Shown here: positions 1 through 64,000 of the stretch, one piece after another
Position numbering within the stretch: the stretch's first letter is position 1
Layout of the letters: every line of letters starts with the position of its first letter
Assembly: GCA_030950925.1 (NCBI GenBank)
Contig: JAUZQO010000029.1
Location: 1 to 64,000, forward strand
Length of the DNA stretch: 64,000 bases
From: Mariprofundaceae bacterium
Lineage (GTDB): Bacteria; Pseudomonadota; Zetaproteobacteria; Mariprofundales; Mariprofundaceae
Direction of reading: 5' to 3'
Made by a program: the position numbers and the translations under genes
The notes under the pieces: model-generated
Told to the model about the DNA's origin: nothing
Seen by the model: the letters and a program-made list of their open reading frames with translations, nothing else
Database searches by the model: none

Positions 1-586
1 ATTCATGATCGACCATCAGAGATTGAGGAACGCATTATTCCTGGTCACTGGGAAGGTGATTTGATTAAAGGTGCACGTAATGCGTCTTCTGTAGGTACAC
101 TTGTTGAGCACACAAGTTTGTTTGTAACATTGGTTAAATTAGACTCTGCGACTGCCAAAGATGTCGAGCAAGGTTTTGCCCATGTCCTTAACCGTATTGA
201 TGCCCAAAATCGTTTAAGCATGACCTATGATCAAGGTCGTGAAATGGCATGAATTGTTGGCAGCTGAAACGGGAATTAAGGTTTACTTTGCTGACCCTCA
301 TAGCCCTTGGCAACGTGGACGCAATGAAAATACCAATGGACTGCTTAGACAGTATCTGCCCAAAGGCACTGATTTATCAGGATATTATCAGCAAGAACTT
401 GATGGTATTACTTGGAAGTTAAACACCCGACCACGAAAAAGCTTGAACTTCAGGTGTCCTGCTGAAATATACATGCCTGAGTCCTTCGACTTTGATAAAC
501 ATTTTGCGCATGTTGCACTTGAAACCGCCGAGGTAATAATGCCTGATAACAAGAATAATACAACCAGACGCGCATTCAACTCGTAA
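1..586 (+). pseudogene. IS30-family transposase fragment, frameshifted and cut by window edge
   Basis: The left part reads in frame 1 up to a stop at 250-252 and carries the typical IS30 catalytic-core motif GHWEGDLI and then TYDQGREMA. The downstream half continues in frame 2 from about 245 with HELLAAETG, the RNENTNGLLRQYLP motif that holds the catalytic Glu, and the closing LNTRPRKSLNF. A loss of two bases near 248 would explain the shift. The natural end is probably near HVALET at about 512-526. Beyond that the frame runs on and stops inside the left inverted repeat of the next IS30 copy, so this copy was disturbed by that insertion. The N-terminal HTH part lies before the window. It is unlikely to make active transposase. 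Confidence 0.85.
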
Positions 587-598
587 GTGCAACTTTGA
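569..598 (+). repeat. Left terminal inverted repeat of IS30 copy
   Basis: The reverse complement of 1622-1650 matches this stretch with one mismatch and one single-base indel. The stop codon of the upstream IS30 fragment frame (584-586) falls inside it. Confidence 0.85.
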
Positions 599-669
599 AA
601 ATCTGTTGAAGGAATCAGCTGCGGTAGCAGTCTTGGTCTTTTCAAACACGACTTATCAAAGGACAAGAT

Positions 670-1643
670 ATGAACTACACGCAGCTAACCCAAGAGCAAC
701 GATATCAGATTGCCGTGCTCAATAAAGCAGGGCACTTTCAAATTGAAATATCTCGATTGGTTGGTGTTCATAAATCGACAATCAGCCAAGAGCTTAAGCT
801 CAATCATGGTCAACGCGGTTATCGCGCCAAAGAAGCCCATCATTTTACACTGCAACGTAGGCAAGATAAAATCACGACCTCTATTTCAAAGGAACAATGG
901 CAACAAGTTGAAGCTTTGCTGTGTATGGAATGGTCACCTGAGGAGATTGGAGCACGTTTGCGTATGGAAGGCGGTCGTTTTATCAGCCATGAATGGATTT
1001 ACCAATATGTGTACGCGGATAAGGCTAAGGGTGGTGATTTGTATACCTTTCTCCGCTGTCAATAACAACGCAAGAAGCGTTATGGTTCAATGAATAGGCG
1101 CGGTAAGATACCCAATCGGATAGGTATTGAACAACGCCCCGCAATCGTTGATATGAAAACACGCATTGGAGACTGGGAAGCTGATACTATTGTTGGCAAA
1201 GGGCATCAGGGAGCTATCGTTTCACTCGTTGAGCGTAAGTCCAAATACACGCAGGTGGAGATACTCAAAAGCAAGAAAGCTAAACCTGTGGCTGATGCGG
1301 AGATTCGCTTGTTGAGCCCATTCCAAGACAAGGTTCACACCATCACCAAAGATAACGGTTTGGAATTCTGTGACCATGTTCGTGTTGCTCAAACCCTCAA
1401 AACAGATACGTTTTTTGCCAACCCTTATGCTTCATGGGAACGAGGGTTAAATGAAAAAACCAACGGTTTAGTCAGGCAATACATACCCAAGAAACGGTTG
1501 TTCAATACGGTATCCAATCAAGTTGTGACTTCATTACCCACAGACTCAATCATCGACCTCGAAAAACACTGGGGTATAAAACGCCGCATGAAGTGTTTTT
1601 CAATACAAAAACTAAACTAACTCAAGTTGCACTTACTAGTTGA
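670..1643 (+). pseudogene. IS30-family transposase with internal stop and frameshift
   Basis: The N-terminal part starts MNYTQLTQEQRYQI, a typical IS30 helix-turn-helix beginning (LTQEQRYQI, HKSTISQEL). The frame is interrupted by TAA at 1063-1065 and then continues in the same frame with GDWEADTI, TKDNGLEF and the NPYASWERGLNEKTNG catalytic block. Near 1525-1547 the frame shifts: the expected end (NHRPRKTLGYKTPHEVFF to VALTS) is found in frame 3 and stops at 1641-1643. One nonsense mutation and one frameshift make it a pseudogene unless both are read through. Confidence 0.88.
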
Positions 1644-1650
1644 ATGCGCG
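1622..1650 (+). repeat. Right terminal inverted repeat of IS30 copy
   Basis: This pairs with 569-598. The transposase stop codon at 1641-1643 lies inside the repeat, as is common when an IS30 gene runs to the element end. Confidence 0.85.
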
Positions 1651-1722
1651 CTTTATCAAACCATGAATGCTGGATAAACATGTAGCGTAGTAATTATGTA
1701 ATGTTTTTATAATATAGCGACC

Positions 1723-2682
1723 ATGTCTGTTTATACTGAACTTACCCACTCTGATATTGAATCCATTTTATCTTCTTACCATTTAGGTGCACTACAAAGC
1801 TTTGAGGGCATTGCTGCGGGCATTGAAAATAGCAATTTCTTTGTTAACACTGAGCAAGGTCGATTTGTCCTAACTATATTTGAACGGTTAGATGCAAATG
1901 AATTGCCATATTTTATGCGCTTGATGCGGCATTTATCGGCAAAAGGCTTGTCATGCCCTGATGTGATGATGTGTGATGATAATGCCTTGTTATTTAAACT
2001 GATCCATGATGGTGAAAAAAAATGTGGCTGTATTGTTTCCTGCCTACCAGGTAAAATCTTGGATGCTTTGAATGAGGGGCAGTTGCAAGCTTCGGGCGTA
2101 GCTTTGGCGCAATTGCACTTGGCGGGAAAAGATTTTGAGATGCAACGTGAAAATCCAACGGGCGAAATTTGGTTGCAAGAGATGGTTCAAAAGGTGATGG
2201 AGCGTTGTGAGGAAGCCTATGGGAAGGACGCCGCTTTACTTTTGCAAGATGAATTGAAGCAGCAGCAATGTTATATATCGCATGTTTTGCCAACTGGTGT
2301 GATTCATGGCGATTTATTCGTGGATAATATTCTTTTTGAGGGTGAAGATGTGGCAGGAATTATTGATTTTTATTATGCCCATAGCGCACCTTGGGTGATG
2401 GATATTGCAATTTCATTGAACGCGCAAGCGGTTGTGCTGGGTGATGCTGATGAGAAGCGTATGCATGTTTTCTTAAAGGGTTATACATCCTTGCGTCCAT
2501 TAAAGGCTGAAGAGGAAGCATCATTACCAATGTTGTTGCGTGTATCCGCTCTGCGTTTTTGGGTATCGCGCTTGTATGACGCACTTTTTCCGCGTGAAGG
2601 TGCCATGACACAGCTAAAAGATCCCAAAGAGTATGAGCGTAAGCTAAGATTGCATCGCGGAAAAAAATATCTAGTAGACTAG
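1723..2682 (+). CDS. thrB: Homoserine kinase (ThrB type II, aminoglycoside-phosphotransferase fold)
   Basis: This is the cytosolic enzyme of threonine synthesis that phosphorylates homoserine with ATP. At 319 residues it has the usual length of the kinase-fold ThrB and is unlike the GHMP-type E. coli enzyme. The N-terminal GIENSNFFV and FVLTIFE stretches are typical. The Brenner motif IHGDLFVDN sits near residue 193, giving catalytic Asp 196, and GIIDFYYA near residue 213 supplies the metal-binding Asp. No Shine-Dalgarno sequence is seen before the ATG. A TATAAT hexamer lies at 1708-1713, so the mRNA may be almost leaderless. The gene stands alone between the IS30 remnants and a terminator. 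Confidence 0.93.
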   Translation: MSVYTELTHSDIESILSSYHLGALQSFEGIAAGIENSNFFVNTEQGRFVLTIFERLDANELPYFMRLMRHLSAKGLSCPDVMMCDDNALLFKLIHDGEKKCGCIVSCLPGKILDALNEGQLQASGVALAQLHLAGKDFEMQRENPTGEIWLQEMVQKVMERCEEAYGKDAALLLQDELKQQQCYISHVLPTGVIHGDLFVDNILFEGEDVAGIIDFYYAHSAPWVMDIAISLNAQAVVLGDADEKRMHVFLKGYTSLRPLKAEEEASLPMLLRVSALRFWVSRLYDALFPREGAMTQLKDPKEYERKLRLHRGKKYLVD

Positions 2683-2748
2683 CAACTGGTATTCTTATTG
2701 GTTTCTAGTGAGGCACTATGAACGTACTCAGATAATATTTCAAGAAAA

Positions 2749-2777
2749 AAGCCAGTAAACACTAGGCTTACTGGCTT
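2749..2777 (-). terminator. Intrinsic terminator between thrB and tRNA-Met
   Basis: A perfect 10-bp stem pairs 2749-2758 with 2768-2777 around a 9-base loop. The run of A on the left becomes a U-tract for minus-strand transcripts, so it best serves the tRNA gene. It may also stop thrB transcripts. Confidence 0.8.
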
Positions 2778-2803
2778 TAAACGAACCCCAACGGAGTTAG
2801 ATG

Positions 2804-2880
2804 TGGTGGCGCTTCAGGGACTCGAACCCCGGACACCCGGATTATGATTCCGATGCTCTAACCAGCTGAGCTAAAGCGCC
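2804..2880 (-). tRNA. tRNA-Met (CAT anticodon), probably elongator
   Basis: The reverse complement folds as a full cloverleaf: acceptor GGCGCTT paired with AAGCGCC, D-arm GCTCAGCTGGTTAGAGC, anticodon loop ATCATAA with anticodon CAT, and T-arm containing GGTTCGAGTCC. The encoded CCA end is at 2804-2806. The overall sequence resembles bacterial elongator tRNA-Met. A tRNA-Ile with lysidine-modified CAT cannot be fully excluded from sequence alone. There is no neighbouring integrase. Confidence 0.93.
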
Positions 2881-2937
2881 TTACGAACTGGCGCGAAAGG
2901 TAGAAATTTTAGGTCAATTGTCAAATATATTTTTTAA

Positions 2938-3774
2938 TTATTTTTTCTGACATAACATCCCTAAATTGGTGGTCGTTAAAAAACGAAAGGGTAAGCGATC
3001 CAAAATAGGATCCAACATCAGCAATAGCCCAATCAAAAAACGATGTCTATCAAAAAAAGGGCTGCCAAATAACAAAGGACCGCGCACTTTTTTCACTACT
3101 GGCATACCAATACTTTCGAACCAATCGCACCAAATAGGGAATGGGTGTACCGACACATGTCCAAAACCCACCTCAGCATCCAGTGCTGGTGCAGATACTT
3201 CATCTTGCCCCTTCCAATAAAAATTTTTAAAAGCCCCAAAGCTTATTTTATCTAAAAAATAACCGAACATTTCAGGTAAATTTCGTGGGTTAGGTGTGGT
3301 CACCATGGCATAACCCTTGGGTTTCAACACCCTTTGCATTTCTTGCAATGCAGGCAATGGAGCAGGCAAATGTTCCACCACTTCAGATGAAATCAGAATA
3401 TCAATGCTGTTATCAGCAAAAGGAAGCTTAAAAATATCACCAGACATAAAGTGAACTCCCTGCATGTTACGCTCTTGCACACGGTAACGGCTACGCCCTG
3501 CCCCCATGGCTGCCTCGCGTTGGTTTAAATCCAAACCGAACCATTCAACACCCTCAAATTCACGACATATATCATACACATCAAATAAATTGGTGCCGGG
3601 CCCGCAGCCCAAATCCATAATGCGAACACCAGCATTACTGTTCTGTTTTTGAAGCAATGTTTTGACTGTTTTTGCCAACATAATTTGGCGCAACTTCCAA
3701 AAGTAAAAAATATGCGTCCAAGAACGTGCAAAAAACTTTTCTGCTTGCGACCAATCCTGTTCTTTCGACATCAC
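2938..3774 (-). CDS. Class I SAM-dependent methyltransferase
   Basis: This 278-residue protein has the class I SAM-binding motif LGCGPGTN near residue 57, an acidic strand end (FGLDLN), and the motif DILISSEVVEHLPAP of the Methyltransf_11/25 type. Its start overlaps the end of the GT2 gene by 4 bases (ATGA), which indicates translational coupling in the same minus-strand operon. The substrate is unknown; the context suggests modification of a surface polysaccharide or its lipid-linked precursor. Confidence 0.85.
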   Translation of the reverse strand: MMSKEQDWSQAEKFFARSWTHIFYFWKLRQIMLAKTVKTLLQKQNSNAGVRIMDLGCGPGTNLFDVYDICREFEGVEWFGLDLNQREAAMGAGRSRYRVQERNMQGVHFMSGDIFKLPFADNSIDILISSEVVEHLPAPLPALQEMQRVLKPKGYAMVTTPNPRNLPEMFGYFLDKISFGAFKNFYWKGQDEVSAPALDAEVGFGHVSVHPFPIWCDWFESIGMPVVKKVRGPLLFGSPFFDRHRFLIGLLLMLDPILDRLPFRFLTTTNLGMLCQKK

Positions 3775-4712
3775 CTCTCCTTAACCCAGGCACGTAAAAA
3801 TCCCCACGCATAACATATTTCACACAGCACCCACAGCCATTTACCCTGTAATAAGCTTTTCAACATATTCAATGGAAAGCGTAACACCCGTTTCCACAGT
3901 GGCACGCGCAACACAAATTCACCATGTTCCGCAGGTGTTTCAATCACCCATTCAGGCGAGTGGATATTGGCATAAGCTGCCTGATAACCATTGCGCTTCA
4001 TTTGCCCCAATAATCTACCCCATGTTTCAGGTGGTAAATGATGATAAATAATATCAGGCAACACCACCACACGCGTATCCGCCTCACGAAAAACCTGTCT
4101 TAAATAAGGATCAAGCCCGCGTGGAATCACCTCATTTTCACCACCCACCTCACGAAATAAATCCGCACGCATGATGAGGCAAGGATGTTCTGCCAAATCT
4201 GAATCCATAATTTTTTTCACAGGCTGCCAACTGCGCCGTGGCACTTGTGTCATCACCCGTTTCACAAATGCTGTTGCCCAATCGGGTACAGTGTTATTAC
4301 CACCAGCCATGCCAATATCTGCATGCTTATCCATAGCAGCCATCATTTTTGTGAATGTCTGGCTATCAGGTAGCGATGAATCATCATCCACTGTCAGTAA
4401 ATACTTACCCTTTGCCATAGCGGCACAAATATTGATGCCACGCCCTTGGCGTTTATCGCCTTTAAGCACAATGAGTTCAAAATCCTGCATATCTTGCTGG
4501 GCTAAAGAGTCCATCAGCTTGATGAAGTAACCGCCCCTATCGGCATCGGCAGTGGGAATGATGACAGAAAGCAAGGGTGTTTCACTGCTTTCTTTCACAT
4601 GCCAGCATACACCTGTTGGATTATCATCATTGCGATACCGCACCCAGTCACGTGTTAAATCAGGAGAAAACCAGGCTGCTTGTGCAAATAATTCTCTAAA
4701 ATCACGCGTCAT
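3771..4712 (-). CDS. Family 2 glycosyltransferase
   Basis: The 313-residue protein begins MTRDFREL. I chose the ATG at 4710-4712 because AGGGAT lies 7 bases upstream; a longer frame to 4784 would overlap the epimerase gene by more than 80 bases. The GT-A core shows LLSVIIPTADADRGGYF, the nucleotide-sugar and metal DxD-like motif LTVDDDSS, and RGLDPYLRQVFRE in the acceptor half. A hydrophobic C-terminus (WLWVLCEICYAWGFL) suggests membrane association. It sits between an epimerase and a methyltransferase, so it probably transfers a modified sugar onto a surface glycan. Confidence 0.85.
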   Translation of the reverse strand: MTRDFRELFAQAAWFSPDLTRDWVRYRNDDNPTGVCWHVKESSETPLLSVIIPTADADRGGYFIKLMDSLAQQDMQDFELIVLKGDKRQGRGINICAAMAKGKYLLTVDDDSSLPDSQTFTKMMAAMDKHADIGMAGGNNTVPDWATAFVKRVMTQVPRRSWQPVKKIMDSDLAEHPCLIMRADLFREVGGENEVIPRGLDPYLRQVFREADTRVVVLPDIIYHHLPPETWGRLLGQMKRNGYQAAYANIHSPEWVIETPAEHGEFVLRVPLWKRVLRFPLNMLKSLLQGKWLWVLCEICYAWGFLRAWVKER

Positions 4713-5676
4713 AATAATCCCTATACCAGTCCACAAAGTTCCTAATGCCATCTTGCAATGGGGTATCAGGTTTAAAATCCACATCGGTCATCAAATCTTG
4801 GACGTCGGCATAAGTTACAGGTACATCACCTGCTTGCATGGGTAAGTAGTTCTTTTCTGATTTTTTCCCCAAGGCTGATTCAATGGACTCAATAAACGCC
4901 ATCAACGTTTCGGGGGCATGGTTACCAATATTATAAATTTTATACTTTGAGGTTGGATCTCTGGCGACCAAGCGCGTCACCGCTTCCACCACATCATCAA
5001 TATAGGTGAAATCACGCTGCATTTCACCATGATTGTACACATCAATGGTTTTGCCTTCGATCATCGCTTTGGTGAACGAAAAATATGCCATATCAGGGCG
5101 ACCCCAAGGGCCATACACCGTAAAGAACCGTAACCCAGTCACCTTAAATTCATACAAATGCGCATAAGCATGGGCCATCAACTCATTGGATTTTTTTGTT
5201 GCCGCATAGAGAGAAATCGGATGATCCACCCTATCTTCAATGGCAAAGGGAATCTTTTTATTCTCACCATACACCGATGATGATGAGGCAAATAGCAGGT
5301 GCTTTACGCCGCCATGCCGACAACCTTCCAAGACATTTAAAAAACCCACCAAATTACTATCTGCATACGCATGTGGGTGATCTATGGAATAACGCACACC
5401 AGCTTGCGCGGCTAGATTCACCACCCCATCAAAATTATGCTCTGCAAAGAGGCTTTCCATACCCGCACGGTCTGCTAAATCAAGTTTGATAAACTCAAAG
5501 TCTGATTGACTATCAAACCACTTCAAACGATCTTTTTTGAGTTGCACATCATAATAATCATTGAGGTTATCCAAGCCAATCACTTGATGACCCTGTTTTA
5601 GAAGGCTTTGACTCACATATGCACCAATAAATCCTGCCGCACCTGTCACCAAGATCTTTTTTTTCGAAGCATCCAT
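4702..5676 (-). CDS. NAD-dependent epimerase, UDP-glucuronate 4-epimerase type
   Basis: This extended SDR of 324 residues has the GAAGFIGAYV nucleotide-binding loop and the DNLNDYYDVQLKKDRL segment typical of CapI-like UDP-glucuronate 4-epimerases. The catalytic SSSSVYG serine region and YAATKKSNE (YxxxK) are present. The ATG at 5674-5676 shares one base with the stop of the dehydrogenase gene (TGATG); a TTG 12 bases further upstream is possible but less likely. Pairing with a nucleotide-sugar dehydrogenase implies it interconverts the uronic acid that enzyme makes. Confidence 0.87.
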   Translation of the reverse strand: MDASKKKILVTGAAGFIGAYVSQSLLKQGHQVIGLDNLNDYYDVQLKKDRLKWFDSQSDFEFIKLDLADRAGMESLFAEHNFDGVVNLAAQAGVRYSIDHPHAYADSNLVGFLNVLEGCRHGGVKHLLFASSSSVYGENKKIPFAIEDRVDHPISLYAATKKSNELMAHAYAHLYEFKVTGLRFFTVYGPWGRPDMAYFSFTKAMIEGKTIDVYNHGEMQRDFTYIDDVVEAVTRLVARDPTSKYKIYNIGNHAPETLMAFIESIESALGKKSEKNYLPMQAGDVPVTYADVQDLMTDVDFKPDTPLQDGIRNFVDWYRDYYDA

Positions 5677-6962
5677 CACAAACGCCAAACCTTAAATCCC
5701 GCTTCAGCCAATATATTTCGATCAAATACCGATTTTACATCCATAAAAGGCGTTTGCACATCCATATTTCGTTGTAGAGATAACATATCCTCTTGTACAA
5801 TATCTGTATGTGCTACTGCTGCTACCACGGCAGCCACCTGTCCAATATCATCCCATGCAAGCAAATCAATATCATATTCTACCTTTGCCTTTTCAAGGTT
5901 GGCAACAGGATCATATACCTGCACCTCCACCCCATAGGTCTGTAATTCTCGAATCACATCAATCACCCGTGAGTTACGCAAATCACTACAATTCTCTTTA
6001 AACGTCAATCCCAACACCAACACACATGCACCTTTCACCAGGTGTCCTGTAGCAATCATCTGTTTGATGGTTTGCTCAGCAATGTATTTACCCATGCCAT
6101 CATTGATGCGTCTCCCTGATAAAATGACATCTGGACAATAACCCAATAAATCCGCTTTATAGGTTAAATAATAAGGGTCAACACCAATGCAGTGACCACC
6201 TACCAAACCAGGTCTAAAGGGCAAAAAATTCCACTTTGTGCCTGCTGCTTTTAATACATCTAGCGTATCAATGTCCATTTTGTTAAACATGATGGATAAC
6301 TCATTCATCAAGGCGATATTCAAATCACGCTGGGTGTTTTCAATCACTTTCGCAGCTTCTGCGACCTTAATCGTAGCAGCCCTATGCACGCCAGCTTCAA
6401 TCACTAACTCATATAATTGTGCCACCTTTTCCAAGGTTTCCGCATCCTGACCCGATACCACCTTGACAATATTTTCCAAGCGATGCTCTTTATCCCCTGG
6501 GTTCACACGTTCAGGTGAATAACCCACCTTGAATCCCTCACCACATACCAAGCTTGATTCAGCTTCTAAGATAGGTACACATACATCTTCGGTGACCCCT
6601 GGGTAAACCGTGGATTCAAAAATAACAATCGCGCCCTGCTTTAAATGTTTACCTACCATGGCTGTGGCTTGTTTGACGAGGGTTAAATCAGGCTGATGTG
6701 CAACATCCACAGGTGTGGGAACGGCCACAACCACAAAATCCGCCTGTTTTAGGTCATCGACTTGATAGGTATACCGCAGTTGTTTGGCTTGCAAAAAAAG
6801 CGTTTTATCCATTTCACCTGTTGGATCATAAGCTTGCTGATATGCTTTTAGTTTTTCAGCAGATACATCAAAACCAATGGTTGGTAGCACACGTCCAAAC
6901 GCCAGTGCCAATGGTAAACCCACATAACCTAATCCCACAACTGCAACTGTTTTAGCCATCAT
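5676..6962 (-). CDS. Nucleotide-sugar 6-dehydrogenase, TviB/WbpO-like
   Basis: The 428-residue protein belongs to the UDP-glucose/UDP-GlcNAc/UDP-ManNAc dehydrogenase family. VAVVGLGYVGLPLALAFG is the NAD-binding start, FESTVYPGVTE and GYSPERVNPGD are family motifs, and GLVGGHCIGVDPYYLTYKA holds the catalytic Cys. The sequence is closer to the TviB/WbpO (UDP-HexNAc) branch than to Ugd. The start has AGGAG about 7 bases upstream; there are two adjacent ATG codons (6962 and 6959). It is the first gene of the minus-strand surface-sugar operon. Confidence 0.88.
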   Translation of the reverse strand: MMAKTVAVVGLGYVGLPLALAFGRVLPTIGFDVSAEKLKAYQQAYDPTGEMDKTLFLQAKQLRYTYQVDDLKQADFVVVAVPTPVDVAHQPDLTLVKQATAMVGKHLKQGAIVIFESTVYPGVTEDVCVPILEAESSLVCGEGFKVGYSPERVNPGDKEHRLENIVKVVSGQDAETLEKVAQLYELVIEAGVHRAATIKVAEAAKVIENTQRDLNIALMNELSIMFNKMDIDTLDVLKAAGTKWNFLPFRPGLVGGHCIGVDPYYLTYKADLLGYCPDVILSGRRINDGMGKYIAEQTIKQMIATGHLVKGACVLVLGLTFKENCSDLRNSRVIDVIRELQTYGVEVQVYDPVANLEKAKVEYDIDLLAWDDIGQVAAVVAAVAHTDIVQEDMLSLQRNMDVQTPFMDVKSVFDRNILAEAGFKVWRL

Positions 6963-7084
6963 GCACTCCTAAAACTGAAAATAAATGGCGAACTATTCAT
7001 TGACAAGCCCAGCTAGTCATACCATTACAGACCAAAATATGCAGTAATTTTGGCTTTTGCGATACAGGCAAAACCCAGTGTCCC

Positions 7085-7115
7085 TTTGTGTACGCCCATG
7101 AGGGACGTACACAAA
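7085..7115 (-). terminator. Strong hairpin downstream of nasA
   Basis: A perfect 10-bp stem pairs 7085-7094 with 7106-7115. The left arm can also form part of an alternative 6-bp stem (7080-7085 with 7101-7106). There is no good U-tract, so this may be a processing or stability element rather than a classic intrinsic terminator. Confidence 0.5.
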
Positions 7116-7152
7116 CAGCTTAAGTTCTTTTGATATATCACAAAATCCAAGC

Positions 7153-9840
7153 TTACTTGTTGGAAAGTAAACGCTTCATTTCTGGCACACATGAGCCACA
7201 CCCTGTCCCTGCCATGGTACAACCTTTGAGTTTCTCAATAGAATCAGAGCCCGCTTCAATGGCCCCTTTGAGTTCCAATTCACCCACATTATTACAAGCA
7301 CAAATGATTTTACCTTTGGTATCTTGTTTATCCACAGGTCCACCTGGGGCAAGTAAATACGGACGCAACTCACCCACATCACGACCTTCTAGCATCAACT
7401 TTCTCAGCCACTTGGCTTCGTGAATATCACCACCCACCCAGCGCACTGCTACCAAATGTCCATCATCCAGCCATGCTTTCCGATGAATACCATGTTTGCG
7501 ATCCGAATAGGTCAGGGTTTCAAAGCTTTGCCCTTGCTCTAACATCTGATCCAAACGTTTGTGTTGCTCATATTTTAAGGCTTTGGTGCATGCTAATTCA
7601 ATCGAAGTGACGGGGTGATCTGTCCCAGCACAAGCGGTGACACCATAGGTATAGCCTTGAATCATCTCTTGCCCCAAAGCCATTTTATTTCCTGCCATCA
7701 ACATCATACCACGCCATGCAGGTTCAAACTTTTCGATTTGTACCGCTGAATGTTTAAATTCGGGTTCTTTGGAATAGGGGTCAACCACCGATTTTGTGAC
7801 TTGGTTGGCACCACCACTAGGTGCTGTCATTTTACCCCAGTGCATGGGTAAAAAAACGACACCTTCGCGAATATCTCGGTTGATGTTGACTGTTGTAATG
7901 GTTTGCCCTCGACGTGAACGCACGATAACCAAATCATCCTCATCAATGTTATAGGCTCCAGCATCATCTGGGTGTATTTGCAATGCTGGTGCTGATACAT
8001 GCTGCATCAATGATGGAACATTGCCTGTTTTGGTCATGGTATGCCATTGATCGCGAATGCGACCCGTGGTGAGTGACATGGGGTATGTAGTATCCGTGGG
8101 TTCTGCCACAGAACGATAAGTCACATCTATAAAATGCGCTAAACCATCAGCAGTTTCAAACTTACCATGTTCATATAAGCGTTTGGTCTCACCAACGCTT
8201 GATCCGATTGGAAAAGGCCATTGTTGAGCCCCATGTTCATCCAGCAACGCATAAGACAAGCCTGTGATGTCAATATCTTTACCCTTGGTCAGTCCACGAT
8301 GCTCATTAAACACCGCTTCGGTGCTTTCAAACGAAAAAGAGTTGTGCCAATCTTTGTCCAATTTTTCACCAAGTTTGATACCGAAATCAGCGGCTATTTT
8401 CCAATCATTGCGGGATAAACCCGCCGCTGGCAACGCTTGCTGTAAATGCGTGATACGACGTTCAGAATTGGTGACCGTGCCTTCTTTTTCAGCCCAGCCT
8501 GAGGCAGGGAATAAAATATGGGCAAAATTCGTGGTATCGGTGGGGTGATAGGCATCCGAGACCATCACCAACTCAGCTTTCTTCAAGGCTGCTTCCACTT
8601 TCTTGCTATCGGGCATGGATACAATCGGGTTGGTGCAAGCAATCCACACCGCTTTTACTTTGCCTGATTCAAGCCCATCAAACAACTCAGTCGCCGTTAA
8701 ACCAGGTGTTTTCGGCACATCATTCACGCCCCAATAATCAGCAACTTCTTTCCGGTGTTCAGGATTGGTGTAATCCCTATGTGCTGCCAACATATTCGCT
8801 AACCCGCCGACTTCACGACCTCCCATGGCATTGGGTTGCCCTGTCAGTGAAAAAGGGCCGCAACCAGGCTTACCCACTTGCCCAGTTGCCAAATGCAAAT
8901 TGATTAAGGCATTGTTTTTATCCGTTCCCGAAGTGGATTGGTTTAAACCCATCGTCCAAAATGACACCGTTTTATTTTCAGCAAACCACAATGCCGCTTT
9001 GACAATATCCGCAGCATCCAAGCCACAGATCGCTGCTGCTTTACGCGGTGTCATTGCACCGACCCTTTCGGCTAAAGCATCAAAGCCTTGTGTATATTGT
9101 TCGATATAGTTGATGTCGGTTAAACCTTCCCAAATCATCACATTGAGCATGGCTTGCATCAGTGGTACATCCGTTCCAGGTTTTAATGGAAGGTATAAAT
9201 CAGCGATGGAGCAGGTATCGGTACGGCGCGGGTCTGCCACAATAATTTTCAAATTAGGGTTGGCTTCTTTGGCGGCTTCCATGCGCCGAAAGATAATTGG
9301 ATGTGCGTAAGCAGGATTCGCACCAATAATAAAATAAGACTCTGCCAGTTCAATATCTTCGTAACAGGTGGGCGGTCCATCTGCACCAAAGGCGCGCTTA
9401 TAAGCCACCACTGCCGAGGACATGCAAAGTCTAGAATTGGTATCAATATTGTTCGAGCCAATAAAACCTTTCATCAATTTATTGAACACATAATAATCTT
9501 CGGTCAATAACTGCCCCGACACATAAAATGCAACGGCATCAGGCCCATGTTCTTGAATAATCTTGGCAAATTTATCTGCCCCATAGTCAAGTGCAGTATC
9601 CCAATCAACAGGTGCAAAAGGCGCATTGAGTGAAGTGCGTAGTTGGGGGTGTAATAAGCGATCATGGGTGCTTATGGTATGATGTAGTTCCCGACCTTTC
9701 GAACATAGTTTCCCTCGGTTGGTTGGATGATGAACATCACCACGCAATGAAATAATTCGCTGACCATCGGTTTCAAGGCGAATGCCACACCCTGTACCAC
9801 AATACGAACATGCACTATTGACTGTTTTGGTCATTTCCAC
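7153..9840 (-). CDS. nasA: Assimilatory nitrate reductase catalytic subunit with C-terminal BFD domain
   Basis: This 895-residue cytosolic molybdoenzyme reduces nitrate to nitrite. The N-terminus carries the [4Fe-4S] cluster motif CSYCGTGCG ... KLCSKG within the first 50 residues. The middle is the Mo-bis-PGD catalytic body (NSRLCMSSAVVAYKRAFGAD, GLNQSTSGTDKNNALINLH). Residues about 600-720 form the molydopterin dinucleotide-binding domain. The last 55 residues are a BFD-like [2Fe-2S] domain (ICACNNVG ... GTGCGSC), as in Klebsiella-type NasA. There is no Tat signal, in line with an assimilatory role. It is last in the nirB-nirD-nirC-nasA run. Confidence 0.95.
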   Translation of the reverse strand: MEMTKTVNSACSYCGTGCGIRLETDGQRIISLRGDVHHPTNRGKLCSKGRELHHTISTHDRLLHPQLRTSLNAPFAPVDWDTALDYGADKFAKIIQEHGPDAVAFYVSGQLLTEDYYVFNKLMKGFIGSNNIDTNSRLCMSSAVVAYKRAFGADGPPTCYEDIELAESYFIIGANPAYAHPIIFRRMEAAKEANPNLKIIVADPRRTDTCSIADLYLPLKPGTDVPLMQAMLNVMIWEGLTDINYIEQYTQGFDALAERVGAMTPRKAAAICGLDAADIVKAALWFAENKTVSFWTMGLNQSTSGTDKNNALINLHLATGQVGKPGCGPFSLTGQPNAMGGREVGGLANMLAAHRDYTNPEHRKEVADYWGVNDVPKTPGLTATELFDGLESGKVKAVWIACTNPIVSMPDSKKVEAALKKAELVMVSDAYHPTDTTNFAHILFPASGWAEKEGTVTNSERRITHLQQALPAAGLSRNDWKIAADFGIKLGEKLDKDWHNSFSFESTEAVFNEHRGLTKGKDIDITGLSYALLDEHGAQQWPFPIGSSVGETKRLYEHGKFETADGLAHFIDVTYRSVAEPTDTTYPMSLTTGRIRDQWHTMTKTGNVPSLMQHVSAPALQIHPDDAGAYNIDEDDLVIVRSRRGQTITTVNINRDIREGVVFLPMHWGKMTAPSGGANQVTKSVVDPYSKEPEFKHSAVQIEKFEPAWRGMMLMAGNKMALGQEMIQGYTYGVTACAGTDHPVTSIELACTKALKYEQHKRLDQMLEQGQSFETLTYSDRKHGIHRKAWLDDGHLVAVRWVGGDIHEAKWLRKLMLEGRDVGELRPYLLAPGGPVDKQDTKGKIICACNNVGELELKGAIEAGSDSIEKLKGCTMAGTGCGSCVPEMKRLLSNK

Positions 9841-9922
9841 TCCTATTCTATTTCATTCAAAATTTACCGCAGAGGTGCGGAGGCGCAGAGAAAGCAAAAC
9901 CATACAGGTATTTTTAAGCTAC

Positions 9923-9942
9923 TAAAAACTAAGCCAAGCTTA
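9923..9942 (-). terminator. Weak terminator-like hairpin after nirC
   Basis: A 5-bp stem (9930-9934 with 9938-9942) is followed on the minus strand by a short U-rich run. It is small and may only attenuate transcription into nasA. The rest of 9841-9965 holds a short ccgca/tgcgg hairpin in a gcagag-rich stretch near 9868-9885. Confidence 0.4.
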
Positions 9943-9965
9943 ACAATATCTAATTATTTTTAGCC

Positions 9966-10769
9966 TTATAAAGCAGCTTCTTTTTTTCTAGCGGTGATAT
10001 AAAGTGCCATGCCAGTAAATAACATACCACCAATAATATTCCCTAAAATAACGGGAATTTCATTGTATGCCCACCATTCGCCAATACTGATATTTGCACC
10101 CAGCATGATGCCTGCTGGAATGACAAACATATTCACAATGGCATGTTCATAACCAAGTGCGAAAAAAGTCATAATAGGCAACCACATCGCAGCAATCTTT
10201 CCAATGGTGGTGGTTGATGTCAGTGCCATCACTGCACCAAGCGTGACCATCCAGTTACACAATAGCGCACTGGTAAATGCAGAAATCGTACCATTGAAGC
10301 CCAACGCTCCATAAGCAAGGGTTTTATGTTCAGCCACGGCGATAATTTTTTTGGCTGCTGCAATCGTTGTTGGATCAATATGCCCCATTTTGGTGATGAC
10401 AATATAATACAAAAATGCATATAGCACACTGCCAATCAAGTTGCCGATCAACACCCATGTCCAGTTAAATGCCAGCTTACTCATGGTCGTTCGACCATCC
10501 ATGACTGCAATAGGAAGAAGAGCAAAATTGCCTGTGGCTAGTTCCAGACCCAGTAAAATAATCATGACGAAGCCAACAGGGAAGATAATTGCGCCGACAA
10601 TTCCCAAGCCTGTCTGGGTAATAGCAGTGATTGCAAGTGTCGTGGCATAACCTAAAAATACGCCCGATAAAGCGCCCCGAATTAACAAATCTTTGATGCC
10701 AAGGTTTGCCTTGTTGGCTCCCGCTTTCAACATGTTTTCGACAACATCTTCTGGTTTAACATACGCCAT
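9966..10769 (-). CDS. nirC: Formate/nitrite transporter family channel (NirC-like)
   Basis: The 267-residue inner-membrane protein has six hydrophobic segments and the FNT motif GLELATGNFALLP. NWTWVLIGNLIGS and LLCNWMVTLGAVMA follow, the latter being the repeated LxCNW signature. AGGAG stands about 7 bases before the ATG. Sitting between the nitrite and nitrate reductase genes it most likely moves nitrite (or nitrate/nitrite exchange) for assimilation. Confidence 0.92.
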   Translation of the reverse strand: MAYVKPEDVVENMLKAGANKANLGIKDLLIRGALSGVFLGYATTLAITAITQTGLGIVGAIIFPVGFVMIILLGLELATGNFALLPIAVMDGRTTMSKLAFNWTWVLIGNLIGSVLYAFLYYIVITKMGHIDPTTIAAAKKIIAVAEHKTLAYGALGFNGTISAFTSALLCNWMVTLGAVMALTSTTTIGKIAAMWLPIMTFFALGYEHAIVNMFVIPAGIMLGANISIGEWWAYNEIPVILGNIIGGMLFTGMALYITARKKEAAL

Positions 10770-10839
10770 TTTGTTCTCCTTTTACACAGCCTTTATATCC
10801 ATTTTTACAGAAAAAATACTGACATAATATTTTTTATTT

Positions 10840-10869
10840 CTCGTTCCCATGAAAGAGCATGGGAACGAG
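10840..10869. other. Perfect 12-bp stem-loop between nirD and nirC
   Basis: 10840-10851 pairs perfectly with 10858-10869 around a 6-base loop. Neither strand has a U-tract after the stem; on the minus strand it is followed by A-rich sequence. It may protect or process the nirBD transcript and lower nirC-nasA expression. Confidence 0.6.
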
Positions 10870-10877
10870 TCAAAAAA

Positions 10878-11201
10878 TCAATCTAGACTTAACAACACCT
10901 GACCATTTTCAACTTTCACAGGATACGTTTTCACACAGCCCTCATCGGGCGCAGCTACTTTTCCATCGTCCAAATGAATGCGCCAGTTATGCAGTGGGCA
11001 TAAAATATCATCACCTGAAACAATCCCTTCAGCCAATGGCCCTTGCTTGTGAGGGCAACGATTTTCCACTGCTTTCACCCGATCATCGGTTAAACGAAAC
11101 ACCGCAATAATGGTATCTCCAGCTTTCACTGTTCGTGCTTGTGATGGTGGAATCTCATCCAATGCACAGACTTTAATCCAGTTTTTGTTTGCTTCACTCA
11201 T
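10878..11201 (-). CDS. nirD: Nitrite reductase small subunit NirD
   Basis: The 107-residue protein is a Rieske-type [2Fe-2S] domain, with ligand pairs CPHKQGPLAEG and CPLHNWRIHL. It partners the large siroheme subunit NirB in NADH-dependent reduction of nitrite to ammonia in the cytosol. It starts 3 bases after nirB ends. Confidence 0.94.
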   Translation of the reverse strand: MSEANKNWIKVCALDEIPPSQARTVKAGDTIIAVFRLTDDRVKAVENRCPHKQGPLAEGIVSGDDILCPLHNWRIHLDDGKVAAPDEGCVKTYPVKVENGQVLLSLD

Positions 11202-11204
11202 GAC

Positions 11205-13661
11205 TTAAACCTCGGCTACGACAGGAATATCAATGGGTGTATATTCCGTAAATGTTTGTTGTTGTTTTTCTGCATCGGCAACACGCTCTGCCCAAGGATC
11301 TTGATCTTGTGTATCCAAATAGACTTTTAAACGTTCGATCAATGCTTGGCGGTTGGCGAAATCATCCACCACAGCAGCTTTGATGGATGCTAAGCCCACC
11401 CGTTGTTGCCAAGGCGCACAACGCTCGTTGTGACGACCAGTTTCACGATAATGTTGCAAATAAGCCTTACAAATTGCTTCGACTTCTTCAGCAGTTTCCA
11501 CCAAGCACAACAACTCGGTCGCCACCACATGCACACCACCATTACCACCCGTGCTAATTTCCCAGCCACCTTCCACACCCACAATACCAATATCTTTAAT
11601 CGTCGCTTCCGCACAGTTCCGTGGGCAACCTGATACACCCAATTTTACCTTGGCAGGAAACCAAATACGTTCCAGTTGTTTTTCCAAGTGAATACCAAGT
11701 GCCGTCGAATCTTGTGTACCAAAGCGACACCATTTTGAACCCACACAGGTTTTTACCGTACGCAAGGATTTACCATAAGCATAACCCGATGGCATATCCA
11801 AATCCTTCCACATAGCCGTTAAATCTTCTTTTTTCACGCCCAACAAATCAATACGCTGACCACCTGTAATTTTCACAGTGGGTACATTGTATTTCTTGGC
11901 AACAGTGGCAATGCGAATCAAATCATCTGGCGTGGTTTCACCACCATAAATTCGAGGAATCACTGAAAAAGTCCCATCTTTTTGAATGTTGGCATGCATT
12001 TTTTCATTGACGACGCGGGAGGTGCGATCTTCTTCTGAATCTTCAGGCCAAACCATACTGATATAATAATTCAAAGCAGGCCGACAGACATGGCAGCCTT
12101 CACCTTTCCAGTCCAATACACTCATGACTTCGCGAACCATGGTGAGTTTCTTACGTTTGATTTGTTCTTTGACTTGTTCGTGGTTCATCTCTGTACAGCT
12201 ACAAATCGGGTCATGCTCTGATTCCACAAACGCCGTACCTAAGGTGGATGCAAGAATCTGATCGACCAAACCTGCACAACCACCACATGAGCCAGCGGCT
12301 TTGGTGCAAGCGGTGATTTCTTTGCGTGTGGTTAAACCATCTTTGACTATGGAGTCCACTACCTCTTTTTTGGTCACACCATTGCAACCACAGACCACCG
12401 TATCATCGCTCATGGCAGAGGCTAAATCTTCACCTGAATGCCCCGCATCTCCTAGCCCCGATGCTGAAAATAGCATGGTTGAGCGTTGCTCCGATACATC
12501 CTTACCATCTTGCATCCACTGGAAAAATGTCGGACCATCAGCAGTATCACCAAACATGACCACGCCTTTGATTTTATCATCTTCCAAGACGATTTTTTTA
12601 TAAACGCCGCCAACTTTATCCATCAATTCAATAATATCGGCACCAGGTGTGCCCATAAAATCACCTGCTGAGAACACGTCCACACCTGAAATCTTCAACT
12701 TTGTGGAGACCACGGAGCCTTGATAGGTTTTCAAACCTTGCCCTGTAATCATATACGCCAATGTTTTGGCCTGTTCGAATAGTGGGGCAACCAAACCATA
12801 AGCAATGCCGCGATGTTCTGCACATTCACCCACAGAATAGACCGAAGGATCGGTGACAGATTGCATGTAATCATTCACCACGATGCCGCGATTACAAAAC
12901 AAGCCACAGTCTTTTGCCAATGCCATATTGGGGCGAATACCCACCGCCATAATCAATAAATCACAATCCAAGGATGTGCCATCTTTGAATGTTAAACCTG
13001 TGACGCGCTCATCACCCACAACTGCGGTTGTTAATGTGGAGGTCTTAAATGCCATGCCTTGGTTTTCCAGCTCTGTACGCAGCATTTCACCTGCGGGTGT
13101 ATCCAGTTGCATATTCATCAACGTGGCTTGATCGTGAATGACTGTGGCTTGCATGCCTAAATGCATCAAGCCCTTGGCAGCTTCAAGCCCTAAAAGACCA
13201 CCGCCAATCACCGCTGCTTTCTTATATTTTTTAGATGCTTCCACCATGGTATCGCAATCATCAATATCACGAAATGCCATCACACCTTGTTTATCATGGC
13301 CTGGAATAGGGATAATGAAGGGATTTGAACCTGTGGCGATAATTAAAGTATCATACTTTGCTTCAGTACCATCTTCAGCAATGACTTTTCTATAACCGCG
13401 TTGAATTTCTTTGATGGGTTTGCCCATATGCAAGGTGATGTCGTTATCGGCATACCACTGTTCATCATTGAGGATAATGTCTTCGATGGTGGTATCACCA
13501 GCAAGCACGGGTGAGAGCATGATTCGGTTGTAGTTGGGATATTTTTCGGCACCGAAAATCGTAATATCAAACATATCAGGGTTGGCTTTAAGAATCTCTT
13601 CAATGGCACGTACACCCGCCATACCATTACCAATCATCACCAGTTTCTTCTTATTGCTCAT
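11205..13661 (-). CDS. nirB: Nitrite reductase (NADH) large subunit NirB
   Basis: The 818-residue protein has the expected domain order. An FAD/NADH oxidoreductase region (MIGNGMAGVRAIEEIL, AAVIGGGLLGLEAAKGL) comes first. Two BFD-like [2Fe-2S] segments follow (VCGCNGVTKK ... GSCGGCAG; ICSCTEMN ... GCHVCRPALNYY). The C-terminal siroheme and [4Fe-4S] domain has KTCVGSKWCRFGTQDS and SGCPRNCAEATIKDIG. GAGG precedes the ATG. A sigma-54-like promoter lies 47-62 bases upstream. It heads the nirB-nirD-nirC-nasA cluster, divergent from narK. Confidence 0.96.
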   Translation of the reverse strand: MSNKKKLVMIGNGMAGVRAIEEILKANPDMFDITIFGAEKYPNYNRIMLSPVLAGDTTIEDIILNDEQWYADNDITLHMGKPIKEIQRGYRKVIAEDGTEAKYDTLIIATGSNPFIIPIPGHDKQGVMAFRDIDDCDTMVEASKKYKKAAVIGGGLLGLEAAKGLMHLGMQATVIHDQATLMNMQLDTPAGEMLRTELENQGMAFKTSTLTTAVVGDERVTGLTFKDGTSLDCDLLIMAVGIRPNMALAKDCGLFCNRGIVVNDYMQSVTDPSVYSVGECAEHRGIAYGLVAPLFEQAKTLAYMITGQGLKTYQGSVVSTKLKISGVDVFSAGDFMGTPGADIIELMDKVGGVYKKIVLEDDKIKGVVMFGDTADGPTFFQWMQDGKDVSEQRSTMLFSASGLGDAGHSGEDLASAMSDDTVVCGCNGVTKKEVVDSIVKDGLTTRKEITACTKAAGSCGGCAGLVDQILASTLGTAFVESEHDPICSCTEMNHEQVKEQIKRKKLTMVREVMSVLDWKGEGCHVCRPALNYYISMVWPEDSEEDRTSRVVNEKMHANIQKDGTFSVIPRIYGGETTPDDLIRIATVAKKYNVPTVKITGGQRIDLLGVKKEDLTAMWKDLDMPSGYAYGKSLRTVKTCVGSKWCRFGTQDSTALGIHLEKQLERIWFPAKVKLGVSGCPRNCAEATIKDIGIVGVEGGWEISTGGNGGVHVVATELLCLVETAEEVEAICKAYLQHYRETGRHNERCAPWQQRVGLASIKAAVVDDFANRQALIERLKVYLDTQDQDPWAERVADAEKQQQTFTEYTPIDIPVVAEV

Positions 13662-13707
13662 CTCAACCTCACAGGTAAATAATTTAATTTAATTGCAACA
13701 CGAACTA

Positions 13708-13723
13708 AGCAATATCTGTGCCT
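13708..13723 (-). promoter_or_regulatory. Candidate sigma-54 (-24/-12) promoter for nirB
   Basis: Read on the minus strand the site is aGGCACagatatTGCt. The invariant GG and GC are spaced as in the TGGCAC-N5-TTGCW consensus, and TTGCT is intact. A start site about 12 bases downstream would give a leader of roughly 35 bases. It is found by eye only. Confidence 0.6.
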
Positions 13724-13874
13724 AAATAAAAATGTTGTTTTTAAGCCAAAAACCGGCGCATTTATTTTTATAGTGCATAATATTTAGGCATTAAATATCT
13801 ATTATCTAGGCATTTGATCGCATTAAAACAAAATACAATCAAGTTTTTAAGCCAAATAAAGCAAAAAACATGCT

Positions 13875-13890
13875 TGGCAGCGGGCTTGCT
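13875..13890 (+). promoter_or_regulatory. Candidate sigma-54 (-24/-12) promoter for narK
   Basis: The site TGGCAGCGGGCTTGCT keeps GG and GC at the exact sigma-54 spacing. Expected transcription start is near 13900, about 58 bases before the narK ATG. Between this and the opposing nirB site lie several TAGGCATT / GTGCCTAAAT-like elements (about 13718-13826) that could bind an activator such as an NtrC-type protein; they do not match the NtrC consensus well. Confidence 0.6.
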
Positions 13891-13958
13891 CAAAGACCTA
13901 GCAACACCAACTCATCAATAGATATACAAATTTTGATTCTTTTAGGAGCCATACAACC

Positions 13959-15425
13959 ATGAGTACATCGACGCTAAGCTCGAATTTCCTAGCCTTTACA
14001 GGACGAGCAAAAATACTACATATGACATGGCTCGCCTTTTTCATCACCTTCCTAGTATGGTTTAGTCACGCACCACTCTTACTCGCCATTCAAGAATCCT
14101 TTGGGCTTTCCGATCAACAAATTAAAACCCTACTTATTCTTAATGTGGCACTTACCATCCCAGCTCGAATCATCACAGGCATGTTGGTGGATCATTTTGG
14201 GCCTCGAAAAATGTATTCTGTCATGTTGTTGCTCACTGCCGTATTATGTTTTTTCTTTGCCACGGCAAACAGTTTTGAGACACTGGCACTTACCCGTTTT
14301 TTATTGGGTTTTGTGGGCGCGGGTTTTGTCATTGGCATTCGCATGATTAGCGAATGGTACCCTGCCAAACAATTGGGTTTGGCTGAGGGGATTTACAAAG
14401 GCTTGGGCAACACTGGCTCTGCTGTCGCAGCCATTACACTGCCCACCTTAGCGGTGATGTTTGGTGGCGACGATGGCTGGCGTTATGCTACGGGTATAAC
14501 AGGTATCATCGCATTGGTTTATGCTTTCATCTATTATGCATCCGTCACTGATACACCCGCTGGCTCAACCTATTTTAGACCCAATCGTTCAGGCGGCTTA
14601 GAAGTCTCTAGTAAGGGCGATTATTTTTTCTATTTACTCATGAATATCCCCATGTTTCTTGCCATGGCAGTATTAACTTGGAAAGTCGCAGGGCTTGGCT
14701 TGGTGAGCGAGTTGGCAGCAAATATTATTTATGGGGTACTGGTTGCTATTTATGCTTATCAAGCAAGCCAAATTCATAAGGTAAACAAAGATATTTTTGT
14801 CAAACCTGTGGCTGAAATTCACCGTTATAAATTTAAGCAAGTTGCCATCTTAAGTGTTGCTTACGCCGTCACTTTCGGTTCTGAATTAGCGGTTGTCTCG
14901 ATGCTTCCATTATTTTTCAAAAGCACGTTTATGATTCCCATTGCGCTTGCTGGCATCTTCGGTGCATGCTTTGCTTTAACTGATATTGTATCTTGCCCAT
15001 CGGGTGGTTTTTTCAGTGATAAGTTTGGACGCAAACGTTCATTGGTTGTGTTATTGTTGGGAGCTGCACTCGGCTTCTTGGGTATGTCTCAAATTTCGGG
15101 TGAATGGTCGATTGGTCTGGCGGTATTGATGATGATGGTGTCCTCATTTTGCTTGGGTGCTGCGGCAGGCAGTGTGTTTGCTGTTGTGCCTCTCATCAAA
15201 CGTCGTCTAACTGGGCAAATTGCAGGCTTGGTGGGTGCCTATGGAAATATTGGCGCGGTTATTTTCTTAACCGTATTCTCTCTCGTCCCAGCTTCAACAT
15301 TTTTTATCGTCATTGCAGGTGGCATTGCTTTTGCGGCAGTATGTTCCATGTTTTTGGATGAGCCGAAAGGTGTTATGGTTGAAGTGTTACCCGATGGAAC
15401 TGTAGAACGGATCGAGTTGCACTAA
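13959..15425 (+). CDS. narK: Nitrate/nitrite MFS transporter (NarK/NasA family)
   Basis: This 488-residue major facilitator has about 12 transmembrane segments and the nitrate-porter signatures GFVGAGFVIGIRMISEW and GLGNTGSAVAA. VDHFGPRKMYS is the MFS loop 2-3 motif. TAGGAG lies about 11 bases upstream of the ATG. It imports nitrate for the divergent reductase operon, and the PP2C/kinase fusion follows after 4 bases. Confidence 0.94.
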   Translation: MSTSTLSSNFLAFTGRAKILHMTWLAFFITFLVWFSHAPLLLAIQESFGLSDQQIKTLLILNVALTIPARIITGMLVDHFGPRKMYSVMLLLTAVLCFFFATANSFETLALTRFLLGFVGAGFVIGIRMISEWYPAKQLGLAEGIYKGLGNTGSAVAAITLPTLAVMFGGDDGWRYATGITGIIALVYAFIYYASVTDTPAGSTYFRPNRSGGLEVSSKGDYFFYLLMNIPMFLAMAVLTWKVAGLGLVSELAANIIYGVLVAIYAYQASQIHKVNKDIFVKPVAEIHRYKFKQVAILSVAYAVTFGSELAVVSMLPLFFKSTFMIPIALAGIFGACFALTDIVSCPSGGFFSDKFGRKRSLVVLLLGAALGFLGMSQISGEWSIGLAVLMMMVSSFCLGAAAGSVFAVVPLIKRRLTGQIAGLVGAYGNIGAVIFLTVFSLVPASTFFIVIAGGIAFAAVCSMFLDEPKGVMVEVLPDGTVERIELH

Positions 15426-15429
15426 GAAC

Positions 15430-17142
15430 ATGGCCAATAAACTCATTATTGCAGCAGGGCAACACTCTCAAGCTGGGATCAAAGATCAAAATGAGGACTG
15501 CTGTGGCATTCTCATTCCCAAGGGTATGGATCTAACGCACAAAGGCATTGTTGCCGTTACAGCCGATGGTGTTGGTTCCAGCGAAGCAGGCAAAGAAGCC
15601 AGCGAATATTGTGTGCAAGGCTTTATCAGTGATTATTACAGCACCCCGATGTCTTGGGGTGTACAAACCTCGGCCGAGCGCATTATTCATTCGCTCAACT
15701 CTTGGTTATATACCCAAGGGCAAAGGCGTTATGCATCGGAATTAAGCCTTGCCAGCACCTTGGCTGTATTGATTCTTAAATCAACCACGGCTCACTTATT
15801 CCATGTTGGTGATTCTCGTATTTACCTGATTCGTCACGGAGAAATAAAGGCACTCACCAAAGATCACCGTTTGATTGTGGATCGCAATAAAACCTATTTG
15901 GCCAGAGCCATGGGTGGTGAATATAAAGTCAATTTAGAACACAATAGCCTGCTGATTGAAGCAGATGATACCTTTGTATTAAACACCGATGGTATCCATG
16001 AGTTTATTGATGATGAGACAATCAAACTGCTTGCATTGGTAAAAGGTGATGCCGAACTGGCTGCCAGATCTATCGTAGAAGCCGCGCTTGAAGCTGGCAG
16101 CAATGATAATGTGACCTGCCAAGTCATACGCATTGAACAATTACCCAATCAAGATGAAAATGAATATTACCGCCAGTTAACCACCCTTCCCTTCCCGCCC
16201 CCTTTATCTGCGGGTATGCAGTTGGATGGCTATCGTATTATCCGTGAAATTCATACCAGTGTTACTGTGCAAGTATACCTTGCAGAGGATAACGAAACGG
16301 GTGAAACTGTGGTGATTAAAACGCCATCGGTAAATTTTGAAGATGATCCCGCTTATATTGATCGTTTTATGCATGAAGAATGGGTGGGAAGGCGCATCCA
16401 TAACCCACATGTTTTCAAAATTCATCATGTAACACAGCACCGTAGTAGCTTATATTATGTCACCGAGTTTCTTGATGGCTCACCGCTATCTCAATGGATA
16501 CTTGACCACCCCAACATTGATCTAAGCGAAGTTCGACGTATTGCAGAACAAATTATCAAAGGTTTGCGCGGCTTTCATCGCAAAGAAATGGTACATCAAG
16601 ATTTAAAGCCTGAAAACATCATGATGGATCCCGATGGAAATGTAAAAATTATTGATTTTGGTTGTGTACAAGTATCAGGGCTTAAAGAAATTTATACGCC
16701 CATACAAAATGAATCTGTTCAAGGCACTGCAAACTATATTGCGCCCGAACTATTTGATGGTTTTGAAGCCACCCCCAAAAGCGATATGTACTCTCTAGGG
16801 GTCACACTTTACACCATGCTATCACATGGACACTACCCCTATGGAGAGCTAGAAAAGGCAAAGAAACATAAGCATTATGATTATGTTTCTTTGCGCCAAT
16901 ATAATCAACAAGTACCTATCTGGATGGACGGAGCACTGGAAAAATCAGTTCATCCCAATCCAGAAAAACGTTATGATCGATTTTCAGAATTTTTACTCGA
17001 TTTATCCAAACCCAATCCAACCATGATGAAAGCCAGTGCGCCATTGATTGAACGTAACCCCATTGGATTCTGGAAAGGCTTATCGCTGATACTTTTTATC
17101 ATCAATATCATATTGTTAACATATATGTTCTCACGGACCTAG
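15430..17142 (+). CDS. PP2C phosphatase / Ser-Thr kinase fusion, membrane anchored
   Basis: In this 570-residue protein, residues 1-240 are a PP2C phosphatase with metal-binding motifs KDQNED, TADGVGSSEAG, FHVGDSRIYL and GSNDNVTC. Residues 265-535 are a Hanks-type kinase with VVIKTPS (ATP lysine), VHQDLKPENIM, IIDFGCV and APELFDG. The glycine-rich loop is degenerate (EIHTSVTVQVY), so ATP binding may be altered. A C-terminal membrane helix near residue 547 ends the protein. The gene follows narK after 4 bases and is probably co-transcribed. The same kind of kinase lies in the nitrate assimilation locus of Pseudomonas, which points to post-translational control of nitrate uptake or reduction. 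Confidence 0.9.
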   Translation: MANKLIIAAGQHSQAGIKDQNEDCCGILIPKGMDLTHKGIVAVTADGVGSSEAGKEASEYCVQGFISDYYSTPMSWGVQTSAERIIHSLNSWLYTQGQRRYASELSLASTLAVLILKSTTAHLFHVGDSRIYLIRHGEIKALTKDHRLIVDRNKTYLARAMGGEYKVNLEHNSLLIEADDTFVLNTDGIHEFIDDETIKLLALVKGDAELAARSIVEAALEAGSNDNVTCQVIRIEQLPNQDENEYYRQLTTLPFPPPLSAGMQLDGYRIIREIHTSVTVQVYLAEDNETGETVVIKTPSVNFEDDPAYIDRFMHEEWVGRRIHNPHVFKIHHVTQHRSSLYYVTEFLDGSPLSQWILDHPNIDLSEVRRIAEQIIKGLRGFHRKEMVHQDLKPENIMMDPDGNVKIIDFGCVQVSGLKEIYTPIQNESVQGTANYIAPELFDGFEATPKSDMYSLGVTLYTMLSHGHYPYGELEKAKKHKHYDYVSLRQYNQQVPIWMDGALEKSVHPNPEKRYDRFSEFLLDLSKPNPTMMKASAPLIERNPIGFWKGLSLILFIINIILLTYMFSRT

Positions 17143-18639
17143 ATTCGCGTGCAACAAGCTCATAAAACCACCATCCGATGTAGGCTGAAAGCCTTGGAGT
17201 TTTTTATTGGACACCGAAATAACAGGTTCATACCATAAAGGAATATAAACAAAATCCTCCTTCATTTTGGTTTGAATTTTGGCATACAAAGCTTTGCGTT
17301 CTGCAAGGTTTTGACTGGCTTGAGCCAGATCCAACCAAGCATCCATTTGTGTATTCGCATAACGCCCACGGTTTGCCCCTTTGGGTGGCCACATGCTTGA
17401 ATGTAAAATCCAACGGTAAATATCAGGATCCGCAATACTGACCCAAGACAGTGAGAAAACCTGAAAATCCCCCCGTTTGATTCGGGCATAAAAACCACCC
17501 CACTCCATGGATTCCACCGATATATCCACCCCTACCTTGCGCCACATATCAGCAATGGCTGAGGCTAGGCGCAAACGGGTGGCATTGGTGCTTGTTCGGT
17601 AGCTTAAATGAAAACGGATGCCCTTCGCATTACGTGGGAAACCTGCCTCATCCAATAACTTTTCAGCTTGCAGGGCATCAAAAGGTGTGAGGCTTTGCCG
17701 CGATGCAGCCCAGTGATTGGGGGTTAACACGGTTTCTGCCAATATCGGTAAATCAGAAAGCAAAGCTTGCTTCAAGCGTTGGCGGTTGATAGCTAATGCA
17801 AGTGCTTGGCGCACACGAACATCTTTGAGCATGGGATCCTGAAGATTCATGCCAATATAAGAAAAAGTTGTTGAAGCCTTGGTTTGAATATGTAGCTGCG
17901 GCTGACGTGCTAAATACGGTAACAATTCGGGTGGCAAATCATTTTGTGTGAAATCAATTTCACCCCGAACCAGTTTCAAACTGCGTGTGACCGCCTCTTT
18001 CACCCGTAAAAAATGTAACGTTTGAATATTCGATTGGCTCGATTTGGATGCACGCTGCAACACCAAATCATTGTCATGCCATGATACCAGCTTGAATGCG
18101 CCACAACCCATGGTTTGATGCGCATCAGGTGTGTTTTTTGTGTATGCAGCAGGCAAGATACCCAATGATAAGCGTGTTAACAGTGAAGCGTCAGCTTTTT
18201 TTAAGGTGATTTTTATGGTATATGGATGAATGATTTGCACATTTTCAATGGCTGTAAAACCTGCCCGTAAGGGGCTAGCAAGATGCTTATCTAGAATCGA
18301 CGTCAAGGTTGCCTGCACATCTTTGGCCGTTAACAGTGAGCCATCATGAAAATGGATGTCACGCCGAAGATAAAAAAGCCAAACCAATGGTGTAGGATGC
18401 TCCCAGTATTTAGCAAGATCAGCTTTCGGCATCCAGTGTTCATCCAGTTTTGTCAAACCACGATGAATCAATTGTTGAATTTTATGTGATGCAGCATCCG
18501 TGGCAAAACGTGGATCAAGGCTCATCGGTAATTGAGCCACACCGATGCGTAATTCACCTTGCTTGGCAGTGGTTTGCTGACAACCCAATACAGCAAGCAA
18601 GCAAACGATCCAAACAACCCTACGACTTAGCGATCCCAC
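17131..18639 (-). CDS. Peptide/nickel-type ABC substrate-binding lipoprotein (SBP_bac_5)
   Basis: The 502-residue protein starts at a GTG and has a lipoprotein signal with the lipobox LAVLGC. GVAQLPMSLDPRFATDAASH and FHDGSLLTAKDVQATLTSIL are typical of the DppA/OppA fold. RVRQALALAINRQRLKQALL and the late DPDIYRWILHSSMWPPKGANR complete the family pattern. It is expected in the periplasm, tethered to the membrane. No permease or ATPase gene is adjacent. Its 5' end overlaps the rRNA methyltransferase by 13 bases, and its 3' end overlaps the convergent kinase gene by 12 bases. Confidence 0.88.
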   Translation of the reverse strand: MGSLSRRVVWIVCLLAVLGCQQTTAKQGELRIGVAQLPMSLDPRFATDAASHKIQQLIHRGLTKLDEHWMPKADLAKYWEHPTPLVWLFYLRRDIHFHDGSLLTAKDVQATLTSILDKHLASPLRAGFTAIENVQIIHPYTIKITLKKADASLLTRLSLGILPAAYTKNTPDAHQTMGCGAFKLVSWHDNDLVLQRASKSSQSNIQTLHFLRVKEAVTRSLKLVRGEIDFTQNDLPPELLPYLARQPQLHIQTKASTTFSYIGMNLQDPMLKDVRVRQALALAINRQRLKQALLSDLPILAETVLTPNHWAASRQSLTPFDALQAEKLLDEAGFPRNAKGIRFHLSYRTSTNATRLRLASAIADMWRKVGVDISVESMEWGGFYARIKRGDFQVFSLSWVSIADPDIYRWILHSSMWPPKGANRGRYANTQMDAWLDLAQASQNLAERKALYAKIQTKMKEDFVYIPLWYEPVISVSNKKLQGFQPTSDGGFMSLLHANLGP

Positions 18640-19904
18640 AAACTCATGCTCTCTACATGCCCAGAATAAGGGAATAAGTCCAACGCTCGCAAGGCTTTCA
18701 AGCGATAACCCTGTTTCAGCATTTCAAGAACGTCAACATGGGCAGAATGGACATCACAATGAATCAAAATCACGCATTGTGGCATCAAACGGGGCAACAA
18801 CCGACAAATATTACGCGCACCTTTTCTCGGTGGGTCGATGAGCAAAACATCCGCTCCCACAAAATCATTAACATTAAAGTTTTTAAATAAATCAGCTTGT
18901 TCATAATGTGCATCAAGGTTGAGACGTTTGGCGTTGGCATTGGCAGCGCGCACACTGGCAGCATTGACTTCAGCACCCAGCACACGTATGCCCGATGCCG
19001 CCAAAGGTAATGATAAATTACCCACACCTGAAAACAAGTCCACCACACGGGTTGCACCCTTGCTCCACACCAAAATCTGTTGAATCATGCTTTCATTACC
19101 CAAACGTTGACCTTGTACAAAGTCATCGGGACCAATATTTAAGGCAATCACCGCTTTGGAGGTCGGTAAGGTATCTGATAATAAACGTATAGGATGTGAC
19201 ATTGGCTTGAGTGATAAACCATAGCGTTGCCAGTATTGTATGGGCATGGATAGGGTTTGAGGCAGTGAAAAAATATCCACTGCTATTTTTTTTGAGTATG
19301 TCAACACCACATGTATACCATCATGAAGTTGTACAGCATAGACCGATTCTGGTGCATGCTCAGGAGATGCAGAAAAATAGATTTCCAAAACTTTTCTTAA
19401 TGTATTCAACACTTCAGTCAGCACCATGCAATACGGTGTTGCAACCACTGCATGACTTTGGTGGGCAAAAAATCCCAGATGAACCCCAAGTTCATCCACG
19501 CAGACTTGCCAACGAACACGACGACGTTGGGTGGCTTCATCAAAAGGTCGATGGAGCACAGCTTGCCAATCGGTTTCATGGTGAAAAACGGGGGAGAAAG
19601 CATGCTTTACCCATGCTGACTTGATGCTTGCTTGCGCATTGGCTTGCACATATTGCAAAGCACAGCCACCGCATCTTGCCGCCACAGGACAGGCAGGATC
19701 GACACGATGCGGAGAAGCTTGCAAGACTTCTTCAAGTTTCGCATAGGCGATACCGCGCCGTTTTTTTAGCGGGGATAAGCTCACTTTATCGGCAGGTACA
19801 GCATGACGTACACGGTAATAGTCACCTGTTGGTGTGCGCGCCAATGCCTCACCTTCAGGTAACATACGTTCCACCACAGCAGTGAATGAATGTTGATTAT
19901 TCAA
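18627..19904 (-). CDS. 23S rRNA (uracil-C5)-methyltransferase, RlmD/TrmA family
   Basis: The 425-residue protein has a TRAM-like N-terminus and iron-sulfur cysteines (CPVAARCGGCALQYV, later ATPYC). The SAM site is DLFSGVGNLSLPLA, followed by LLIDPPRKGA. The usual nucleophile motif SCNPAT is replaced by HCDVHS, which keeps the Cys. The catalytic Glu in GHVES remains. It probably methylates a uracil in 23S rRNA (RlmD or RlmC position unclear). It overlaps the kinase gene upstream by 8 bases. Confidence 0.85.
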   Translation of the reverse strand: MNNQHSFTAVVERMLPEGEALARTPTGDYYRVRHAVPADKVSLSPLKKRRGIAYAKLEEVLQASPHRVDPACPVAARCGGCALQYVQANAQASIKSAWVKHAFSPVFHHETDWQAVLHRPFDEATQRRRVRWQVCVDELGVHLGFFAHQSHAVVATPYCMVLTEVLNTLRKVLEIYFSASPEHAPESVYAVQLHDGIHVVLTYSKKIAVDIFSLPQTLSMPIQYWQRYGLSLKPMSHPIRLLSDTLPTSKAVIALNIGPDDFVQGQRLGNESMIQQILVWSKGATRVVDLFSGVGNLSLPLAASGIRVLGAEVNAASVRAANANAKRLNLDAHYEQADLFKNFNVNDFVGADVLLIDPPRKGARNICRLLPRLMPQCVILIHCDVHSAHVDVLEMLKQGYRLKALRALDLFPYSGHVESMSLWDR

Positions 19905-21690
19905 GTAAACGAATGGGACCTAAAAGTAATGGTGATGATGAGGTTAAACGAATACGCACACTTTTCACCGAAGCAGGCAAAGACTTCTCGGAAATACGTA
20001 TCGGCGTGGAAACATCATGGTCACTGCGCTTAATCAATGTGTGCCATTTAAAATGTTCATCCTGAACTTCGAGTTTAATCTTGCCGCCTTTAAATAAAGC
20101 ACCTTGAACAGTCGCTTGTTCCAAAACTATGGCTTTCAAATGCACTGCTTCATAAAAATAAAGACGTACATCATTTTTCTTAAATTGGGTGAAAAATGTT
20201 TTCTCTTTGGTCACAGCCAAGTTTTTAAAATAAAGATGGCTTCCACCATGAAACTCATGTGCTTGAAGCATATCAATTTTTTTACCATATTGCCGGCGGA
20301 CTTTGTATGCGACCCGATCCAAAATATCTTTTTCGATCAGCTTTGGAGCCACCTTCTTCACAAGTTTTTTTATTGGGGTCTTCACAGATGTTGTCGCTTT
20401 CACCACGGGTGTTTTTTGCACAACTTTGGGCTTAGCGACCTGTTTGACTGATACATCTACCTTCTTTGCATCTATTTTCCCCGTATTTTGTGCTATTGGG
20501 ACGGTGGATTTTATATCTTTTGGCGTTGCCGCAGGCGTGATATCTGGCATAGGTTTGATAGGCACAACAGCAAGCGGCTGAACCATTGCCATTGCTTTGA
20601 CCGAATGTGTGGGTTTATCGACAACACTCTCGATTACATCATGATCCGATAAAGTCAACCAAGTCAGCCACGCTAGGAACAATACACCAATCACCGACAA
20701 TATGATCGTTTTTGACTTCTGTAGTTTCTGTAAAATAGATGACTGTTTTATTTTCTTCCATTGATCTTCATTGGCTTTCATATCAAATTCAAAATACTTG
20801 GTGGCACTTTCAGCCAGACGTGCAAAGGAGGGAGCCGATGCTTTGGCAGATATATTTTGCAAAACTGCTTGCAAACCTTGGCGTACTTCGTCGCAATTTT
20901 CAGGACGTTCATCTGGATCTTTGGCCATCATGCGAAGAATCAAATCGGACAAGGTTAACGGCACAGCAGGGTTCACCTCATGCGGAAGTTCTGGAAGCTC
21001 ACGCACTTGTTTTTCCATGATGGAAAATTCACCACCTTCTTCAGCCGTGGCATCAAAAGGTAAATGACCAGTGACCATTTGATAAAGTAGAATACCAAAG
21101 GCATAAATATCGGTACGTTGATCGAGCGTTTGATTGGTAATCTGTTCAGGTGCCATATAGCGGAATGAACCCACTGTTGCGCCTGTTTGCGTTAAATCAT
21201 CTTCACCTGTTGCTGATTTTGCCAAACCAAAGTCCATCAATTTCACTTCACCCGTATCGGAAATCAAGACATTGGCAGGTTTTAAGTCACGATGAATCAA
21301 ACCAATTTGATGCGCCGCCTCTAAACCTGCCAAAACAGAGAGTGCAATTTTAATCAAGTCAGCAATGGCATAATTTTCTTCTTGTTGTAGGTACTCTTTC
21401 AGATTTTTACCATGCACCATTTCCATGACCAATGCCATTTGATGTTCTTCTTCGTGTAAAGCTAACAAGGTGACAATATTGGGGTGCATCAATTTTGCAT
21501 GCACACGCGCTTCACGACGAAAACGCTCCTTGTGTTCCTTGTTTTTTAAAAGGTGGGGGTGCAACACCTTGATGGCGACTTCTCGCCCCAAAGATTCATC
21601 TTCAGCACGGTAAACAATGCCCATGCCCCCTGCGCCCAATTGTTGCGCCAAACGATAGTTTCCAATATGTGATGCCGTGCCAAAAGTCAT
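19897..21690 (-). CDS. Membrane Ser/Thr protein kinase with extracytoplasmic C-terminal domain
   Basis: Residues 10-270 of this 597-residue protein are a complete Hanks kinase: glycine loop GAGGMGIVY, VAIKVL, HRDLKPANVL, MDFGLA and APEQ. One membrane helix lies at about 335-355 (ILSVIGVLFLAWLTWLTL). A Lys/Pro/Val-rich linker (about 365-465) follows, then a C-terminal domain of about 125 residues rich in beta-strand pattern and without a PASTA signature. The linker and end domain should face the periplasm. The sensed signal and substrates are unknown. It overlaps the rRNA methyltransferase gene by 8 bases, so the two are probably co-expressed. Confidence 0.9.
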   Translation of the reverse strand: MTFGTASHIGNYRLAQQLGAGGMGIVYRAEDESLGREVAIKVLHPHLLKNKEHKERFRREARVHAKLMHPNIVTLLALHEEEHQMALVMEMVHGKNLKEYLQQEENYAIADLIKIALSVLAGLEAAHQIGLIHRDLKPANVLISDTGEVKLMDFGLAKSATGEDDLTQTGATVGSFRYMAPEQITNQTLDQRTDIYAFGILLYQMVTGHLPFDATAEEGGEFSIMEKQVRELPELPHEVNPAVPLTLSDLILRMMAKDPDERPENCDEVRQGLQAVLQNISAKASAPSFARLAESATKYFEFDMKANEDQWKKIKQSSILQKLQKSKTIILSVIGVLFLAWLTWLTLSDHDVIESVVDKPTHSVKAMAMVQPLAVVPIKPMPDITPAATPKDIKSTVPIAQNTGKIDAKKVDVSVKQVAKPKVVQKTPVVKATTSVKTPIKKLVKKVAPKLIEKDILDRVAYKVRRQYGKKIDMLQAHEFHGGSHLYFKNLAVTKEKTFFTQFKKNDVRLYFYEAVHLKAIVLEQATVQGALFKGGKIKLEVQDEHFKWHTLIKRSDHDVSTPIRISEKSLPASVKSVRIRLTSSSPLLLGPIRLLE

Positions 21691-21710
21691 GCGACAAGCT
21701 TAGCTTCTTG

Positions 21711-22853
21711 TCAGTGTAAATCACCCTTACGATCCAAGGCGCGTAAATAATCAGGGCAATCGCTTGTGTTTTTCGTTTGCACCAAGAGTTTGAATGACTC
21801 ACCCATGCCCATTGGTAACAGCATACGCTTGGCTTGTGCCATCGCTTGCATGGATTCCACCGTACCTTCTTGCGCCAAACGAGTCACCAAGCTTTGAACG
21901 CTGGGGCTTTGGGCCAACCAAGCGCCTTGGGTGATAAAGGATATAGGGGTTAAGCCGATTTTTTTCCCCAAACGTGCCAAATGGGTAAAATCAATATGTG
22001 CTGTGATGTCAGCGCTGCCCACATCAACCTTCAACACATCTTCCACGACTTGATGCGCTGCATGACCCATCAATGTACCTTCTACACGGTTGCTACGATA
22101 ATATTCTTGCTGACTATAACCATAATCGACACAAAACAAAAAACCTTGTGTCATCACGCTAGCCACATCTTTTTGCCAGTCTGCCAATGATGGGTTGAAT
22201 TCACTGGCATAACCGTTGCACCATGTCGACCGAATATGCGCATCAATATGAAGAGGTTGAGCCATCGCCTGACGACCTTCAAGCCAAACAAATGCCTCAT
22301 TTTGATAGCCCACAGCACGTTCAAAACATTGTCCATCACGAAAAACAAAAGGGCGCACAGGAAAAGCATCAGGCAATTCATTGCACATCATCAATACTGG
22401 AACATTCACATTCACATCACCCAAAGACGCATACACTGCGACATCAAAACCTTCGCTGTGATAATGTTCCACCTGACGCTCCCGCATCCATGCGCTGCGC
22501 TCCACCGCAATAACCTGAGGCATCGAAATACCTTGCTTTTGAAGCTGTTTGAGAACTTGCGTTAACAAGTGCCCTGTTCCTCCTCCTTGTTCCAATAACA
22601 CCCAATGATGGGGTTGCCCCAGCTGTTGCCACCCCCATGTCATCAAATCAGCAAAACCCAAGCCCAACCAAGCCCCCAAATCAATGCCCGTAATAAAATC
22701 ACCACCCTCACCAAACACATGGCGAGATTCATAATATCCCAGTTCTGGTTCAAACAATGCCATCTGCATAAAATTTTCAAACGGTAAAAAACCATTGGAT
22801 CTTTGCACAGCTTCAATGATTCTATTCTTCAACATATCATGGTTGACGCTCAT
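21711..22853 (-). CDS. MidA-type SAM-dependent methyltransferase
   Basis: The 380-residue protein is of the family related to mitochondrial NDUFAF7/MidA. It shows the N-terminal FMQMALFEPELGYYE block, GGDFITG, the SAM loop LLEQGGGTGHLL, and CNELPDAFPVRPF. The usual GPGRG of the loop reads QGGGTG here. I chose the ATG at 22853, which follows a purine-rich GGGGGGA; a GTG 27 bases earlier is possible. In mitochondria this family methylates a complex I subunit arginine; the bacterial role is less certain. Confidence 0.88.
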   Translation of the reverse strand: MSVNHDMLKNRIIEAVQRSNGFLPFENFMQMALFEPELGYYESRHVFGEGGDFITGIDLGAWLGLGFADLMTWGWQQLGQPHHWVLLEQGGGTGHLLTQVLKQLQKQGISMPQVIAVERSAWMRERQVEHYHSEGFDVAVYASLGDVNVNVPVLMMCNELPDAFPVRPFVFRDGQCFERAVGYQNEAFVWLEGRQAMAQPLHIDAHIRSTWCNGYASEFNPSLADWQKDVASVMTQGFLFCVDYGYSQQEYYRSNRVEGTLMGHAAHQVVEDVLKVDVGSADITAHIDFTHLARLGKKIGLTPISFITQGAWLAQSPSVQSLVTRLAQEGTVESMQAMAQAKRMLLPMGMGESFKLLVQTKNTSDCPDYLRALDRKGDLH

Positions 22854-22993
22854 CTTCCCCCCGATTAACTTGGCGAGCACCCTATAAACGCAATGTCTTT
22901 TGACTAGGGGCTGGCGGACTTCAAGTACTTGAAACTTTATACTTGAAGCACTATACAGTCGCTTGTGTTACATACTTGACTAAAAATTGCCAT

Positions 22994-23046
22994 GGATTCC
23001 CGTCGTCACCCTCGCGTGCTTGTGTCGAGGGTTTTATCGGGAATCC
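22994..23046. repeat. Dispersed palindromic intergenic repeat, copy 1
   Basis: Two nested inverted repeats are present: outer ggattcccg (22994-23002) with cgggaatcc (23038-23046), and inner accctcg (23008-23014) with cgagggt (23026-23032). The loop holds GTGCTTGTGT, shared with the copy near 42755 and similar to that near 53264. The remainder of the 388-base gap 22854-23241 holds no gene that I can support. The trxA ribosome binding site (GAGGA) is at its right end. Confidence 0.65.
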
Positions 23047-23241
23047 AACATTCAACCCATAGATCCCCAATCAAAGCACTTGGGGATGATGGTGGGAGTG
23101 AAAAGATTGATGCTGAATCATAACAGTATCCTGCATTTTCAGGGTCAATGCGTAACATCAGTGAGTAAGCGATGACAAGTATATCTTGATTGGTATTTTA
23201 TTTTAACGAACCCTACGGGGAAACAGAACGAGGAAAATTTT

Positions 23242-23571
23242 ATGTCCAACACATTAATTCACGTGACTGATGAAAGTTTTGAAAATGATGTTTTAAAAGC
23301 ATCTGGGCCAGTATTGGTAGATTTCTGGGCTCCTTGGTGTGGTCCTTGCAAACAAATCGCACCGATTCTTGATGAATTAGCCACTGAAATGGGTGATAAA
23401 ATCACCATCGCAAAAATTGATATTGATGATAACCCAAACACGCCTGGTAAATATGGCGTGCGTGGTATTCCTACCTTGATGGTTTTTTCCGATGGTAATG
23501 TCCAAGGCACCAAGGTTGGCGCAGTCACCAAGGGAAAATTGGTTGATTTCATCAAAGAACACCTCGATTAG
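23242..23571 (+). CDS. trxA: Thioredoxin 1
   Basis: The 109-residue cytosolic protein has the redox active site WCGPCKQ in the context [17 protein letters not shown]. The cis-proline is in RGIPTLM. Length and motifs are those of TrxA. A GAGGA ribosome binding site lies 8 bases before the ATG, and a strong terminator follows, so it is monocistronic. Its reductase gene trxB is at 32890. Confidence 0.97.
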
Positions 23572-23616
23572 TTTTTAAGTCTCGGGGTCTAAGAGACGCC
23601 TAAACGAACACAGGTT

Positions 23617-23645
23617 AGGCAAAGGTTCATTCCTTTGCCTTTTTT
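23617..23645 (+). terminator. Intrinsic terminator of trxA
   Basis: A perfect 9-bp stem (23617-23625 with 23632-23640) with a 6-base loop is followed by a run of five or more T. Confidence 0.92.
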
Positions 23646-23715
23646 GTTTATGCAATACGCATGACCTTACAAAGCGATTTGCATCGCTATTCAATTCACA
23701 ACCATTGGAGTTTTT

Positions 23716-24054
23716 ATGTTAAAAAAAGTATGTTTATTGAGTGCAACCTTACTGCTCACCACCGCTTGCACCCAAGAAACTCAAAATAAAATAGGTCGTG
23801 CCGTTCAAAACTGGACAGGTATTCATGGTGTTTTGGAAGTTTATGCAGGTAATAAATTGGTCAAACGCTTCCTTAATATTGATAAGTTGACCACTGGAGT
23901 CTCGACACAAGGTAATGAGCCACGTCCTTATCGTTATGGTTATGGTATTTTGGATGAAAATATGAATATGATTGCTGATCCAAATGAAAAAAAGGTGTAT
24001 TTCGAATTTAGTGATTACTCAACGTCGTATATTTTTTATACTTATCCTGAATAA
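23716..24054 (+). CDS. Small lipoprotein of unknown function
   Basis: The 112-residue product has a signal peptide with lipobox LLTTAC near residue 18, so it should be lipid-anchored at Cys 18. The mature part has no motif that I recognise. It is rich in Tyr (YRYGYG, FYTYPE), suggesting a small beta-rich fold. It is preceded by GGAG and lies between the trxA terminator and the decayed ruv genes. Confidence 0.75.
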   Translation: MLKKVCLLSATLLLTTACTQETQNKIGRAVQNWTGIHGVLEVYAGNKLVKRFLNIDKLTTGVSTQGNEPRPYRYGYGILDENMNMIADPNEKKVYFEFSDYSTSYIFYTYPE

Positions 24055-24080
24055 AGAAGATAGTATGAGAATGAGTTAGC

Positions 24081-24296
24081 ATGAGAATGATTGGTGTCAA
24101 CCTAGGTTCACAAAAAAACAGGTATGGGCATTTTGGATGCCCAAGGCAACCGACTCAAATATGTGTATCACACAGTCATTCGAGTCGGCACAGGAGTTTT
24201 TAGCGAACGTCTTACGGCTCTTTTACAGGCTTGCATGACATCATGGAGGAGTTTAAACCCGATTCAGCCAGCGTCACGCACAAAAGGAAGCAATGA
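24081..24296 (+). pseudogene. ruvC: ruvC remnant (Holliday junction resolvase)
   Basis: The start reads MRMIGVNLGSQK, matching the RuvC beginning GIDPGSQKTG, but the catalytic Asp is Asn and the Pro is Leu. A seven-A run at 24112-24118 (six expected) shifts the frame. MGILDAQGNRLKYV and VFSERLTALLQA follow, and a second one-base loss near 24232 shifts the frame to HDIMEEFKPDSASV. The central and C-terminal parts, with the remaining catalytic acids, are missing; the frame ends THKRKQ and TGA (24294-24296). At about 70 codons it is under half the normal length. Confidence 0.85.
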
Positions 24297-24571
24297 TGAT
24301 TGGTTGGCTATCTGGCAAAGTTCGAGAACTCGAACCCACAGGCATGGTTTTATTGGATGTTCAAGGTATCGGTTATGACATCACTGTAAGTTTGCAAACG
24401 CTGTGCAACCTTCAAGTTGAATAAGCGACTGAACTATCCATCCACACCCATGTGTGTGAAGATCAATTTTTACTGTTTGGTTTTGCTTCAAGTGATGAAC
24501 GCGGTCTTTTTCGTCAACTCAATAAAGTGACTGACATTGGTGCGCGTATGGCACTTAATTTGATGTCGGCC
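24293..24571 (+). pseudogene. ruvA: ruvA remnant (Holliday junction branch migration)
   Basis: The start MIGWLSGKVRELEPTGMVLLDVQGIGYDI is RuvA domain I. An in-frame TAA sits at 24422-24424. After it come [17 protein letters not shown] and [15 protein letters not shown], the domain II helix-hairpin-helix segment. The frame then passes directly into RuvB sequence at 24572, so the RuvA C-terminus and RuvB N-terminus are deleted. Confidence 0.87.
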
Positions 24572-24930
24572 ATATTGACCAATCTTGAGGAAGGCGATGT
24601 CCTATTTATTGATGAAATTCATCGGCTTAGTCCTCAAGTGGAAGAAATTTTATATCCTGCGATGGAGGATTTTCAATTGGACATTGTCATTAGCCAAGAG
24701 CCTGCGGCACGCTCCATCAAAATGGATTTACCTCGCTTTACTCTGATCGGTGCAACCACACGCGCAGGGTTATTGAGCCATCCATTGCCGAAGAACGGAC
24801 ACGATTGAAGATCGTTTGGGAACCTTTTTTGATGCAGCAAGGTATAATTTCACGCACCCCACGTGGTCGAGTCGCCACACCATTGGCATACAGTCATTTG
24901 GGAAAAATATTACCCTACAAGGCACATTGT
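24572..24930 (+). pseudogene. ruvB: ruvB remnant, two pieces
   Basis: The first piece reads [19 protein letters not shown] (Walker B), then DFQLDIVI and LIGATTRAG (sensor 1), and ends at a stop at 24806-24808. The N-terminal Walker A part is missing. The second piece begins near 24801 with TIED and, after an extra C near 24813, continues as [19 protein letters not shown] and AYSHLG, the RuvB C-terminal winged helix. The AAA lid between them is deleted. The gene cannot make a working ATPase. Confidence 0.88.
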
Positions 24931-24934
24931 TACC

Positions 24935-25351
24935 ATGACAAGTCATACAACGAAGGTAAATCATTGGTCTGTGCGTGTTTATTATGAAGATACCGATCAT
25001 GCAGGCGTGGTTTATTATGCCAATTATCTCAAATTCATGGAGCGTGGTCGTACCGAAATGCTACGTCAGTGTGGCATTGAACAAAGCAGCATTCAAACAC
25101 AATACGGTGTGGTGTTTGCCGTGACTGAAGCCAATATTCGATACTTTACCCCTGCTCGATTCGATGATGCTTTGGATGTCGAAAGTCAGATTCAAACCCT
25201 CAAAGGTGCACGTTTAAATTTTTTACAAAAAATTTGGCGACATCAAACCTTATTGGCTGAGGCCACCGTGAATGTGGCTTGTATGGATTTGAACGGCAAA
25301 GCCACACGGATACCTGCATCTATTGTGGCAGCCCTTCAAACCCAGTTTTAA
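24935..25351 (+). CDS. ybgC: YbgC/FadM-type acyl-CoA thioesterase
   Basis: The 138-residue hotdog-fold protein has the catalytic motif [26 protein letters not shown] split around Asp and Tyr; [13 protein letters not shown] is diagnostic. I chose the ATG at 24935; a longer frame to 24863 would run into ruvB sequence. Downstream of ruvC-ruvA-ruvB is the usual place for ybgC in many proteobacteria, and here it survived the decay of its neighbours. The tolQRAB genes that often follow are absent. Confidence 0.9.
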
Positions 25352-25401
25352 CCAAAAGATTCAATCCAACCCCGACAGAATCTTAGGAAACCCTATACCA
25401 C

Positions 25402-25980
25402 TCATCCATCAATAAATAACATTTGACTGTTTTCACCGTCATATTGAGCCCGACTCCAACAAGCATACGGCATGGTAATATTACGCGTATAAGCAATGGG
25501 TTGGCCTTCAATATGTGCAATCAACATACGTGTACTACCTGAATGTCCGACCACCAACACATGTTGTTTGTTATATGTCGCACACATATCTTGCCAAAAA
25601 TCGGTGATGCGCATCTGTAGCTCTTCGGGAGACTCACCGTTTGGTGGTCGCATACCTGTAGGGTCAGCACGCCAACATGCCAATATACCAGGAAATTCTA
25701 ATTCTATTTCATCATGGGTTTTATCTTCCCAATCACCATAATGCATTTCCGCCATACGTTCATCGGTGATGCAATGGATGCCCGTTGATGTTGCCCATAT
25801 TTGCGCAAGTTCAGCACAACGACGTAGTGGTGAAGTGATGATAATATCCACGTTATTGACAAGTTTTCGCCAAACACTTTCCATCTGTTGGTGACCCATA
25901 TTGCTTAAATCAGCTTCCACACGCCCCCGATATTTCACCCCACCCTGCAAAGCTCCGTGCCGCAATAAATCCACTATCAT
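25402..25980 (-). CDS. Histidine phosphatase (alpha-ribazole phosphatase/CobC-like)
   Basis: The 192-residue protein begins with the phosphohistidine motif [10 protein letters not shown]. It has [29 protein letters not shown] and [15 protein letters not shown] with the second catalytic His. These fit CobC-like members of the phosphoglycerate mutase superfamily. No cobalamin genes are adjacent, so the substrate is not fixed by context. It is divergent from folE. Confidence 0.85.
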
Positions 25981-26064
25981 TTTAAAGTCTCCCCATCATT
26001 TCAACGTGTTTCTATGCTATTTATTCGCTATCCTGCGCCATTATTTGCAACGAGGATTTCCTAT

Positions 26065-26661
26065 ATGCTAAGAGATATTGATTTAACTGACCCAAAAAAT
26101 GTCGAGGCCATGAAACATGTGCGCGGCTTACTCACTTATATGGGCGAAAACCCTGAACGCGAAGGTCTTTTAGAAACACCAGCGCGAGTTTTATCCGCCA
26201 TGCATGAACATTTCAAGGGCTATCAAGAAGACCCCAAAGAACATTTATTAAAAACCTTTGAAGAAGTCGAAGGCTATGATGAAGTGGTACTGGTGTCAGA
26301 TATTGATTTACACAGCCATTGCGAACATCACTTGGTACCTTTTGTCGGCAAAGCCCATGTCGCTTATATCCCTGATGGTCGGGTGGTTGGTTTATCCAAA
26401 CTCGCACGTGTAGTGGATGGTTATAGCAAACGTTTGCAAGTACAGGAAAAGTTGACCATGCAAATTGCACAAGCCATTGAAGAAATCTTACAACCTTCGG
26501 GCGTGGCTGTCATCATCCAATGTCAGCACTTTTGTATGTGTCACCGTGGTGTCCATAAACCCAATGCTTGGACGACTACGTCCAAATTGACGGGTGCATT
26601 CCTCAACAACCCATCTTCTCGCTCCGAATTATTTCAATTGATTGATATGAATAAACGCTAA
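26065..26661 (+). CDS. folE: GTP cyclohydrolase I
   Basis: The 198-residue enzyme opens GTP to dihydroneopterin triphosphate for folate synthesis. The zinc and catalytic motifs [19 protein letters not shown] and [16 protein letters not shown] are intact. The ATG at 26065 follows GAGGAT by 8 bases and begins MLRDIDLTD; the 51-base upstream extension is unlikely to be translated. Confidence 0.95.
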
Positions 26662-26712
26662 TATGCCTCATTGATGCTACCCATAAACACGCTCTTTGAT
26701 TAGGATTTGCTC

Positions 26713-27395
26713 ATGGCTCATATATACTCTGTATTACTTCTCGAAGATGAAACCCCAACACGCGAATACCTCACTGCCATGATTGATGTACACCCCAATC
26801 TCACACTTTTTCATGCTTCTGCCAGTTGTGCGGAAGCAAGGCAAGCCTTAAAGAATGGTGTGCCTGATGTTTTGGTTGCCGATATTGGCTTACCGGATGG
26901 CAGTGGCATTGATATTGTTCGAGAAGCATGTGAAAAGTATGAAAATCTTGAAGCCATGGTTATTACTGTACATGGTGATGAAGAAAATGTTGTCCAAGCT
27001 TTGGAAGCAGGTGCGACGGGTTATTTGCTTAAAGAGCAAGCTTTTGATGAGTTGGGAAGCGCGATTCTATCTTTGATGGCTGGAGAAACAGCCATTAGCC
27101 CTAAAATTGCACGCTTTCTTCTCAAACGTTTTATGCCTGCAAAAAAAATACAGAAACATTGCCAATCAAGAAAAATAAACCAACGCCGCTTAAACATCAT
27201 TTAACCGACCGAGAAAATGAAGTCCTTGTATACATTTCACGGGGATATTCTTATCAAGAAATTGGCGAAACCTTGAAATTATCTACCAATACCATTCGCG
27301 CACATATTCGTAATATTTACCGAAAACTTGCCGTTAAATCACGTTCTGAAGCCGTCTTTGAAGCCATGCAACTGGGCATTATCACCCTAAAATAA
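26713..27395 (+). pseudogene. NarL/LuxR-type response regulator broken at an A8 run
   Basis: The first frame gives a receiver domain: LLLEDETPTREYL (acid pocket), VLVADIGLPDGSGID (phospho-Asp), VITVHGDEENV and GYLLKEQ (conserved Lys). At gcAAAAAAAAtac (27141-27148) the frame is one base short. Restoring a ninth A joins it to LPIKKNKPTPLKHH and a complete LuxR HTH (LTDRENEVLVYISRGYSYQEI ... STNTIRAHIRNIYRKL, where the first is given in two parts). It may be a real frameshift mutation, a read error in a homopolymer, or a slippage site that makes both short and full products. TAGGA precedes the ATG at 26713. No sensor kinase gene is adjacent. Confidence 0.75.
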
Positions 27396-27465
27396 CACTC
27401 ACTATTCAGCTTTAAATCTGAACAATAAGATTCAATATTGAGCCATACAGAATACCCTATAATAC

Positions 27466-29997
27466 CTATTGGATCATACGCAAGCGCATCACATCCAATG
27501 CTGTAGGCTTGACTGTGGATGTGATTAATATTTGTTGAATGGCTTTCCAATTCAAAGGTTTCTTTTGCCGCTGACCATGCTCAACATCCTTCTGTGCCAA
27601 ACGTGGAAAATCCCTTAAAGGTATGAGTATATCTTGCCACACACCCAATAGATCAGGCTGCATATACCCCATGAGTAACACTGAACCATGAAAACCTTGC
27701 GAATCTTCCAAGGCAATACGTATCCCTTCTCCCGTTAGAGCATGCAAACGAACACGAAGCTGTAACATAGCTTTATCCACAATATGGCTCATATCTATGT
27801 TATCACCCTCATCCACAGGCATAACCAAACCCGAAGGCACCGATGTCAAACCCATATATAATATCACCTGCCCATGTTCTTGTTGATAATAAGCCTTCAC
27901 TTTACCCCAGTGATAAACGTCAGGCTCATTCTCCAATGGATAAGTATATAAAGTTTGCACTGGATAAGGTTTCATCACAAAACATGATGGAAATATATCT
28001 TTCTTACTCTGATGACCTGCTGCATCAGCAGTCCACAAGGTTATTTGACACTGCTCACGAGAAAAATGCCCTCGGTTTGCCAAACCATGCCAAGTAAAGT
28101 GAATATCGCTACCTACCCCTGTAAACATCCGTTCAGCCTGTGAATCCAGACCTTTGATGGTGATACGCCAACGACTCCATTCATTGCTTTGCATATAAGC
28201 TTCCGCTGCCTGCCCAGATGTGCCATCAAATGGAAACCCCGAGACATAAGCTGCTTGCAATAAATATGGAGCATGGTGATCTTGATTCTGGCGCAATCTC
28301 TCCCAAGATTGCCACGCCTTTAAGGCTGGCTTAGTGACACCTGATTTATCCGCCAAACCCAATGTTTTCTCTGCCTCTGCAAACCAGCCGACATGCTTGG
28401 GATCATCAAAAAGTGCAAAATAAGATGCGCCAATCACGCCATGATAAGCCAGTTCAGGCATGGCATCACGAAACCGTTCAATCATACGCGCTTGTTTTTT
28501 CTCCCATCCCCCAAGCGATGAGACTGCCAAATAAGCCAAATAAATCGGCTTATGAAATGCTTGCTGAAGAAACGATGCCAAACGTAAACTTCGATCCACA
28601 GGGTTCCAAGCAGCATCCATCGCAGAACGTCCATCAAAGCTCGACATCATCTCTTGAAAACCCACAAAATCAGAATGTTGTACAGCCTCACCCATCACAT
28701 CAAGCAAGGAAGATTCCTGTGTATCCGTCCAATTTCCCAACACAAAACCGACCCGAGAACCAGCCACCGATTGGTGGATCATATCCACCACCTCTCGACT
28801 TAAAGTTCCCCAAGGCTGCCATTTTTCAATACCATGTTTATTAAACTCAGGTTCAAGCAGTACCCACACTTCAGGTAGGTCACGAATCAATGGAATCAAT
28901 TGCTCACGAATATGGCGGAGATATTCAGCTTGATGTTGACGTACAAAAGACGGGCTAATTTGATCGCCAAAGTACCAATCCACAATCACAGGTGTATATC
29001 CTGCCTGTACCAGTGCCTTCAAACGGTCAGGGGTTTCCCATTGCCAATCTGTATTACGGGTGAGCCAATGGGTCACCGACTGCGGATGTAAACCAAGTTT
29101 TTGACTCCAACTTGCCAAGGGTTGGTAATGCTCTTCACTTCCCACAGGCATATCCACATCGATACGATCCCCAATGCCCAACATAAATCCATACTTCTGA
29201 ATAAATGCTGTGCCTTTTTCTTCCATCTCTTGCCGCTGATTCAAATGTTCCAAGCGAGAATTTGCCTTATTGAACCACACGCGGGATAAATAATTATCTT
29301 TGGCAAAGCTTATGCCCAACATATTCATGGACATGTGTTTTTCTTTCAGTTTTTGATAAGCACGTCTTGATGCCTGCCACTGTTTAGCATCTTCCAAAGC
29401 CACAGCCATGCCATACATCGCATTATCAACATAGTTAGAGCGTGGGTAATTTTTCAGTAATTTTCGATAAGATTGTTCTGCAGCTGCGACATTATGCACA
29501 TCCAACAACTGCATATACGCCATGATATTTAAAGCATCATCCGCCAAGCGACTGTCTGGATATCTTTGCAACAGACTTTTCAACAAGGAAATAGCATCAT
29601 CATCATGGGATAAAGCACGTTGATTGAGTGCCTGTAACATCAGATTCAGAATATCAGGATTTTTTTCTTTGAGACCACTGCGAATCAAACTCACTTTTAA
29701 TTGTGCATCCACACGGTGTACGCTGTTTAAACGATGTTTTAAAAATTGGCGGTAAGCCTGAAAAGCTTGCTTGGGTTGGTATTTTAGTTCCCAAGCACGC
29801 CCCAATAGATAATCACCTTGGTGTGATTGCGTTGTATTGGGGAACTCTCGCTGTAAACGATTCGCAAGCTTGATGACATCATCGGGCTGGTCTTGTTGCA
29901 AGGCTAGTAATGCCTTTTGATACACATCTTCAGCATCAGCCCATGCCCCTGTGGGCAGTACATACAAGCATATACTTAAAAAAATAAGTGTTCTCAT
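27466..29997 (-). CDS. Secreted TPR protein with TIM-barrel-like and beta-rich domains
   Basis: The 843-residue protein has a signal peptide (ending near GAWA, residue 20). Helical TPR-like repeats follow to about 240 (AEDVYQKALLALQQ, DDAISLLKSLLQRYPDS, AEQSYRKLLKNYPRS). A middle region (about 290-600) looks like a glycoside-hydrolase-type barrel: GYTPVIVDWYFGD, VWVLLEPEFNKHG with a possible acid Glu, VGFVLGNWTD, KPIYLAYLAVSSLGG and GVIGASYFALFDD. No second catalytic Glu is obvious. The last 240 residues are beta-rich. The gene follows the HAMP protein gene by 6 bases. Function unknown; envelope glycan binding or degradation is an inference. Confidence 0.7.
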   Translation of the reverse strand: MRTLIFLSICLYVLPTGAWADAEDVYQKALLALQQDQPDDVIKLANRLQREFPNTTQSHQGDYLLGRAWELKYQPKQAFQAYRQFLKHRLNSVHRVDAQLKVSLIRSGLKEKNPDILNLMLQALNQRALSHDDDAISLLKSLLQRYPDSRLADDALNIMAYMQLLDVHNVAAAEQSYRKLLKNYPRSNYVDNAMYGMAVALEDAKQWQASRRAYQKLKEKHMSMNMLGISFAKDNYLSRVWFNKANSRLEHLNQRQEMEEKGTAFIQKYGFMLGIGDRIDVDMPVGSEEHYQPLASWSQKLGLHPQSVTHWLTRNTDWQWETPDRLKALVQAGYTPVIVDWYFGDQISPSFVRQHQAEYLRHIREQLIPLIRDLPEVWVLLEPEFNKHGIEKWQPWGTLSREVVDMIHQSVAGSRVGFVLGNWTDTQESSLLDVMGEAVQHSDFVGFQEMMSSFDGRSAMDAAWNPVDRSLRLASFLQQAFHKPIYLAYLAVSSLGGWEKKQARMIERFRDAMPELAYHGVIGASYFALFDDPKHVGWFAEAEKTLGLADKSGVTKPALKAWQSWERLRQNQDHHAPYLLQAAYVSGFPFDGTSGQAAEAYMQSNEWSRWRITIKGLDSQAERMFTGVGSDIHFTWHGLANRGHFSREQCQITLWTADAAGHQSKKDIFPSCFVMKPYPVQTLYTYPLENEPDVYHWGKVKAYYQQEHGQVILYMGLTSVPSGLVMPVDEGDNIDMSHIVDKAMLQLRVRLHALTGEGIRIALEDSQGFHGSVLLMGYMQPDLLGVWQDILIPLRDFPRLAQKDVEHGQRQKKPLNWKAIQQILITSTVKPTALDVMRLRMIQ

Positions 29998-30003
29998 GTG
30001 CTC

Positions 30004-30600
30004 TTACTTCGATGATTTCGATAAGGTAAAATAATCCAGTTGCGATTCAAGATCAGCAATCACCTGTGCTAAATGTGCTTGCTCTTGACCTTTCAATTGA
30101 ATCTTATTCAGTTTATGGACATGTGTTTGAATGCTTTGCACCGCATCATGTAAATGCGTGACCGAGTCATTGATAGAACTCGCCACATCTTGATATTCAT
30201 CACCTTTCCTCAAATAGATGCGTGTGCTTAAGTCCCCTTTACCAATACGGTACATATCAGCTTTCAAGCGATACAAAGGTCCACCCAGCTTATAGGTCAT
30301 GAAAACAGAGGCGATGATGGTAATCACCGCGTTGATACTTCCCAAAATCAAAAGCCACTTGATCATGGTTTCCTGCATACCTGGAATATTTTGCGTTATG
30401 CTTTGAAGTTCTTCAGGGGCAAAATAAAGCGGCATATCGCCACCTGAAAAAAGCTCAAGCAAGTGAGTATAGAAAAATGCCAATGCTACCGTTGAAATAA
30501 GCACACTTAAGAGTGTTAAGAGCAATACTCGCCACATTTGACGCATACGAAATGCACGCTCAACCAGTACCATATTTTTCAAACTACGGTTTTTTCTCAT
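30004..30600 (-). CDS. Two-helix membrane protein with HAMP domain, no output domain
   Basis: The 198-residue protein has two membrane helices (about 22-45 and 82-104) around a short periplasmic loop. A HAMP segment follows (GGPLYRLKADMYRIGKGDLS), then a coiled-coil-prone C-terminus (SSINDSVTHLHDAVQSIQ, DLESQLDYF). No kinase, methyl-accepting, GGDEF or EAL domain is attached. It is 6 bases upstream of the secreted TPR protein gene. It may pass a periplasmic signal to an unknown partner or anchor that protein. Confidence 0.75.
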   Translation of the reverse strand: MRKNRSLKNMVLVERAFRMRQMWRVLLLTLLSVLISTVALAFFYTHLLELFSGGDMPLYFAPEELQSITQNIPGMQETMIKWLLILGSINAVITIIASVFMTYKLGGPLYRLKADMYRIGKGDLSTRIYLRKGDEYQDVASSINDSVTHLHDAVQSIQTHVHKLNKIQLKGQEQAHLAQVIADLESQLDYFTLSKSSK

Positions 30601-30645
30601 GCTTCCCCCAAGTGTTGCAGATTGTGCTGAATATCAACGTTAAAT

Positions 30646-30699
30646 CTTGGGTTAAGCGAAAAGCTTGCCAACACTCCAGAGTTGGGGGGAGTTCCCAAG
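30646..30699 (-). ncRNA. Possible structured 5' leader (compact three-way junction)
   Basis: On the minus strand the outer stem cttggg/cccaag (30694-30699 with 30646-30651) encloses two hairpins: ccaac/gttgg (30681-30685 with 30668-30672) and aagc/gctt (30663-30666 with 30654-30657). It lies about 45 bases upstream of the HAMP gene start. It matches no riboswitch consensus that I know; the fold was drawn by hand. Confidence 0.3.
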
Positions 30700-30785
30700 C
30701 GACCTACCTCGATATTCATCATTTTTTTATTTTTACACTTATTTTACGCTGTAGCCAAGAATGCTCATCATGCTATGGCATGCCA

Positions 30786-31901
30786 TTATTTTAAAGCATA
30801 ACCATACAACAACATATCATACTCACCCATGATAAACATGTGCTCCACGGCTTCTTGAAAAACAAGTGCAAGCTGTGCATCACGCAATACAAAGCCTGTA
30901 TGGGAAAGGTTTTTTCCTGTACGAATGACACGAAAATTTTGTGGTGCGATATGTTCATAATGACGCAACATTGAGGCATCATGTACGACCACATCTGCAT
31001 CGCCTTGTAAAAATAACATCACGGCATCGCGTAATTCATCGACTTGCACGGGAGCCTGTTCCAAAAGCCTGACCGTGTTCGTACCTGCTTTGGTCACCAC
31101 AACCTTATTTTGCAAGTCAGATATATTTTTTACTTCATAATCTGCACGTAAATAATCCACAACTGCAAAGGTAATAATCAATGATAGAAAAGCTGGTCCT
31201 TTAATCAATTGGAATGCATCCAACAATTTATCCCTTGTACTATGCCAAGGTATTTTTGCATCACGACTATAATGCACGGCAACCGTCTCATGAAATGCCG
31301 TGGCAAACCGATGCATGCGCGTCATGTCTTCATGCTTTAATTTGCGATAATTCAAAGTCGTATAAATCATCAGCGACAACACAAAAAAAACAATCAAAGC
31401 ATATAACTCTTTAGAAACTTGCGTATCTTTAGCAAAACCAGTCAATATTGCCAATTCATCCTGACGCAGTTCAGGCACAAACAACATGCCTTGATCACGG
31501 CGACTTTGAGTATCCGTAATCCCTCCCGCTGCCACATCAATTTTTCCCCGCTTCAAGTCCTTCAGTAAGGTGGATAACTGATGATAAGGTATCCATTGAA
31601 TCTCTTGCTCCGTGAGTTCTGTGATACGATGGAGGTAATCCACACTTAAGCCATGAAATTTTCCATCTGTATCTGCCATAACAAATGGGGGTGTTTGTGT
31701 ATTTAAACCCACACGCAGCAGATGCTTGTCCTGTGCTAGCCTTCTCATGCGTAACAATGCGGGGTCTTTCTCATCGACTGCGAAAGAAAGCAACACATCT
31801 TGATAATAGGATGCATCCGTAACATTGGGCAATGTTTTTTGCTGATCACATGCCACCAATAACAACACACTTACCATCAAAAAGACCTTAAAACAATTCA
31901 T
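30786..31901 (-). CDS. Family 3 substrate-binding lipoprotein split by two membrane helices
   Basis: The 371-residue protein starts at an ATG with AGAGGA upstream and has lipobox LLLVAC. Lobe 1 is SBP_bac_3-like (LRVGLNTQTPPFVMADTDG, GLSVDYLHRITEL, DVAAGGITDTQSRRDQ). Then come two hydrophobic helices (LYALIVFFVLSLMIYTTL; AFLSLIITFAVVDYL) separated by about 55 residues. Lobe 2 follows (VVVTKAGTNTVRLLEQ, DADVVVHDASMLRHY). This order matches ionotropic glutamate-receptor-like proteins such as GluR0, but no TVGYG-type filter is visible between the helices. Confidence 0.72.
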   Translation of the reverse strand: MNCFKVFLMVSVLLLVACDQQKTLPNVTDASYYQDVLLSFAVDEKDPALLRMRRLAQDKHLLRVGLNTQTPPFVMADTDGKFHGLSVDYLHRITELTEQEIQWIPYHQLSTLLKDLKRGKIDVAAGGITDTQSRRDQGMLFVPELRQDELAILTGFAKDTQVSKELYALIVFFVLSLMIYTTLNYRKLKHEDMTRMHRFATAFHETVAVHYSRDAKIPWHSTRDKLLDAFQLIKGPAFLSLIITFAVVDYLRADYEVKNISDLQNKVVVTKAGTNTVRLLEQAPVQVDELRDAVMLFLQGDADVVVHDASMLRHYEHIAPQNFRVIRTGKNLSHTGFVLRDAQLALVFQEAVEHMFIMGEYDMLLYGYALK

Positions 31902-31946
31902 GTTTTCCTCTCTTGAATTCAAAATCATGCCCTACATAGTGCGCGC

Positions 31947-32768
31947 ATGCAGCGCACCTTATCTTCAATCATCTTTGTAACACTCACATGTTTAGGTTCA
32001 ACCCTTTGGGCATCTGAAATAAAGCCCAAATGGGAAGTGGGGGGGGCTTTGGCATTGGCTTCCATTCCGCAATACATGGGTAGCAATGAACGTTATCAAC
32101 TCGCATTTCCTGTACCTTACTTTATTTATCGCAGCCCACGTGTTCATATCAATCGCGGTGGTATACGCACCAAAATACTTGATATCGACAGCTTGAGCAT
32201 TGATGCATCTTTTGGTGCAGGTTTGTCTGTTTCCCGCAACAATAAAGCTCGTCAAGGCATGCCCAGTCTACCTTTTACCTTTCAATTGGGACCTCGACTT
32301 AATTGGAAAATCAAAGAAACAATCCATCAAGGTCTTAAATTTCACTTACCTTTACGCTGGAATATCGATACATCCCTTCATAATGCTGGCTGGTTGATTG
32401 AACCTGAATTTTTATGGAATGCGAACCTATCAAATTCCAGTCATGTCTACCTTGGTATCGGCAGCACATTCACCTCGCAAGTGTTCAATGATCGCTATTA
32501 CACTGTTCCCAATAGCTATGCCACACCCATACGCCCAAGTTATCAAGCCAGTAGCGGTCTTCACTCTATATTTTTACAAAGTTCCATCCATTATACCTAT
32601 TCCCCCGCACTTTCCATGTTCGCCGCTATGCGCTATCGCAATATGAAAGTCGGTCATATCTCACAAAGCCCTTTGGTCAAAACACCGCATTATTTATCTG
32701 TTTTTTTAGGTATGTCATATTTATTTTGGGCATCTGATGAAAAAGTTTTGAGCGATGATCAAGATTAG
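31947..32768 (+). CDS. MipA/OmpV family outer-membrane protein
   Basis: The 273-residue protein has a signal peptide (cut near LWA-SE, residue 23). The OmpV/MipA pattern is WEVGGALALASIPQYMGS, FPVPYFIYRSPRVHIN and GIRTKI, with alternating beta-strand sequence to the C-terminus (SVFLGMSYLF). It is divergent from the receptor-like gene with only about 45 bases between, so both promoters must overlap. No good Shine-Dalgarno is seen. Confidence 0.85.
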   Translation: MQRTLSSIIFVTLTCLGSTLWASEIKPKWEVGGALALASIPQYMGSNERYQLAFPVPYFIYRSPRVHINRGGIRTKILDIDSLSIDASFGAGLSVSRNNKARQGMPSLPFTFQLGPRLNWKIKETIHQGLKFHLPLRWNIDTSLHNAGWLIEPEFLWNANLSNSSHVYLGIGSTFTSQVFNDRYYTVPNSYATPIRPSYQASSGLHSIFLQSSIHYTYSPALSMFAAMRYRNMKVGHISQSPLVKTPHYLSVFLGMSYLFWASDEKVLSDDQD

Positions 32769-32805
32769 TTCAATAGTCGTATCATGCAGCAAGTATTTTT
32801 GCTGA

Positions 32806-33825
<1,020 letters not shown>

Positions 33826-33853
33826 ATTCACGGTTTGAAGCTGCCTAAAAATA

Positions 33854-33883
33854 AAAAAGGCGCGGCAAATGCCGCGCCTTTTT
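33854..33883. terminator. Bidirectional terminator between trxB and icd
   Basis: A 13-bp perfect stem (33854-33866 with 33871-33883) around aaat ends in A and T runs on both sides, suiting both convergent genes. Confidence 0.93.
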
Positions 33884-33902
33884 CATGCCATCATATTATG
33901 AC

Positions 33903-35645
33903 TTAATAACCTTTGCTAAATTCAGTGGTATGGCATTCAGGACAAGGCGGAATACGCCCTGTCTTTTTAAATTCCAACACATGCCTGCAAGATTTACATG
34001 TTAAGCGACCCGCACTGGTAATATCACCCGAACGACAAATCAATGATTCTTCTGTTTTTTCTGCCATACCTGAAATAGCAGAACCCGCCGCTTGCAACAA
34101 GGAAGCAATCGAAGACAACGCACCTGTTCCCAAACGTGCTGGATTCAGTTTTTCTTTCGCATCATCTTTCATGCTTGTGGCTATGCGTGAAAAATCGTTT
34201 TCCATAAAAACTTTAAGCTTTTGCCCTTGTTCTTCTGTAAAATGTCCCGCAGCCGTCAATTTTTCACGGGCTATTTCCAAAGCGGACTGTGCAAATTCTG
34301 ATGTTTTATCGGCACCTGCTTCAAATTCTTCCTGAAACTTATGCGCCAAATCATCAAATTGCCCTGTTTCTTCATCTGAAATCGCCGCATCATCCATGTG
34401 TTCAATCACTGCATCAGCAAATTCAGAGGTGGATAGTTTGATGGCACCATCCATCAAGCGTTCAAAATCATAGGTGACTGTTTTCGCTATAATCGCACCC
34501 GTGATACCTTTCTCCACCAAATCAGCAGCTTCATCCCAACCCATATGACGCAACATCATCGCACCCGAAAGGGTCAAAGATGATGGGTTGACCATATTCT
34601 TTCCTGCATATTTAGGAGCTGTACCGTGCGTAGCTTCAAAAATCGCATGACCTGTCAAATAGTTAATATTCGCACCTGGTGCAATACCAATACCACCGAC
34701 TTGCGCAGCCAAAGCATCTGATAAGTAATCACCATTCAAATTCAAGGTGGCAATCACATCAAATTCTGTGGCACGGGTTAACACTTGTTGCAAAGCAATA
34801 TCTGCAATACAATCTTTAATCACGATACCATTGGGCAGTTCACACCAAGGACCATCGCCGATTTCGACAGCACCAAATTCCTCTTTGGCAACTTCATATC
34901 CCCAGTTACGGAAGCCGCCTTCCGTATACTTCATGATATTGCCTTTATGCACCAAAGTGACGGACTTTTGTTCATGCTCAATCGCATATTGAATGGCTGC
35001 ACGCACCAAACGTTTCGTGCCTTCACTGGAAACAGGTTTGATACCAATGCCTGATGTTTCAGGGAAACGGATTTTCGTCACGCCCATTTCATCTTGCAAG
35101 AATTTGATGACTTTTTTCACATCATCCGAGCCTGCTTTCCATTCAATTCCCGCATAAATATCTTCTGAGTTTTCACGAAAAATAGCCATATCCACATCTT
35201 GTGGACGTTTTACAGGCGAAGGCACACCCTCAAAATATTTCACAGGACGAAGACAAGTATATAAATCCAATTTTTGACGCAAAGCCACATTCAATGATGT
35301 AAAACCTTCACCAATTGGCGTGGTTAAAGGACCTTTCAAACCAATCAAGTATTCTTTGAATGCTGCCAAAGTTTCATCGGGTAACCAAGCATCATCGCCT
35401 TGCCCGTAAAGATTCCACGCCTTTTCACCAGCGAATACTTCCATCCAAGCCAGCTTTCGTTCCCCTGCATAAGCTTTTTCAACCGCAGCATCCAACATAT
35501 TGCGCGTTGCAGCCCAAATATCAGGGCCAATGCCATCACCTTCAATAAACGTCACAATCGGTTCATTGGGTACATTCAATATACCATCTTCACCCATGCT
35601 GATTTTTTCTCCCGATTCGGGAAGTGTAATATGATCAAATGCCAT
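33903..35645 (-). CDS. icd: NADP isocitrate dehydrogenase fused to a zinc-ribbon domain
   Basis: The ATG at 35645 follows AGAGG and gives 580 residues, against about 417 for E. coli Icd. Residues 1 to about 415 are a complete Icd: [60 protein letters not shown] and [14 protein letters not shown] (NADP-binding Lys-Tyr). The extra 165 residues contain helical stretches ([20 protein letters not shown]) and end in a four-Cys zinc ribbon, CKSC-x15-CPEC, in the pattern [10 protein letters not shown] ... GRIPPCPEC. This tail resembles stand-alone zinc-ribbon (DUF1451-like) proteins. No frameshift separates the two parts. Confidence 0.9.
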
Positions 35646-35700
35646 TGTAAGACCTCTTTTATTCATTGGATGTGACTCAAACAATTTTCTACCCATCACA

Positions 35701-35985
35701 TCACGGTTTGTTTTTTTGTAAAACTCTGACTGCACGTTGTGCATGACGCTTGGCTTTTAATGCTTCGGTACGCGCATGTTTATACTGTTTATGTTGAATG
35801 GCTTGTGCCGCTGCTTGTAACGCTCGTTCAGCACTTTGCAACGCAACTGGTTTTAAACCTAACGCTTGAGCCTGTTGTTCTGCTATATGCACAGATGAAC
35901 GTGCTTCTGCCATTTCTTGAATGGGGGGTTTGGTTGCACAAGCCACCAAACCCATACACATGATAAAAGCAATCCATTGATTCAT
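35701..35985 (-). CDS. Small DUF4398-like lipoprotein
   Basis: The 94-residue protein has signal and lipobox MCMGLVAC, then a long helical stretch rich in Ala, Gln and Lys ([45 protein letters not shown]). This pattern is that of DUF4398 envelope lipoproteins. I chose the ATG at 35985 because it gives a clean signal peptide; the ribosome site is weak. It starts 31 bases downstream of aspS and is probably co-transcribed with it. Confidence 0.7.
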
Positions 35986-36016
35986 GGCTAAAGCATTATC
36001 TCCCATTTCCTGACTG

Positions 36017-37813
36017 TCAATCGCTGGTGACATCACTCACTGTGCGACGCTTACGCAAGCCCAGCTCTTTCCATTGCATATCACCCACTTCCGAAGGTGA
36101 ATTTGCCATCGGGTCTGCTGCACGCTGTGTCTTCGGAAAGGCAATCACATCACGAATGGATTCGGCATTGACCATTAAACTCAGTACGCGATCCAATCCA
36201 AATGCCAAACCACCATGCGGCGGCGCACCATATTTCAATGCATTCAATAGGAAACCAAATTTATCATGGGCTTCTTCATCAGAAATATTCAATGCTTTCA
36301 ATACACGAGCTTGTATTTTGGCATCATGAATACGAATCGAACCACCGCCAATTTCAGTGCCGTTCCAAACCAAATCATAGGCTTGCGAACGCATGTCAAG
36401 CGGTGCTGTTTCAAGTTTATCCAAATCTTCTGGATAAGGTGCTGTAAAGGGGTGATGCAAAGCTTGCGGACGTTTGTTTTCTGCATCCCATTCAAACATG
36501 GGGAAATCCACGACCCAAACAAATTGATTGTTATGCTTATCAAACAGCCCCAAATCTTTGCCCAATTCGACGCGCAAATAACCCAAAGCATTGTTTACGA
36601 CATCTTTTGTATCCGCACCAAAGAACAATAAATCACCATTTTCAGCTTGTGTGCGCTCAATCAAAGCTTTCAAAACATCTTCTGATAGGTTTTTTACAAT
36701 CGGTGATTGCAAACCTGCTGGAATGTCATCTTTATCATTCACTTTGATATATGCCAAGCCTTTCGCACCATAAATGGATACAAACTTGGTATAGTTATCA
36801 ATTTTCTTACGGCTTAACAAAGCATTGCCATTCGGCACACAAATCACTTTCACCAAGCCGCCATTATTAGCAGGGTTACTAAATACTTTGAAATCCACTG
36901 ACTTCATCAAGTCCGTCACATCAATATGTTCCAAACCAAAACGCACATCAGGTCTATCCAAACCATACTTATCCATCGCTTCAGCATAGGTCATGCGCGG
37001 AAATGGTGCATCAGGTGCTTTGCCCATGCCCGCTTCAAACATGGATGAAATCAAACCTTCTGCCACAGCCATAATCTCATCTTGATTCACAAACGACATT
37101 TCCAAATCAACCTGCGTAAATTCAGGCTGCCTATCGGCGCGCAAATCTTCATCGCGGAAGCACCGTGCAATTTGATAATACCTATCCACACCTGCCACCA
37201 TCAACAATTGCTTAAACAGTTGCGGACTTTGTGGTAAAGCATAAAAAGAACCAGGGTACACACGCGATGGCACCAAGTAATCACGCGCACCTTCAGGCGT
37301 GGATTTGTTCAAAATAGGCGTTTCAACATCCAAAAAATCTTGGCTATCCAAATAGTTACGCGCTGCATGGGTGACTTTATGACGCAACATCAAATTCTTT
37401 TGCATCACAGGGCGCCGCAAATCCAAATAACGGTATTCAAGGCGATTCTGCTCACCTGTATTGCAATCATCTTCAATGGCAAACGGTGGTGTTTCAGCCT
37501 TGTTTAACAAGACAAGGCTTGAAATCTTAATTTCAATCTCACCCGTTGGAAGCTTGGGATTCATAGCATCTGCATCACGCGGTATTACCTCACCAATCAC
37601 TTCAATCACATTCTGCTGACGCATGGAGTGCGCCAAAGCATGCATGTCAGGGGTATCGGGGTGAGCCACCACTTGCACGATGCCCGAACGGTCACGTACA
37701 TCTAAAAAAATCACACCACCGTGATCGCGGTTGGTTTCAACCCAACCATTCAAGCGAACCTGTTGCCTAAGATGTGTACTACGAAAATCACCACAGTAAG
37801 TGCGATCTATCAT
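36017..37813 (-). CDS. aspS: Aspartyl-tRNA synthetase, probably non-discriminating
   Basis: The 598-residue class II synthetase begins [10 protein letters not shown] after GGAG. The OB-fold anticodon domain ([20 protein letters not shown]) and catalytic motifs ([45 protein letters not shown]) are intact, with the bacterial GAD insertion between. RDHGG with His 31 is the feature reported for non-discriminating AspRS such as in Pseudomonas, where E. coli has RDLGS; such enzymes also charge tRNA-Asn and need GatCAB. No gat genes are in the window. Confidence 0.95.
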
Positions 37814-37932
37814 GACGAGAGTCTCCAAATATATACCAATTATTATGTTTCAAGGGTGGCGCAGCATAGCCATCCATCACCACCGCTGCAAAACAACGAT
37901 GGATAAATATCAATAGCTCTTAACTGCTTCAA

Positions 37933-39058
37933 TTATTCAGCTTCACCATCGCGTGTCACGCCCATCAATTTGGCCGCAATAAAAGCATCAATATCACCAT
38001 CCAAAAATGAACCAGTATTGCCTGTTTCCATGCCTGTACGCAAATCTTTGATGCGTGATTGATCCAAAACATAGGAGCGAATTTGATGACCCCAACCAAT
38101 ATCGGTTTTGGTATCTTCCAAACCTTGCTTTTCTGCCTGACGCTCCTCCATTTCACGCTCATAAAGACGTGCTTTTAGCATTTTCCAACATGCGTCACGG
38201 TTTTTATGTTGGGAACGGTCATTTTGACATTGTACCACCACACCCGTGGGTTCATGCGTCATCCGCACTGCCGAATCGGTTTTATTGATATGCTGACCAC
38301 CTGCACCCGAGGCACGGTAGGTATCCACACGCACATCGGCAGGATTGATATCAATTTCAATCTCGCGTTCAATATCGGGAAAGGCAAACACCGATGCGAA
38401 GGATGTATGACGACGGTTGCCTGAATCAAACGGTGATTTCCGCACCAAACGATGTACCCCAATTTCTGCTTTTAAAAAGCCATAAGCATATTCACCTTTG
38501 ATCGAAATGGTGGCTGATTTAATGCCTGCTTCTTCACCAGCCGTACATTCAAGCATTTCCGTTTTAAAACCTTTACGTTCCGCCCAACGCAAATACATAC
38601 GCAAAATCATTTCCGCCCAGTCTTGTGCTTCTGTACCACCTGAACCCGCATTGATGTCCAAAAAAGCGGATTCCATATCGGTTTCACCACCCAACATCTG
38701 TGCCAATTCCAAGCCCTCAATGGCTGCTTGCACAGTATCCAACAGCATCACCGCTTCCATCTGTGAATCTTGATCATCTTCTTCCATGCCCATTTCAAAA
38801 AACATGCTGGATTCTTCCAAATTTGATGATGCATCGGTATGTTTCTTCACTGCTTGTTCAAGCCTTGCCTTTTGCTGCATGATCTCTTGTGCTTTAGCAG
38901 GATCATCCCACAAGGTTGAATCTTCAATGCGTGCGGCAAGTTCAATCAGTTCTTCTTTTTTATCATCAATGTCAAAGCGACCTCCGCAACGCATCCAAAC
39001 GCTTGCCATAATCTTCTGCGCGGGTGCGAAAACCTGCTATTTGATCTTCAATACTCAT
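37933..39058 (-). CDS. prfB: Peptide chain release factor 2, programmed +1 frameshift
   Basis: Translation starts at the ATG at 39058 (AGGAG 9 bases upstream) and runs 28 codons to an in-frame TGA at 38974-38972. The site reads CGGAGG TCG CTT TGA C, the classic RF2 shift site with an internal Shine-Dalgarno-like GGAGG. A +1 shift yields RRSLDIDDKKEEL and about 374 residues in total. RF2 motifs follow: NAGSGGTEAQDWAEML-like AGSGGTEAQDWAEM, the SPF codon-recognition tripeptide (KSPFDSG), and the GGQ loop (ASGAGGQHINKTDSAV). RF2 controls its own synthesis through this site. Confidence 0.96.
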
Positions 39059-39249
39059 GGAAATTCTCTCCTGACTGTTTTAAAAGTCATGGCAACTTAT
39101 CGCGGAGCTTGTTTTTTTTCAATGCTGGGACGATTCCGATAGTCTACCATCTATCAGCAACGAACATTTAAAGCTCTCAAAAATTCTTTACATATGATAC
39201 CTAGGTCGTTATGTCTGCGCTTTTCATCTCCCCCATTGAGGTTCAAATC

Positions 39250-40266
39250 ATGCCCATCATTGTTGCAGCACTTTATCACTTTTCCACACTCAAAAATTAC
39301 CAAGAAATGCGTCAACCCTTGCAAAATTTTTGTGATAAATACAACATCAAAGGTTCATTGTTATTGGCGCAGGAAGGCATCAATGGAACCGTTGCAGGAT
39401 CACGTCAAAGCATTGACACTTTGTTAGCCCACTTACATGCAGATGAACGGCTTAAAAAACTGCAATACAAAGAATCTATTGCCAATGAGCCGCCATTTTA
39501 TCGCATGAAGGTGAAGCTTAAAAAAGAAATTGTGACATTGGGTATTGAAGGTATTGATCCAAATGTGTGTGTGGGAACCTATGTTAACCCCAAAGATTGG
39601 AATGCAGTAATTTCTGACCCTGAAGTCTTGCTTTTGGACACCCGTAATGATTATGAATATGAGATTGGCACTTTCAAAGGCGCACTGGACCCCAATACCA
39701 AAACTTTTCGTGAATTCCCTGCTTATGTTGCCCAGCACTGTGATACTCAAACACATAAAAAGGTTGCCATGTTTTGTACTGGTGGCATTCGCTGTGAAAA
39801 AGCTTCGGCATTTATGTTGCAACAAGGTTATGAAGAAGTGTATCACCTTAAAGGTGGCATTCTTAAATATTTAGAAGAAATTCCCGAAGAAGAAAGCTTG
39901 TGGAAAGGTGAATGTTTTGTTTTTGATGAACGTGTATCGGTCAAACATGGCTTACAAGAAGGGAAATATAGCTTATGTCATGGTTGTCGTTGGCCATTAA
40001 CAGAAAAAGACCAGCAATCAGAATATTATGAAGAAGGGATTTGTTGTGCACGTTGTTATGACTCATTAAGTGATGAAAAACGAAAGTGCTTACAAGAACG
40101 TGAGAAACAAACGCGCTTGGCAAAAGAACGTGGTGAAAATCACATTGGCATGTCCATGCAAGCAGCAAAAAAACGAAAGCTTGAAGAAAAAGAAGCAGGT
40201 AAAACCAAGCAGTTACAAGCTCAAAGATCACAAGTTAAACAAACAAAAACAGGCATACAAGCATGA
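39250..40266 (+). CDS. trhO: tRNA uridine 34 hydroxylase TrhO (rhodanese family)
   Basis: The 338-residue protein (formerly UPF0176/YceA) makes 5-hydroxyuridine at tRNA position 34. The N-terminal [15 protein letters not shown], the [18 protein letters not shown] link, and the rhodanese loop [13 protein letters not shown] with its catalytic Cys are diagnostic. A Cys-rich segment follows (CHGCRWPL ... CCARCYD) and a Lys/Glu-rich tail. The ATG at 39250 follows GAGG by 8 bases. It overlaps nagZ by 4 bases. Confidence 0.93.
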
Positions 40267-41162
40267 CACCCTCAACATGGATGATTGGTTTGGGCGGCTA
40301 TACACTGACTTCAAAAGAACGGCATTATTTGCATCATTCCCCACCCCAAGGTGTGATGCTATTTTCACGAAACTGTCACAATAAGCTTCAAATCACTGCG
40401 TTGTTGGATGATGTTCGCCAACAAACAGGGCAAACTACTTGGGCTGCGATTGATGAGGAAGGCGGACGTGTCCATCGCATGCCCTTTGCGCCTTTCAACC
40501 AGCGCCCTCATGCCGCAAGTTATGGTACTTTATTTGAAAAACATCCTGAAAAAGCCATTCAAACCATTTATGATGATGCATATCATACGGGGAAATATCT
40601 AGCAGATATGGGATTTACACACAATTGCGCACCTGTATTGGATGTTTTCCATGCGCAAGGCCATAGCATTATCGGTCAACGCGCATTGAGTCATGATAAA
40701 GATACGATTGTTGCTTTGGCTTCGGCTTGTGTGCGTGGCTTCAAGAAATCCCATATTGAGCCTGTGGGTAAACATTTTCCAGGTCATGGGCGCGCCAATG
40801 CAGATTCACATGTAGCTGTTCCAACAGTAGATAAAGACCTAGCAACGCTCTTACAAGAAGCTGATATTTTTAAACAAGTCGCAAAGCAAGGGATGCAACA
40901 TATCATGAGTGCACATGTGATTTACAAGCAAGTATCCAATGATATTGCAACATTTTCACCCTACTGGTTGCATGATGTTTTGCGTGAAAAATTTGGCTTT
41001 CAAGGGAATATATGGAGTGATGATCTATGTATGCGTGGTGCGGGTGAAAATATTATAGATGCCTTACAACATGCCCAGCAATCCGCTTGCAATATTTTGT
41101 TAATATGTGAACCTGAACAAGTTGCACAAGCTTATGCGGCACTGCCTAACAATAACGTCTGA
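40263..41162 (+). CDS. nagZ: Beta-N-acetylhexosaminidase NagZ (GH3)
   Basis: The 299-residue cytosolic enzyme of peptidoglycan recycling has the GH3 block [20 protein letters not shown], and the catalytic histidine loop [14 protein letters not shown]. The nucleophile Asp lies in [11 protein letters not shown]. Length is slightly short of the E. coli enzyme (341). Its start overlaps the trhO stop by 4 bases. Confidence 0.93.
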
Positions 41163-41298
41163 GTGTGAACAGCCAAAGTTTTCGGTTCAATCCGTTTATT
41201 CAAAAAAGTATCCATACCAACATCCAAACATGCTTGCTGAACATATGCCAATACATGCACACTTAACCCCAAAATACAACAGGATTCCTTACCTTTAG

Positions 41299-42542
41299 CA
41301 GGGCAATCGCATTAAGACTTTAGCATAGATTCTACTACAAATAAGCATATAAATCAATTATTTAACTGTATATATCCCATGTTATAATTATGCTACTATG
41401 ACAAAAAAGACAGCAACTTCATCCATTATCAAGCATTTTTCAACCATTGTTGACCCTCGCATGAACAGGCGAAAGCAACACACCTTAAAGATATATTTTT
41501 TATCACGCTTTGCGCATCGATTTGTGGAGCTGATAGCTGGGTTTCTATTGAGACCTTCGGTAAGGCAAAAGAAGCATGGTTTACCAAGGTGTTATCACTG
41601 AAAATGGGATCCTTTCGCACGATACTTTTGGCTATGTTTTTTCGGTGATTGATATTGAAGAATTTAGCCGATGTATTAGCCACTGGGTGACATATTTATG
41701 CGAACTTAACGGTGATGAAATCATTAGTATCGATGGAAAATATTTACGCAGAAGCATGGATACTGCATCGAATAAAGCTGCCATTTATATGGTCAGTGCA
41801 TGGTCTTCATCGAATCAACTTGTGCTGGGGCAGCAGCGCGTTGATGATAAACCCAATGAGATTACAGCGATCCCAAAATTGTTGATGCAACTCGATATTA
41901 CTGGTGCTCTTGTGACACTGGATGCGATGGTATGTCAGAGCAAAGTTGCCAATGATATTATCGAACGAAATGCTGATTATATGTTGACTCTTAAATGAAA
42001 TTAGGGGTTGTTGCATAAGGCTGTAGCATTGTTTTTTGAATCCAAAAAGACCTCACCAGAAATAGGGTTTGAGAGCATTGATCGTGGGCACGGACGGATA
42101 GAAAAACGGTCTGTTCGCGCATCATCTGACATTGATTGCCTCAAAGAACGACACCCCGCATAGAGAGGGTTGCGCAGTATTGTTGCAGTCACCGCTAAGC
42201 GAGAATGCAATGGAAAAGAAAGTGAAGAGACGCCTTACTTCATCTGTAGTTTGGATGCTGAATACCCCAAACGTCTTGGTCAGATTGTGCGATCTCATTG
42301 GGAGATTGAAAACAAGTTACATTGGGTTCTTGATTATGCTTTTGATGAAGATTCCAACCGTGCTCGAAAAGAAAATAGTGCGGCAAATATGGCAGAGGTT
42401 CGGCATATTGCATTGAACTTAATTAAAGCAGATAAATCCTCAAAAATAGGCATTAAAAACAGGCGACTTAAAGCGGGGTGGGATAATGATTATATGGCGT
42501 TGTTACTCTTAGACCGAGCTTGATTTTAATGCGATTGCCCTG
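41299..42542 (+). mobile_element. ISAs1-family insertion sequence, decayed
   Basis: Exact 17-bp terminal inverted repeats (cagggcaatcgcattaa) lie at 41299-41315 and 42526-42542, giving 1244 bp. Flanking 10-base tracts ttacctttag (41289-41298) and ttaccttctt (42543-42552) match at 7 of 10 positions, consistent with an old target duplication. The transposase inside is broken by several frameshifts and stops. Confidence 0.88.
41398..42523 (+). pseudogene. ISAs1-family transposase, multiply frameshifted
   Basis: Pieces of one protein appear in successive frames: IVDPRMNRRKQHTL at the start, LSHDTFGYVFSVIDIEEF, GDEIISIDGKYLRRSMD and MVSAWSSSNQLVLGQ in the middle. NADYMLTLK, then VALFFESKKTSPEIGFESID and GHGRIEKRSVRAS, follow in another frame. 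The end reads VRSHWEIENKLHWVLDYAFD and AEVRHIALNLIK. At least three lesions separate the pieces. Confidence 0.9.
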
Positions 42543-42602
42543 TTACCTTCTTCCCACAGTCTGAATTTTCGTGTCAATGTCAGTCCATTCATACCAAGGA
42601 CA

Positions 42603-42616
42603 CAGGGCAATCGCAT
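42603..42616 (+). repeat. Solitary ISAs1-type terminal repeat
   Basis: The 14 bases cagggcaatcgcat repeat the outer end of the ISAs1 inverted repeat 60 bases beyond its right end. It may mark the lost edge of a second ISAs1 copy. Confidence 0.5.
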
Positions 42617-42656
42617 CATTTATATCCCCAAATTTATCACCTATTTTTCTAATATA

Positions 42657-42728
42657 CTATTTCATGACAGCCCAATAGTTTTCAATAGAATTAAAATATG
42701 GAGAATATGGTGGTAAAGAAAGCAAGGT
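42657..42728 (-). pseudogene. IS630-family transposase C-terminal remnant
   Basis: On the minus strand this translates as TLLSLPPYSPYFNSIENYW followed by AVMK and stop. LPPYSPxFNxIExxW is the conserved catalytic-end motif of IS630 transposases. Nothing upstream continues the frame as a transposase. Confidence 0.75.
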
Positions 42729-42754
42729 ATATAGTGATTCAAGTATTAAACCAC

Positions 42755-42823
42755 CGTCATTCCAGAGTGCTTGTGTCTGGAATCTATCAATAGACCCTCG
42801 ACACAAGCATTCGAGGGTGACAG
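42755..42823. repeat. Dispersed palindromic intergenic repeat, copy 2
   Basis: It starts CGTCATTCCAGAGTGCTTGT and contains attccag/ctggaat (42759-42765 with 42777-42783) and a second stem accctcg/cgagggt. It shares GTGCTTGTGT with the copy at 22994. The 426-base gap 42543-42968 consists of this repeat, the IS remnants and the globin leader. Confidence 0.65.
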
Positions 42824-42873
42824 CAACATAATGTAGTATTCATACTTAAACGACTATAGTATAAATTAGTATA

Positions 42874-42926
42874 CCAGCCCAAGGACTCCTCGTCCTTGAG
42901 ACTGGGGAGGATATCAAATCATCCTC
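42874..42926 (+). promoter_or_regulatory. Two hairpins in the globin gene leader
   Basis: Stem caaggac/gtccttg (42880-42886 with 42892-42898), enlarged by ccag/ctgg (42874-42877 with 42902-42905), is followed by gaggat/atcctc (42907-42912 with 42921-42926). Both lie about 45 bases before the ATG and the AGGAG site at 42955. There is no U-tract, so they may regulate translation or mRNA stability. Confidence 0.4.
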
Positions 42927-42968
42927 TCCAAAATATCAAGAGTAAACCTAACTTAGGAGTACCATATT

Positions 42969-43868
42969 ATGCCCGATTACACCTATCAGAATCTGATTCG
43001 AGAAAACCTTAATCAGCTTGAAAAACAAAAAAAAATGAATGCTTTAAGCACCTGTTTTTTCACCCATCTTTTCCACCTAAACCCTGAATTGGCGGATGTG
43101 TTGGATGGTGATGTCATGATGCTTCATCGTAAGTTTGCCAACACCATGGCAACGTTAAAAAATATTCGTTATTTGGATAAAATATCCTCAGCCATTGAAG
43201 CCATGGCACTGCGTCACGTGGGTTATGGTGCTGAAATTCAGCATTTCACAGCATTTCGCCAAGCCTTATTGAATGCCTTACAAGAATTATTGGCCGAATA
43301 TTTCACAGCTTCACATCAAGAAGCTTGGCAAAAAACATTTGATGCTGTGGCTGATATTATGCAACGGGTAATGCAAGAAAACCCGAGGCTAACCCAAAAG
43401 AAGACCATTGCTATGACCCAAAAAACCCACCTTTTGGATGATATTGGTGGTACTGAAAAGATTTTGGCTGTGCATCAACGGTTTTATGATGCCATTTATA
43501 ACGATACTTACTTGGTTGGATTTTTTCATCACCGATCTAAACGAGAACTGATTGAAAAACAAACCGAATTTATGGTCGCAGCCTTTGGCGGTGAAAATCA
43601 TTATGCAGGTCAACCCCCTGCCTTTATACATATGCATATGTTCATCACCAAGGAGATGTCCGATATTCGTACTATTTATCTTAAAAAATCCATTCGTGAA
43701 GAAGGCTTAAGTGATGATATTGCCCAACGATGGCTTGCCATTGACCATACATTCCATGCATCTATTGAAAAAAAGAGTGTGGGTGAATGTGTCATGCGTG
43801 CACTTTTTCAGCAACCGTTAACCGTGAAGAAACCTGATGATTATCAAGCTCCCATGGATCACACATGA
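42969..43868 (+). CDS. Two-domain globin: M-type globin fused to truncated hemoglobin
   Basis: In this 299-residue protein, residues 1 to about 138 look like a single-domain/flavohemoglobin-type globin, with the proximal His 83 in ALRHVGYG (canonical RHVGYG). Residues about 155-285 look like a group 1 truncated hemoglobin. IGGTEKILAVHQRFYDAIY is the start, FGGENHYAGQPPAFIH gives His 221 at the proximal position, and WLAIDHTFHASI is the last helix. No reductase domain is attached. Both heme pockets seem intact, so it could bind two hemes for NO or O2 handling. AGGAG precedes the ATG, and it overlaps the SDR gene by 4 bases. Confidence 0.82.
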   Translation: MPDYTYQNLIRENLNQLEKQKKMNALSTCFFTHLFHLNPELADVLDGDVMMLHRKFANTMATLKNIRYLDKISSAIEAMALRHVGYGAEIQHFTAFRQALLNALQELLAEYFTASHQEAWQKTFDAVADIMQRVMQENPRLTQKKTIAMTQKTHLLDDIGGTEKILAVHQRFYDAIYNDTYLVGFFHHRSKRELIEKQTEFMVAAFGGENHYAGQPPAFIHMHMFITKEMSDIRTIYLKKSIREEGLSDDIAQRWLAIDHTFHASIEKKSVGECVMRALFQQPLTVKKPDDYQAPMDHT

Positions 43869-44758
43869 AGAAACAATACATATTGATTCTTGGTTGTGGT
43901 TATGTAGGAAAAAAAATTGCACAAGCTTGTTTGGCAGAAAATATGCAAATTTTAGCATGCACACGCAGCAAAGACCATGCAGAGGAACTACAAGACCTAG
44001 GAATTCCAGCCCTTGTTTGCCAAAGCCCTGACAAGCTACCTCATCACCTTCTTCAACAAATCACCCACCTCATTGATTCCATTCCATTGACGCGTAAAGG
44101 TGAAAGTATGTTTGCTTCACAATTCCATTTTATACCCATACTTACACCGAAATTGACATCATTACAGTGGGTCGCTTATTTATCCACCACAGGTGTGTAT
44201 GGTGATGCCAAAGGGGCATGGGTGAATGAAAACAGCACCTGTCAACCACAAAGTGAGCGTGGAAAACAACGTTTATTGGCAGAAAAATTTTGGTTAGAAA
44301 GTGGTTTACCCGCTGAAGTCTTTCGTTTGGCAGGCATTTATGGGCAAGAGCGAAATATCATCCCGCGCTTAATGGCAGGAGATTACAAAGCTATCGCTTG
44401 GCAACCTGAACATTACTCAAGCCGTGTTCATGTTGATGATATTGTCCGCACACTGATGGCAGCCATGCATCAGCCCCGTGCTGGTAGAATCCTTAATGTT
44501 GCCGATGATTTACCTCTACCACACCATCAATATGTACAACAAGTCGCTGCCATGATCGGTGCACCTGCTCCCATCATACTCACACCTGAAGAAGGCAAGG
44601 TGCAACTTTCTGCCACGGTTTTATCTTTTTTCGGCGATAACAAGCGTATCTGCAACCAACAGCTACACCATGAACTTTTACCTGTTTTACAATATTCCAA
44701 TTTTCAATCAGGGATCACCCATATTCTTCAGTATATGTCCAAACATAAGTCCAAATAA
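43865..44758 (+). CDS. NAD(P)-dependent sugar epimerase-like SDR (YeeZ type)
   Basis: The 297-residue protein has an N-terminal Rossmann loop LILGCGYVGKKIA, STTGVYGDAKGAWVNE and RLAGIYGQERN. The usual YxxxK is not clear: the expected place reads SERGKQRLLAE. That fits the atypical SDR group of E. coli YeeZ. It is translationally coupled to the globin gene (ATGA overlap). Substrate unknown. Confidence 0.82.
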   Translation: MKKQYILILGCGYVGKKIAQACLAENMQILACTRSKDHAEELQDLGIPALVCQSPDKLPHHLLQQITHLIDSIPLTRKGESMFASQFHFIPILTPKLTSLQWVAYLSTTGVYGDAKGAWVNENSTCQPQSERGKQRLLAEKFWLESGLPAEVFRLAGIYGQERNIIPRLMAGDYKAIAWQPEHYSSRVHVDDIVRTLMAAMHQPRAGRILNVADDLPLPHHQYVQQVAAMIGAPAPIILTPEEGKVQLSATVLSFFGDNKRICNQQLHHELLPVLQYSNFQSGITHILQYMSKHKSK

Positions 44759-44970
44759 ACACCATAATATCGTAAATCATGAATGGATTGACTGCCATTT
44801 CCAAGTTCTTGAATTGGGAACTTTCATGTTTTGCAGTTGATCTACATACAAAATCATTTTTGAAAAACCAAGTAAAACACTCACTTTTTCATCATACATT
44901 TGGAAGACAATCTTATGATTTCCTACGATCCGAAAAACGCGATCCCAGTCGCAAGGGTGTTGATGGGTCG

Positions 44971-45900
44971 TTAAAGATTCATTGCATAGGCTTGAATTTC
45001 CTGCCACGAGGCTGTTGCCGTCCCAACTTTACCCACCACCACACCTGCGGCTTGGTTGGCAATTCTCGCAGCATTCAACGGTGAATCACCACGTACAAGG
45101 CAAGATGTAAACACCGCGATAACGGTATCTCCTGCCCCTGTGACATCAAACACATCACGGGCAGCCGTTGGAATATGATGACAGTGTGCGCCATCAAATA
45201 GCGTCATGCCGCGTTCCGAGCGTGTGATCAAGATATATTTCAATTGTAAATCGGCATGTAGTTGACGTGCCATGGTTTCAACATGCTTATCATCATTGAT
45301 GATATCCATGCCTGACATGGCAGCTGCTTCACTCAAGTTGGGTGTGATAAATGTTGCACCCTTATAAGCTTGGGTATGGCTTGGTTTGGGATCAATGGCA
45401 ATAATTTTATCAGCAAACATCGGAATAAGCTGGGTTAAAAATTCAGGGGTTAATACTCCCTTGGCATAATCCGATAAAATTACAGCTTTCGCATCATGCA
45501 ATTTAGCTTGCATCTTCTTCAATAACGCCTGTTGTGTATCTGAATGCAAGGGTTTGACCCACTCCCGATCATAACGAAGCAATTGTTGATGGCGCGCAAT
45601 CACACGGGTTTTAATGGCAGTGGGTCGCCCGTTTTCTTTGGTCAAGACACCCGTATGTTCCGCATCCAATACTGCCAAGCGTTGATGAACCCAAGCTCCC
45701 GCTTCATCCTCACCCACCACACCAAACATAGCAGATGATTGCTCGATGGCATGAAGATTACGAATTACATTGGCAGAACCACCGAGCTTGCGATCGACTG
45801 ATGATACATGCACCACAGGCACAGGAGCTTCAGGTGAAATCCGTGATACATCACCCATCACAAATTCATCCACAATAATATCACCGATAACTAAAATCAT
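44971..45900 (-). CDS. rfaE1: D-glycero-beta-D-manno-heptose-7-phosphate kinase
   Basis: This 309-residue PfkB-type kinase shows LVIGDIIVDEFVMGDVSRIS, PVPVVHV, KLGGSANVIRNL and VFDVTGAGDTVIAVF with the catalytic Asp. These are the features of the kinase half of HldE. The adenylyltransferase half is absent, so a separate rfaE2 should exist elsewhere. It makes ADP-heptose precursor for the LPS core, in line with waaC and waaF upstream. It overlaps the methyltransferase gene by 4 bases. Confidence 0.92.
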   Translation of the reverse strand: MILVIGDIIVDEFVMGDVSRISPEAPVPVVHVSSVDRKLGGSANVIRNLHAIEQSSAMFGVVGEDEAGAWVHQRLAVLDAEHTGVLTKENGRPTAIKTRVIARHQQLLRYDREWVKPLHSDTQQALLKKMQAKLHDAKAVILSDYAKGVLTPEFLTQLIPMFADKIIAIDPKPSHTQAYKGATFITPNLSEAAAMSGMDIINDDKHVETMARQLHADLQLKYILITRSERGMTLFDGAHCHHIPTAARDVFDVTGAGDTVIAVFTSCLVRGDSPLNAARIANQAAGVVVGKVGTATASWQEIQAYAMNL

Positions 45901-46889
45901 GGTTTAAAACGATCTTCTAGTTCTTTCACAAAATGACCCGCTTGCATGTATTCTTTGACATAAGATTTAAGTTTGATGATGCGGCGCAATAAATAATCGG
46001 CGCGTAAGTTGTAGGTAAGCCAATTATAACGAAAAATAGCATCATGACAGTACTTGGCTTCTTGCTCATCCTTTTCAATATTCTCTGGTACAGCCGTTTT
46101 TTTGAAAAGAATTTGAATATCTGGATTACCTTCATCCGTAAAGCTTTTCACCACATCAAAACCTGCAATTTTAGCTAAATGAATCAAGGTATTGTGCGTA
46201 AAGTTATAAGTATGGGCAAAGTGAAATAAACGCCCGAAAGTAGCAAAGGGAGCAGCAACATTGGGACATTCAACATACAATAAACCATCATTTTTGATAA
46301 ATCCACGCATATGCGTAAGGGCGCGTTTGGGGGATACAAAATGTTCAATCACATGAATCAACAACACAACATCACACGATTGATCTGCCCTTAAATCATA
46401 TAAATTGACGTTGTCCACATGCGCATGCAACACACCTTGGGTGTAACGATTGAAATCAGCGTTGGGCTCAATGCCTGAGGCATCAAAACCTGCTTCTTCA
46501 AAGGATTTGACCGTGCAGCCAATGCCTGCGCCCACTTCAAAAACCTTACAGGGTTGTGAAATAAGTGGTTTGATTTGTTTAAGAATACGTTGTCCATTGT
46601 TCCATGCGCGCATAATGCGGCGTGGTGAAGGCTTGTTTTCACCATGATAATCACGTCGATAATCCTTGGCATAATAGGCTGAAATTTCATCTTCACTGGG
46701 CATCGGAACATGCATCACCAATCCGCAACTTTGGCATAATCCAGTGTTCAAAGGTTTGTTATGGCGGTCATATTCAGAAATAATTTCAAAATTAGAACCA
46801 CCACAAAGGTCGCAGCAATGTTGAGTGTTTGTATGTTGAGTTGATTGAGTCAAAATAGTTTCCCATTCAAATGGGATATGGATTCCCAT
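45897..46889 (-). CDS. SAM methyltransferase with N-terminal zinc-binding motif
   Basis: The 330-residue protein begins with CDLCGG ... CQSCGLV, a four-Cys zinc-binding module. The SAM loop VFEVGAGIGCTVKSFEEAGF, GIEPNA and HVIEHFVSPKRAL are typical of Methyltransf_23 proteins found among sugar-modification genes. It sits between heptose kinase and heptosyltransferase genes, so a sugar or LPS core substrate is likely but unproven. Confidence 0.85.
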   Translation of the reverse strand: MGIHIPFEWETILTQSTQHTNTQHCCDLCGGSNFEIISEYDRHNKPLNTGLCQSCGLVMHVPMPSEDEISAYYAKDYRRDYHGENKPSPRRIMRAWNNGQRILKQIKPLISQPCKVFEVGAGIGCTVKSFEEAGFDASGIEPNADFNRYTQGVLHAHVDNVNLYDLRADQSCDVVLLIHVIEHFVSPKRALTHMRGFIKNDGLLYVECPNVAAPFATFGRLFHFAHTYNFTHNTLIHLAKIAGFDVVKSFTDEGNPDIQILFKKTAVPENIEKDEQEAKYCHDAIFRYNWLTYNLRADYLLRRIIKLKSYVKEYMQAGHFVKELEDRFKP

Positions 46890-46921
46890 GTGATCACTTC
46901 CTTTTTATCCACGTTGTTTCC

Positions 46922-47917
46922 TCAGTCCATATCTTTCAGACAGCGCAAAATTTCATCGGCACAAATCATATCCATACAGACGAAATTTGCACATTGACGC
47001 TTAAAGCATGGCCCACATATTGGTGAAGACTCTACAAACTGATGCTTGTGTCCCAAGGGTCCTGAACGCCATGAAGCCGATGCACCCCAAAAACTCACTG
47101 TGGGTGTCCCTAAAGCTGCGGCAAGATGCAACACGCCTGTATCGGTTGCCACCAATGCTTTGGCTTGTTTTAACAAACTACACAACGAAGCTATATCTAG
47201 GCGTTCTTTAAGCACGCTTAGCGGCACATGCTCAGCAATGTCCTTGGCTTTGGCATGTTCTTCATCGTTACCCCAACACATCACCCCATGCCAGCCTTTT
47301 TCTGCGATACCTTCTGCCACAGCTTGCCATGTATCATTGGGAAGTTCTTTGGTTTGCCATGAACCGCCAAGGCTTAACACGACCCACGGTTTATCAGGAA
47401 AAGTTGGAAAAGAGGTGTGCTTTAATTCGTGCTGAATCCATGGTGTTTGGTATGCCAAGGGGTTTTCAGCATAAGATGAGGGTTGCCAAGGCATAGCAGC
47501 AACATGTCGATATTTTTGTACCACATGCCGTTCATCCGCATGAAAATAGGTTCTTTTTTGCAACCATGTTGCAGGTTTTTCACGCACTTCACGCGCATCA
47601 AAACCATAAACTTTAGCACCTGTTGCGGCTGCCAATAACGATGATTTGATGAGACTTTGCAAATCAATCACTACATCAAAGTGTTCATGTCTCAGTTCTT
47701 GAATCACCTTCCATGCAGCAGCAATCGGGTGTTCACCTTTTAATGCCACACGATGAATCACCACAGATTCGGGAAACACATCCGTGACAAAAGCAAAGCG
47801 TTCATCCACCAACCAATGGACTTCCTGCACATCATCCCGCGCCAACACATCATCCAAGGCGGGCAAACAATGAATCAAATCACCAAATGCCGATAATTTG
47901 ATAAAAAGAACTTTCAT
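46922..47917 (-). CDS. waaC: LPS heptosyltransferase I
   Basis: The 331-residue GT9 enzyme adds the first heptose to Kdo of the inner core. KVLFIKLSAFGDLIHCLPAL, WLVDERFAFV, LSLGGSWQTKELP, and VATDTGVLHLAAALGTPTV fit WaaC. The ATG at 47917 overlaps the waaF stop (ATGA), which supports it over a longer frame from 47938. Confidence 0.9.
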   Translation of the reverse strand: MKVLFIKLSAFGDLIHCLPALDDVLARDDVQEVHWLVDERFAFVTDVFPESVVIHRVALKGEHPIAAAWKVIQELRHEHFDVVIDLQSLIKSSLLAAATGAKVYGFDAREVREKPATWLQKRTYFHADERHVVQKYRHVAAMPWQPSSYAENPLAYQTPWIQHELKHTSFPTFPDKPWVVLSLGGSWQTKELPNDTWQAVAEGIAEKGWHGVMCWGNDEEHAKAKDIAEHVPLSVLKERLDIASLCSLLKQAKALVATDTGVLHLAAALGTPTVSFWGASASWRSGPLGHKHQFVESSPICGPCFKRQCANFVCMDMICADEILRCLKDMD

Positions 47918-48909
47918 GGATTCAATAAATCCAAGCAACTTGCCAACACCATTTCAGGCAAAATATTACCCATACAAGGCTGACCTAAGGTGGTGCATTC
48001 ACGTTGCAAACATGGGCTGCACACCGCAGGTTCATACAAGACTTTCACATATTTTCCCGAAGGTGCAGTTCTATCGGGCAGTGTTGCACCAAAAATACCC
48101 ACGGTGGGTTTATTCATGCCTGCAGCAATGTGCATCAAACCCGAATCATTGCACAACATCAAACGGCATGCAGACACCAATTGCAGCGCTTCGCGCATGG
48201 AGGTTTCACCTGCGGCATTCCAATGGTTTATCTCATCTGGCAAGTGTTTCAAACAATCCTCTGCCACACCGCGTTCATTATCTATACCTAACATCAAGGG
48301 CTGCCAACCTTGCTTTCCCAACCATTGAATCACCGCAGCATAGGATTCACTGGGGTAGCGTTTTGCACCGCCAAAATGCGCCCCTGGTGCAATGCAAATC
48401 ACACGATTTGCATCCAAACCATGTTGTTGCATCAAGGCGATACCTGCCTGAACATCTTGCGAATGCGCCACAAGTTCCACGTCACGCTGCAAAACAGATA
48501 TGCCTGCTTGCTCGACCAAATCTAAAAAATATCCTCGATGGTGCTGGGTCATCACATCAATATGAGGTTGATAAGCATGGCTTAACAAAAATCCGCGTGC
48601 CTCTTTTTGAAAGCCCACGCGAATGGGCGTGCGTGAACGAAACGCTTGCCATGCGGAACGAAAACTATTGGGAAAAACCATCACCATATCGGCTGATTCA
48701 TCAAATATCTCATGATAACTGGCTTGTTTCCCCAAATTCAAAAAGGGCAATAAATCTTTCAGCCAAGGGCGACCATACATACGAATCTCTGCATCAGGGT
48801 TGGCTTGGGCGCAGGCATAGAGTGCAGGTTGTGCCATGGCTACATCGCCCAACCAATTCGGTGGCATGATGGCAATACATTGGCATTGGGACATATCTAT
48901 CGCTGTCAT
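47914..48909 (-). CDS. waaF: LPS heptosyltransferase II
   Basis: The 331-residue GT9 enzyme adds the second heptose. MPPNWLGDVAMAQPALYA, APGAHFGGAKRYPSESYA and CNDSGLMHIAAGMNKPTVG are WaaF hallmarks. The C-terminus holds several Cys (CSPCLQREC, GQPC). It overlaps rlmN upstream and waaC downstream by 4 bases each, so the three are one coupled operon. Confidence 0.92.
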   Translation of the reverse strand: MTAIDMSQCQCIAIMPPNWLGDVAMAQPALYACAQANPDAEIRMYGRPWLKDLLPFLNLGKQASYHEIFDESADMVMVFPNSFRSAWQAFRSRTPIRVGFQKEARGFLLSHAYQPHIDVMTQHHRGYFLDLVEQAGISVLQRDVELVAHSQDVQAGIALMQQHGLDANRVICIAPGAHFGGAKRYPSESYAAVIQWLGKQGWQPLMLGIDNERGVAEDCLKHLPDEINHWNAAGETSMREALQLVSACRLMLCNDSGLMHIAAGMNKPTVGIFGATLPDRTAPSGKYVKVLYEPAVCSPCLQRECTTLGQPCMGNILPEMVLASCLDLLNP

Positions 48910-49985
48910 GATAGCCCTGCTTGCTTACGGCGGCGTGCTGTCACTTCGGTTTTCAGTTGTCCACATGCAGCTGAAATATCACGCCCGCGTGATTCTCTCA
49001 CCACTGCCACAAAGCCAGCCTTGGATAATTCAGCGCGAAAAGCTTCAACATGCGAGCGTTCAGGGCGTTGAAACTTGCTTCCTTCAAAGGCATTGAACGG
49101 AAGTAAATTGACGGTCGTGGCTAACCCATCCAGTAAATTCACCAAGCGTTTGGCATCATCCAAGCTGTCATTCACACCACCCAATAAGACATATTCAATC
49201 AATATGCGTTTGCGCCCATGTTGTTGTACATAACAACGCATGACTTCCAATAAATCTGCCAAAGGGTATTTTTGATTAATGGGCATGATACTGCTGCGCA
49301 TAGCATCGGTGGTAGCATTGAGTGACACCGCCAAAGAACACGGCAGTTGATCCTCAATCAAACGATAAATCGCAGGCACAAGCCCTGCTGTGGATAAGGT
49401 CACACGGCGAGGAGAAAGTGCCATACCCTGTGGATCGGTAATCAAACGCACAAAATCAGCCACCGCATCATAATTATGCAGGGGTTCACCCATGCCCATC
49501 AACACCACATTGCGCACAGGTTCACCCATGATATGGCGTGCCGTAAACACTTGGGACATGATTTCTGCTGTACTCAAATTGCGCGTTAAACCTGCGGTGG
49601 CAGTCAAACAAAATTCACAGCCAATGGCACAACCCACTTGGGTGGAAACACACTGGGTTAAACGCCCTGCGGTAGGAATCAACACACTTTCAATATCCTT
49701 ACCATCGGGCATGCGCATCAACATTTTTCGTGTACCATCTTCGGCTTGTTGATTGGCCACCACATCAGGGGTTAAAACATCCACCGACACATCCAAATAA
49801 TCTCGCAAGGCTTGTGGTAATTCAGGCATGGCATACCAATCGGTGATACCACGGCGGAAAATATACGCATTGAGTGTGTCTGCATGGATGGGTTTGACAC
49901 CCGCAGCATGACATAAGCTCACCAAAGCACTGTGATTCATGCCTGTGATATAAGGTTTTGAAGTCATTGGTTTGGTTCTCATCAT
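48906..49985 (-). CDS. rlmN: Dual-specificity rRNA/tRNA adenine-C2 methyltransferase RlmN
   Basis: This 359-residue radical SAM enzyme methylates A2503 of 23S rRNA and A37 of tRNAs. The cluster motif is CAIGCEFC, with VLMGMGEPLHN, SLNATTDAMRSSIMPIN and NLLPFNAFEGSKFQRP. The conserved C-terminal Cys is in DISAACGQLK. The start is uncertain: MMRTK at 49985 directly follows the ferredoxin terminator, while MTSKPY 18 bases further in is the alternative. Confidence 0.94.
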   Translation of the reverse strand: MMRTKPMTSKPYITGMNHSALVSLCHAAGVKPIHADTLNAYIFRRGITDWYAMPELPQALRDYLDVSVDVLTPDVVANQQAEDGTRKMLMRMPDGKDIESVLIPTAGRLTQCVSTQVGCAIGCEFCLTATAGLTRNLSTAEIMSQVFTARHIMGEPVRNVVLMGMGEPLHNYDAVADFVRLITDPQGMALSPRRVTLSTAGLVPAIYRLIEDQLPCSLAVSLNATTDAMRSSIMPINQKYPLADLLEVMRCYVQQHGRKRILIEYVLLGGVNDSLDDAKRLVNLLDGLATTVNLLPFNAFEGSKFQRPERSHVEAFRAELSKAGFVAVVRESRGRDISAACGQLKTEVTARRRKQAGLS

Positions 49986-49990
49986 ATTAA

Positions 49991-50019
49991 AATAAAAAAG
50001 GCAGAGTAAACACCCTACC
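49991..50019 (-). terminator. Intrinsic terminator of the ferredoxin gene
   Basis: On the minus strand an 8-bp stem with two G-U pairs (50012-50019 with 50000-50007) is followed by TTTTTTATTTT. rlmN begins immediately after, so rlmN must have its own promoter or use read-through. Confidence 0.8.
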
Positions 50020-50041
50020 TTTCACACATATCGGATCAATC

Positions 50042-50386
50042 TTAAAGACCGTATTTAGCCTTATTCTCAGCCACTTGTTCTGCACTGGGTGGCGTATCTT
50101 CTTCCACTTCTGCCAAATCAAACTTATCGCGCTCTGTATCGCAAAGCTCATTCAGGGCAATATCAGATTCAAAGACTTCGGGGACATCTTCTTCAGGATA
50201 AATCGCTTCCCAAGGGCATTCAGGCTCACAAACGGCACAATCAATGCACTCATCAGGAGAAATCAATAGCATATTGGGTGTTTCTTCGGTCACATCCTTG
50301 GGTTGATAAAAACAATCTACAGGACACACCGCAACACATGCCGTATCGACACAATCTTTACAAAGTTGGGTAACAACAAAAGCCAT
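50042..50386 (-). CDS. fdxA: 7Fe ferredoxin (FdxA type)
   Basis: The 114-residue protein has cluster motifs [17 protein letters not shown] and [12 protein letters not shown], which bind a 3Fe-4S and a 4Fe-4S cluster as in Azotobacter-type ferredoxin I. The acidic C-terminus is typical. It is a soluble electron carrier. It is flanked by a terminator downstream and the GTPase gene upstream on the same strand. Confidence 0.92.
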
Positions 50387-50435
50387 GAAACACCTCGTTT
50401 CTTAAATTTTGGCGGATACTAAAGCGAATCTATTT

Positions 50436-51008
50436 TTACATCAATTCAAAATCATCGACCCATTCTTCTTGCTCACCACCCACCTCACTCTCAATAACCT
50501 CTTGCAATAGGGCTAAAACCAATGTTTTGGAGTCTTCTTTTTCACGTGGATCACAAGGAATAATATTGGCATTCTCTGCTCCCAGCTCGTCAGCCAAAGT
50601 ATCTAAATCGTGCGCACCTTCTTTATCTCGATGTGTGGCACCAATAATAATCGGTGTATCCGCTTTATTTCGATAGTATTGATACATTTTTTTACCTTCA
50701 TCAATGGCACGTTGACTGCTCGAATCCACCAAAAAAATAGTTCCCAATGCACCACGAGAAAGCACTTTCCACATAAAATTAAAACGAGATTGCCCAGGCG
50801 TACCAAACAAGTGAACATCCAAAGTTTCATCCACATGCAAAATACCAAAATCCAAGCCTACAGTCGTCATCGCCTTAAATCTTGCGAGTCCATCTGTAGC
50901 TTTTACATCTTTGCTTAATAATTGTTCGGAAGAAACAAAACGAATCAAGGTGGTTTTTCCCGCTGCAAAAGGACCTGTAACAAGAATTTTTGTAATGTCT
51001 TTTGCCAT
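50436..51008 (-). CDS. Small Ras-like GTPase (CvnD/COG2229 type)
   Basis: The 190-residue G domain shows Walker A GPFAAGKTTLI, switch I TTVGLDFG, switch II HLFGTPGQSRF, and IIIGATHRDK in the place of NKxD, keeping the Asp. IIPCDPREKED is the last base-contact motif. This is the group of prokaryotic small GTPases that pair with roadblock proteins (Cvn, MglA-like). The acidic C-terminus lacks a lipid signal. It starts 2 bases after paralogue A ends. Confidence 0.88.
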   Translation of the reverse strand: MAKDITKILVTGPFAAGKTTLIRFVSSEQLLSKDVKATDGLARFKAMTTVGLDFGILHVDETLDVHLFGTPGQSRFNFMWKVLSRGALGTIFLVDSSSQRAIDEGKKMYQYYRNKADTPIIIGATHRDKEGAHDLDTLADELGAENANIIPCDPREKEDSKTLVLALLQEVIESEVGGEQEEWVDDFELM

Positions 51009-51010
51009 AA

Positions 51011-51712
51011 CTAAATCTCCCGTATTTTATTTAAAATGCGATTTACTATACCCAAGCGACGACTGTTTTTCTTTTGTGTTTTCTTTGTGGCAGCTTTCGG
51101 CTTAATTAAATCCAAGCAATAACCCAAGACCAAGACTTTAACCTGCTGTTCCAATGAAATATAGCTTGGACGTTCATCGAAGAAGTTCGCCAACGTAAAA
51201 CCCTTATCTTTCAATGAAGCTTGATATAAGGTTAGGTAAGTTAGGGTATCATTGTAACCATAATGATGCATTGGCACCATTTTTACATCAACAGGAGGAA
51301 GCTGGCTAAAACTTTCTTTAAGCTGTATCAATACTTCATCTTCCCAGTGAATGGTGTTCAATACACGCGTCAACACAATGGGTGGTGCGGCGGCTTCTTG
51401 CGAATCATCACCACTACATTGAATGTTTAATGTGTTATCGACATTGAATGCCACGTCATCTGAATTCACCTCTGCACATTCCACAGTAAACTTGCAACCA
51501 ATGCATGGAAACGTTAGAAAATTCTTCAATCCGTTAACGGTCATGGAGTCACTAAGTAAATTACCCAAAAGCATATTCATCTTTATTTCTTCGTTTTCAA
51601 CTGTCTCATAACGAATATTACCCGTATGTGCTTTGGATATAGCTTGTCGTAATATACCCAAATGCTTAAAAGATGGTTTCTTTTTATCAGATATCACTTC
51701 GTCTTCTGACAT
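51011..51712 (-). CDS. Unknown protein, paralogue A of the GTPase/roadblock module
   Basis: The 233-residue protein shares four blocks with the gene at 52113. They are PSFKHLGILRQAISKAHTG near the start, APPIVLTRVLNTIHWE, FSQLPPVDVKMVPMHHYGY, and SLEQQVKVLVLGYCL, plus a basic C-terminal helix (RRLGIVNRILNKIREI). A middle insertion with Cys residues (FPCIGCKFTVEC) is not in the other copy. The N-terminal part resembles PATAN/DUF4388-type domains that accompany Ras-like GTPases, at low confidence. It is probably an effector or scaffold of the adjacent GTPase. Confidence 0.7.
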   Translation of the reverse strand: MSEDEVISDKKKPSFKHLGILRQAISKAHTGNIRYETVENEEIKMNMLLGNLLSDSMTVNGLKNFLTFPCIGCKFTVECAEVNSDDVAFNVDNTLNIQCSGDDSQEAAAPPIVLTRVLNTIHWEDEVLIQLKESFSQLPPVDVKMVPMHHYGYNDTLTYLTLYQASLKDKGFTLANFFDERPSYISLEQQVKVLVLGYCLDLIKPKAATKKTQKKNSRRLGIVNRILNKIREI

Positions 51713-52112
51713 GATTAAGATGCCCCCCTCTCATCGTCGGTAAAATATTACGCTTGCACACCTTGATTTTAAATAGAAAAAACCAAGTCTACTACATCAG
51801 CTTAACTATCACGAAATCCTTTGGCAATTCAAATATTATTTTTCAAGCATACCTGCACCAATTTCGCAGAGTCAATCCGCCTGAAAAACAAGAGTCTATA
51901 ACCCTTTGATTTATAAAGTTCATATTGAATGATACTTCGAGGTTTTCGGCGGTGTAACATTAAATAGAGAATGATGTTTTCCAATGAGGCGGGGGATTAC
52001 TTCATGAGAAACCCAAAAAAGTTGGCGAAGCTATGACTGATCAATGTGAGTCTCTGCCTAACTACCGTTGTTTAACAAATGTTAGGCACTTAAAACTTGA
52101 AAAAGCATGATA
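51713..52112. other. 400-base gap inside the GTPase/roadblock module
   Basis: It separates the paralogue A-GTPase pair from the roadblock-paralogue B pair. Short open stretches on both strands end quickly and match no protein that I recognise. It should hold the promoter of paralogue A. No terminator with a U-tract is apparent. Confidence 0.5.
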
Positions 52113-52766
52113 TTACATACCTCTTATTTTATCCAAAATACGACTCGCTATATTTGTACGACGCATACGTTTTTTTCCTTTTCCTTTTTCCTTTGCAGAA
52201 TGAGTCGCCACATGTGGGGTAATGAGTCCCAAACAATAACCCAAAACCAAGACTTTGATTTGTTGTTCGAGCGAGGTATAAGGTGGGCATTCATTGAAAA
52301 ATTTGACGGTGGTGAAATGTTCATCTTTCAAAGCCTCTTGGTACAACATCAAATACGTCAGACCATCACTATAACCATAACGGTGCAAGGGTATCATTTT
52401 TACATCAATCGGCGGTAATTTAGAAAATGTTTCTTTCAGTTGTTCCAGTGTTTCAGGTTCCCAATGAATATCATTCATCACACGTGTCAAAACCACGGGC
52501 GGTGCAAGCCTTTCTAATTTTTCTTCAATACGTTCAGTGATCAATTCACAATTTGAAATTGATTTCGTCAATAATTTTTTCAATGCCTTAACCGTTTCTT
52601 CATCATTGATCAAATCACCCACGGTAACATGGATTTGCCCTTCTTCTTCACCTTTTGTTTTATAAATAATCTCACCTGTATAGGCCTGTGATAAAGCTTT
52701 ACGTAACACACCCAGATGTTTAAACGATGGTTCTATGTGTTTATTTTCCGATTTCTTTGGCATCAT
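52113..52766 (-). CDS. Unknown protein, paralogue B of the GTPase/roadblock module
   Basis: The 217-residue protein is co-linear with paralogue A: PSFKHLGVLRKALSQAYTG, APPVVLTRVMNDIHWE, FSKLPPIDVKMIPLHRYGY, SLEQQIKVLVLGYCL and a strongly basic tail (KGKGKKRMRRTNIAS). It lacks the Cys-rich insertion. The start overlaps the roadblock stop by 4 bases, so the two are translationally coupled. No enzyme motif is visible. Confidence 0.7.
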   Translation of the reverse strand: MMPKKSENKHIEPSFKHLGVLRKALSQAYTGEIIYKTKGEEEGQIHVTVGDLINDEETVKALKKLLTKSISNCELITERIEEKLERLAPPVVLTRVMNDIHWEPETLEQLKETFSKLPPIDVKMIPLHRYGYSDGLTYLMLYQEALKDEHFTTVKFFNECPPYTSLEQQIKVLVLGYCLGLITPHVATHSAKEKGKGKKRMRRTNIASRILDKIRGM

Positions 52767-53158
52767 GATTTCTCTATGGCTTGTGTAATTTTTTTAGCTG
52801 CATCTCGGCTCGCCGATAACACCAACCCCATATTGGCTTGCGCTTTCCCCAATACAGTTAAAATCAAACCACCTGCATGCAACACCACCAAGGTTCCATC
52901 ATTCGATTCACTCAACACCTTATCACAATGTCCATCTTCAGAACGAGAGGACAACGCATCTGCCAAGGAAATCAATGAAGCACTCATGGCTGCCATCACG
53001 TCCAATTCATCATCAATACCTGTACCTGCCAACATCAAACCATCAGGACTTGCCAATACTGCGGTATCAATCGCATCCGATTCATTCACCAGCGTTTGCA
53101 ACAACACCGCACACAAAGATTTCTTATCATCTGTAATCACTTCTGATACAAAGTTCAT
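52763..53158 (-). CDS. Roadblock/LC7-domain protein (MglB/CvnB-like)
   Basis: The 131-residue protein has the roadblock pattern: IDTAVLASPDGLMLAGTGID, helix DVMAAMSASLISLADAL, then TLVVLHAGGLILTVLG and ANMGLVLSASRDAAKKI. Such proteins act as GTPase-activating or scaffold partners of small GTPases like that at 50436. The ATG at 53158 follows AGGTGG; a GTG 9 bases earlier is possible. It is first in its operon. Confidence 0.85.
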   Translation of the reverse strand: MNFVSEVITDDKKSLCAVLLQTLVNESDAIDTAVLASPDGLMLAGTGIDDELDVMAAMSASLISLADALSSRSEDGHCDKVLSESNDGTLVVLHAGGLILTVLGKAQANMGLVLSASRDAAKKITQAIEKS

Positions 53159-53263
53159 ACTTACCACCTTTTTTATAAAATTATTTCAAGCACAGCATAA
53201 ACAAAAAGTATGACATTTTAGATTAAAAAATAATGTTACTTACTTCACTAAAAACCAGCGTCA

Positions 53264-53444
53264 TCCTCGAGTGCTTATGTTGGGGGTTCTTGTAAAGAGC
53301 CAAAGCACTCAAGGACAACCCTAATCATATGTGAACCTTATGAAAATTGGGTGACATCAATATGCTTCAAATAAGCATGTTCAATGCCAAGAAATCATAG
53401 GGTTCTTTTGCTTTTTAAATTCCCGATTTAAAGACCACGGGAAT
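53264..53444. repeat. Dispersed palindromic intergenic repeat, copy 3
   Basis: Stem 53264-53276 pairs with 53303-53315 with one mismatch and encloses GAGTGCTTATGT, like the copies at 22994 and 42755. A second small palindrome attcccg/cgggaat lies at 53419-53425 and 53438-53444 and is followed by gacg. The rest of the gap 53159-53561 shows no supportable gene. Confidence 0.6.
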
Positions 53445-53561
53445 GACGTGTGCATAATATCAGTTAAAAAATATCCCAAGGCAGTCTAGGCAAAACACAT
53501 GACATTGTCTATAAGCATACTTTTCACTTTCTGTTCAAACTGCATGCGCTACACTTGCTGC

Positions 53562-54155
53562 ATGGAATGGGTACAACATCTTGTCGAACAATATGGCTAT
53601 TGGGCTGTATTGTTTTGGACTTTCATTGAAGGCGAATCGGCTCTTATTATCGCAGCGGCTTTTGCTGCGGCAGGCATCCTCAACACTTGGATGGTTATTG
53701 CTGTGGCTGCATGCGGTGCATTCCTTGGACATTTGTTCTTTTTCTGGTTGGGACGTTGGCGTGGGGAACGTATTATCAACGCCATACCTTCACTCAAACG
53801 TCATGCGCCCAAAGCCAATGTGATTCTTGATAAATATGCACACTGGTCCATTTTTATATTTCAATATTTGTATGGCACACGACTTGCCGCTGCGATTCTT
53901 TTTGGCACGTCTTCGATTTCATTCAAACGTTTTTTCTTACTGCAAATCATCAATTGCATCACTTGGGCATGTGTTATTTACTCGGCGGGGCATTTCCTCG
54001 GCTTGGCTGCTATGAAAATTTTACATGAATTTGGTATTTGGGGGTTGTTGTTTGTATTGATACTACTTGCCACAATTGGAGGCTGGCTTTACTGGCGCTA
54101 TGGACACCACCACCTTAAAGCTCAATTTGATGAGTCTGCTGATAAAAGTTCCTGA
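53562..54155 (+). CDS. DedA family membrane protein
   Basis: The 197-residue inner-membrane protein begins MEWVQHLVEQYGYWAVLF. The DedA/SNARE-associated motifs are FIEGESALIIAAAFAAAGIL, FWLGRWRGERI and FQYLYGTRLAAAILFGTS, a variant of the FxRFxPxxR-type motif. Homologues are flippases for undecaprenyl phosphate or phospholipids. I chose the ATG at 53562 by family alignment; a frame from 53499 is also open. The 3' end overlaps the convergent acyl-CoA ligase by 34 bases. Confidence 0.87.
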   Translation: MEWVQHLVEQYGYWAVLFWTFIEGESALIIAAAFAAAGILNTWMVIAVAACGAFLGHLFFFWLGRWRGERIINAIPSLKRHAPKANVILDKYAHWSIFIFQYLYGTRLAAAILFGTSSISFKRFFLLQIINCITWACVIYSAGHFLGLAAMKILHEFGIWGLLFVLILLATIGGWLYWRYGHHHLKAQFDESADKSS

Positions 54156-55900
54156 ATCACACGGGTATATTTATCCTGAATGACACGCCGTTTTAGTTTC
54201 AAAGTCGGCGTTAAACAGTCATTTTTTTGACTCCAAGCCTCGTGTACAAAGCCAACATGCCGCACCTGCATATAACTCGCCAAATCAGATAGTTCTTTTT
54301 TCACACGTTTTAAGAACCACGCATGCACACGTGCATGTTTTTGCCAATTCAAAGGCAAATGCCCGCGATGATGCCGTTTCCATAAACGCTGTAAACACCG
54401 TTCATCAACCACCAATAAAGCTACAAGATGTGCCTGACCTTCTCCAATCACCATCGCCTGTTCCACACAAGGAAGATGACACAAATGCTGCTCCACCAAA
54501 GCAGGTGGTACATTTTCACCATTGGATAATACCATCAATTCTTTTTTGCGATCCACAATAAAGATATAACCATCATCATCAATACGCGCAATATCCCCTG
54601 TATGCAACCAGCCGTCATCATCCAACACACCTTGATTCCATTCGGGGTGTTGCCAATAGCCTTGCATCACCATATCGCCTTTCACCACCAACTCACCATC
54701 AACGGCCAACTGGCAGCTAACGCCAGATAAAGCAGGTCCCACACTCGCAGGTTTCACTTTCGCGGCCACATTTACACTCAACACAGGTGATGTCTCACTT
54801 AAACCATAGCCAGGCAACACCAATATATCAGCTGCCAGTAAAAAGTTGGCAATGCGCGGGCTTAACGCCGCCCCACCTGAAATAAACAAGCGCAAATGCC
54901 CTCCCAACTTGGCACGCAGCGGGGCATGCACCAAAACATCCAAGTGTTGCCACAACCATGCTTGCATCACTGATAGATCTTTGCCTTGCTGATGCAAATA
55001 AAACCGCTTTAAACCCAAATATTGAGCCTGTTGAAAGACAAAACGCTTCAACCATGATGTTTCCAATGTTGCTTGTACACCCGTATATATTTTTTCATAC
55101 AAACGCGGTACAGAAATCATCACAGTAGGTTTTATTTCAAACATATCTCGCATCAAGGTGGTCACATCTTCTGCATAGGCAAGCTGTGCTCCGCAAGCGA
55201 TGGGCAAAAAATGACCAACTGTGCGTTCAAAAGCATGGGATAAAGGCAGAAAAGACAAAAATACATCATCTTGAAAGACGGGTACAGCAGTCAATCCCGA
55301 CCACACATCTGCCAAAATATTTCCGTGCGTCAACATCACACCTTTAGGCTTACCCATGGTGCCAGAGGTGTAAATCAATGTTGCCAAATCTTCACGTTGT
55401 GGTGTAGGCATATCCAAACATCCATCCCAAATAATATCACTGATAACACTCATCAATGAATGTTGACCATCGAAGGGCAATATTGGCACTTCACCTTGAA
55501 CCAGCTTTTCTTTTTGGCTGGATTCAAAAAATATCAATGAACATTGAGCATCATGAAATACATATTGAACTTTCTCGGCTGTATCCGTGAAATAAGCAGG
55601 CACCGCCACCGCACCCAAATGTAAAATCGCCATATCCGCCAACAGCCAAGGCACACAGTTATGTCCCAAAATGCCGACCCGATCACCTTTAGAAACACCT
55701 GTCGATTGTAACCAAGCAACCAATCGCAACACCGAAATCTTCACTTTTTCAAGTGTCCATGATTGCCAAGCCCCATTTTCTTGACGACATTTCAACATGT
55801 CCCGTTTGGATAAATCATCAGGTAGATTGAAGAGTAAATCCGATAAGCACGCTGCATTTTTGGTGCGCTGCAAACCGAAACATGGCAAGTGTGAAAGCAT
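54122..55900 (-). CDS. Long-chain acyl-CoA synthetase (AMP-forming)
   Basis: The 592-residue adenylate-forming enzyme has the AMP-binding signature LIYTSGTMGKPKGVMLTHGN split over two lines of the P-loop, FLPLSHAFERT, LRLFISGGAALSP, GYGLSETSP, and GWLHTGDIARIDDDGYIFIV with the hinge DRKKELMV. It belongs to the FadD15/long-chain group without a transmembrane start. It activates free fatty acids for lipid synthesis or breakdown. AGGAGGT precedes the ATG at 55900. Confidence 0.92.
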   Translation of the reverse strand: MLSHLPCFGLQRTKNAACLSDLLFNLPDDLSKRDMLKCRQENGAWQSWTLEKVKISVLRLVAWLQSTGVSKGDRVGILGHNCVPWLLADMAILHLGAVAVPAYFTDTAEKVQYVFHDAQCSLIFFESSQKEKLVQGEVPILPFDGQHSLMSVISDIIWDGCLDMPTPQREDLATLIYTSGTMGKPKGVMLTHGNILADVWSGLTAVPVFQDDVFLSFLPLSHAFERTVGHFLPIACGAQLAYAEDVTTLMRDMFEIKPTVMISVPRLYEKIYTGVQATLETSWLKRFVFQQAQYLGLKRFYLHQQGKDLSVMQAWLWQHLDVLVHAPLRAKLGGHLRLFISGGAALSPRIANFLLAADILVLPGYGLSETSPVLSVNVAAKVKPASVGPALSGVSCQLAVDGELVVKGDMVMQGYWQHPEWNQGVLDDDGWLHTGDIARIDDDGYIFIVDRKKELMVLSNGENVPPALVEQHLCHLPCVEQAMVIGEGQAHLVALLVVDERCLQRLWKRHHRGHLPLNWQKHARVHAWFLKRVKKELSDLASYMQVRHVGFVHEAWSQKNDCLTPTLKLKRRVIQDKYTRVIQELLSADSSN

Positions 55901-56092
55901 GACTGACCTCCTAACCCAAGTGATTCATTTATGACTTGCATCCCCTTGCTTTCTCCCCAGACTGAGCAGATATAGCCATTGAAAAGCATAAAGGTTGCCG
56001 ACATAAGCGCTGCGTATGGGTGACCTTCGGAATAACAGATAAACCTCCTCTAGCTGAAGAACCGCTTATTTGCCGATCTAGTTACCAAGACA

Positions 56093-56782
56093 TCACCAGT
56101 CTGGCGTATTTTCTTCCCACACACGCAATGTTTGACGTTTTTCGGCATAATCAGGTTCAAATTGGGCAACGCGTTGCCAGAACTCTTTGGAATGATTGAG
56201 GTGTTGAAGGTGTGATAACTCATGAATCATCACATAGCGCATCAAATCTTGTGGTAATAATAGTAATTTAGCATTCAGGTTAATCCGCCGTTGATTGGAG
56301 CAACTTCCCCAGCGTGTTTTTTGCAAACGAATGGATACAGATTGGTAAGTCTCATCCATTTCTTGCGCTATCGCAAACAACATCGAGGACAAACACATTT
56401 CTGCCCGATCCTTAAGCCAGTGCTGCAATATTTGGGGAATGAAGGCATCATTGCTTGAATAAACTGTTAATTCCCCATCATTTTCTTGATGAAAATCTTT
56501 CTCATGACTGATATACTTGACTGTAATGACTTGATTTAATGATGGAAAATGAATGCGATTTGGTAGCACATCTACAGCTAAGCTTCCTGCTTGTTGATTT
56601 TGCATACCTTGCTGATGCTTCGCAATCCAATCCTTCTGACTGCGAACCAGATGTTCCGCATCATCATGGTTCATCCTCACAGGCAACACGACTTCTAACA
56701 TGCCATTTCGCTGCATCACCAAACGCGCATATTTGGCACGCTTGGATATACGCACTTGATATATAGGCAATGTCTGATTCAT
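56093..56782 (-). CDS. YgjP-like zinc metallopeptidase (M48/DUF45)
   Basis: The 229-residue protein has the zinc motif HELSHLQHLNHSKEFW and the preceding RLQKTRWGSCSNQRRINLN block of the DUF45/YgjP family. The ATG at 56782 overlaps the SDR stop by 4 bases, which sets the start. The cellular role of this family is not established; zinc-protease activity is expected from the motif. Confidence 0.87.
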   Translation of the reverse strand: MNQTLPIYQVRISKRAKYARLVMQRNGMLEVVLPVRMNHDDAEHLVRSQKDWIAKHQQGMQNQQAGSLAVDVLPNRIHFPSLNQVITVKYISHEKDFHQENDGELTVYSSNDAFIPQILQHWLKDRAEMCLSSMLFAIAQEMDETYQSVSIRLQKTRWGSCSNQRRINLNAKLLLLPQDLMRYVMIHELSHLQHLNHSKEFWQRVAQFEPDYAEKRQTLRVWEENTPDW

Positions 56783-57543
56783 GGTTTTAAATAATATTTT
56801 AAAAGAGGTAATGCCACACAACGTGGTACGATTTTTTGAAAGCCCCAAAGGCATTGATGTCGCCAACCGGGGACACAATAGCCGCCGCCTTGAGATAATG
56901 TTTGTAGAGATGCTTCGATAACTTTTTCGGGTCGCGTGCTAAACCATCCCCCTTTTCCTTTGGGCGCACCTGAAATATTACGAAAACCAGTGGGTGAAGG
57001 ACCTGGGGCTAACGTTACCACCTTCACCTTTCCATGAAGTTCTGAGCGTAGAGCCTCACTCCAAAATGTCAGACCTGCTTTGGCTGATCCATAGGTACTC
57101 ATATAGGGCATGGGCATTTCTCCCGCCAATGATGAAACATTGATGATAAAGCCCTTATTTTTTTTCAGCTTGGGTAATAAAGCATGCGCTAAGGTGATGG
57201 GAGCGACAAGATCCACCCGCAACACATCCAATTGCGCCACACTCTCACATATTTCAAAACCACCCCAAACACCAAAACCTGCATTGTTCACCAAACCAAC
57301 CATGTGTTCATTCAGCAAACATTCCAGCAATTGATCGATTCCTTTACGTGCTGAGAGTTCATACATCAACACGCGATGTTTTTCAGGATGAATCAACACA
57401 TCTTGTACCAATTTTAAACGCGCTGCATCACGCCCATGTAAAATCAAACGATAACCTTGCTTTTCAAGCTCTTTGGCAAAATAAAGACCAAAACCGCCCG
57501 ATGCCCCAGTGATTAACACACTGCCTTTCATCGTCTTTGTCAT
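56779..57543 (-). CDS. Short-chain dehydrogenase/reductase
   Basis: The 254-residue classical SDR has the cofactor loop LITGASGGFGLYFAKEL, NNAGFG, the catalytic Ser in INVSSLAGEMP and YGSAKAGL (YxxxK). HGRDAARL suggests an NADP preference through the Arg. The start ATG at 57543 overlaps the phosphatase stop by 4 bases. Substrate unknown. Confidence 0.9.
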   Translation of the reverse strand: MTKTMKGSVLITGASGGFGLYFAKELEKQGYRLILHGRDAARLKLVQDVLIHPEKHRVLMYELSARKGIDQLLECLLNEHMVGLVNNAGFGVWGGFEICESVAQLDVLRVDLVAPITLAHALLPKLKKNKGFIINVSSLAGEMPMPYMSTYGSAKAGLTFWSEALRSELHGKVKVVTLAPGPSPTGFRNISGAPKGKGGWFSTRPEKVIEASLQTLSQGGGYCVPGWRHQCLWGFQKIVPRCVALPLLKYYLKP

Positions 57544-58367
57544 GCCAATGCTCGAATGGGCTTCATGGTACATTGTCTTTTTTCAAAACTAGCAATATCT
57601 TGCACCCCATAACGACTTAACATATCCAAACAGGCTTCCATACCATGCCCTACTTCTTCAGGTGCATGGGCATCCGAACCAAAGGCAAAAGAAATCCGCC
57701 TTTTCACCGCTTTTTCAACCATGCGTTCATGCGGATAAATTTCTTGTACAGGCTTGCGTAAACCCGCTGAACTGATTTCTAAAACCATGCCCGCCTCTTT
57801 CACTGCATCCAACATATTGGATTCAGCTTGGTCAACACGCTGACTCCTTACTGGCGCACGTTGGCCAAATTTTTTAATCAAATCAGGGTGTCCAATGATG
57901 TCAAACATACACGTTGCCGCCGAGCGAGCAACCAAATCAAAGTATGCTACATACGCATCTTCCACATCCATGTTATCCCAACGGTGTATTTCATCAGGAT
58001 TATCAAAGCCCCAATCACCGATAAAATGAACCGAGCCAATCACATAATCCCAAGTATAAGCATCGATCATGGATTGTACTGCTGCCTCTGTACCTGGATG
58101 AAAATCAGCTTCTAGCCCCACACGTATGATAACATCACTCTCCATCTCATCACGTATGGTTTCTACTTCTTGTAAATAATCGGGCAATTCAGATGCATCC
58201 ATCCGCCAAGCAGCATCAAAACCATCAGGCATCGGTGAATGATCTGACATGCCTATTTCAGTGAAACCTCGCGCAACTGCCGCTTGTGCATAAGCCCGAA
58301 CATTTCCCACCGCATGGTTACAACGTGGGGTATGCATATGATAGTCAGGAACTGGAAGATATTTCAT
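57540..58367 (-). CDS. hisK: PHP-family histidinol-phosphatase
   Basis: The 275-residue enzyme begins DYHMHTPRCNHAVG, the first metal-binding motif of HisK-type phosphatases. GMSDHSPMP, GLEADFHPGTE, GSVHFI, IIGHPDLIKKFG and FGSDAHAPEEVG supply the other ligands. It likely removes phosphate from histidinol phosphate, though other PHP phosphatases are possible. It heads a three-gene coupled operon with the SDR and the metallopeptidase. Confidence 0.88.
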   Translation of the reverse strand: MKYLPVPDYHMHTPRCNHAVGNVRAYAQAAVARGFTEIGMSDHSPMPDGFDAAWRMDASELPDYLQEVETIRDEMESDVIIRVGLEADFHPGTEAAVQSMIDAYTWDYVIGSVHFIGDWGFDNPDEIHRWDNMDVEDAYVAYFDLVARSAATCMFDIIGHPDLIKKFGQRAPVRSQRVDQAESNMLDAVKEAGMVLEISSAGLRKPVQEIYPHERMVEKAVKRRISFAFGSDAHAPEEVGHGMEACLDMLSRYGVQDIASFEKRQCTMKPIRALA

Positions 58368-58465
58368 GGGCGAAGATTATCAGCAAGCCACTGGGATAAA
58401 AGTGGCAGGTGACTTTATACACATGCGAGTTGCTTTTTTCATATATCCATAAATAATACGTGGTT

Positions 58466-59854
58466 ATGATCACTTCGAACCTTTTCAATATTAAGATGAT
58501 TCAAAAGTATGATAAAGCTGGACCTCGTTATACATCTTACCCAACCGCTCCCATGTTTCACAGTGCCATCAATGCTGATGTTTATGCAAAAACATTAAAT
58601 GATGTGGCTCAATCCGATATCCCTTTATCCTTATATATTCATATCCCATTTTGTAATACCGTTTGTTATTACTGTGGTTGCAACAAAATTGTGACTAAAA
58701 AATATGAACGTGCCCAGCCTTATTTGGAATTACTTATCAAAGAAATTGATATGGTGGCTGATGCCATGGGGGAAACAAAACGACCTGTCACTCAATTGCA
58801 CTTTGGTGGTGGTACACCGACCTTTTTGAACGATAAACAAATGCGTCAGCTCACCAACCATCTACACAAACGTTTTAACTTTGTGCCTGATGAAGAAGGA
58901 GAATATGGCATTGAAATGGATCCACGTGAATGCACTGAAAGCACTGTCAAAGTATTACGCGAGTGTGGTTTTAATCGCATGAGCATGGGTGTTCAGGATT
59001 TTGATCCGATTGTACAAAAGTCAGTGAATCGTATTCAAAGCAAAGAAGAAACATTGCGTGTGCTTAATGATGCACGCAACAATGGGTTCACCTCCATGAA
59101 TATTGACTTGATGTATGGCTTACCCCATCAAACGGTGGAAACATTCAACCAAACCTTAGATACTATTATTGAATTTTCGCCTGATCGCATTGCTTTATTT
59201 AACTATGCCCACCTGCCCAAGATGTTTATGCCGCAACGCCGCATTGATGAAAATGCTATTCCAACACCGCAAACCAAGTTGGATATTTTAGAGCATAGCA
59301 TGCATAAGCTACTGGCTGCGGGTTATGTTTTTGTGGGTATGGATCATTTTGCCAAACCTGATGATGAAATGGCGATTGCCCAACATGAAGGTCATCTATA
59401 TCGCAACTTTCAAGGCTACTCCACCCATGCCGATTGTGATCTGATTGGTTTGGGGCTGACATCTATCGGTTATGTGGGTGGAAATTTTTTTCAAAATGCC
59501 AAAGGTATGGATGATTATCAAGCCGATATAGAAAGCAGTCACTTCTCTGTTTTTCGTGGTTATAAGCTCACCCAAGAAGATCATTTACGCCGCCATGTCA
59601 TTATGCGTTTAATGTGTGATTTTGCATTGGATTATAACACCTTTGAATCTGACTATAACATCGACTTCAAAACCCATTTTTCAGATACACTGGATGATTT
59701 AAAGATCATGCAAGATGATCACTTGCTCACTTTAAATGATGATGGTTTGCAGGTGCTTACGGCTGGGCGTTTGTTGATACGCAATATTGCCATGGCATTT
59801 GATGAACATTTGCGCACCAAACAGGGCGAAACAAAGTTTTCAAAGGTGATTTAA
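58466..59854 (+). CDS. hemN: Oxygen-independent coproporphyrinogen III oxidase
   Basis: The 462-residue radical SAM enzyme of anaerobic heme synthesis has the cluster motif CNTVCYYCGC. PRYTSYPTA near the start, LHFGGGTPTFL, MGVQDFD, DLMYGLPHQT and FVGMDHFAKPDDEM are true HemN features (not HemW). The ATG at 58466 is preferred over a GTG 6 bases earlier. No FNR box is obvious upstream. Confidence 0.95.
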   Translation: MITSNLFNIKMIQKYDKAGPRYTSYPTAPMFHSAINADVYAKTLNDVAQSDIPLSLYIHIPFCNTVCYYCGCNKIVTKKYERAQPYLELLIKEIDMVADAMGETKRPVTQLHFGGGTPTFLNDKQMRQLTNHLHKRFNFVPDEEGEYGIEMDPRECTESTVKVLRECGFNRMSMGVQDFDPIVQKSVNRIQSKEETLRVLNDARNNGFTSMNIDLMYGLPHQTVETFNQTLDTIIEFSPDRIALFNYAHLPKMFMPQRRIDENAIPTPQTKLDILEHSMHKLLAAGYVFVGMDHFAKPDDEMAIAQHEGHLYRNFQGYSTHADCDLIGLGLTSIGYVGGNFFQNAKGMDDYQADIESSHFSVFRGYKLTQEDHLRRHVIMRLMCDFALDYNTFESDYNIDFKTHFSDTLDDLKIMQDDHLLTLNDDGLQVLTAGRLLIRNIAMAFDEHLRTKQGETKFSKVI

Positions 59855-59863
59855 ACTATTGGT

Positions 59864-59897
59864 AAGTGAGTACGTCCAATATTGGACGTACTCACTT
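59864..59897. terminator. Perfect 34-base palindrome between hemN and arsM
   Basis: 59864-59880 is the exact reverse complement of 59881-59897. It lies between two convergent genes and would form a 17-bp stem in either transcript (with a strained loop), so it probably terminates both. The flanking T-runs are weak. Confidence 0.7.
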
Positions 59898-59907
59898 TCA
59901 AAACCTT

Positions 59908-60735
59908 TTAACAATGCGTACAACAAGCCTTGGGTTTCACTGCTTCAATCCGTGCTGAAACCACATAATCTTCCACGCCACGCCCAGGTGCCCAATCACG
60001 GATAAACTCCCGTGTTTCATCTTTGGGTTCAACCACAACCTGTTCAAATCCTGCCGCTTGAATCATTTCAATCAAATCATCCACCAACGATGCCCCCGCC
60101 ATACATCCTGCATACAAAGCTGGGTCATTTTTCATGTCATCAGGCATGTCACACGTTGCTACAACATCCGAAATCGCCAAACGCCCACCCACTTTTAAAA
60201 TACGAAAAGCATCACGAAACACTTGCGGTTTATTGGGTGATAAGTTAATGACACAATTGGACATAATCACATCTACCGTACCATTGGCGATGGGAAGGTG
60301 CTCAATTTCACCCAAACGAAATTCAACATGTGAGAATTTTCCTTTTTCAGCATTTTTACGTGCTTTTGAAATCATGGTGGGTGTCATATCAACACCAATC
60401 ACATGCCCAGTTTCACCCACCTCTTGTGCAGCAAGAAAAACATCAAAACCACCGCCACTGCCCAAATCCACGACGGTTTCGCCTTGTTTCAGACTTGCAA
60501 TGGCGCGTGGATTACCACAACCCAAGCCCATATCAGCACCTTCGGGAACTTTCTTTAAATCATCTTCAGAATAACCCATACGCGTTGAAATCAAGGTGTT
60601 GATGGCTGTATCATCGGATACACCGCAGCAACTGGATTCCACACCACAGCATTCACCACTATTACTGGCTTCCGCAACCTCTGCATAACTTTCTCGCACA
60701 TGTTGACGAATATCGTCCGATTTTTTTTCACCCAT
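59908..60735 (-). CDS. arsM: Arsenite methyltransferase
   Basis: This 275-residue SAM enzyme has VVDLGSGGGFDVFLAA and GVDMTPTMISKAR. The three conserved arsenic-binding cysteines are in GLGCGNP, SNCVINL and AGCMAGA. Extra Cys pairs are present near the N-terminus (ECCGVESSCCG) and at the end (CCTHC). It methylates As(III) as a detoxification step. GGGGAT precedes the ATG at 60735. No arsR or arsenite efflux gene is adjacent. Confidence 0.93.
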   Translation of the reverse strand: MGEKKSDDIRQHVRESYAEVAEASNSGECCGVESSCCGVSDDTAINTLISTRMGYSEDDLKKVPEGADMGLGCGNPRAIASLKQGETVVDLGSGGGFDVFLAAQEVGETGHVIGVDMTPTMISKARKNAEKGKFSHVEFRLGEIEHLPIANGTVDVIMSNCVINLSPNKPQVFRDAFRILKVGGRLAISDVVATCDMPDDMKNDPALYAGCMAGASLVDDLIEMIQAAGFEQVVVEPKDETREFIRDWAPGRGVEDYVVSARIEAVKPKACCTHC

Positions 60736-60804
60736 GATTATATCCCCATGATTTATATTCAAGTTCATCAGTCTTTCTCAAGTATTATTTCTTACAGTCA
60801 TACG

Positions 60805-60846
60805 AAAAAAGCCTGCCCAACTATGTTGGACAGGCTTTTTTTCATA
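60805..60846. terminator. Bidirectional terminator after petC
   Basis: An 11-bp stem with one C/A mismatch (around 60811-60821 and 60825-60835) is flanked by A-run and T-run. It ends the petA-petB-petC transcript on minus. Confidence 0.9.
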
Positions 60847-60861
60847 CGAAAACATTAAGAT

Positions 60862-61554
60862 TTAATGTTTTACATCTTTCCATACTTCAACTTTCAAGCG
60901 CCACAGAACTAACGTCAATAGTAGCAAGAAGCCCAATACCCAGCAACCAATCGCACGGCGTTGATTTTGATGGGGATCAGCAATAAATGCCAAGAAAGCA
61001 GCTACATCTTGAGAGTCTTGCTCAATTTGTGCTGTATCTTCCTTATCATGATCAAGCCATCCCATCGGATCAGGCATCGCAATACGATGACCTGGAAAAT
61101 ACTCGTTGAAATTACCATCAGGAATAATGCCTTTTGGATCATGTTCAAAACCTGTCAAAACAGAGTAAATATAGTCTGCTCCACCCTTACGAGCATACGC
61201 TATGACTGACAAATCAGGTGGAACTTTACCATACGATCCTTTCGCATCTTCGGCAGATAAATCGGTGCGCATACCTTCAGTAAGAGCATAATCACCACGC
61301 AATTCATCCACAGCTTCACGCGTCAAGCCAATTTCAGGATAGTCTATCAAACCCTTATATGTCACAAAGGTTGCTGAATGACACCCCATACATACATCAG
61401 TAAAGACGGTTAAGCCTCGACGAATTTGCTCTTGGCTAGTGACATCAATCACAGCATGCTTAAGTTCAACACCACCTTCATTGGCAATTGCACTTTGCGA
61501 AAAGCTTACGACTGATAAAGCACCAACAGCGATTAATAATTGTTTCAACTTCAT
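60862..61554 (-). CDS. petC: Cytochrome c1 of the bc1 complex
   Basis: The 230-residue protein has a cleavable signal (ending SAIA-NE, near 25), heme site CMGCHSATF, and the axial Met in GHRIAMPDPM. A C-terminal membrane anchor (GCWVLGFLLLLTLVLW) follows. GGAGGGG precedes the ATG at 61554, which is 1 base past the petB stop. It passes electrons from the Rieske protein to a soluble cytochrome c. Confidence 0.94.
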   Translation of the reverse strand: MKLKQLLIAVGALSVVSFSQSAIANEGGVELKHAVIDVTSQEQIRRGLTVFTDVCMGCHSATFVTYKGLIDYPEIGLTREAVDELRGDYALTEGMRTDLSAEDAKGSYGKVPPDLSVIAYARKGGADYIYSVLTGFEHDPKGIIPDGNFNEYFPGHRIAMPDPMGWLDHDKEDTAQIEQDSQDVAAFLAFIADPHQNQRRAIGCWVLGFLLLLTLVLWRLKVEVWKDVKH

Positions 61555-61555
61555 A

Positions 61556-62773
61556 TTAAATCCCCTCCGGTACTGGTTTCGTTTTCTCAAACTTCGGCAC
61601 AATCAGAAGCAAGAAGAAGAAAGCAAAGTAATACGCCGTTGCAACCTGACCCACCAATTTCAAAACGGGGGTTGGAGGCTCATGCCCACAGTAACCCAAC
61701 ACGATGACATCAATAAAGAACAAGATGACCATTTGTTTGAACACTGGACGGTAACGCGCAGAACGAACCTTAGAGCGATCTAAGAAAGGCAAGGCAAACA
61801 AAATTGCCAATGATCCACCCATCGCAAGCACACCGACCAATTTATCAGGAAATGAACGCAAAATAGTGTACCAAGGTGTCAAATACCACACTGGCGCAAT
61901 ATGTGGCGGTGTTGATAAGGCATTTGCAGGTACATAGTTATCCACTTCAATAAAGTAACCCCAAGCATGCGGATTAAAGAAGACAAAGTAGCAATAGAAT
62001 AACAAGAACACACCCACACCGAATGCATCTTTCACGGTGTAATAAGGATGGAACATGATTTTTTCTTCTTCTTTGGTTAAATCAATACCTTCAGGATTAT
62101 TGGAATGAACCACATGCAATGCATGAATATGTCCACCCACAATCGCAGCCAATAACAATGGGAAAAGATAATGCAAGGAGAAGAAACGGTTCAAGGTTGG
62201 ATCACCAACCGCGAAACCACCACGCAACAATTGCTGTAAATACTCACCAATCACTGGCAAAGCACCAAACAAGTTGGTAATCACGGTGGCACCCCAGAAA
62301 GACATTTGACCCCAAGGCAACAAATAACCAAAGAATGCTGCACCTTGCATAATCAACAAAATAACCACACCAATAATCCACAACAACTCACGCGGTTCTT
62401 TATATGAACCATAATAAAGCCCGCGACCAATATGCATATAAACCACAACAAAAAATGCCGAAGCACCCACCGCATGCATATAACGAATCAACCAACCAAA
62501 ATTCACATCACGCATAATGCGTTCCACTGAATCAAAAGCGACCGTATACTGACCATAGCTGACTGCCGCAGATGGCTTGTAATACATGGCTAAAAAAACA
62601 CCTGTTAGAATCTGCAACACCAATACCAACAATGCCAGCGAACCAAAATTCCACATATAGTTCAAGTTTTTAGGTGCTGGATATTCGGTCAATTGCGATT
62701 TAATAATCGCACCTGCATCCGTACGACGATCCACCCAAGCAAATATTTTTGTTTTCATCATTGAATTTAACAT
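61556..62773 (-). CDS. petB: Cytochrome b of the bc1 complex
   Basis: The 405-residue membrane protein has the heme b His pairs in helices B and D ([31 protein letters not shown]). PEWYxTPW reads [17 protein letters not shown], with the preceding Glu position changed. [21 protein letters not shown] marks the quinol site. AGGGG precedes the ATG. It is between petA and petC in one operon. Confidence 0.95.
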
Positions 62774-62784
62774 AAATATTCCCC

Positions 62785-63384
62785 TTACCCTATCAAGACA
62801 GTAGTGTCAGATGTATATTTATAAGGCAATGCATGCAAATTAAATGGTGCAGGTGATCCATTAATCACACGTCCTGAAATATCATATTTTGAACCATGAC
62901 AAGGGCAATGCCACCCACCAGGCCAATCGGCAGGCACTGAATCTCCCCAATCTTTACGTCCCGCTGTCGGCTTATAACCTGGAATACAACCCAAATGTGT
63001 GCAAATAGCCGATACCACCAAATATTCGGGTTTAATCGAACGATATTTAACGCGATCGGGATCATTCATCCAAGGCTGTGAAACCTCTGGAATCGCCTTA
63101 GAATCCTTATCTTTCAACATATCATCATGACCATCGACTTCTTTCAATAACTCAGGTGTGCGATTGGTAATAAATACTGGTTTTCCTTGCCATAAAATAA
63201 CCACCAACTGCCCAGCCGCAACCGTTGTTACATCATACTCAGTTTTTGACGCTGCTAATGTATCTGCAGCAGGCAACATACTACCGATAAATGGTACGAT
63301 GGTTGCAGCCGCAGCCACACCACCCAAACCACCGGCAGCAAGGTACAAAAAATTACGGCGTGACTCATTCGCCTTTTCTGTCAT
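62785..63384 (-). CDS. petA: Rieske iron-sulfur subunit of the bc1 complex
   Basis: The 199-residue protein has a Tat-type start ([12 protein letters not shown]) doubling as membrane anchor. The [2Fe-2S] loops are CTHLGCIPG and [10 protein letters not shown] loop between them ([18 protein letters not shown]) is usual for proteobacterial forms. AGGAT precedes the ATG. First gene of petABC. Confidence 0.95.
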
Positions 63385-63420
63385 AGCTATCCTCCCCTCA
63401 AGTTTTTTTCAAACATTCGT

Positions 63421-63450
63421 AAAAATGGGCGCTTACCTACGTAAGCACCC
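63421..63450 (-). terminator. Intrinsic terminator of rpe
   Basis: A 10-bp stem with one mismatch (63427-63436 with 63441-63450) is followed on minus by ATTTTT. It separates rpe from petABC. Confidence 0.82.
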
Positions 63451-63480
63451 AATATTTACAAAACTTTTTTCACAGAAATA

Positions 63481-64000
63481 TTATGCTAAATCTCTCAATT
63501 CCTGCATTGCAGCCGCATAATCAGGCTTATTGTATACAGCCGATCCCGCAACAATCACATTCGCTCCAGCGCCACAAACTTCTGCCACTGTTGCTGTATT
63601 CACACCACCATCGACTTGCAAATCTGCATTTGAACCCGCGTCATCCAACATTTTACGCGCTTCTGCAATTTTATCTGTCACAGCATGAATATAAGATTGT
63701 CCACCATATCCTGGGTTCACACTCATTAGCAACACCAAATCAACACAGTGCAATACATTTTTAATGGTTGATAGCGGTGTTCCTGGATTTAAAGAAACGC
63801 CAGCTTTACAACCCACCGAGCGAATCAATTGCAGTGTTCGTTCAAGGTGTACACAAGCTTCTTGATGGATCGTAATAATATCCGCACCCGCTTTCGCAAA
63901 CGCTTCTACTTGACGATCAGGATTTTCTACCATCAAATGAACATCCAACACTTTTTCAGTGTGAGGGCGAATCGCTTTCACGATATTATCACCAATGGTA
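63481..64000 (-). CDS. rpe: Ribulose-phosphate 3-epimerase, 5' end beyond window
   Basis: About 173 C-terminal residues are visible; the frame stays open to the window edge (TIGDNIVKAIR). VLDVHLMVENP, IITIHQEA, GVSLNPGTPL, LLMSVNPGYGGQ and LQVDGGVN hold the metal and catalytic residues of Rpe. It interconverts ribulose 5-phosphate and xylulose 5-phosphate in the pentose phosphate or Calvin cycle. Confidence 0.95.
   Translation of the reverse strand, partial: TIGDNIVKAIRPHTEKVLDVHLMVENPDRQVEAFAKAGADIITIHQEACVHLERTLQLIRSVGCKAGVSLNPGTPLSTIKNVLHCVDLVLLMSVNPGYGGQSYIHAVTDKIAEARKMLDDAGSNADLQVDGGVNTATVAEVCGAGANVIVAGSAVYNKPDYAAAMQELRDLA

Follow-up and report, generated by a model that had tools for sequence, protein, structure and literature searches.

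To our knowledge, the known bacterial globin fusions join one globin to a reductase or a signalling domain. In a 2006 census, the bacterial chimeric globins were flavohaemoglobins and globin-coupled sensors (PMC1457004). HGbRL of Methylacidiphilum infernorum (PDB 3WFW and 3WFX) is an M-globin fused to a Roadblock/LC7 domain, and it has been called unique to Methylacidiphilum (PMC4476040). In the closed form of its globin part, N-HGbRL, Lys-E10 is bound to the haem iron, and Arg80 and Tyr84 are propionate-binding residues (PMC4476040). Ligand entry causes a large movement, which has been proposed to carry a signal to the attached Roadblock/LC7 domain (PMC4476040). Hell's Gate globin I (HGbI) binds O2 with Tyr-B10 and Gln-E7. 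NosP (FIST) proteins bind haem, detect NO with it and regulate kinases (PMC12570481).

We analysed a 64,000-nucleotide stretch of DNA, referred to here as the window, from a marine zetaproteobacterium of the family Mariprofundaceae. Positions 42969 to 43868 of its forward strand hold one intact 299-codon open reading frame, with an ATG start, no internal stop, and an AGGAG motif upstream. The 299-aa product, bi-globin, consists of an N-terminal M-type 3/3 globin domain (residues 1 to 142; 42969 to 43394), a flexible linker with pLDDT below 50 (residues 143 to 152; 43395 to 43424), a C-terminal group-1 truncated 2/2 globin domain (residues 153 to 266; 43425 to 43766), and a C-terminal tail (residues 267 to 299; 43767 to 43865). 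Cys274 in this tail is invariant in the fusions and missing from stand-alone relatives. Immediately upstream of the gene lies a broken DDE transposase (PF01609) in two frames (41576 to 42523, forward strand).

Each half was scanned separately against Pfam. The N half (residues 1 to 142) matched PF00042 Globin (1.1e-9; 39.2 bits, cut-off 22), and the C half (residues 143 to 299) matched PF01152 Bac_globin (2.8e-12; 47.3 bits, cut-off 21). Sequence searches of the PDB returned VHb, HGbI and N-HGbRL for the N half, at about 1e-9 to 1e-10, and M. tuberculosis HbN (3.3e-8) plus other group-1 truncated haemoglobins for the C half. An AlphaFold2 model built from a 12-sequence alignment of fusions had a mean pLDDT of 82, with low confidence at the linker. 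When this predicted model was compared by Foldseek, the N half matched HGbI (TMt 0.88) and the C half matched the P. caudatum truncated haemoglobin (0.91) and HbN (0.84). The N half thus has the 3/3 fold, the PF00042 match and the proximal His-F8 of an M-type globin, and the C half, closest to HbN among solved structures by sequence, has the 2/2 fold, the PF01152 match, and the Tyr-B10, Gln-E11 and His-F8 of the TrHb1 group.

A first-pass annotation had proposed, from the sequence, that this protein fuses an M and a T globin and has no reductase domain. Pfam, PDB and AlphaFold2/Foldseek results agree with it on both halves, and its positions and motifs are exact: ALRHVGYG at residue 80 (including His83), IGGTEKIL at 159, FGGENHYAG at 206, and His221. 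It would have been undone by a half that did not score as a globin; both score above the curated cut-offs, and structure prediction places globin folds in both. The Pfam scan of the two halves found no FAD/NAD reductase domain, no Protoglobin/sensor-globin domain (PF11563) with a same-chain transmitter, and no fused Roadblock/LC7 domain; Roadblock genes are neighbours instead. Promoter and terminator scans gave nothing beyond chance. We infer that bi-globin is a soluble globin that probably binds two haems.

The haem pockets of the two halves differ. In HbN, the set of Tyr-B10, Gln-E11, the paired Phe of the CD region, and His-F8 is tied to O2 and NO chemistry. In the T half, Tyr-B10 (Y173), Gln-E11 (Q198) and His-F8 (H221; 43629 to 43631, aligned with the proximal His of HbN) are invariant in 18 fusions, and the paired Phe is retained in every fusion compared. 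Bi-globin shares with M. tuberculosis HbN and the group-1 truncated haemoglobins the 2/2 fold and the residues Tyr-B10, Gln-E11 and His-F8, but it has a preceding 3/3 globin and an extra tail with the conserved Cys274.

Conservation is lower in the M half than in the T half. Residues 50 to 56 (43116 to 43136) form the start of helix E of the M half, and alignment to HGbI and N-HGbRL places Leu52 at E7, Lys55 at E10 and Phe56 at E11. Position E7 is Leu, Ile or Arg in 18 of 18 fusions, so Gln is lost; G5 is Phe or Leu in 17 of 18, so Tyr is lost there; and B10 is Phe or Tyr. All seven comparators (five stand-alone relatives, HGbI and N-HGbRL) keep both Gln-E7 and Tyr-G5. The window protein, with Leu52 at E7 and Phe93 at G5, has neither residue of this flavohaemoglobin pair. 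Therefore, the label "flavohemoglobin-type" given by the first-pass annotation was right about an M-type globin but too specific, since the nearest solved relatives are HGbI and N-HGbRL. By fold and by sequence the N half belongs with HGbI and the single-domain M-globins, but it differs from HGbI in having no Gln-E7 and either Phe or Tyr at B10. Flavohaemoglobin (Hmp) and Vitreoscilla haemoglobin also share the M-type globin at the N terminus, but bi-globin lacks the FAD/NAD reductase domain and has lost Gln-E7 and Tyr-G5. A flavohaemoglobin that shed its reductase was rejected as a description of bi-globin: what follows the M half is a truncated globin, and the M half itself lies closest to HGbI and HGbRL.

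HGbRL, together with HGbI, forms the nearest solved subgroup of the M half and has Lys-E10 and the Arg-His-x-x-Tyr motif in common with bi-globin. It differs in that the second domain of bi-globin is a truncated globin and that Gln-E7, and mostly Tyr-G5, are lost. In the fusions, Arg82-His83-x-x-Tyr86 is invariant and aligns with Arg80, Tyr84 and the proximal site of N-HGbRL (His83, at F8, is encoded at 43215 to 43217). Lys-E10 (Lys55) is also invariant, whereas stand-alone relatives have Lys, His or Arg. At the sequence level, this lysine occupies the haem-ligating position of HGbRL. Because the N-HGbRL lysine ligates haem and Lys-E10 is invariant in the fusions, we predict by analogy that Lys55 may ligate the haem of the M half in the window protein. 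HGbI likewise has Lys-E10, but outside the pocket, which calls for caution about this prediction. The invariance of the Arg82-His83-x-x-Tyr86 motif and Lys55, together with the low M-half dN/dS, suggests that the M half retains haem.

We found 22 full-length fusions: 13 in Mariprofundaceae, eight in Gammaproteobacteria, among them Candidatus Venteria ishoeyi, and one in G041, the fusion-bearing genome that is the sole member of its class. Among the 74 Mariprofundaceae genomes searched, 14 have the gene, namely the 13 full-length copies and G248, in which it is interrupted by the contig end. Identity to the window protein in the fusion alignment ranges from 77 to 33%. In half-by-half trees, all 18 fusions taken in fell on one side of a single branch (N half, 99/99; C half, 97/100), with an uncertain root and a long-branched G041 row. 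Because each half forms one clade, one fusion event explains the fusions, and independent fusions are unsupported. Among stand-alone globins, the closest to the N half are M-globins of the Venteria order, and the closest to the C half are Mariprofundaceae truncated globins; the genome of the window itself encodes one of the latter (35% identical). dN/dS values of 0.06 to 0.14 across both halves, and of about 0.06 to 0.10 in the M half, indicate purifying selection; for pairs that are further apart, dS is saturated. By these sequence comparisons, the fusion is real, arose once, and is old. Two mobile origins were also rejected: IMG/VR had no locus related to bi-globin, and plasmids gave only single truncated globins at 27 to 35% identity.

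An assembly error or frameshift that joined two adjacent genes would be the trivial explanation, and fragmented assemblies in most of the genomes and an internally deleted version in G010 could be cited for it. Its probability is negligible against 22 full-length copies from different genomes with the identical join, one of them within a 1.45-Mb contig, and against the congruent single clades and purifying selection of both halves. The G010 copy, a same-genus bi-globin gene (G010:C11; L076 4908 to 5312, reverse strand), has an in-frame internal deletion that removes the T domain, so that the protein runs from the M domain, to about residue 104, straight into the C-terminal tail. This deletion could be real or an assembly error.

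The first-pass annotation had also called the combination unusual. Full-text literature searches, covering mainly open-access papers, gave no prokaryotic M-T globin fusion, in keeping with that view. Among multidomain globins, an M-globin fused to a TrHb1 globin without a reductase looks unusual.

The genes around bi-globin belong largely to signalling. An epimerase/SDR-like gene (43865 to 44758, forward strand) overlaps the bi-globin stop codon at an ATGA, an adjacency common to G007 and G010, and because of this overlap the two genes are probably co-translated. At 7 to 10 kb downstream of bi-globin, on the opposite strand and beyond unrelated genes, is a Roadblock/GTPase cluster (50436 to 53167). 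It contains an MglA/Ras-like small GTPase (50436 to 51008), with homologues in the bi-globin loci of G004, G241, G182, G278 and G640, and a Roadblock/LC7 (MglB-like) protein (52763 to 53167; PF03259, 1.5e-9, with PDB Roadblock matches for the family). Between the two, in tandem on the same reverse strand, are two genes of the C8 family, a conserved GTPase partner; they lack a Pfam match and are about 50% identical to each other (51011 to 51712 and 52113 to 52766).

Genes of this cluster are near bi-globin in nine of the 15 Mariprofundaceae stretches examined. The members are Roadblock/LC7 (C6), MglC/MglB-fold (C4), Roadblock-like (C1), MglA-like GTPase (C7), conserved partner (C8), ABC1 kinase-like (C5) and metallophosphatase-like (C17) proteins. 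When the profiles of C1 and C4 were compared with Roadblock, the matches were weak, and the Roadblock-like Pfam match of C1 is below the cut-off. Because its profile comparison was weak, C4 was examined by structure prediction, and the predicted structure matches MglC/MglB. The linked cluster thus holds both a Ras-like GTPase and a Roadblock protein, as an MglA/MglB-type system does, and it shares GTPase, Roadblock and MglC-fold proteins with the MglA/MglB/MglC polarity module of Myxococcus. Unlike that module, it has ABC1 kinase-like, metallophosphatase-like and C8 proteins and a haem protein. The link to Roadblock is made by fusion in HGbRL and by gene neighbourhood in bi-globin.

A Roadblock match lies within 10 kb of bi-globin in eight of 20 fusion genomes versus 0.23 expected, a count that is indicative only, because it ignores the relatedness of the genomes and the 10-kb limit was set after the data were seen. 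In more than half of the fusion genomes, no Roadblock gene lies close to bi-globin. In the gammaproteobacterium G640, GTPase, Roadblock, C4 and phosphatase-like genes adjoin bi-globin, and its C4 is 57% identical to that of G004. This linkage fits both selection and joint transfer. The Roadblock-GTPase clusters of G004 (L072 1822 to 12335) and G640 (L102 1438 to 5601) are possibly undescribed. Both encode several Roadblock-fold proteins and a metallophosphatase-like protein; that of G004 additionally encodes an ABC1 kinase-like protein and uncharacterised C2, C8 and C18 proteins.

Other bi-globin loci have kinases. G401 is a Beggiatoa relative that belongs to the Venteria order. In it, the genes that come after bi-globin encode a response-regulator/kinase, a NosP-like FIST protein (its NCBIfam NosP score of 4.5e-108 falls under the cut-off of that model), and an Hpt-domain kinase. 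This one genome recalls the NosP NO-sensing kinase systems, but bi-globin itself lacks a FIST domain. In G011, a hybrid kinase follows bi-globin. Among the loci examined, only G402 has an adjoining reductase, a ferredoxin/FAD reductase gene divergent from bi-globin. In G002, a separate truncated globin gene (G002:C36; L069 6822 to 7217, reverse strand; PF01152, 5.3e-36) lies 90 bp upstream of bi-globin on the same strand, and there may be three globin domains in one operon.

The window genome has, at a separate locus (C75; L108 4394 to 6624), an NsrR-like repressor, a truncated globin and a ferredoxin/FAD reductase. Judged by its genes, this locus could be a better candidate for NO detoxification than bi-globin. 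Here, in G009 (G009:C6, L110) and in G004 (G004:C213, L111), an NsrR-like regulator is divergent from group-1 truncated globin(s) beside a 2Fe-2S/FAD reductase, and in G009 and G004 one truncated globin has a hydrophobic N-terminal segment. This recurrent arrangement looks like a Mariprofundaceae NO-detoxification locus. In G016, a 288-aa frame (G016:C14; L109 1262 to 2125, forward strand) encodes a hydrophobic N-terminal segment and then two tandem truncated globin domains (PF01152); next to it lie a further truncated globin gene and a gene for an Rrf2/NsrR-like regulator.

We suggest, with confidence no better than even, that bi-globin is a two-haem gas (NO/O2) sensor that feeds Roadblock-GTPase or kinase signalling. 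Haem binding, the ligand, lysine gating and partner contact are what we infer from the comparisons above. In this scenario, a single old fusion joined an HGbI/HGbRL-like M-globin to a group-1 truncated globin. The T domain, with its Tyr-B10/Gln-E11 pocket, would bind O2 or NO and might oxidize NO. The M domain, with an apolar distal pocket and with Lys-E10 as a potential internal sixth ligand, would be closed at rest and would open once a ligand, most likely NO, displaced the lysine. In Mariprofundaceae and one gammaproteobacterium, MglB/MglC-like Roadblock proteins and the MglA-like GTPase may read this change of shape; in the Beggiatoa relative, a histidine kinase alongside NosP may do so. 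The narrower form, a two-lineage sensor that controls an MglA-B-C-like Roadblock/GTPase switch, with one haem ligand-binding or catalytic and the other a Lys-gated switch, is more tentative.

Several observations lead us to the sensor: both halves are globins with an invariant proximal His; among solved globins the M half lies closest to HGbI and N-HGbRL, the latter a Roadblock-fused Lys-E10 globin; Lys-E10 is invariant while Gln-E7, and mostly Tyr-G5, are lost; Roadblock/GTPase or kinase-NosP genes lie near bi-globin in a number of genomes; and the separate NsrR-like/truncated globin/reductase locus could cover NO detoxification. However, the catalytic-looking T-half pocket also fits an enzyme. 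Bi-globin might be an NO-detoxifying enzyme, with an HbN-like NO dioxygenase T domain, a separate reductase, and an M domain that relays electrons or ligand, along the lines of the electron or NO transfer between haems raised in the first-pass annotation. The invariant Tyr-B10 and Gln-E11, the HbN-like fold and the divergent G402 reductase all suit such an enzyme, but the M half lacks Gln-E7 and Tyr-G5, the other loci examined have no adjoining reductase, the window genome has its separate detoxification candidate, and the neighbours are signalling genes; we consider it unlikely.

Low-O2 habitats are typical of Mariprofundaceae and Beggiatoa relatives, and in such microaerophiles two haems of unlike affinity might store O2 or pass it to respiration. 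A role in O2 homeostasis has been proposed for the additional globins of iron oxidisers (PMC3770913). Such O2 buffering is quite improbable for bi-globin, whose M half no longer has the two residues with which HGbI stabilizes O2, whose gene is linked to Roadblock, GTPase and kinase genes, and whose occurrence in Mariprofundaceae is patchy. Alternatively, only the T domain would bind ligand, and the M half, rarely or never holding haem, would have a structural or docking role and keep the T globin attached to partners. Its lower conservation and lost distal residues agree with this role, but the invariant haem-site motif and Lys55 and the low dN/dS, which suggest haem retention, make it a poor prospect too. 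On balance we favour gas sensing over NO dioxygenation, O2 buffering and a docking-only M half, and we do so with about even confidence.

Bi-globin places 3/3 and 2/2 globin lineages in one chain, with differently specialised pockets, and offers a natural test of whether sensing and catalysis are divided between two haem sites. Taken with the naturally fused HGbRL, its linkage to Roadblock/GTPase genes suggests that MglA-type GTPase switches receive input from haem-based gas sensing. If this is true, the ligand and the output of such globins would become directly testable.
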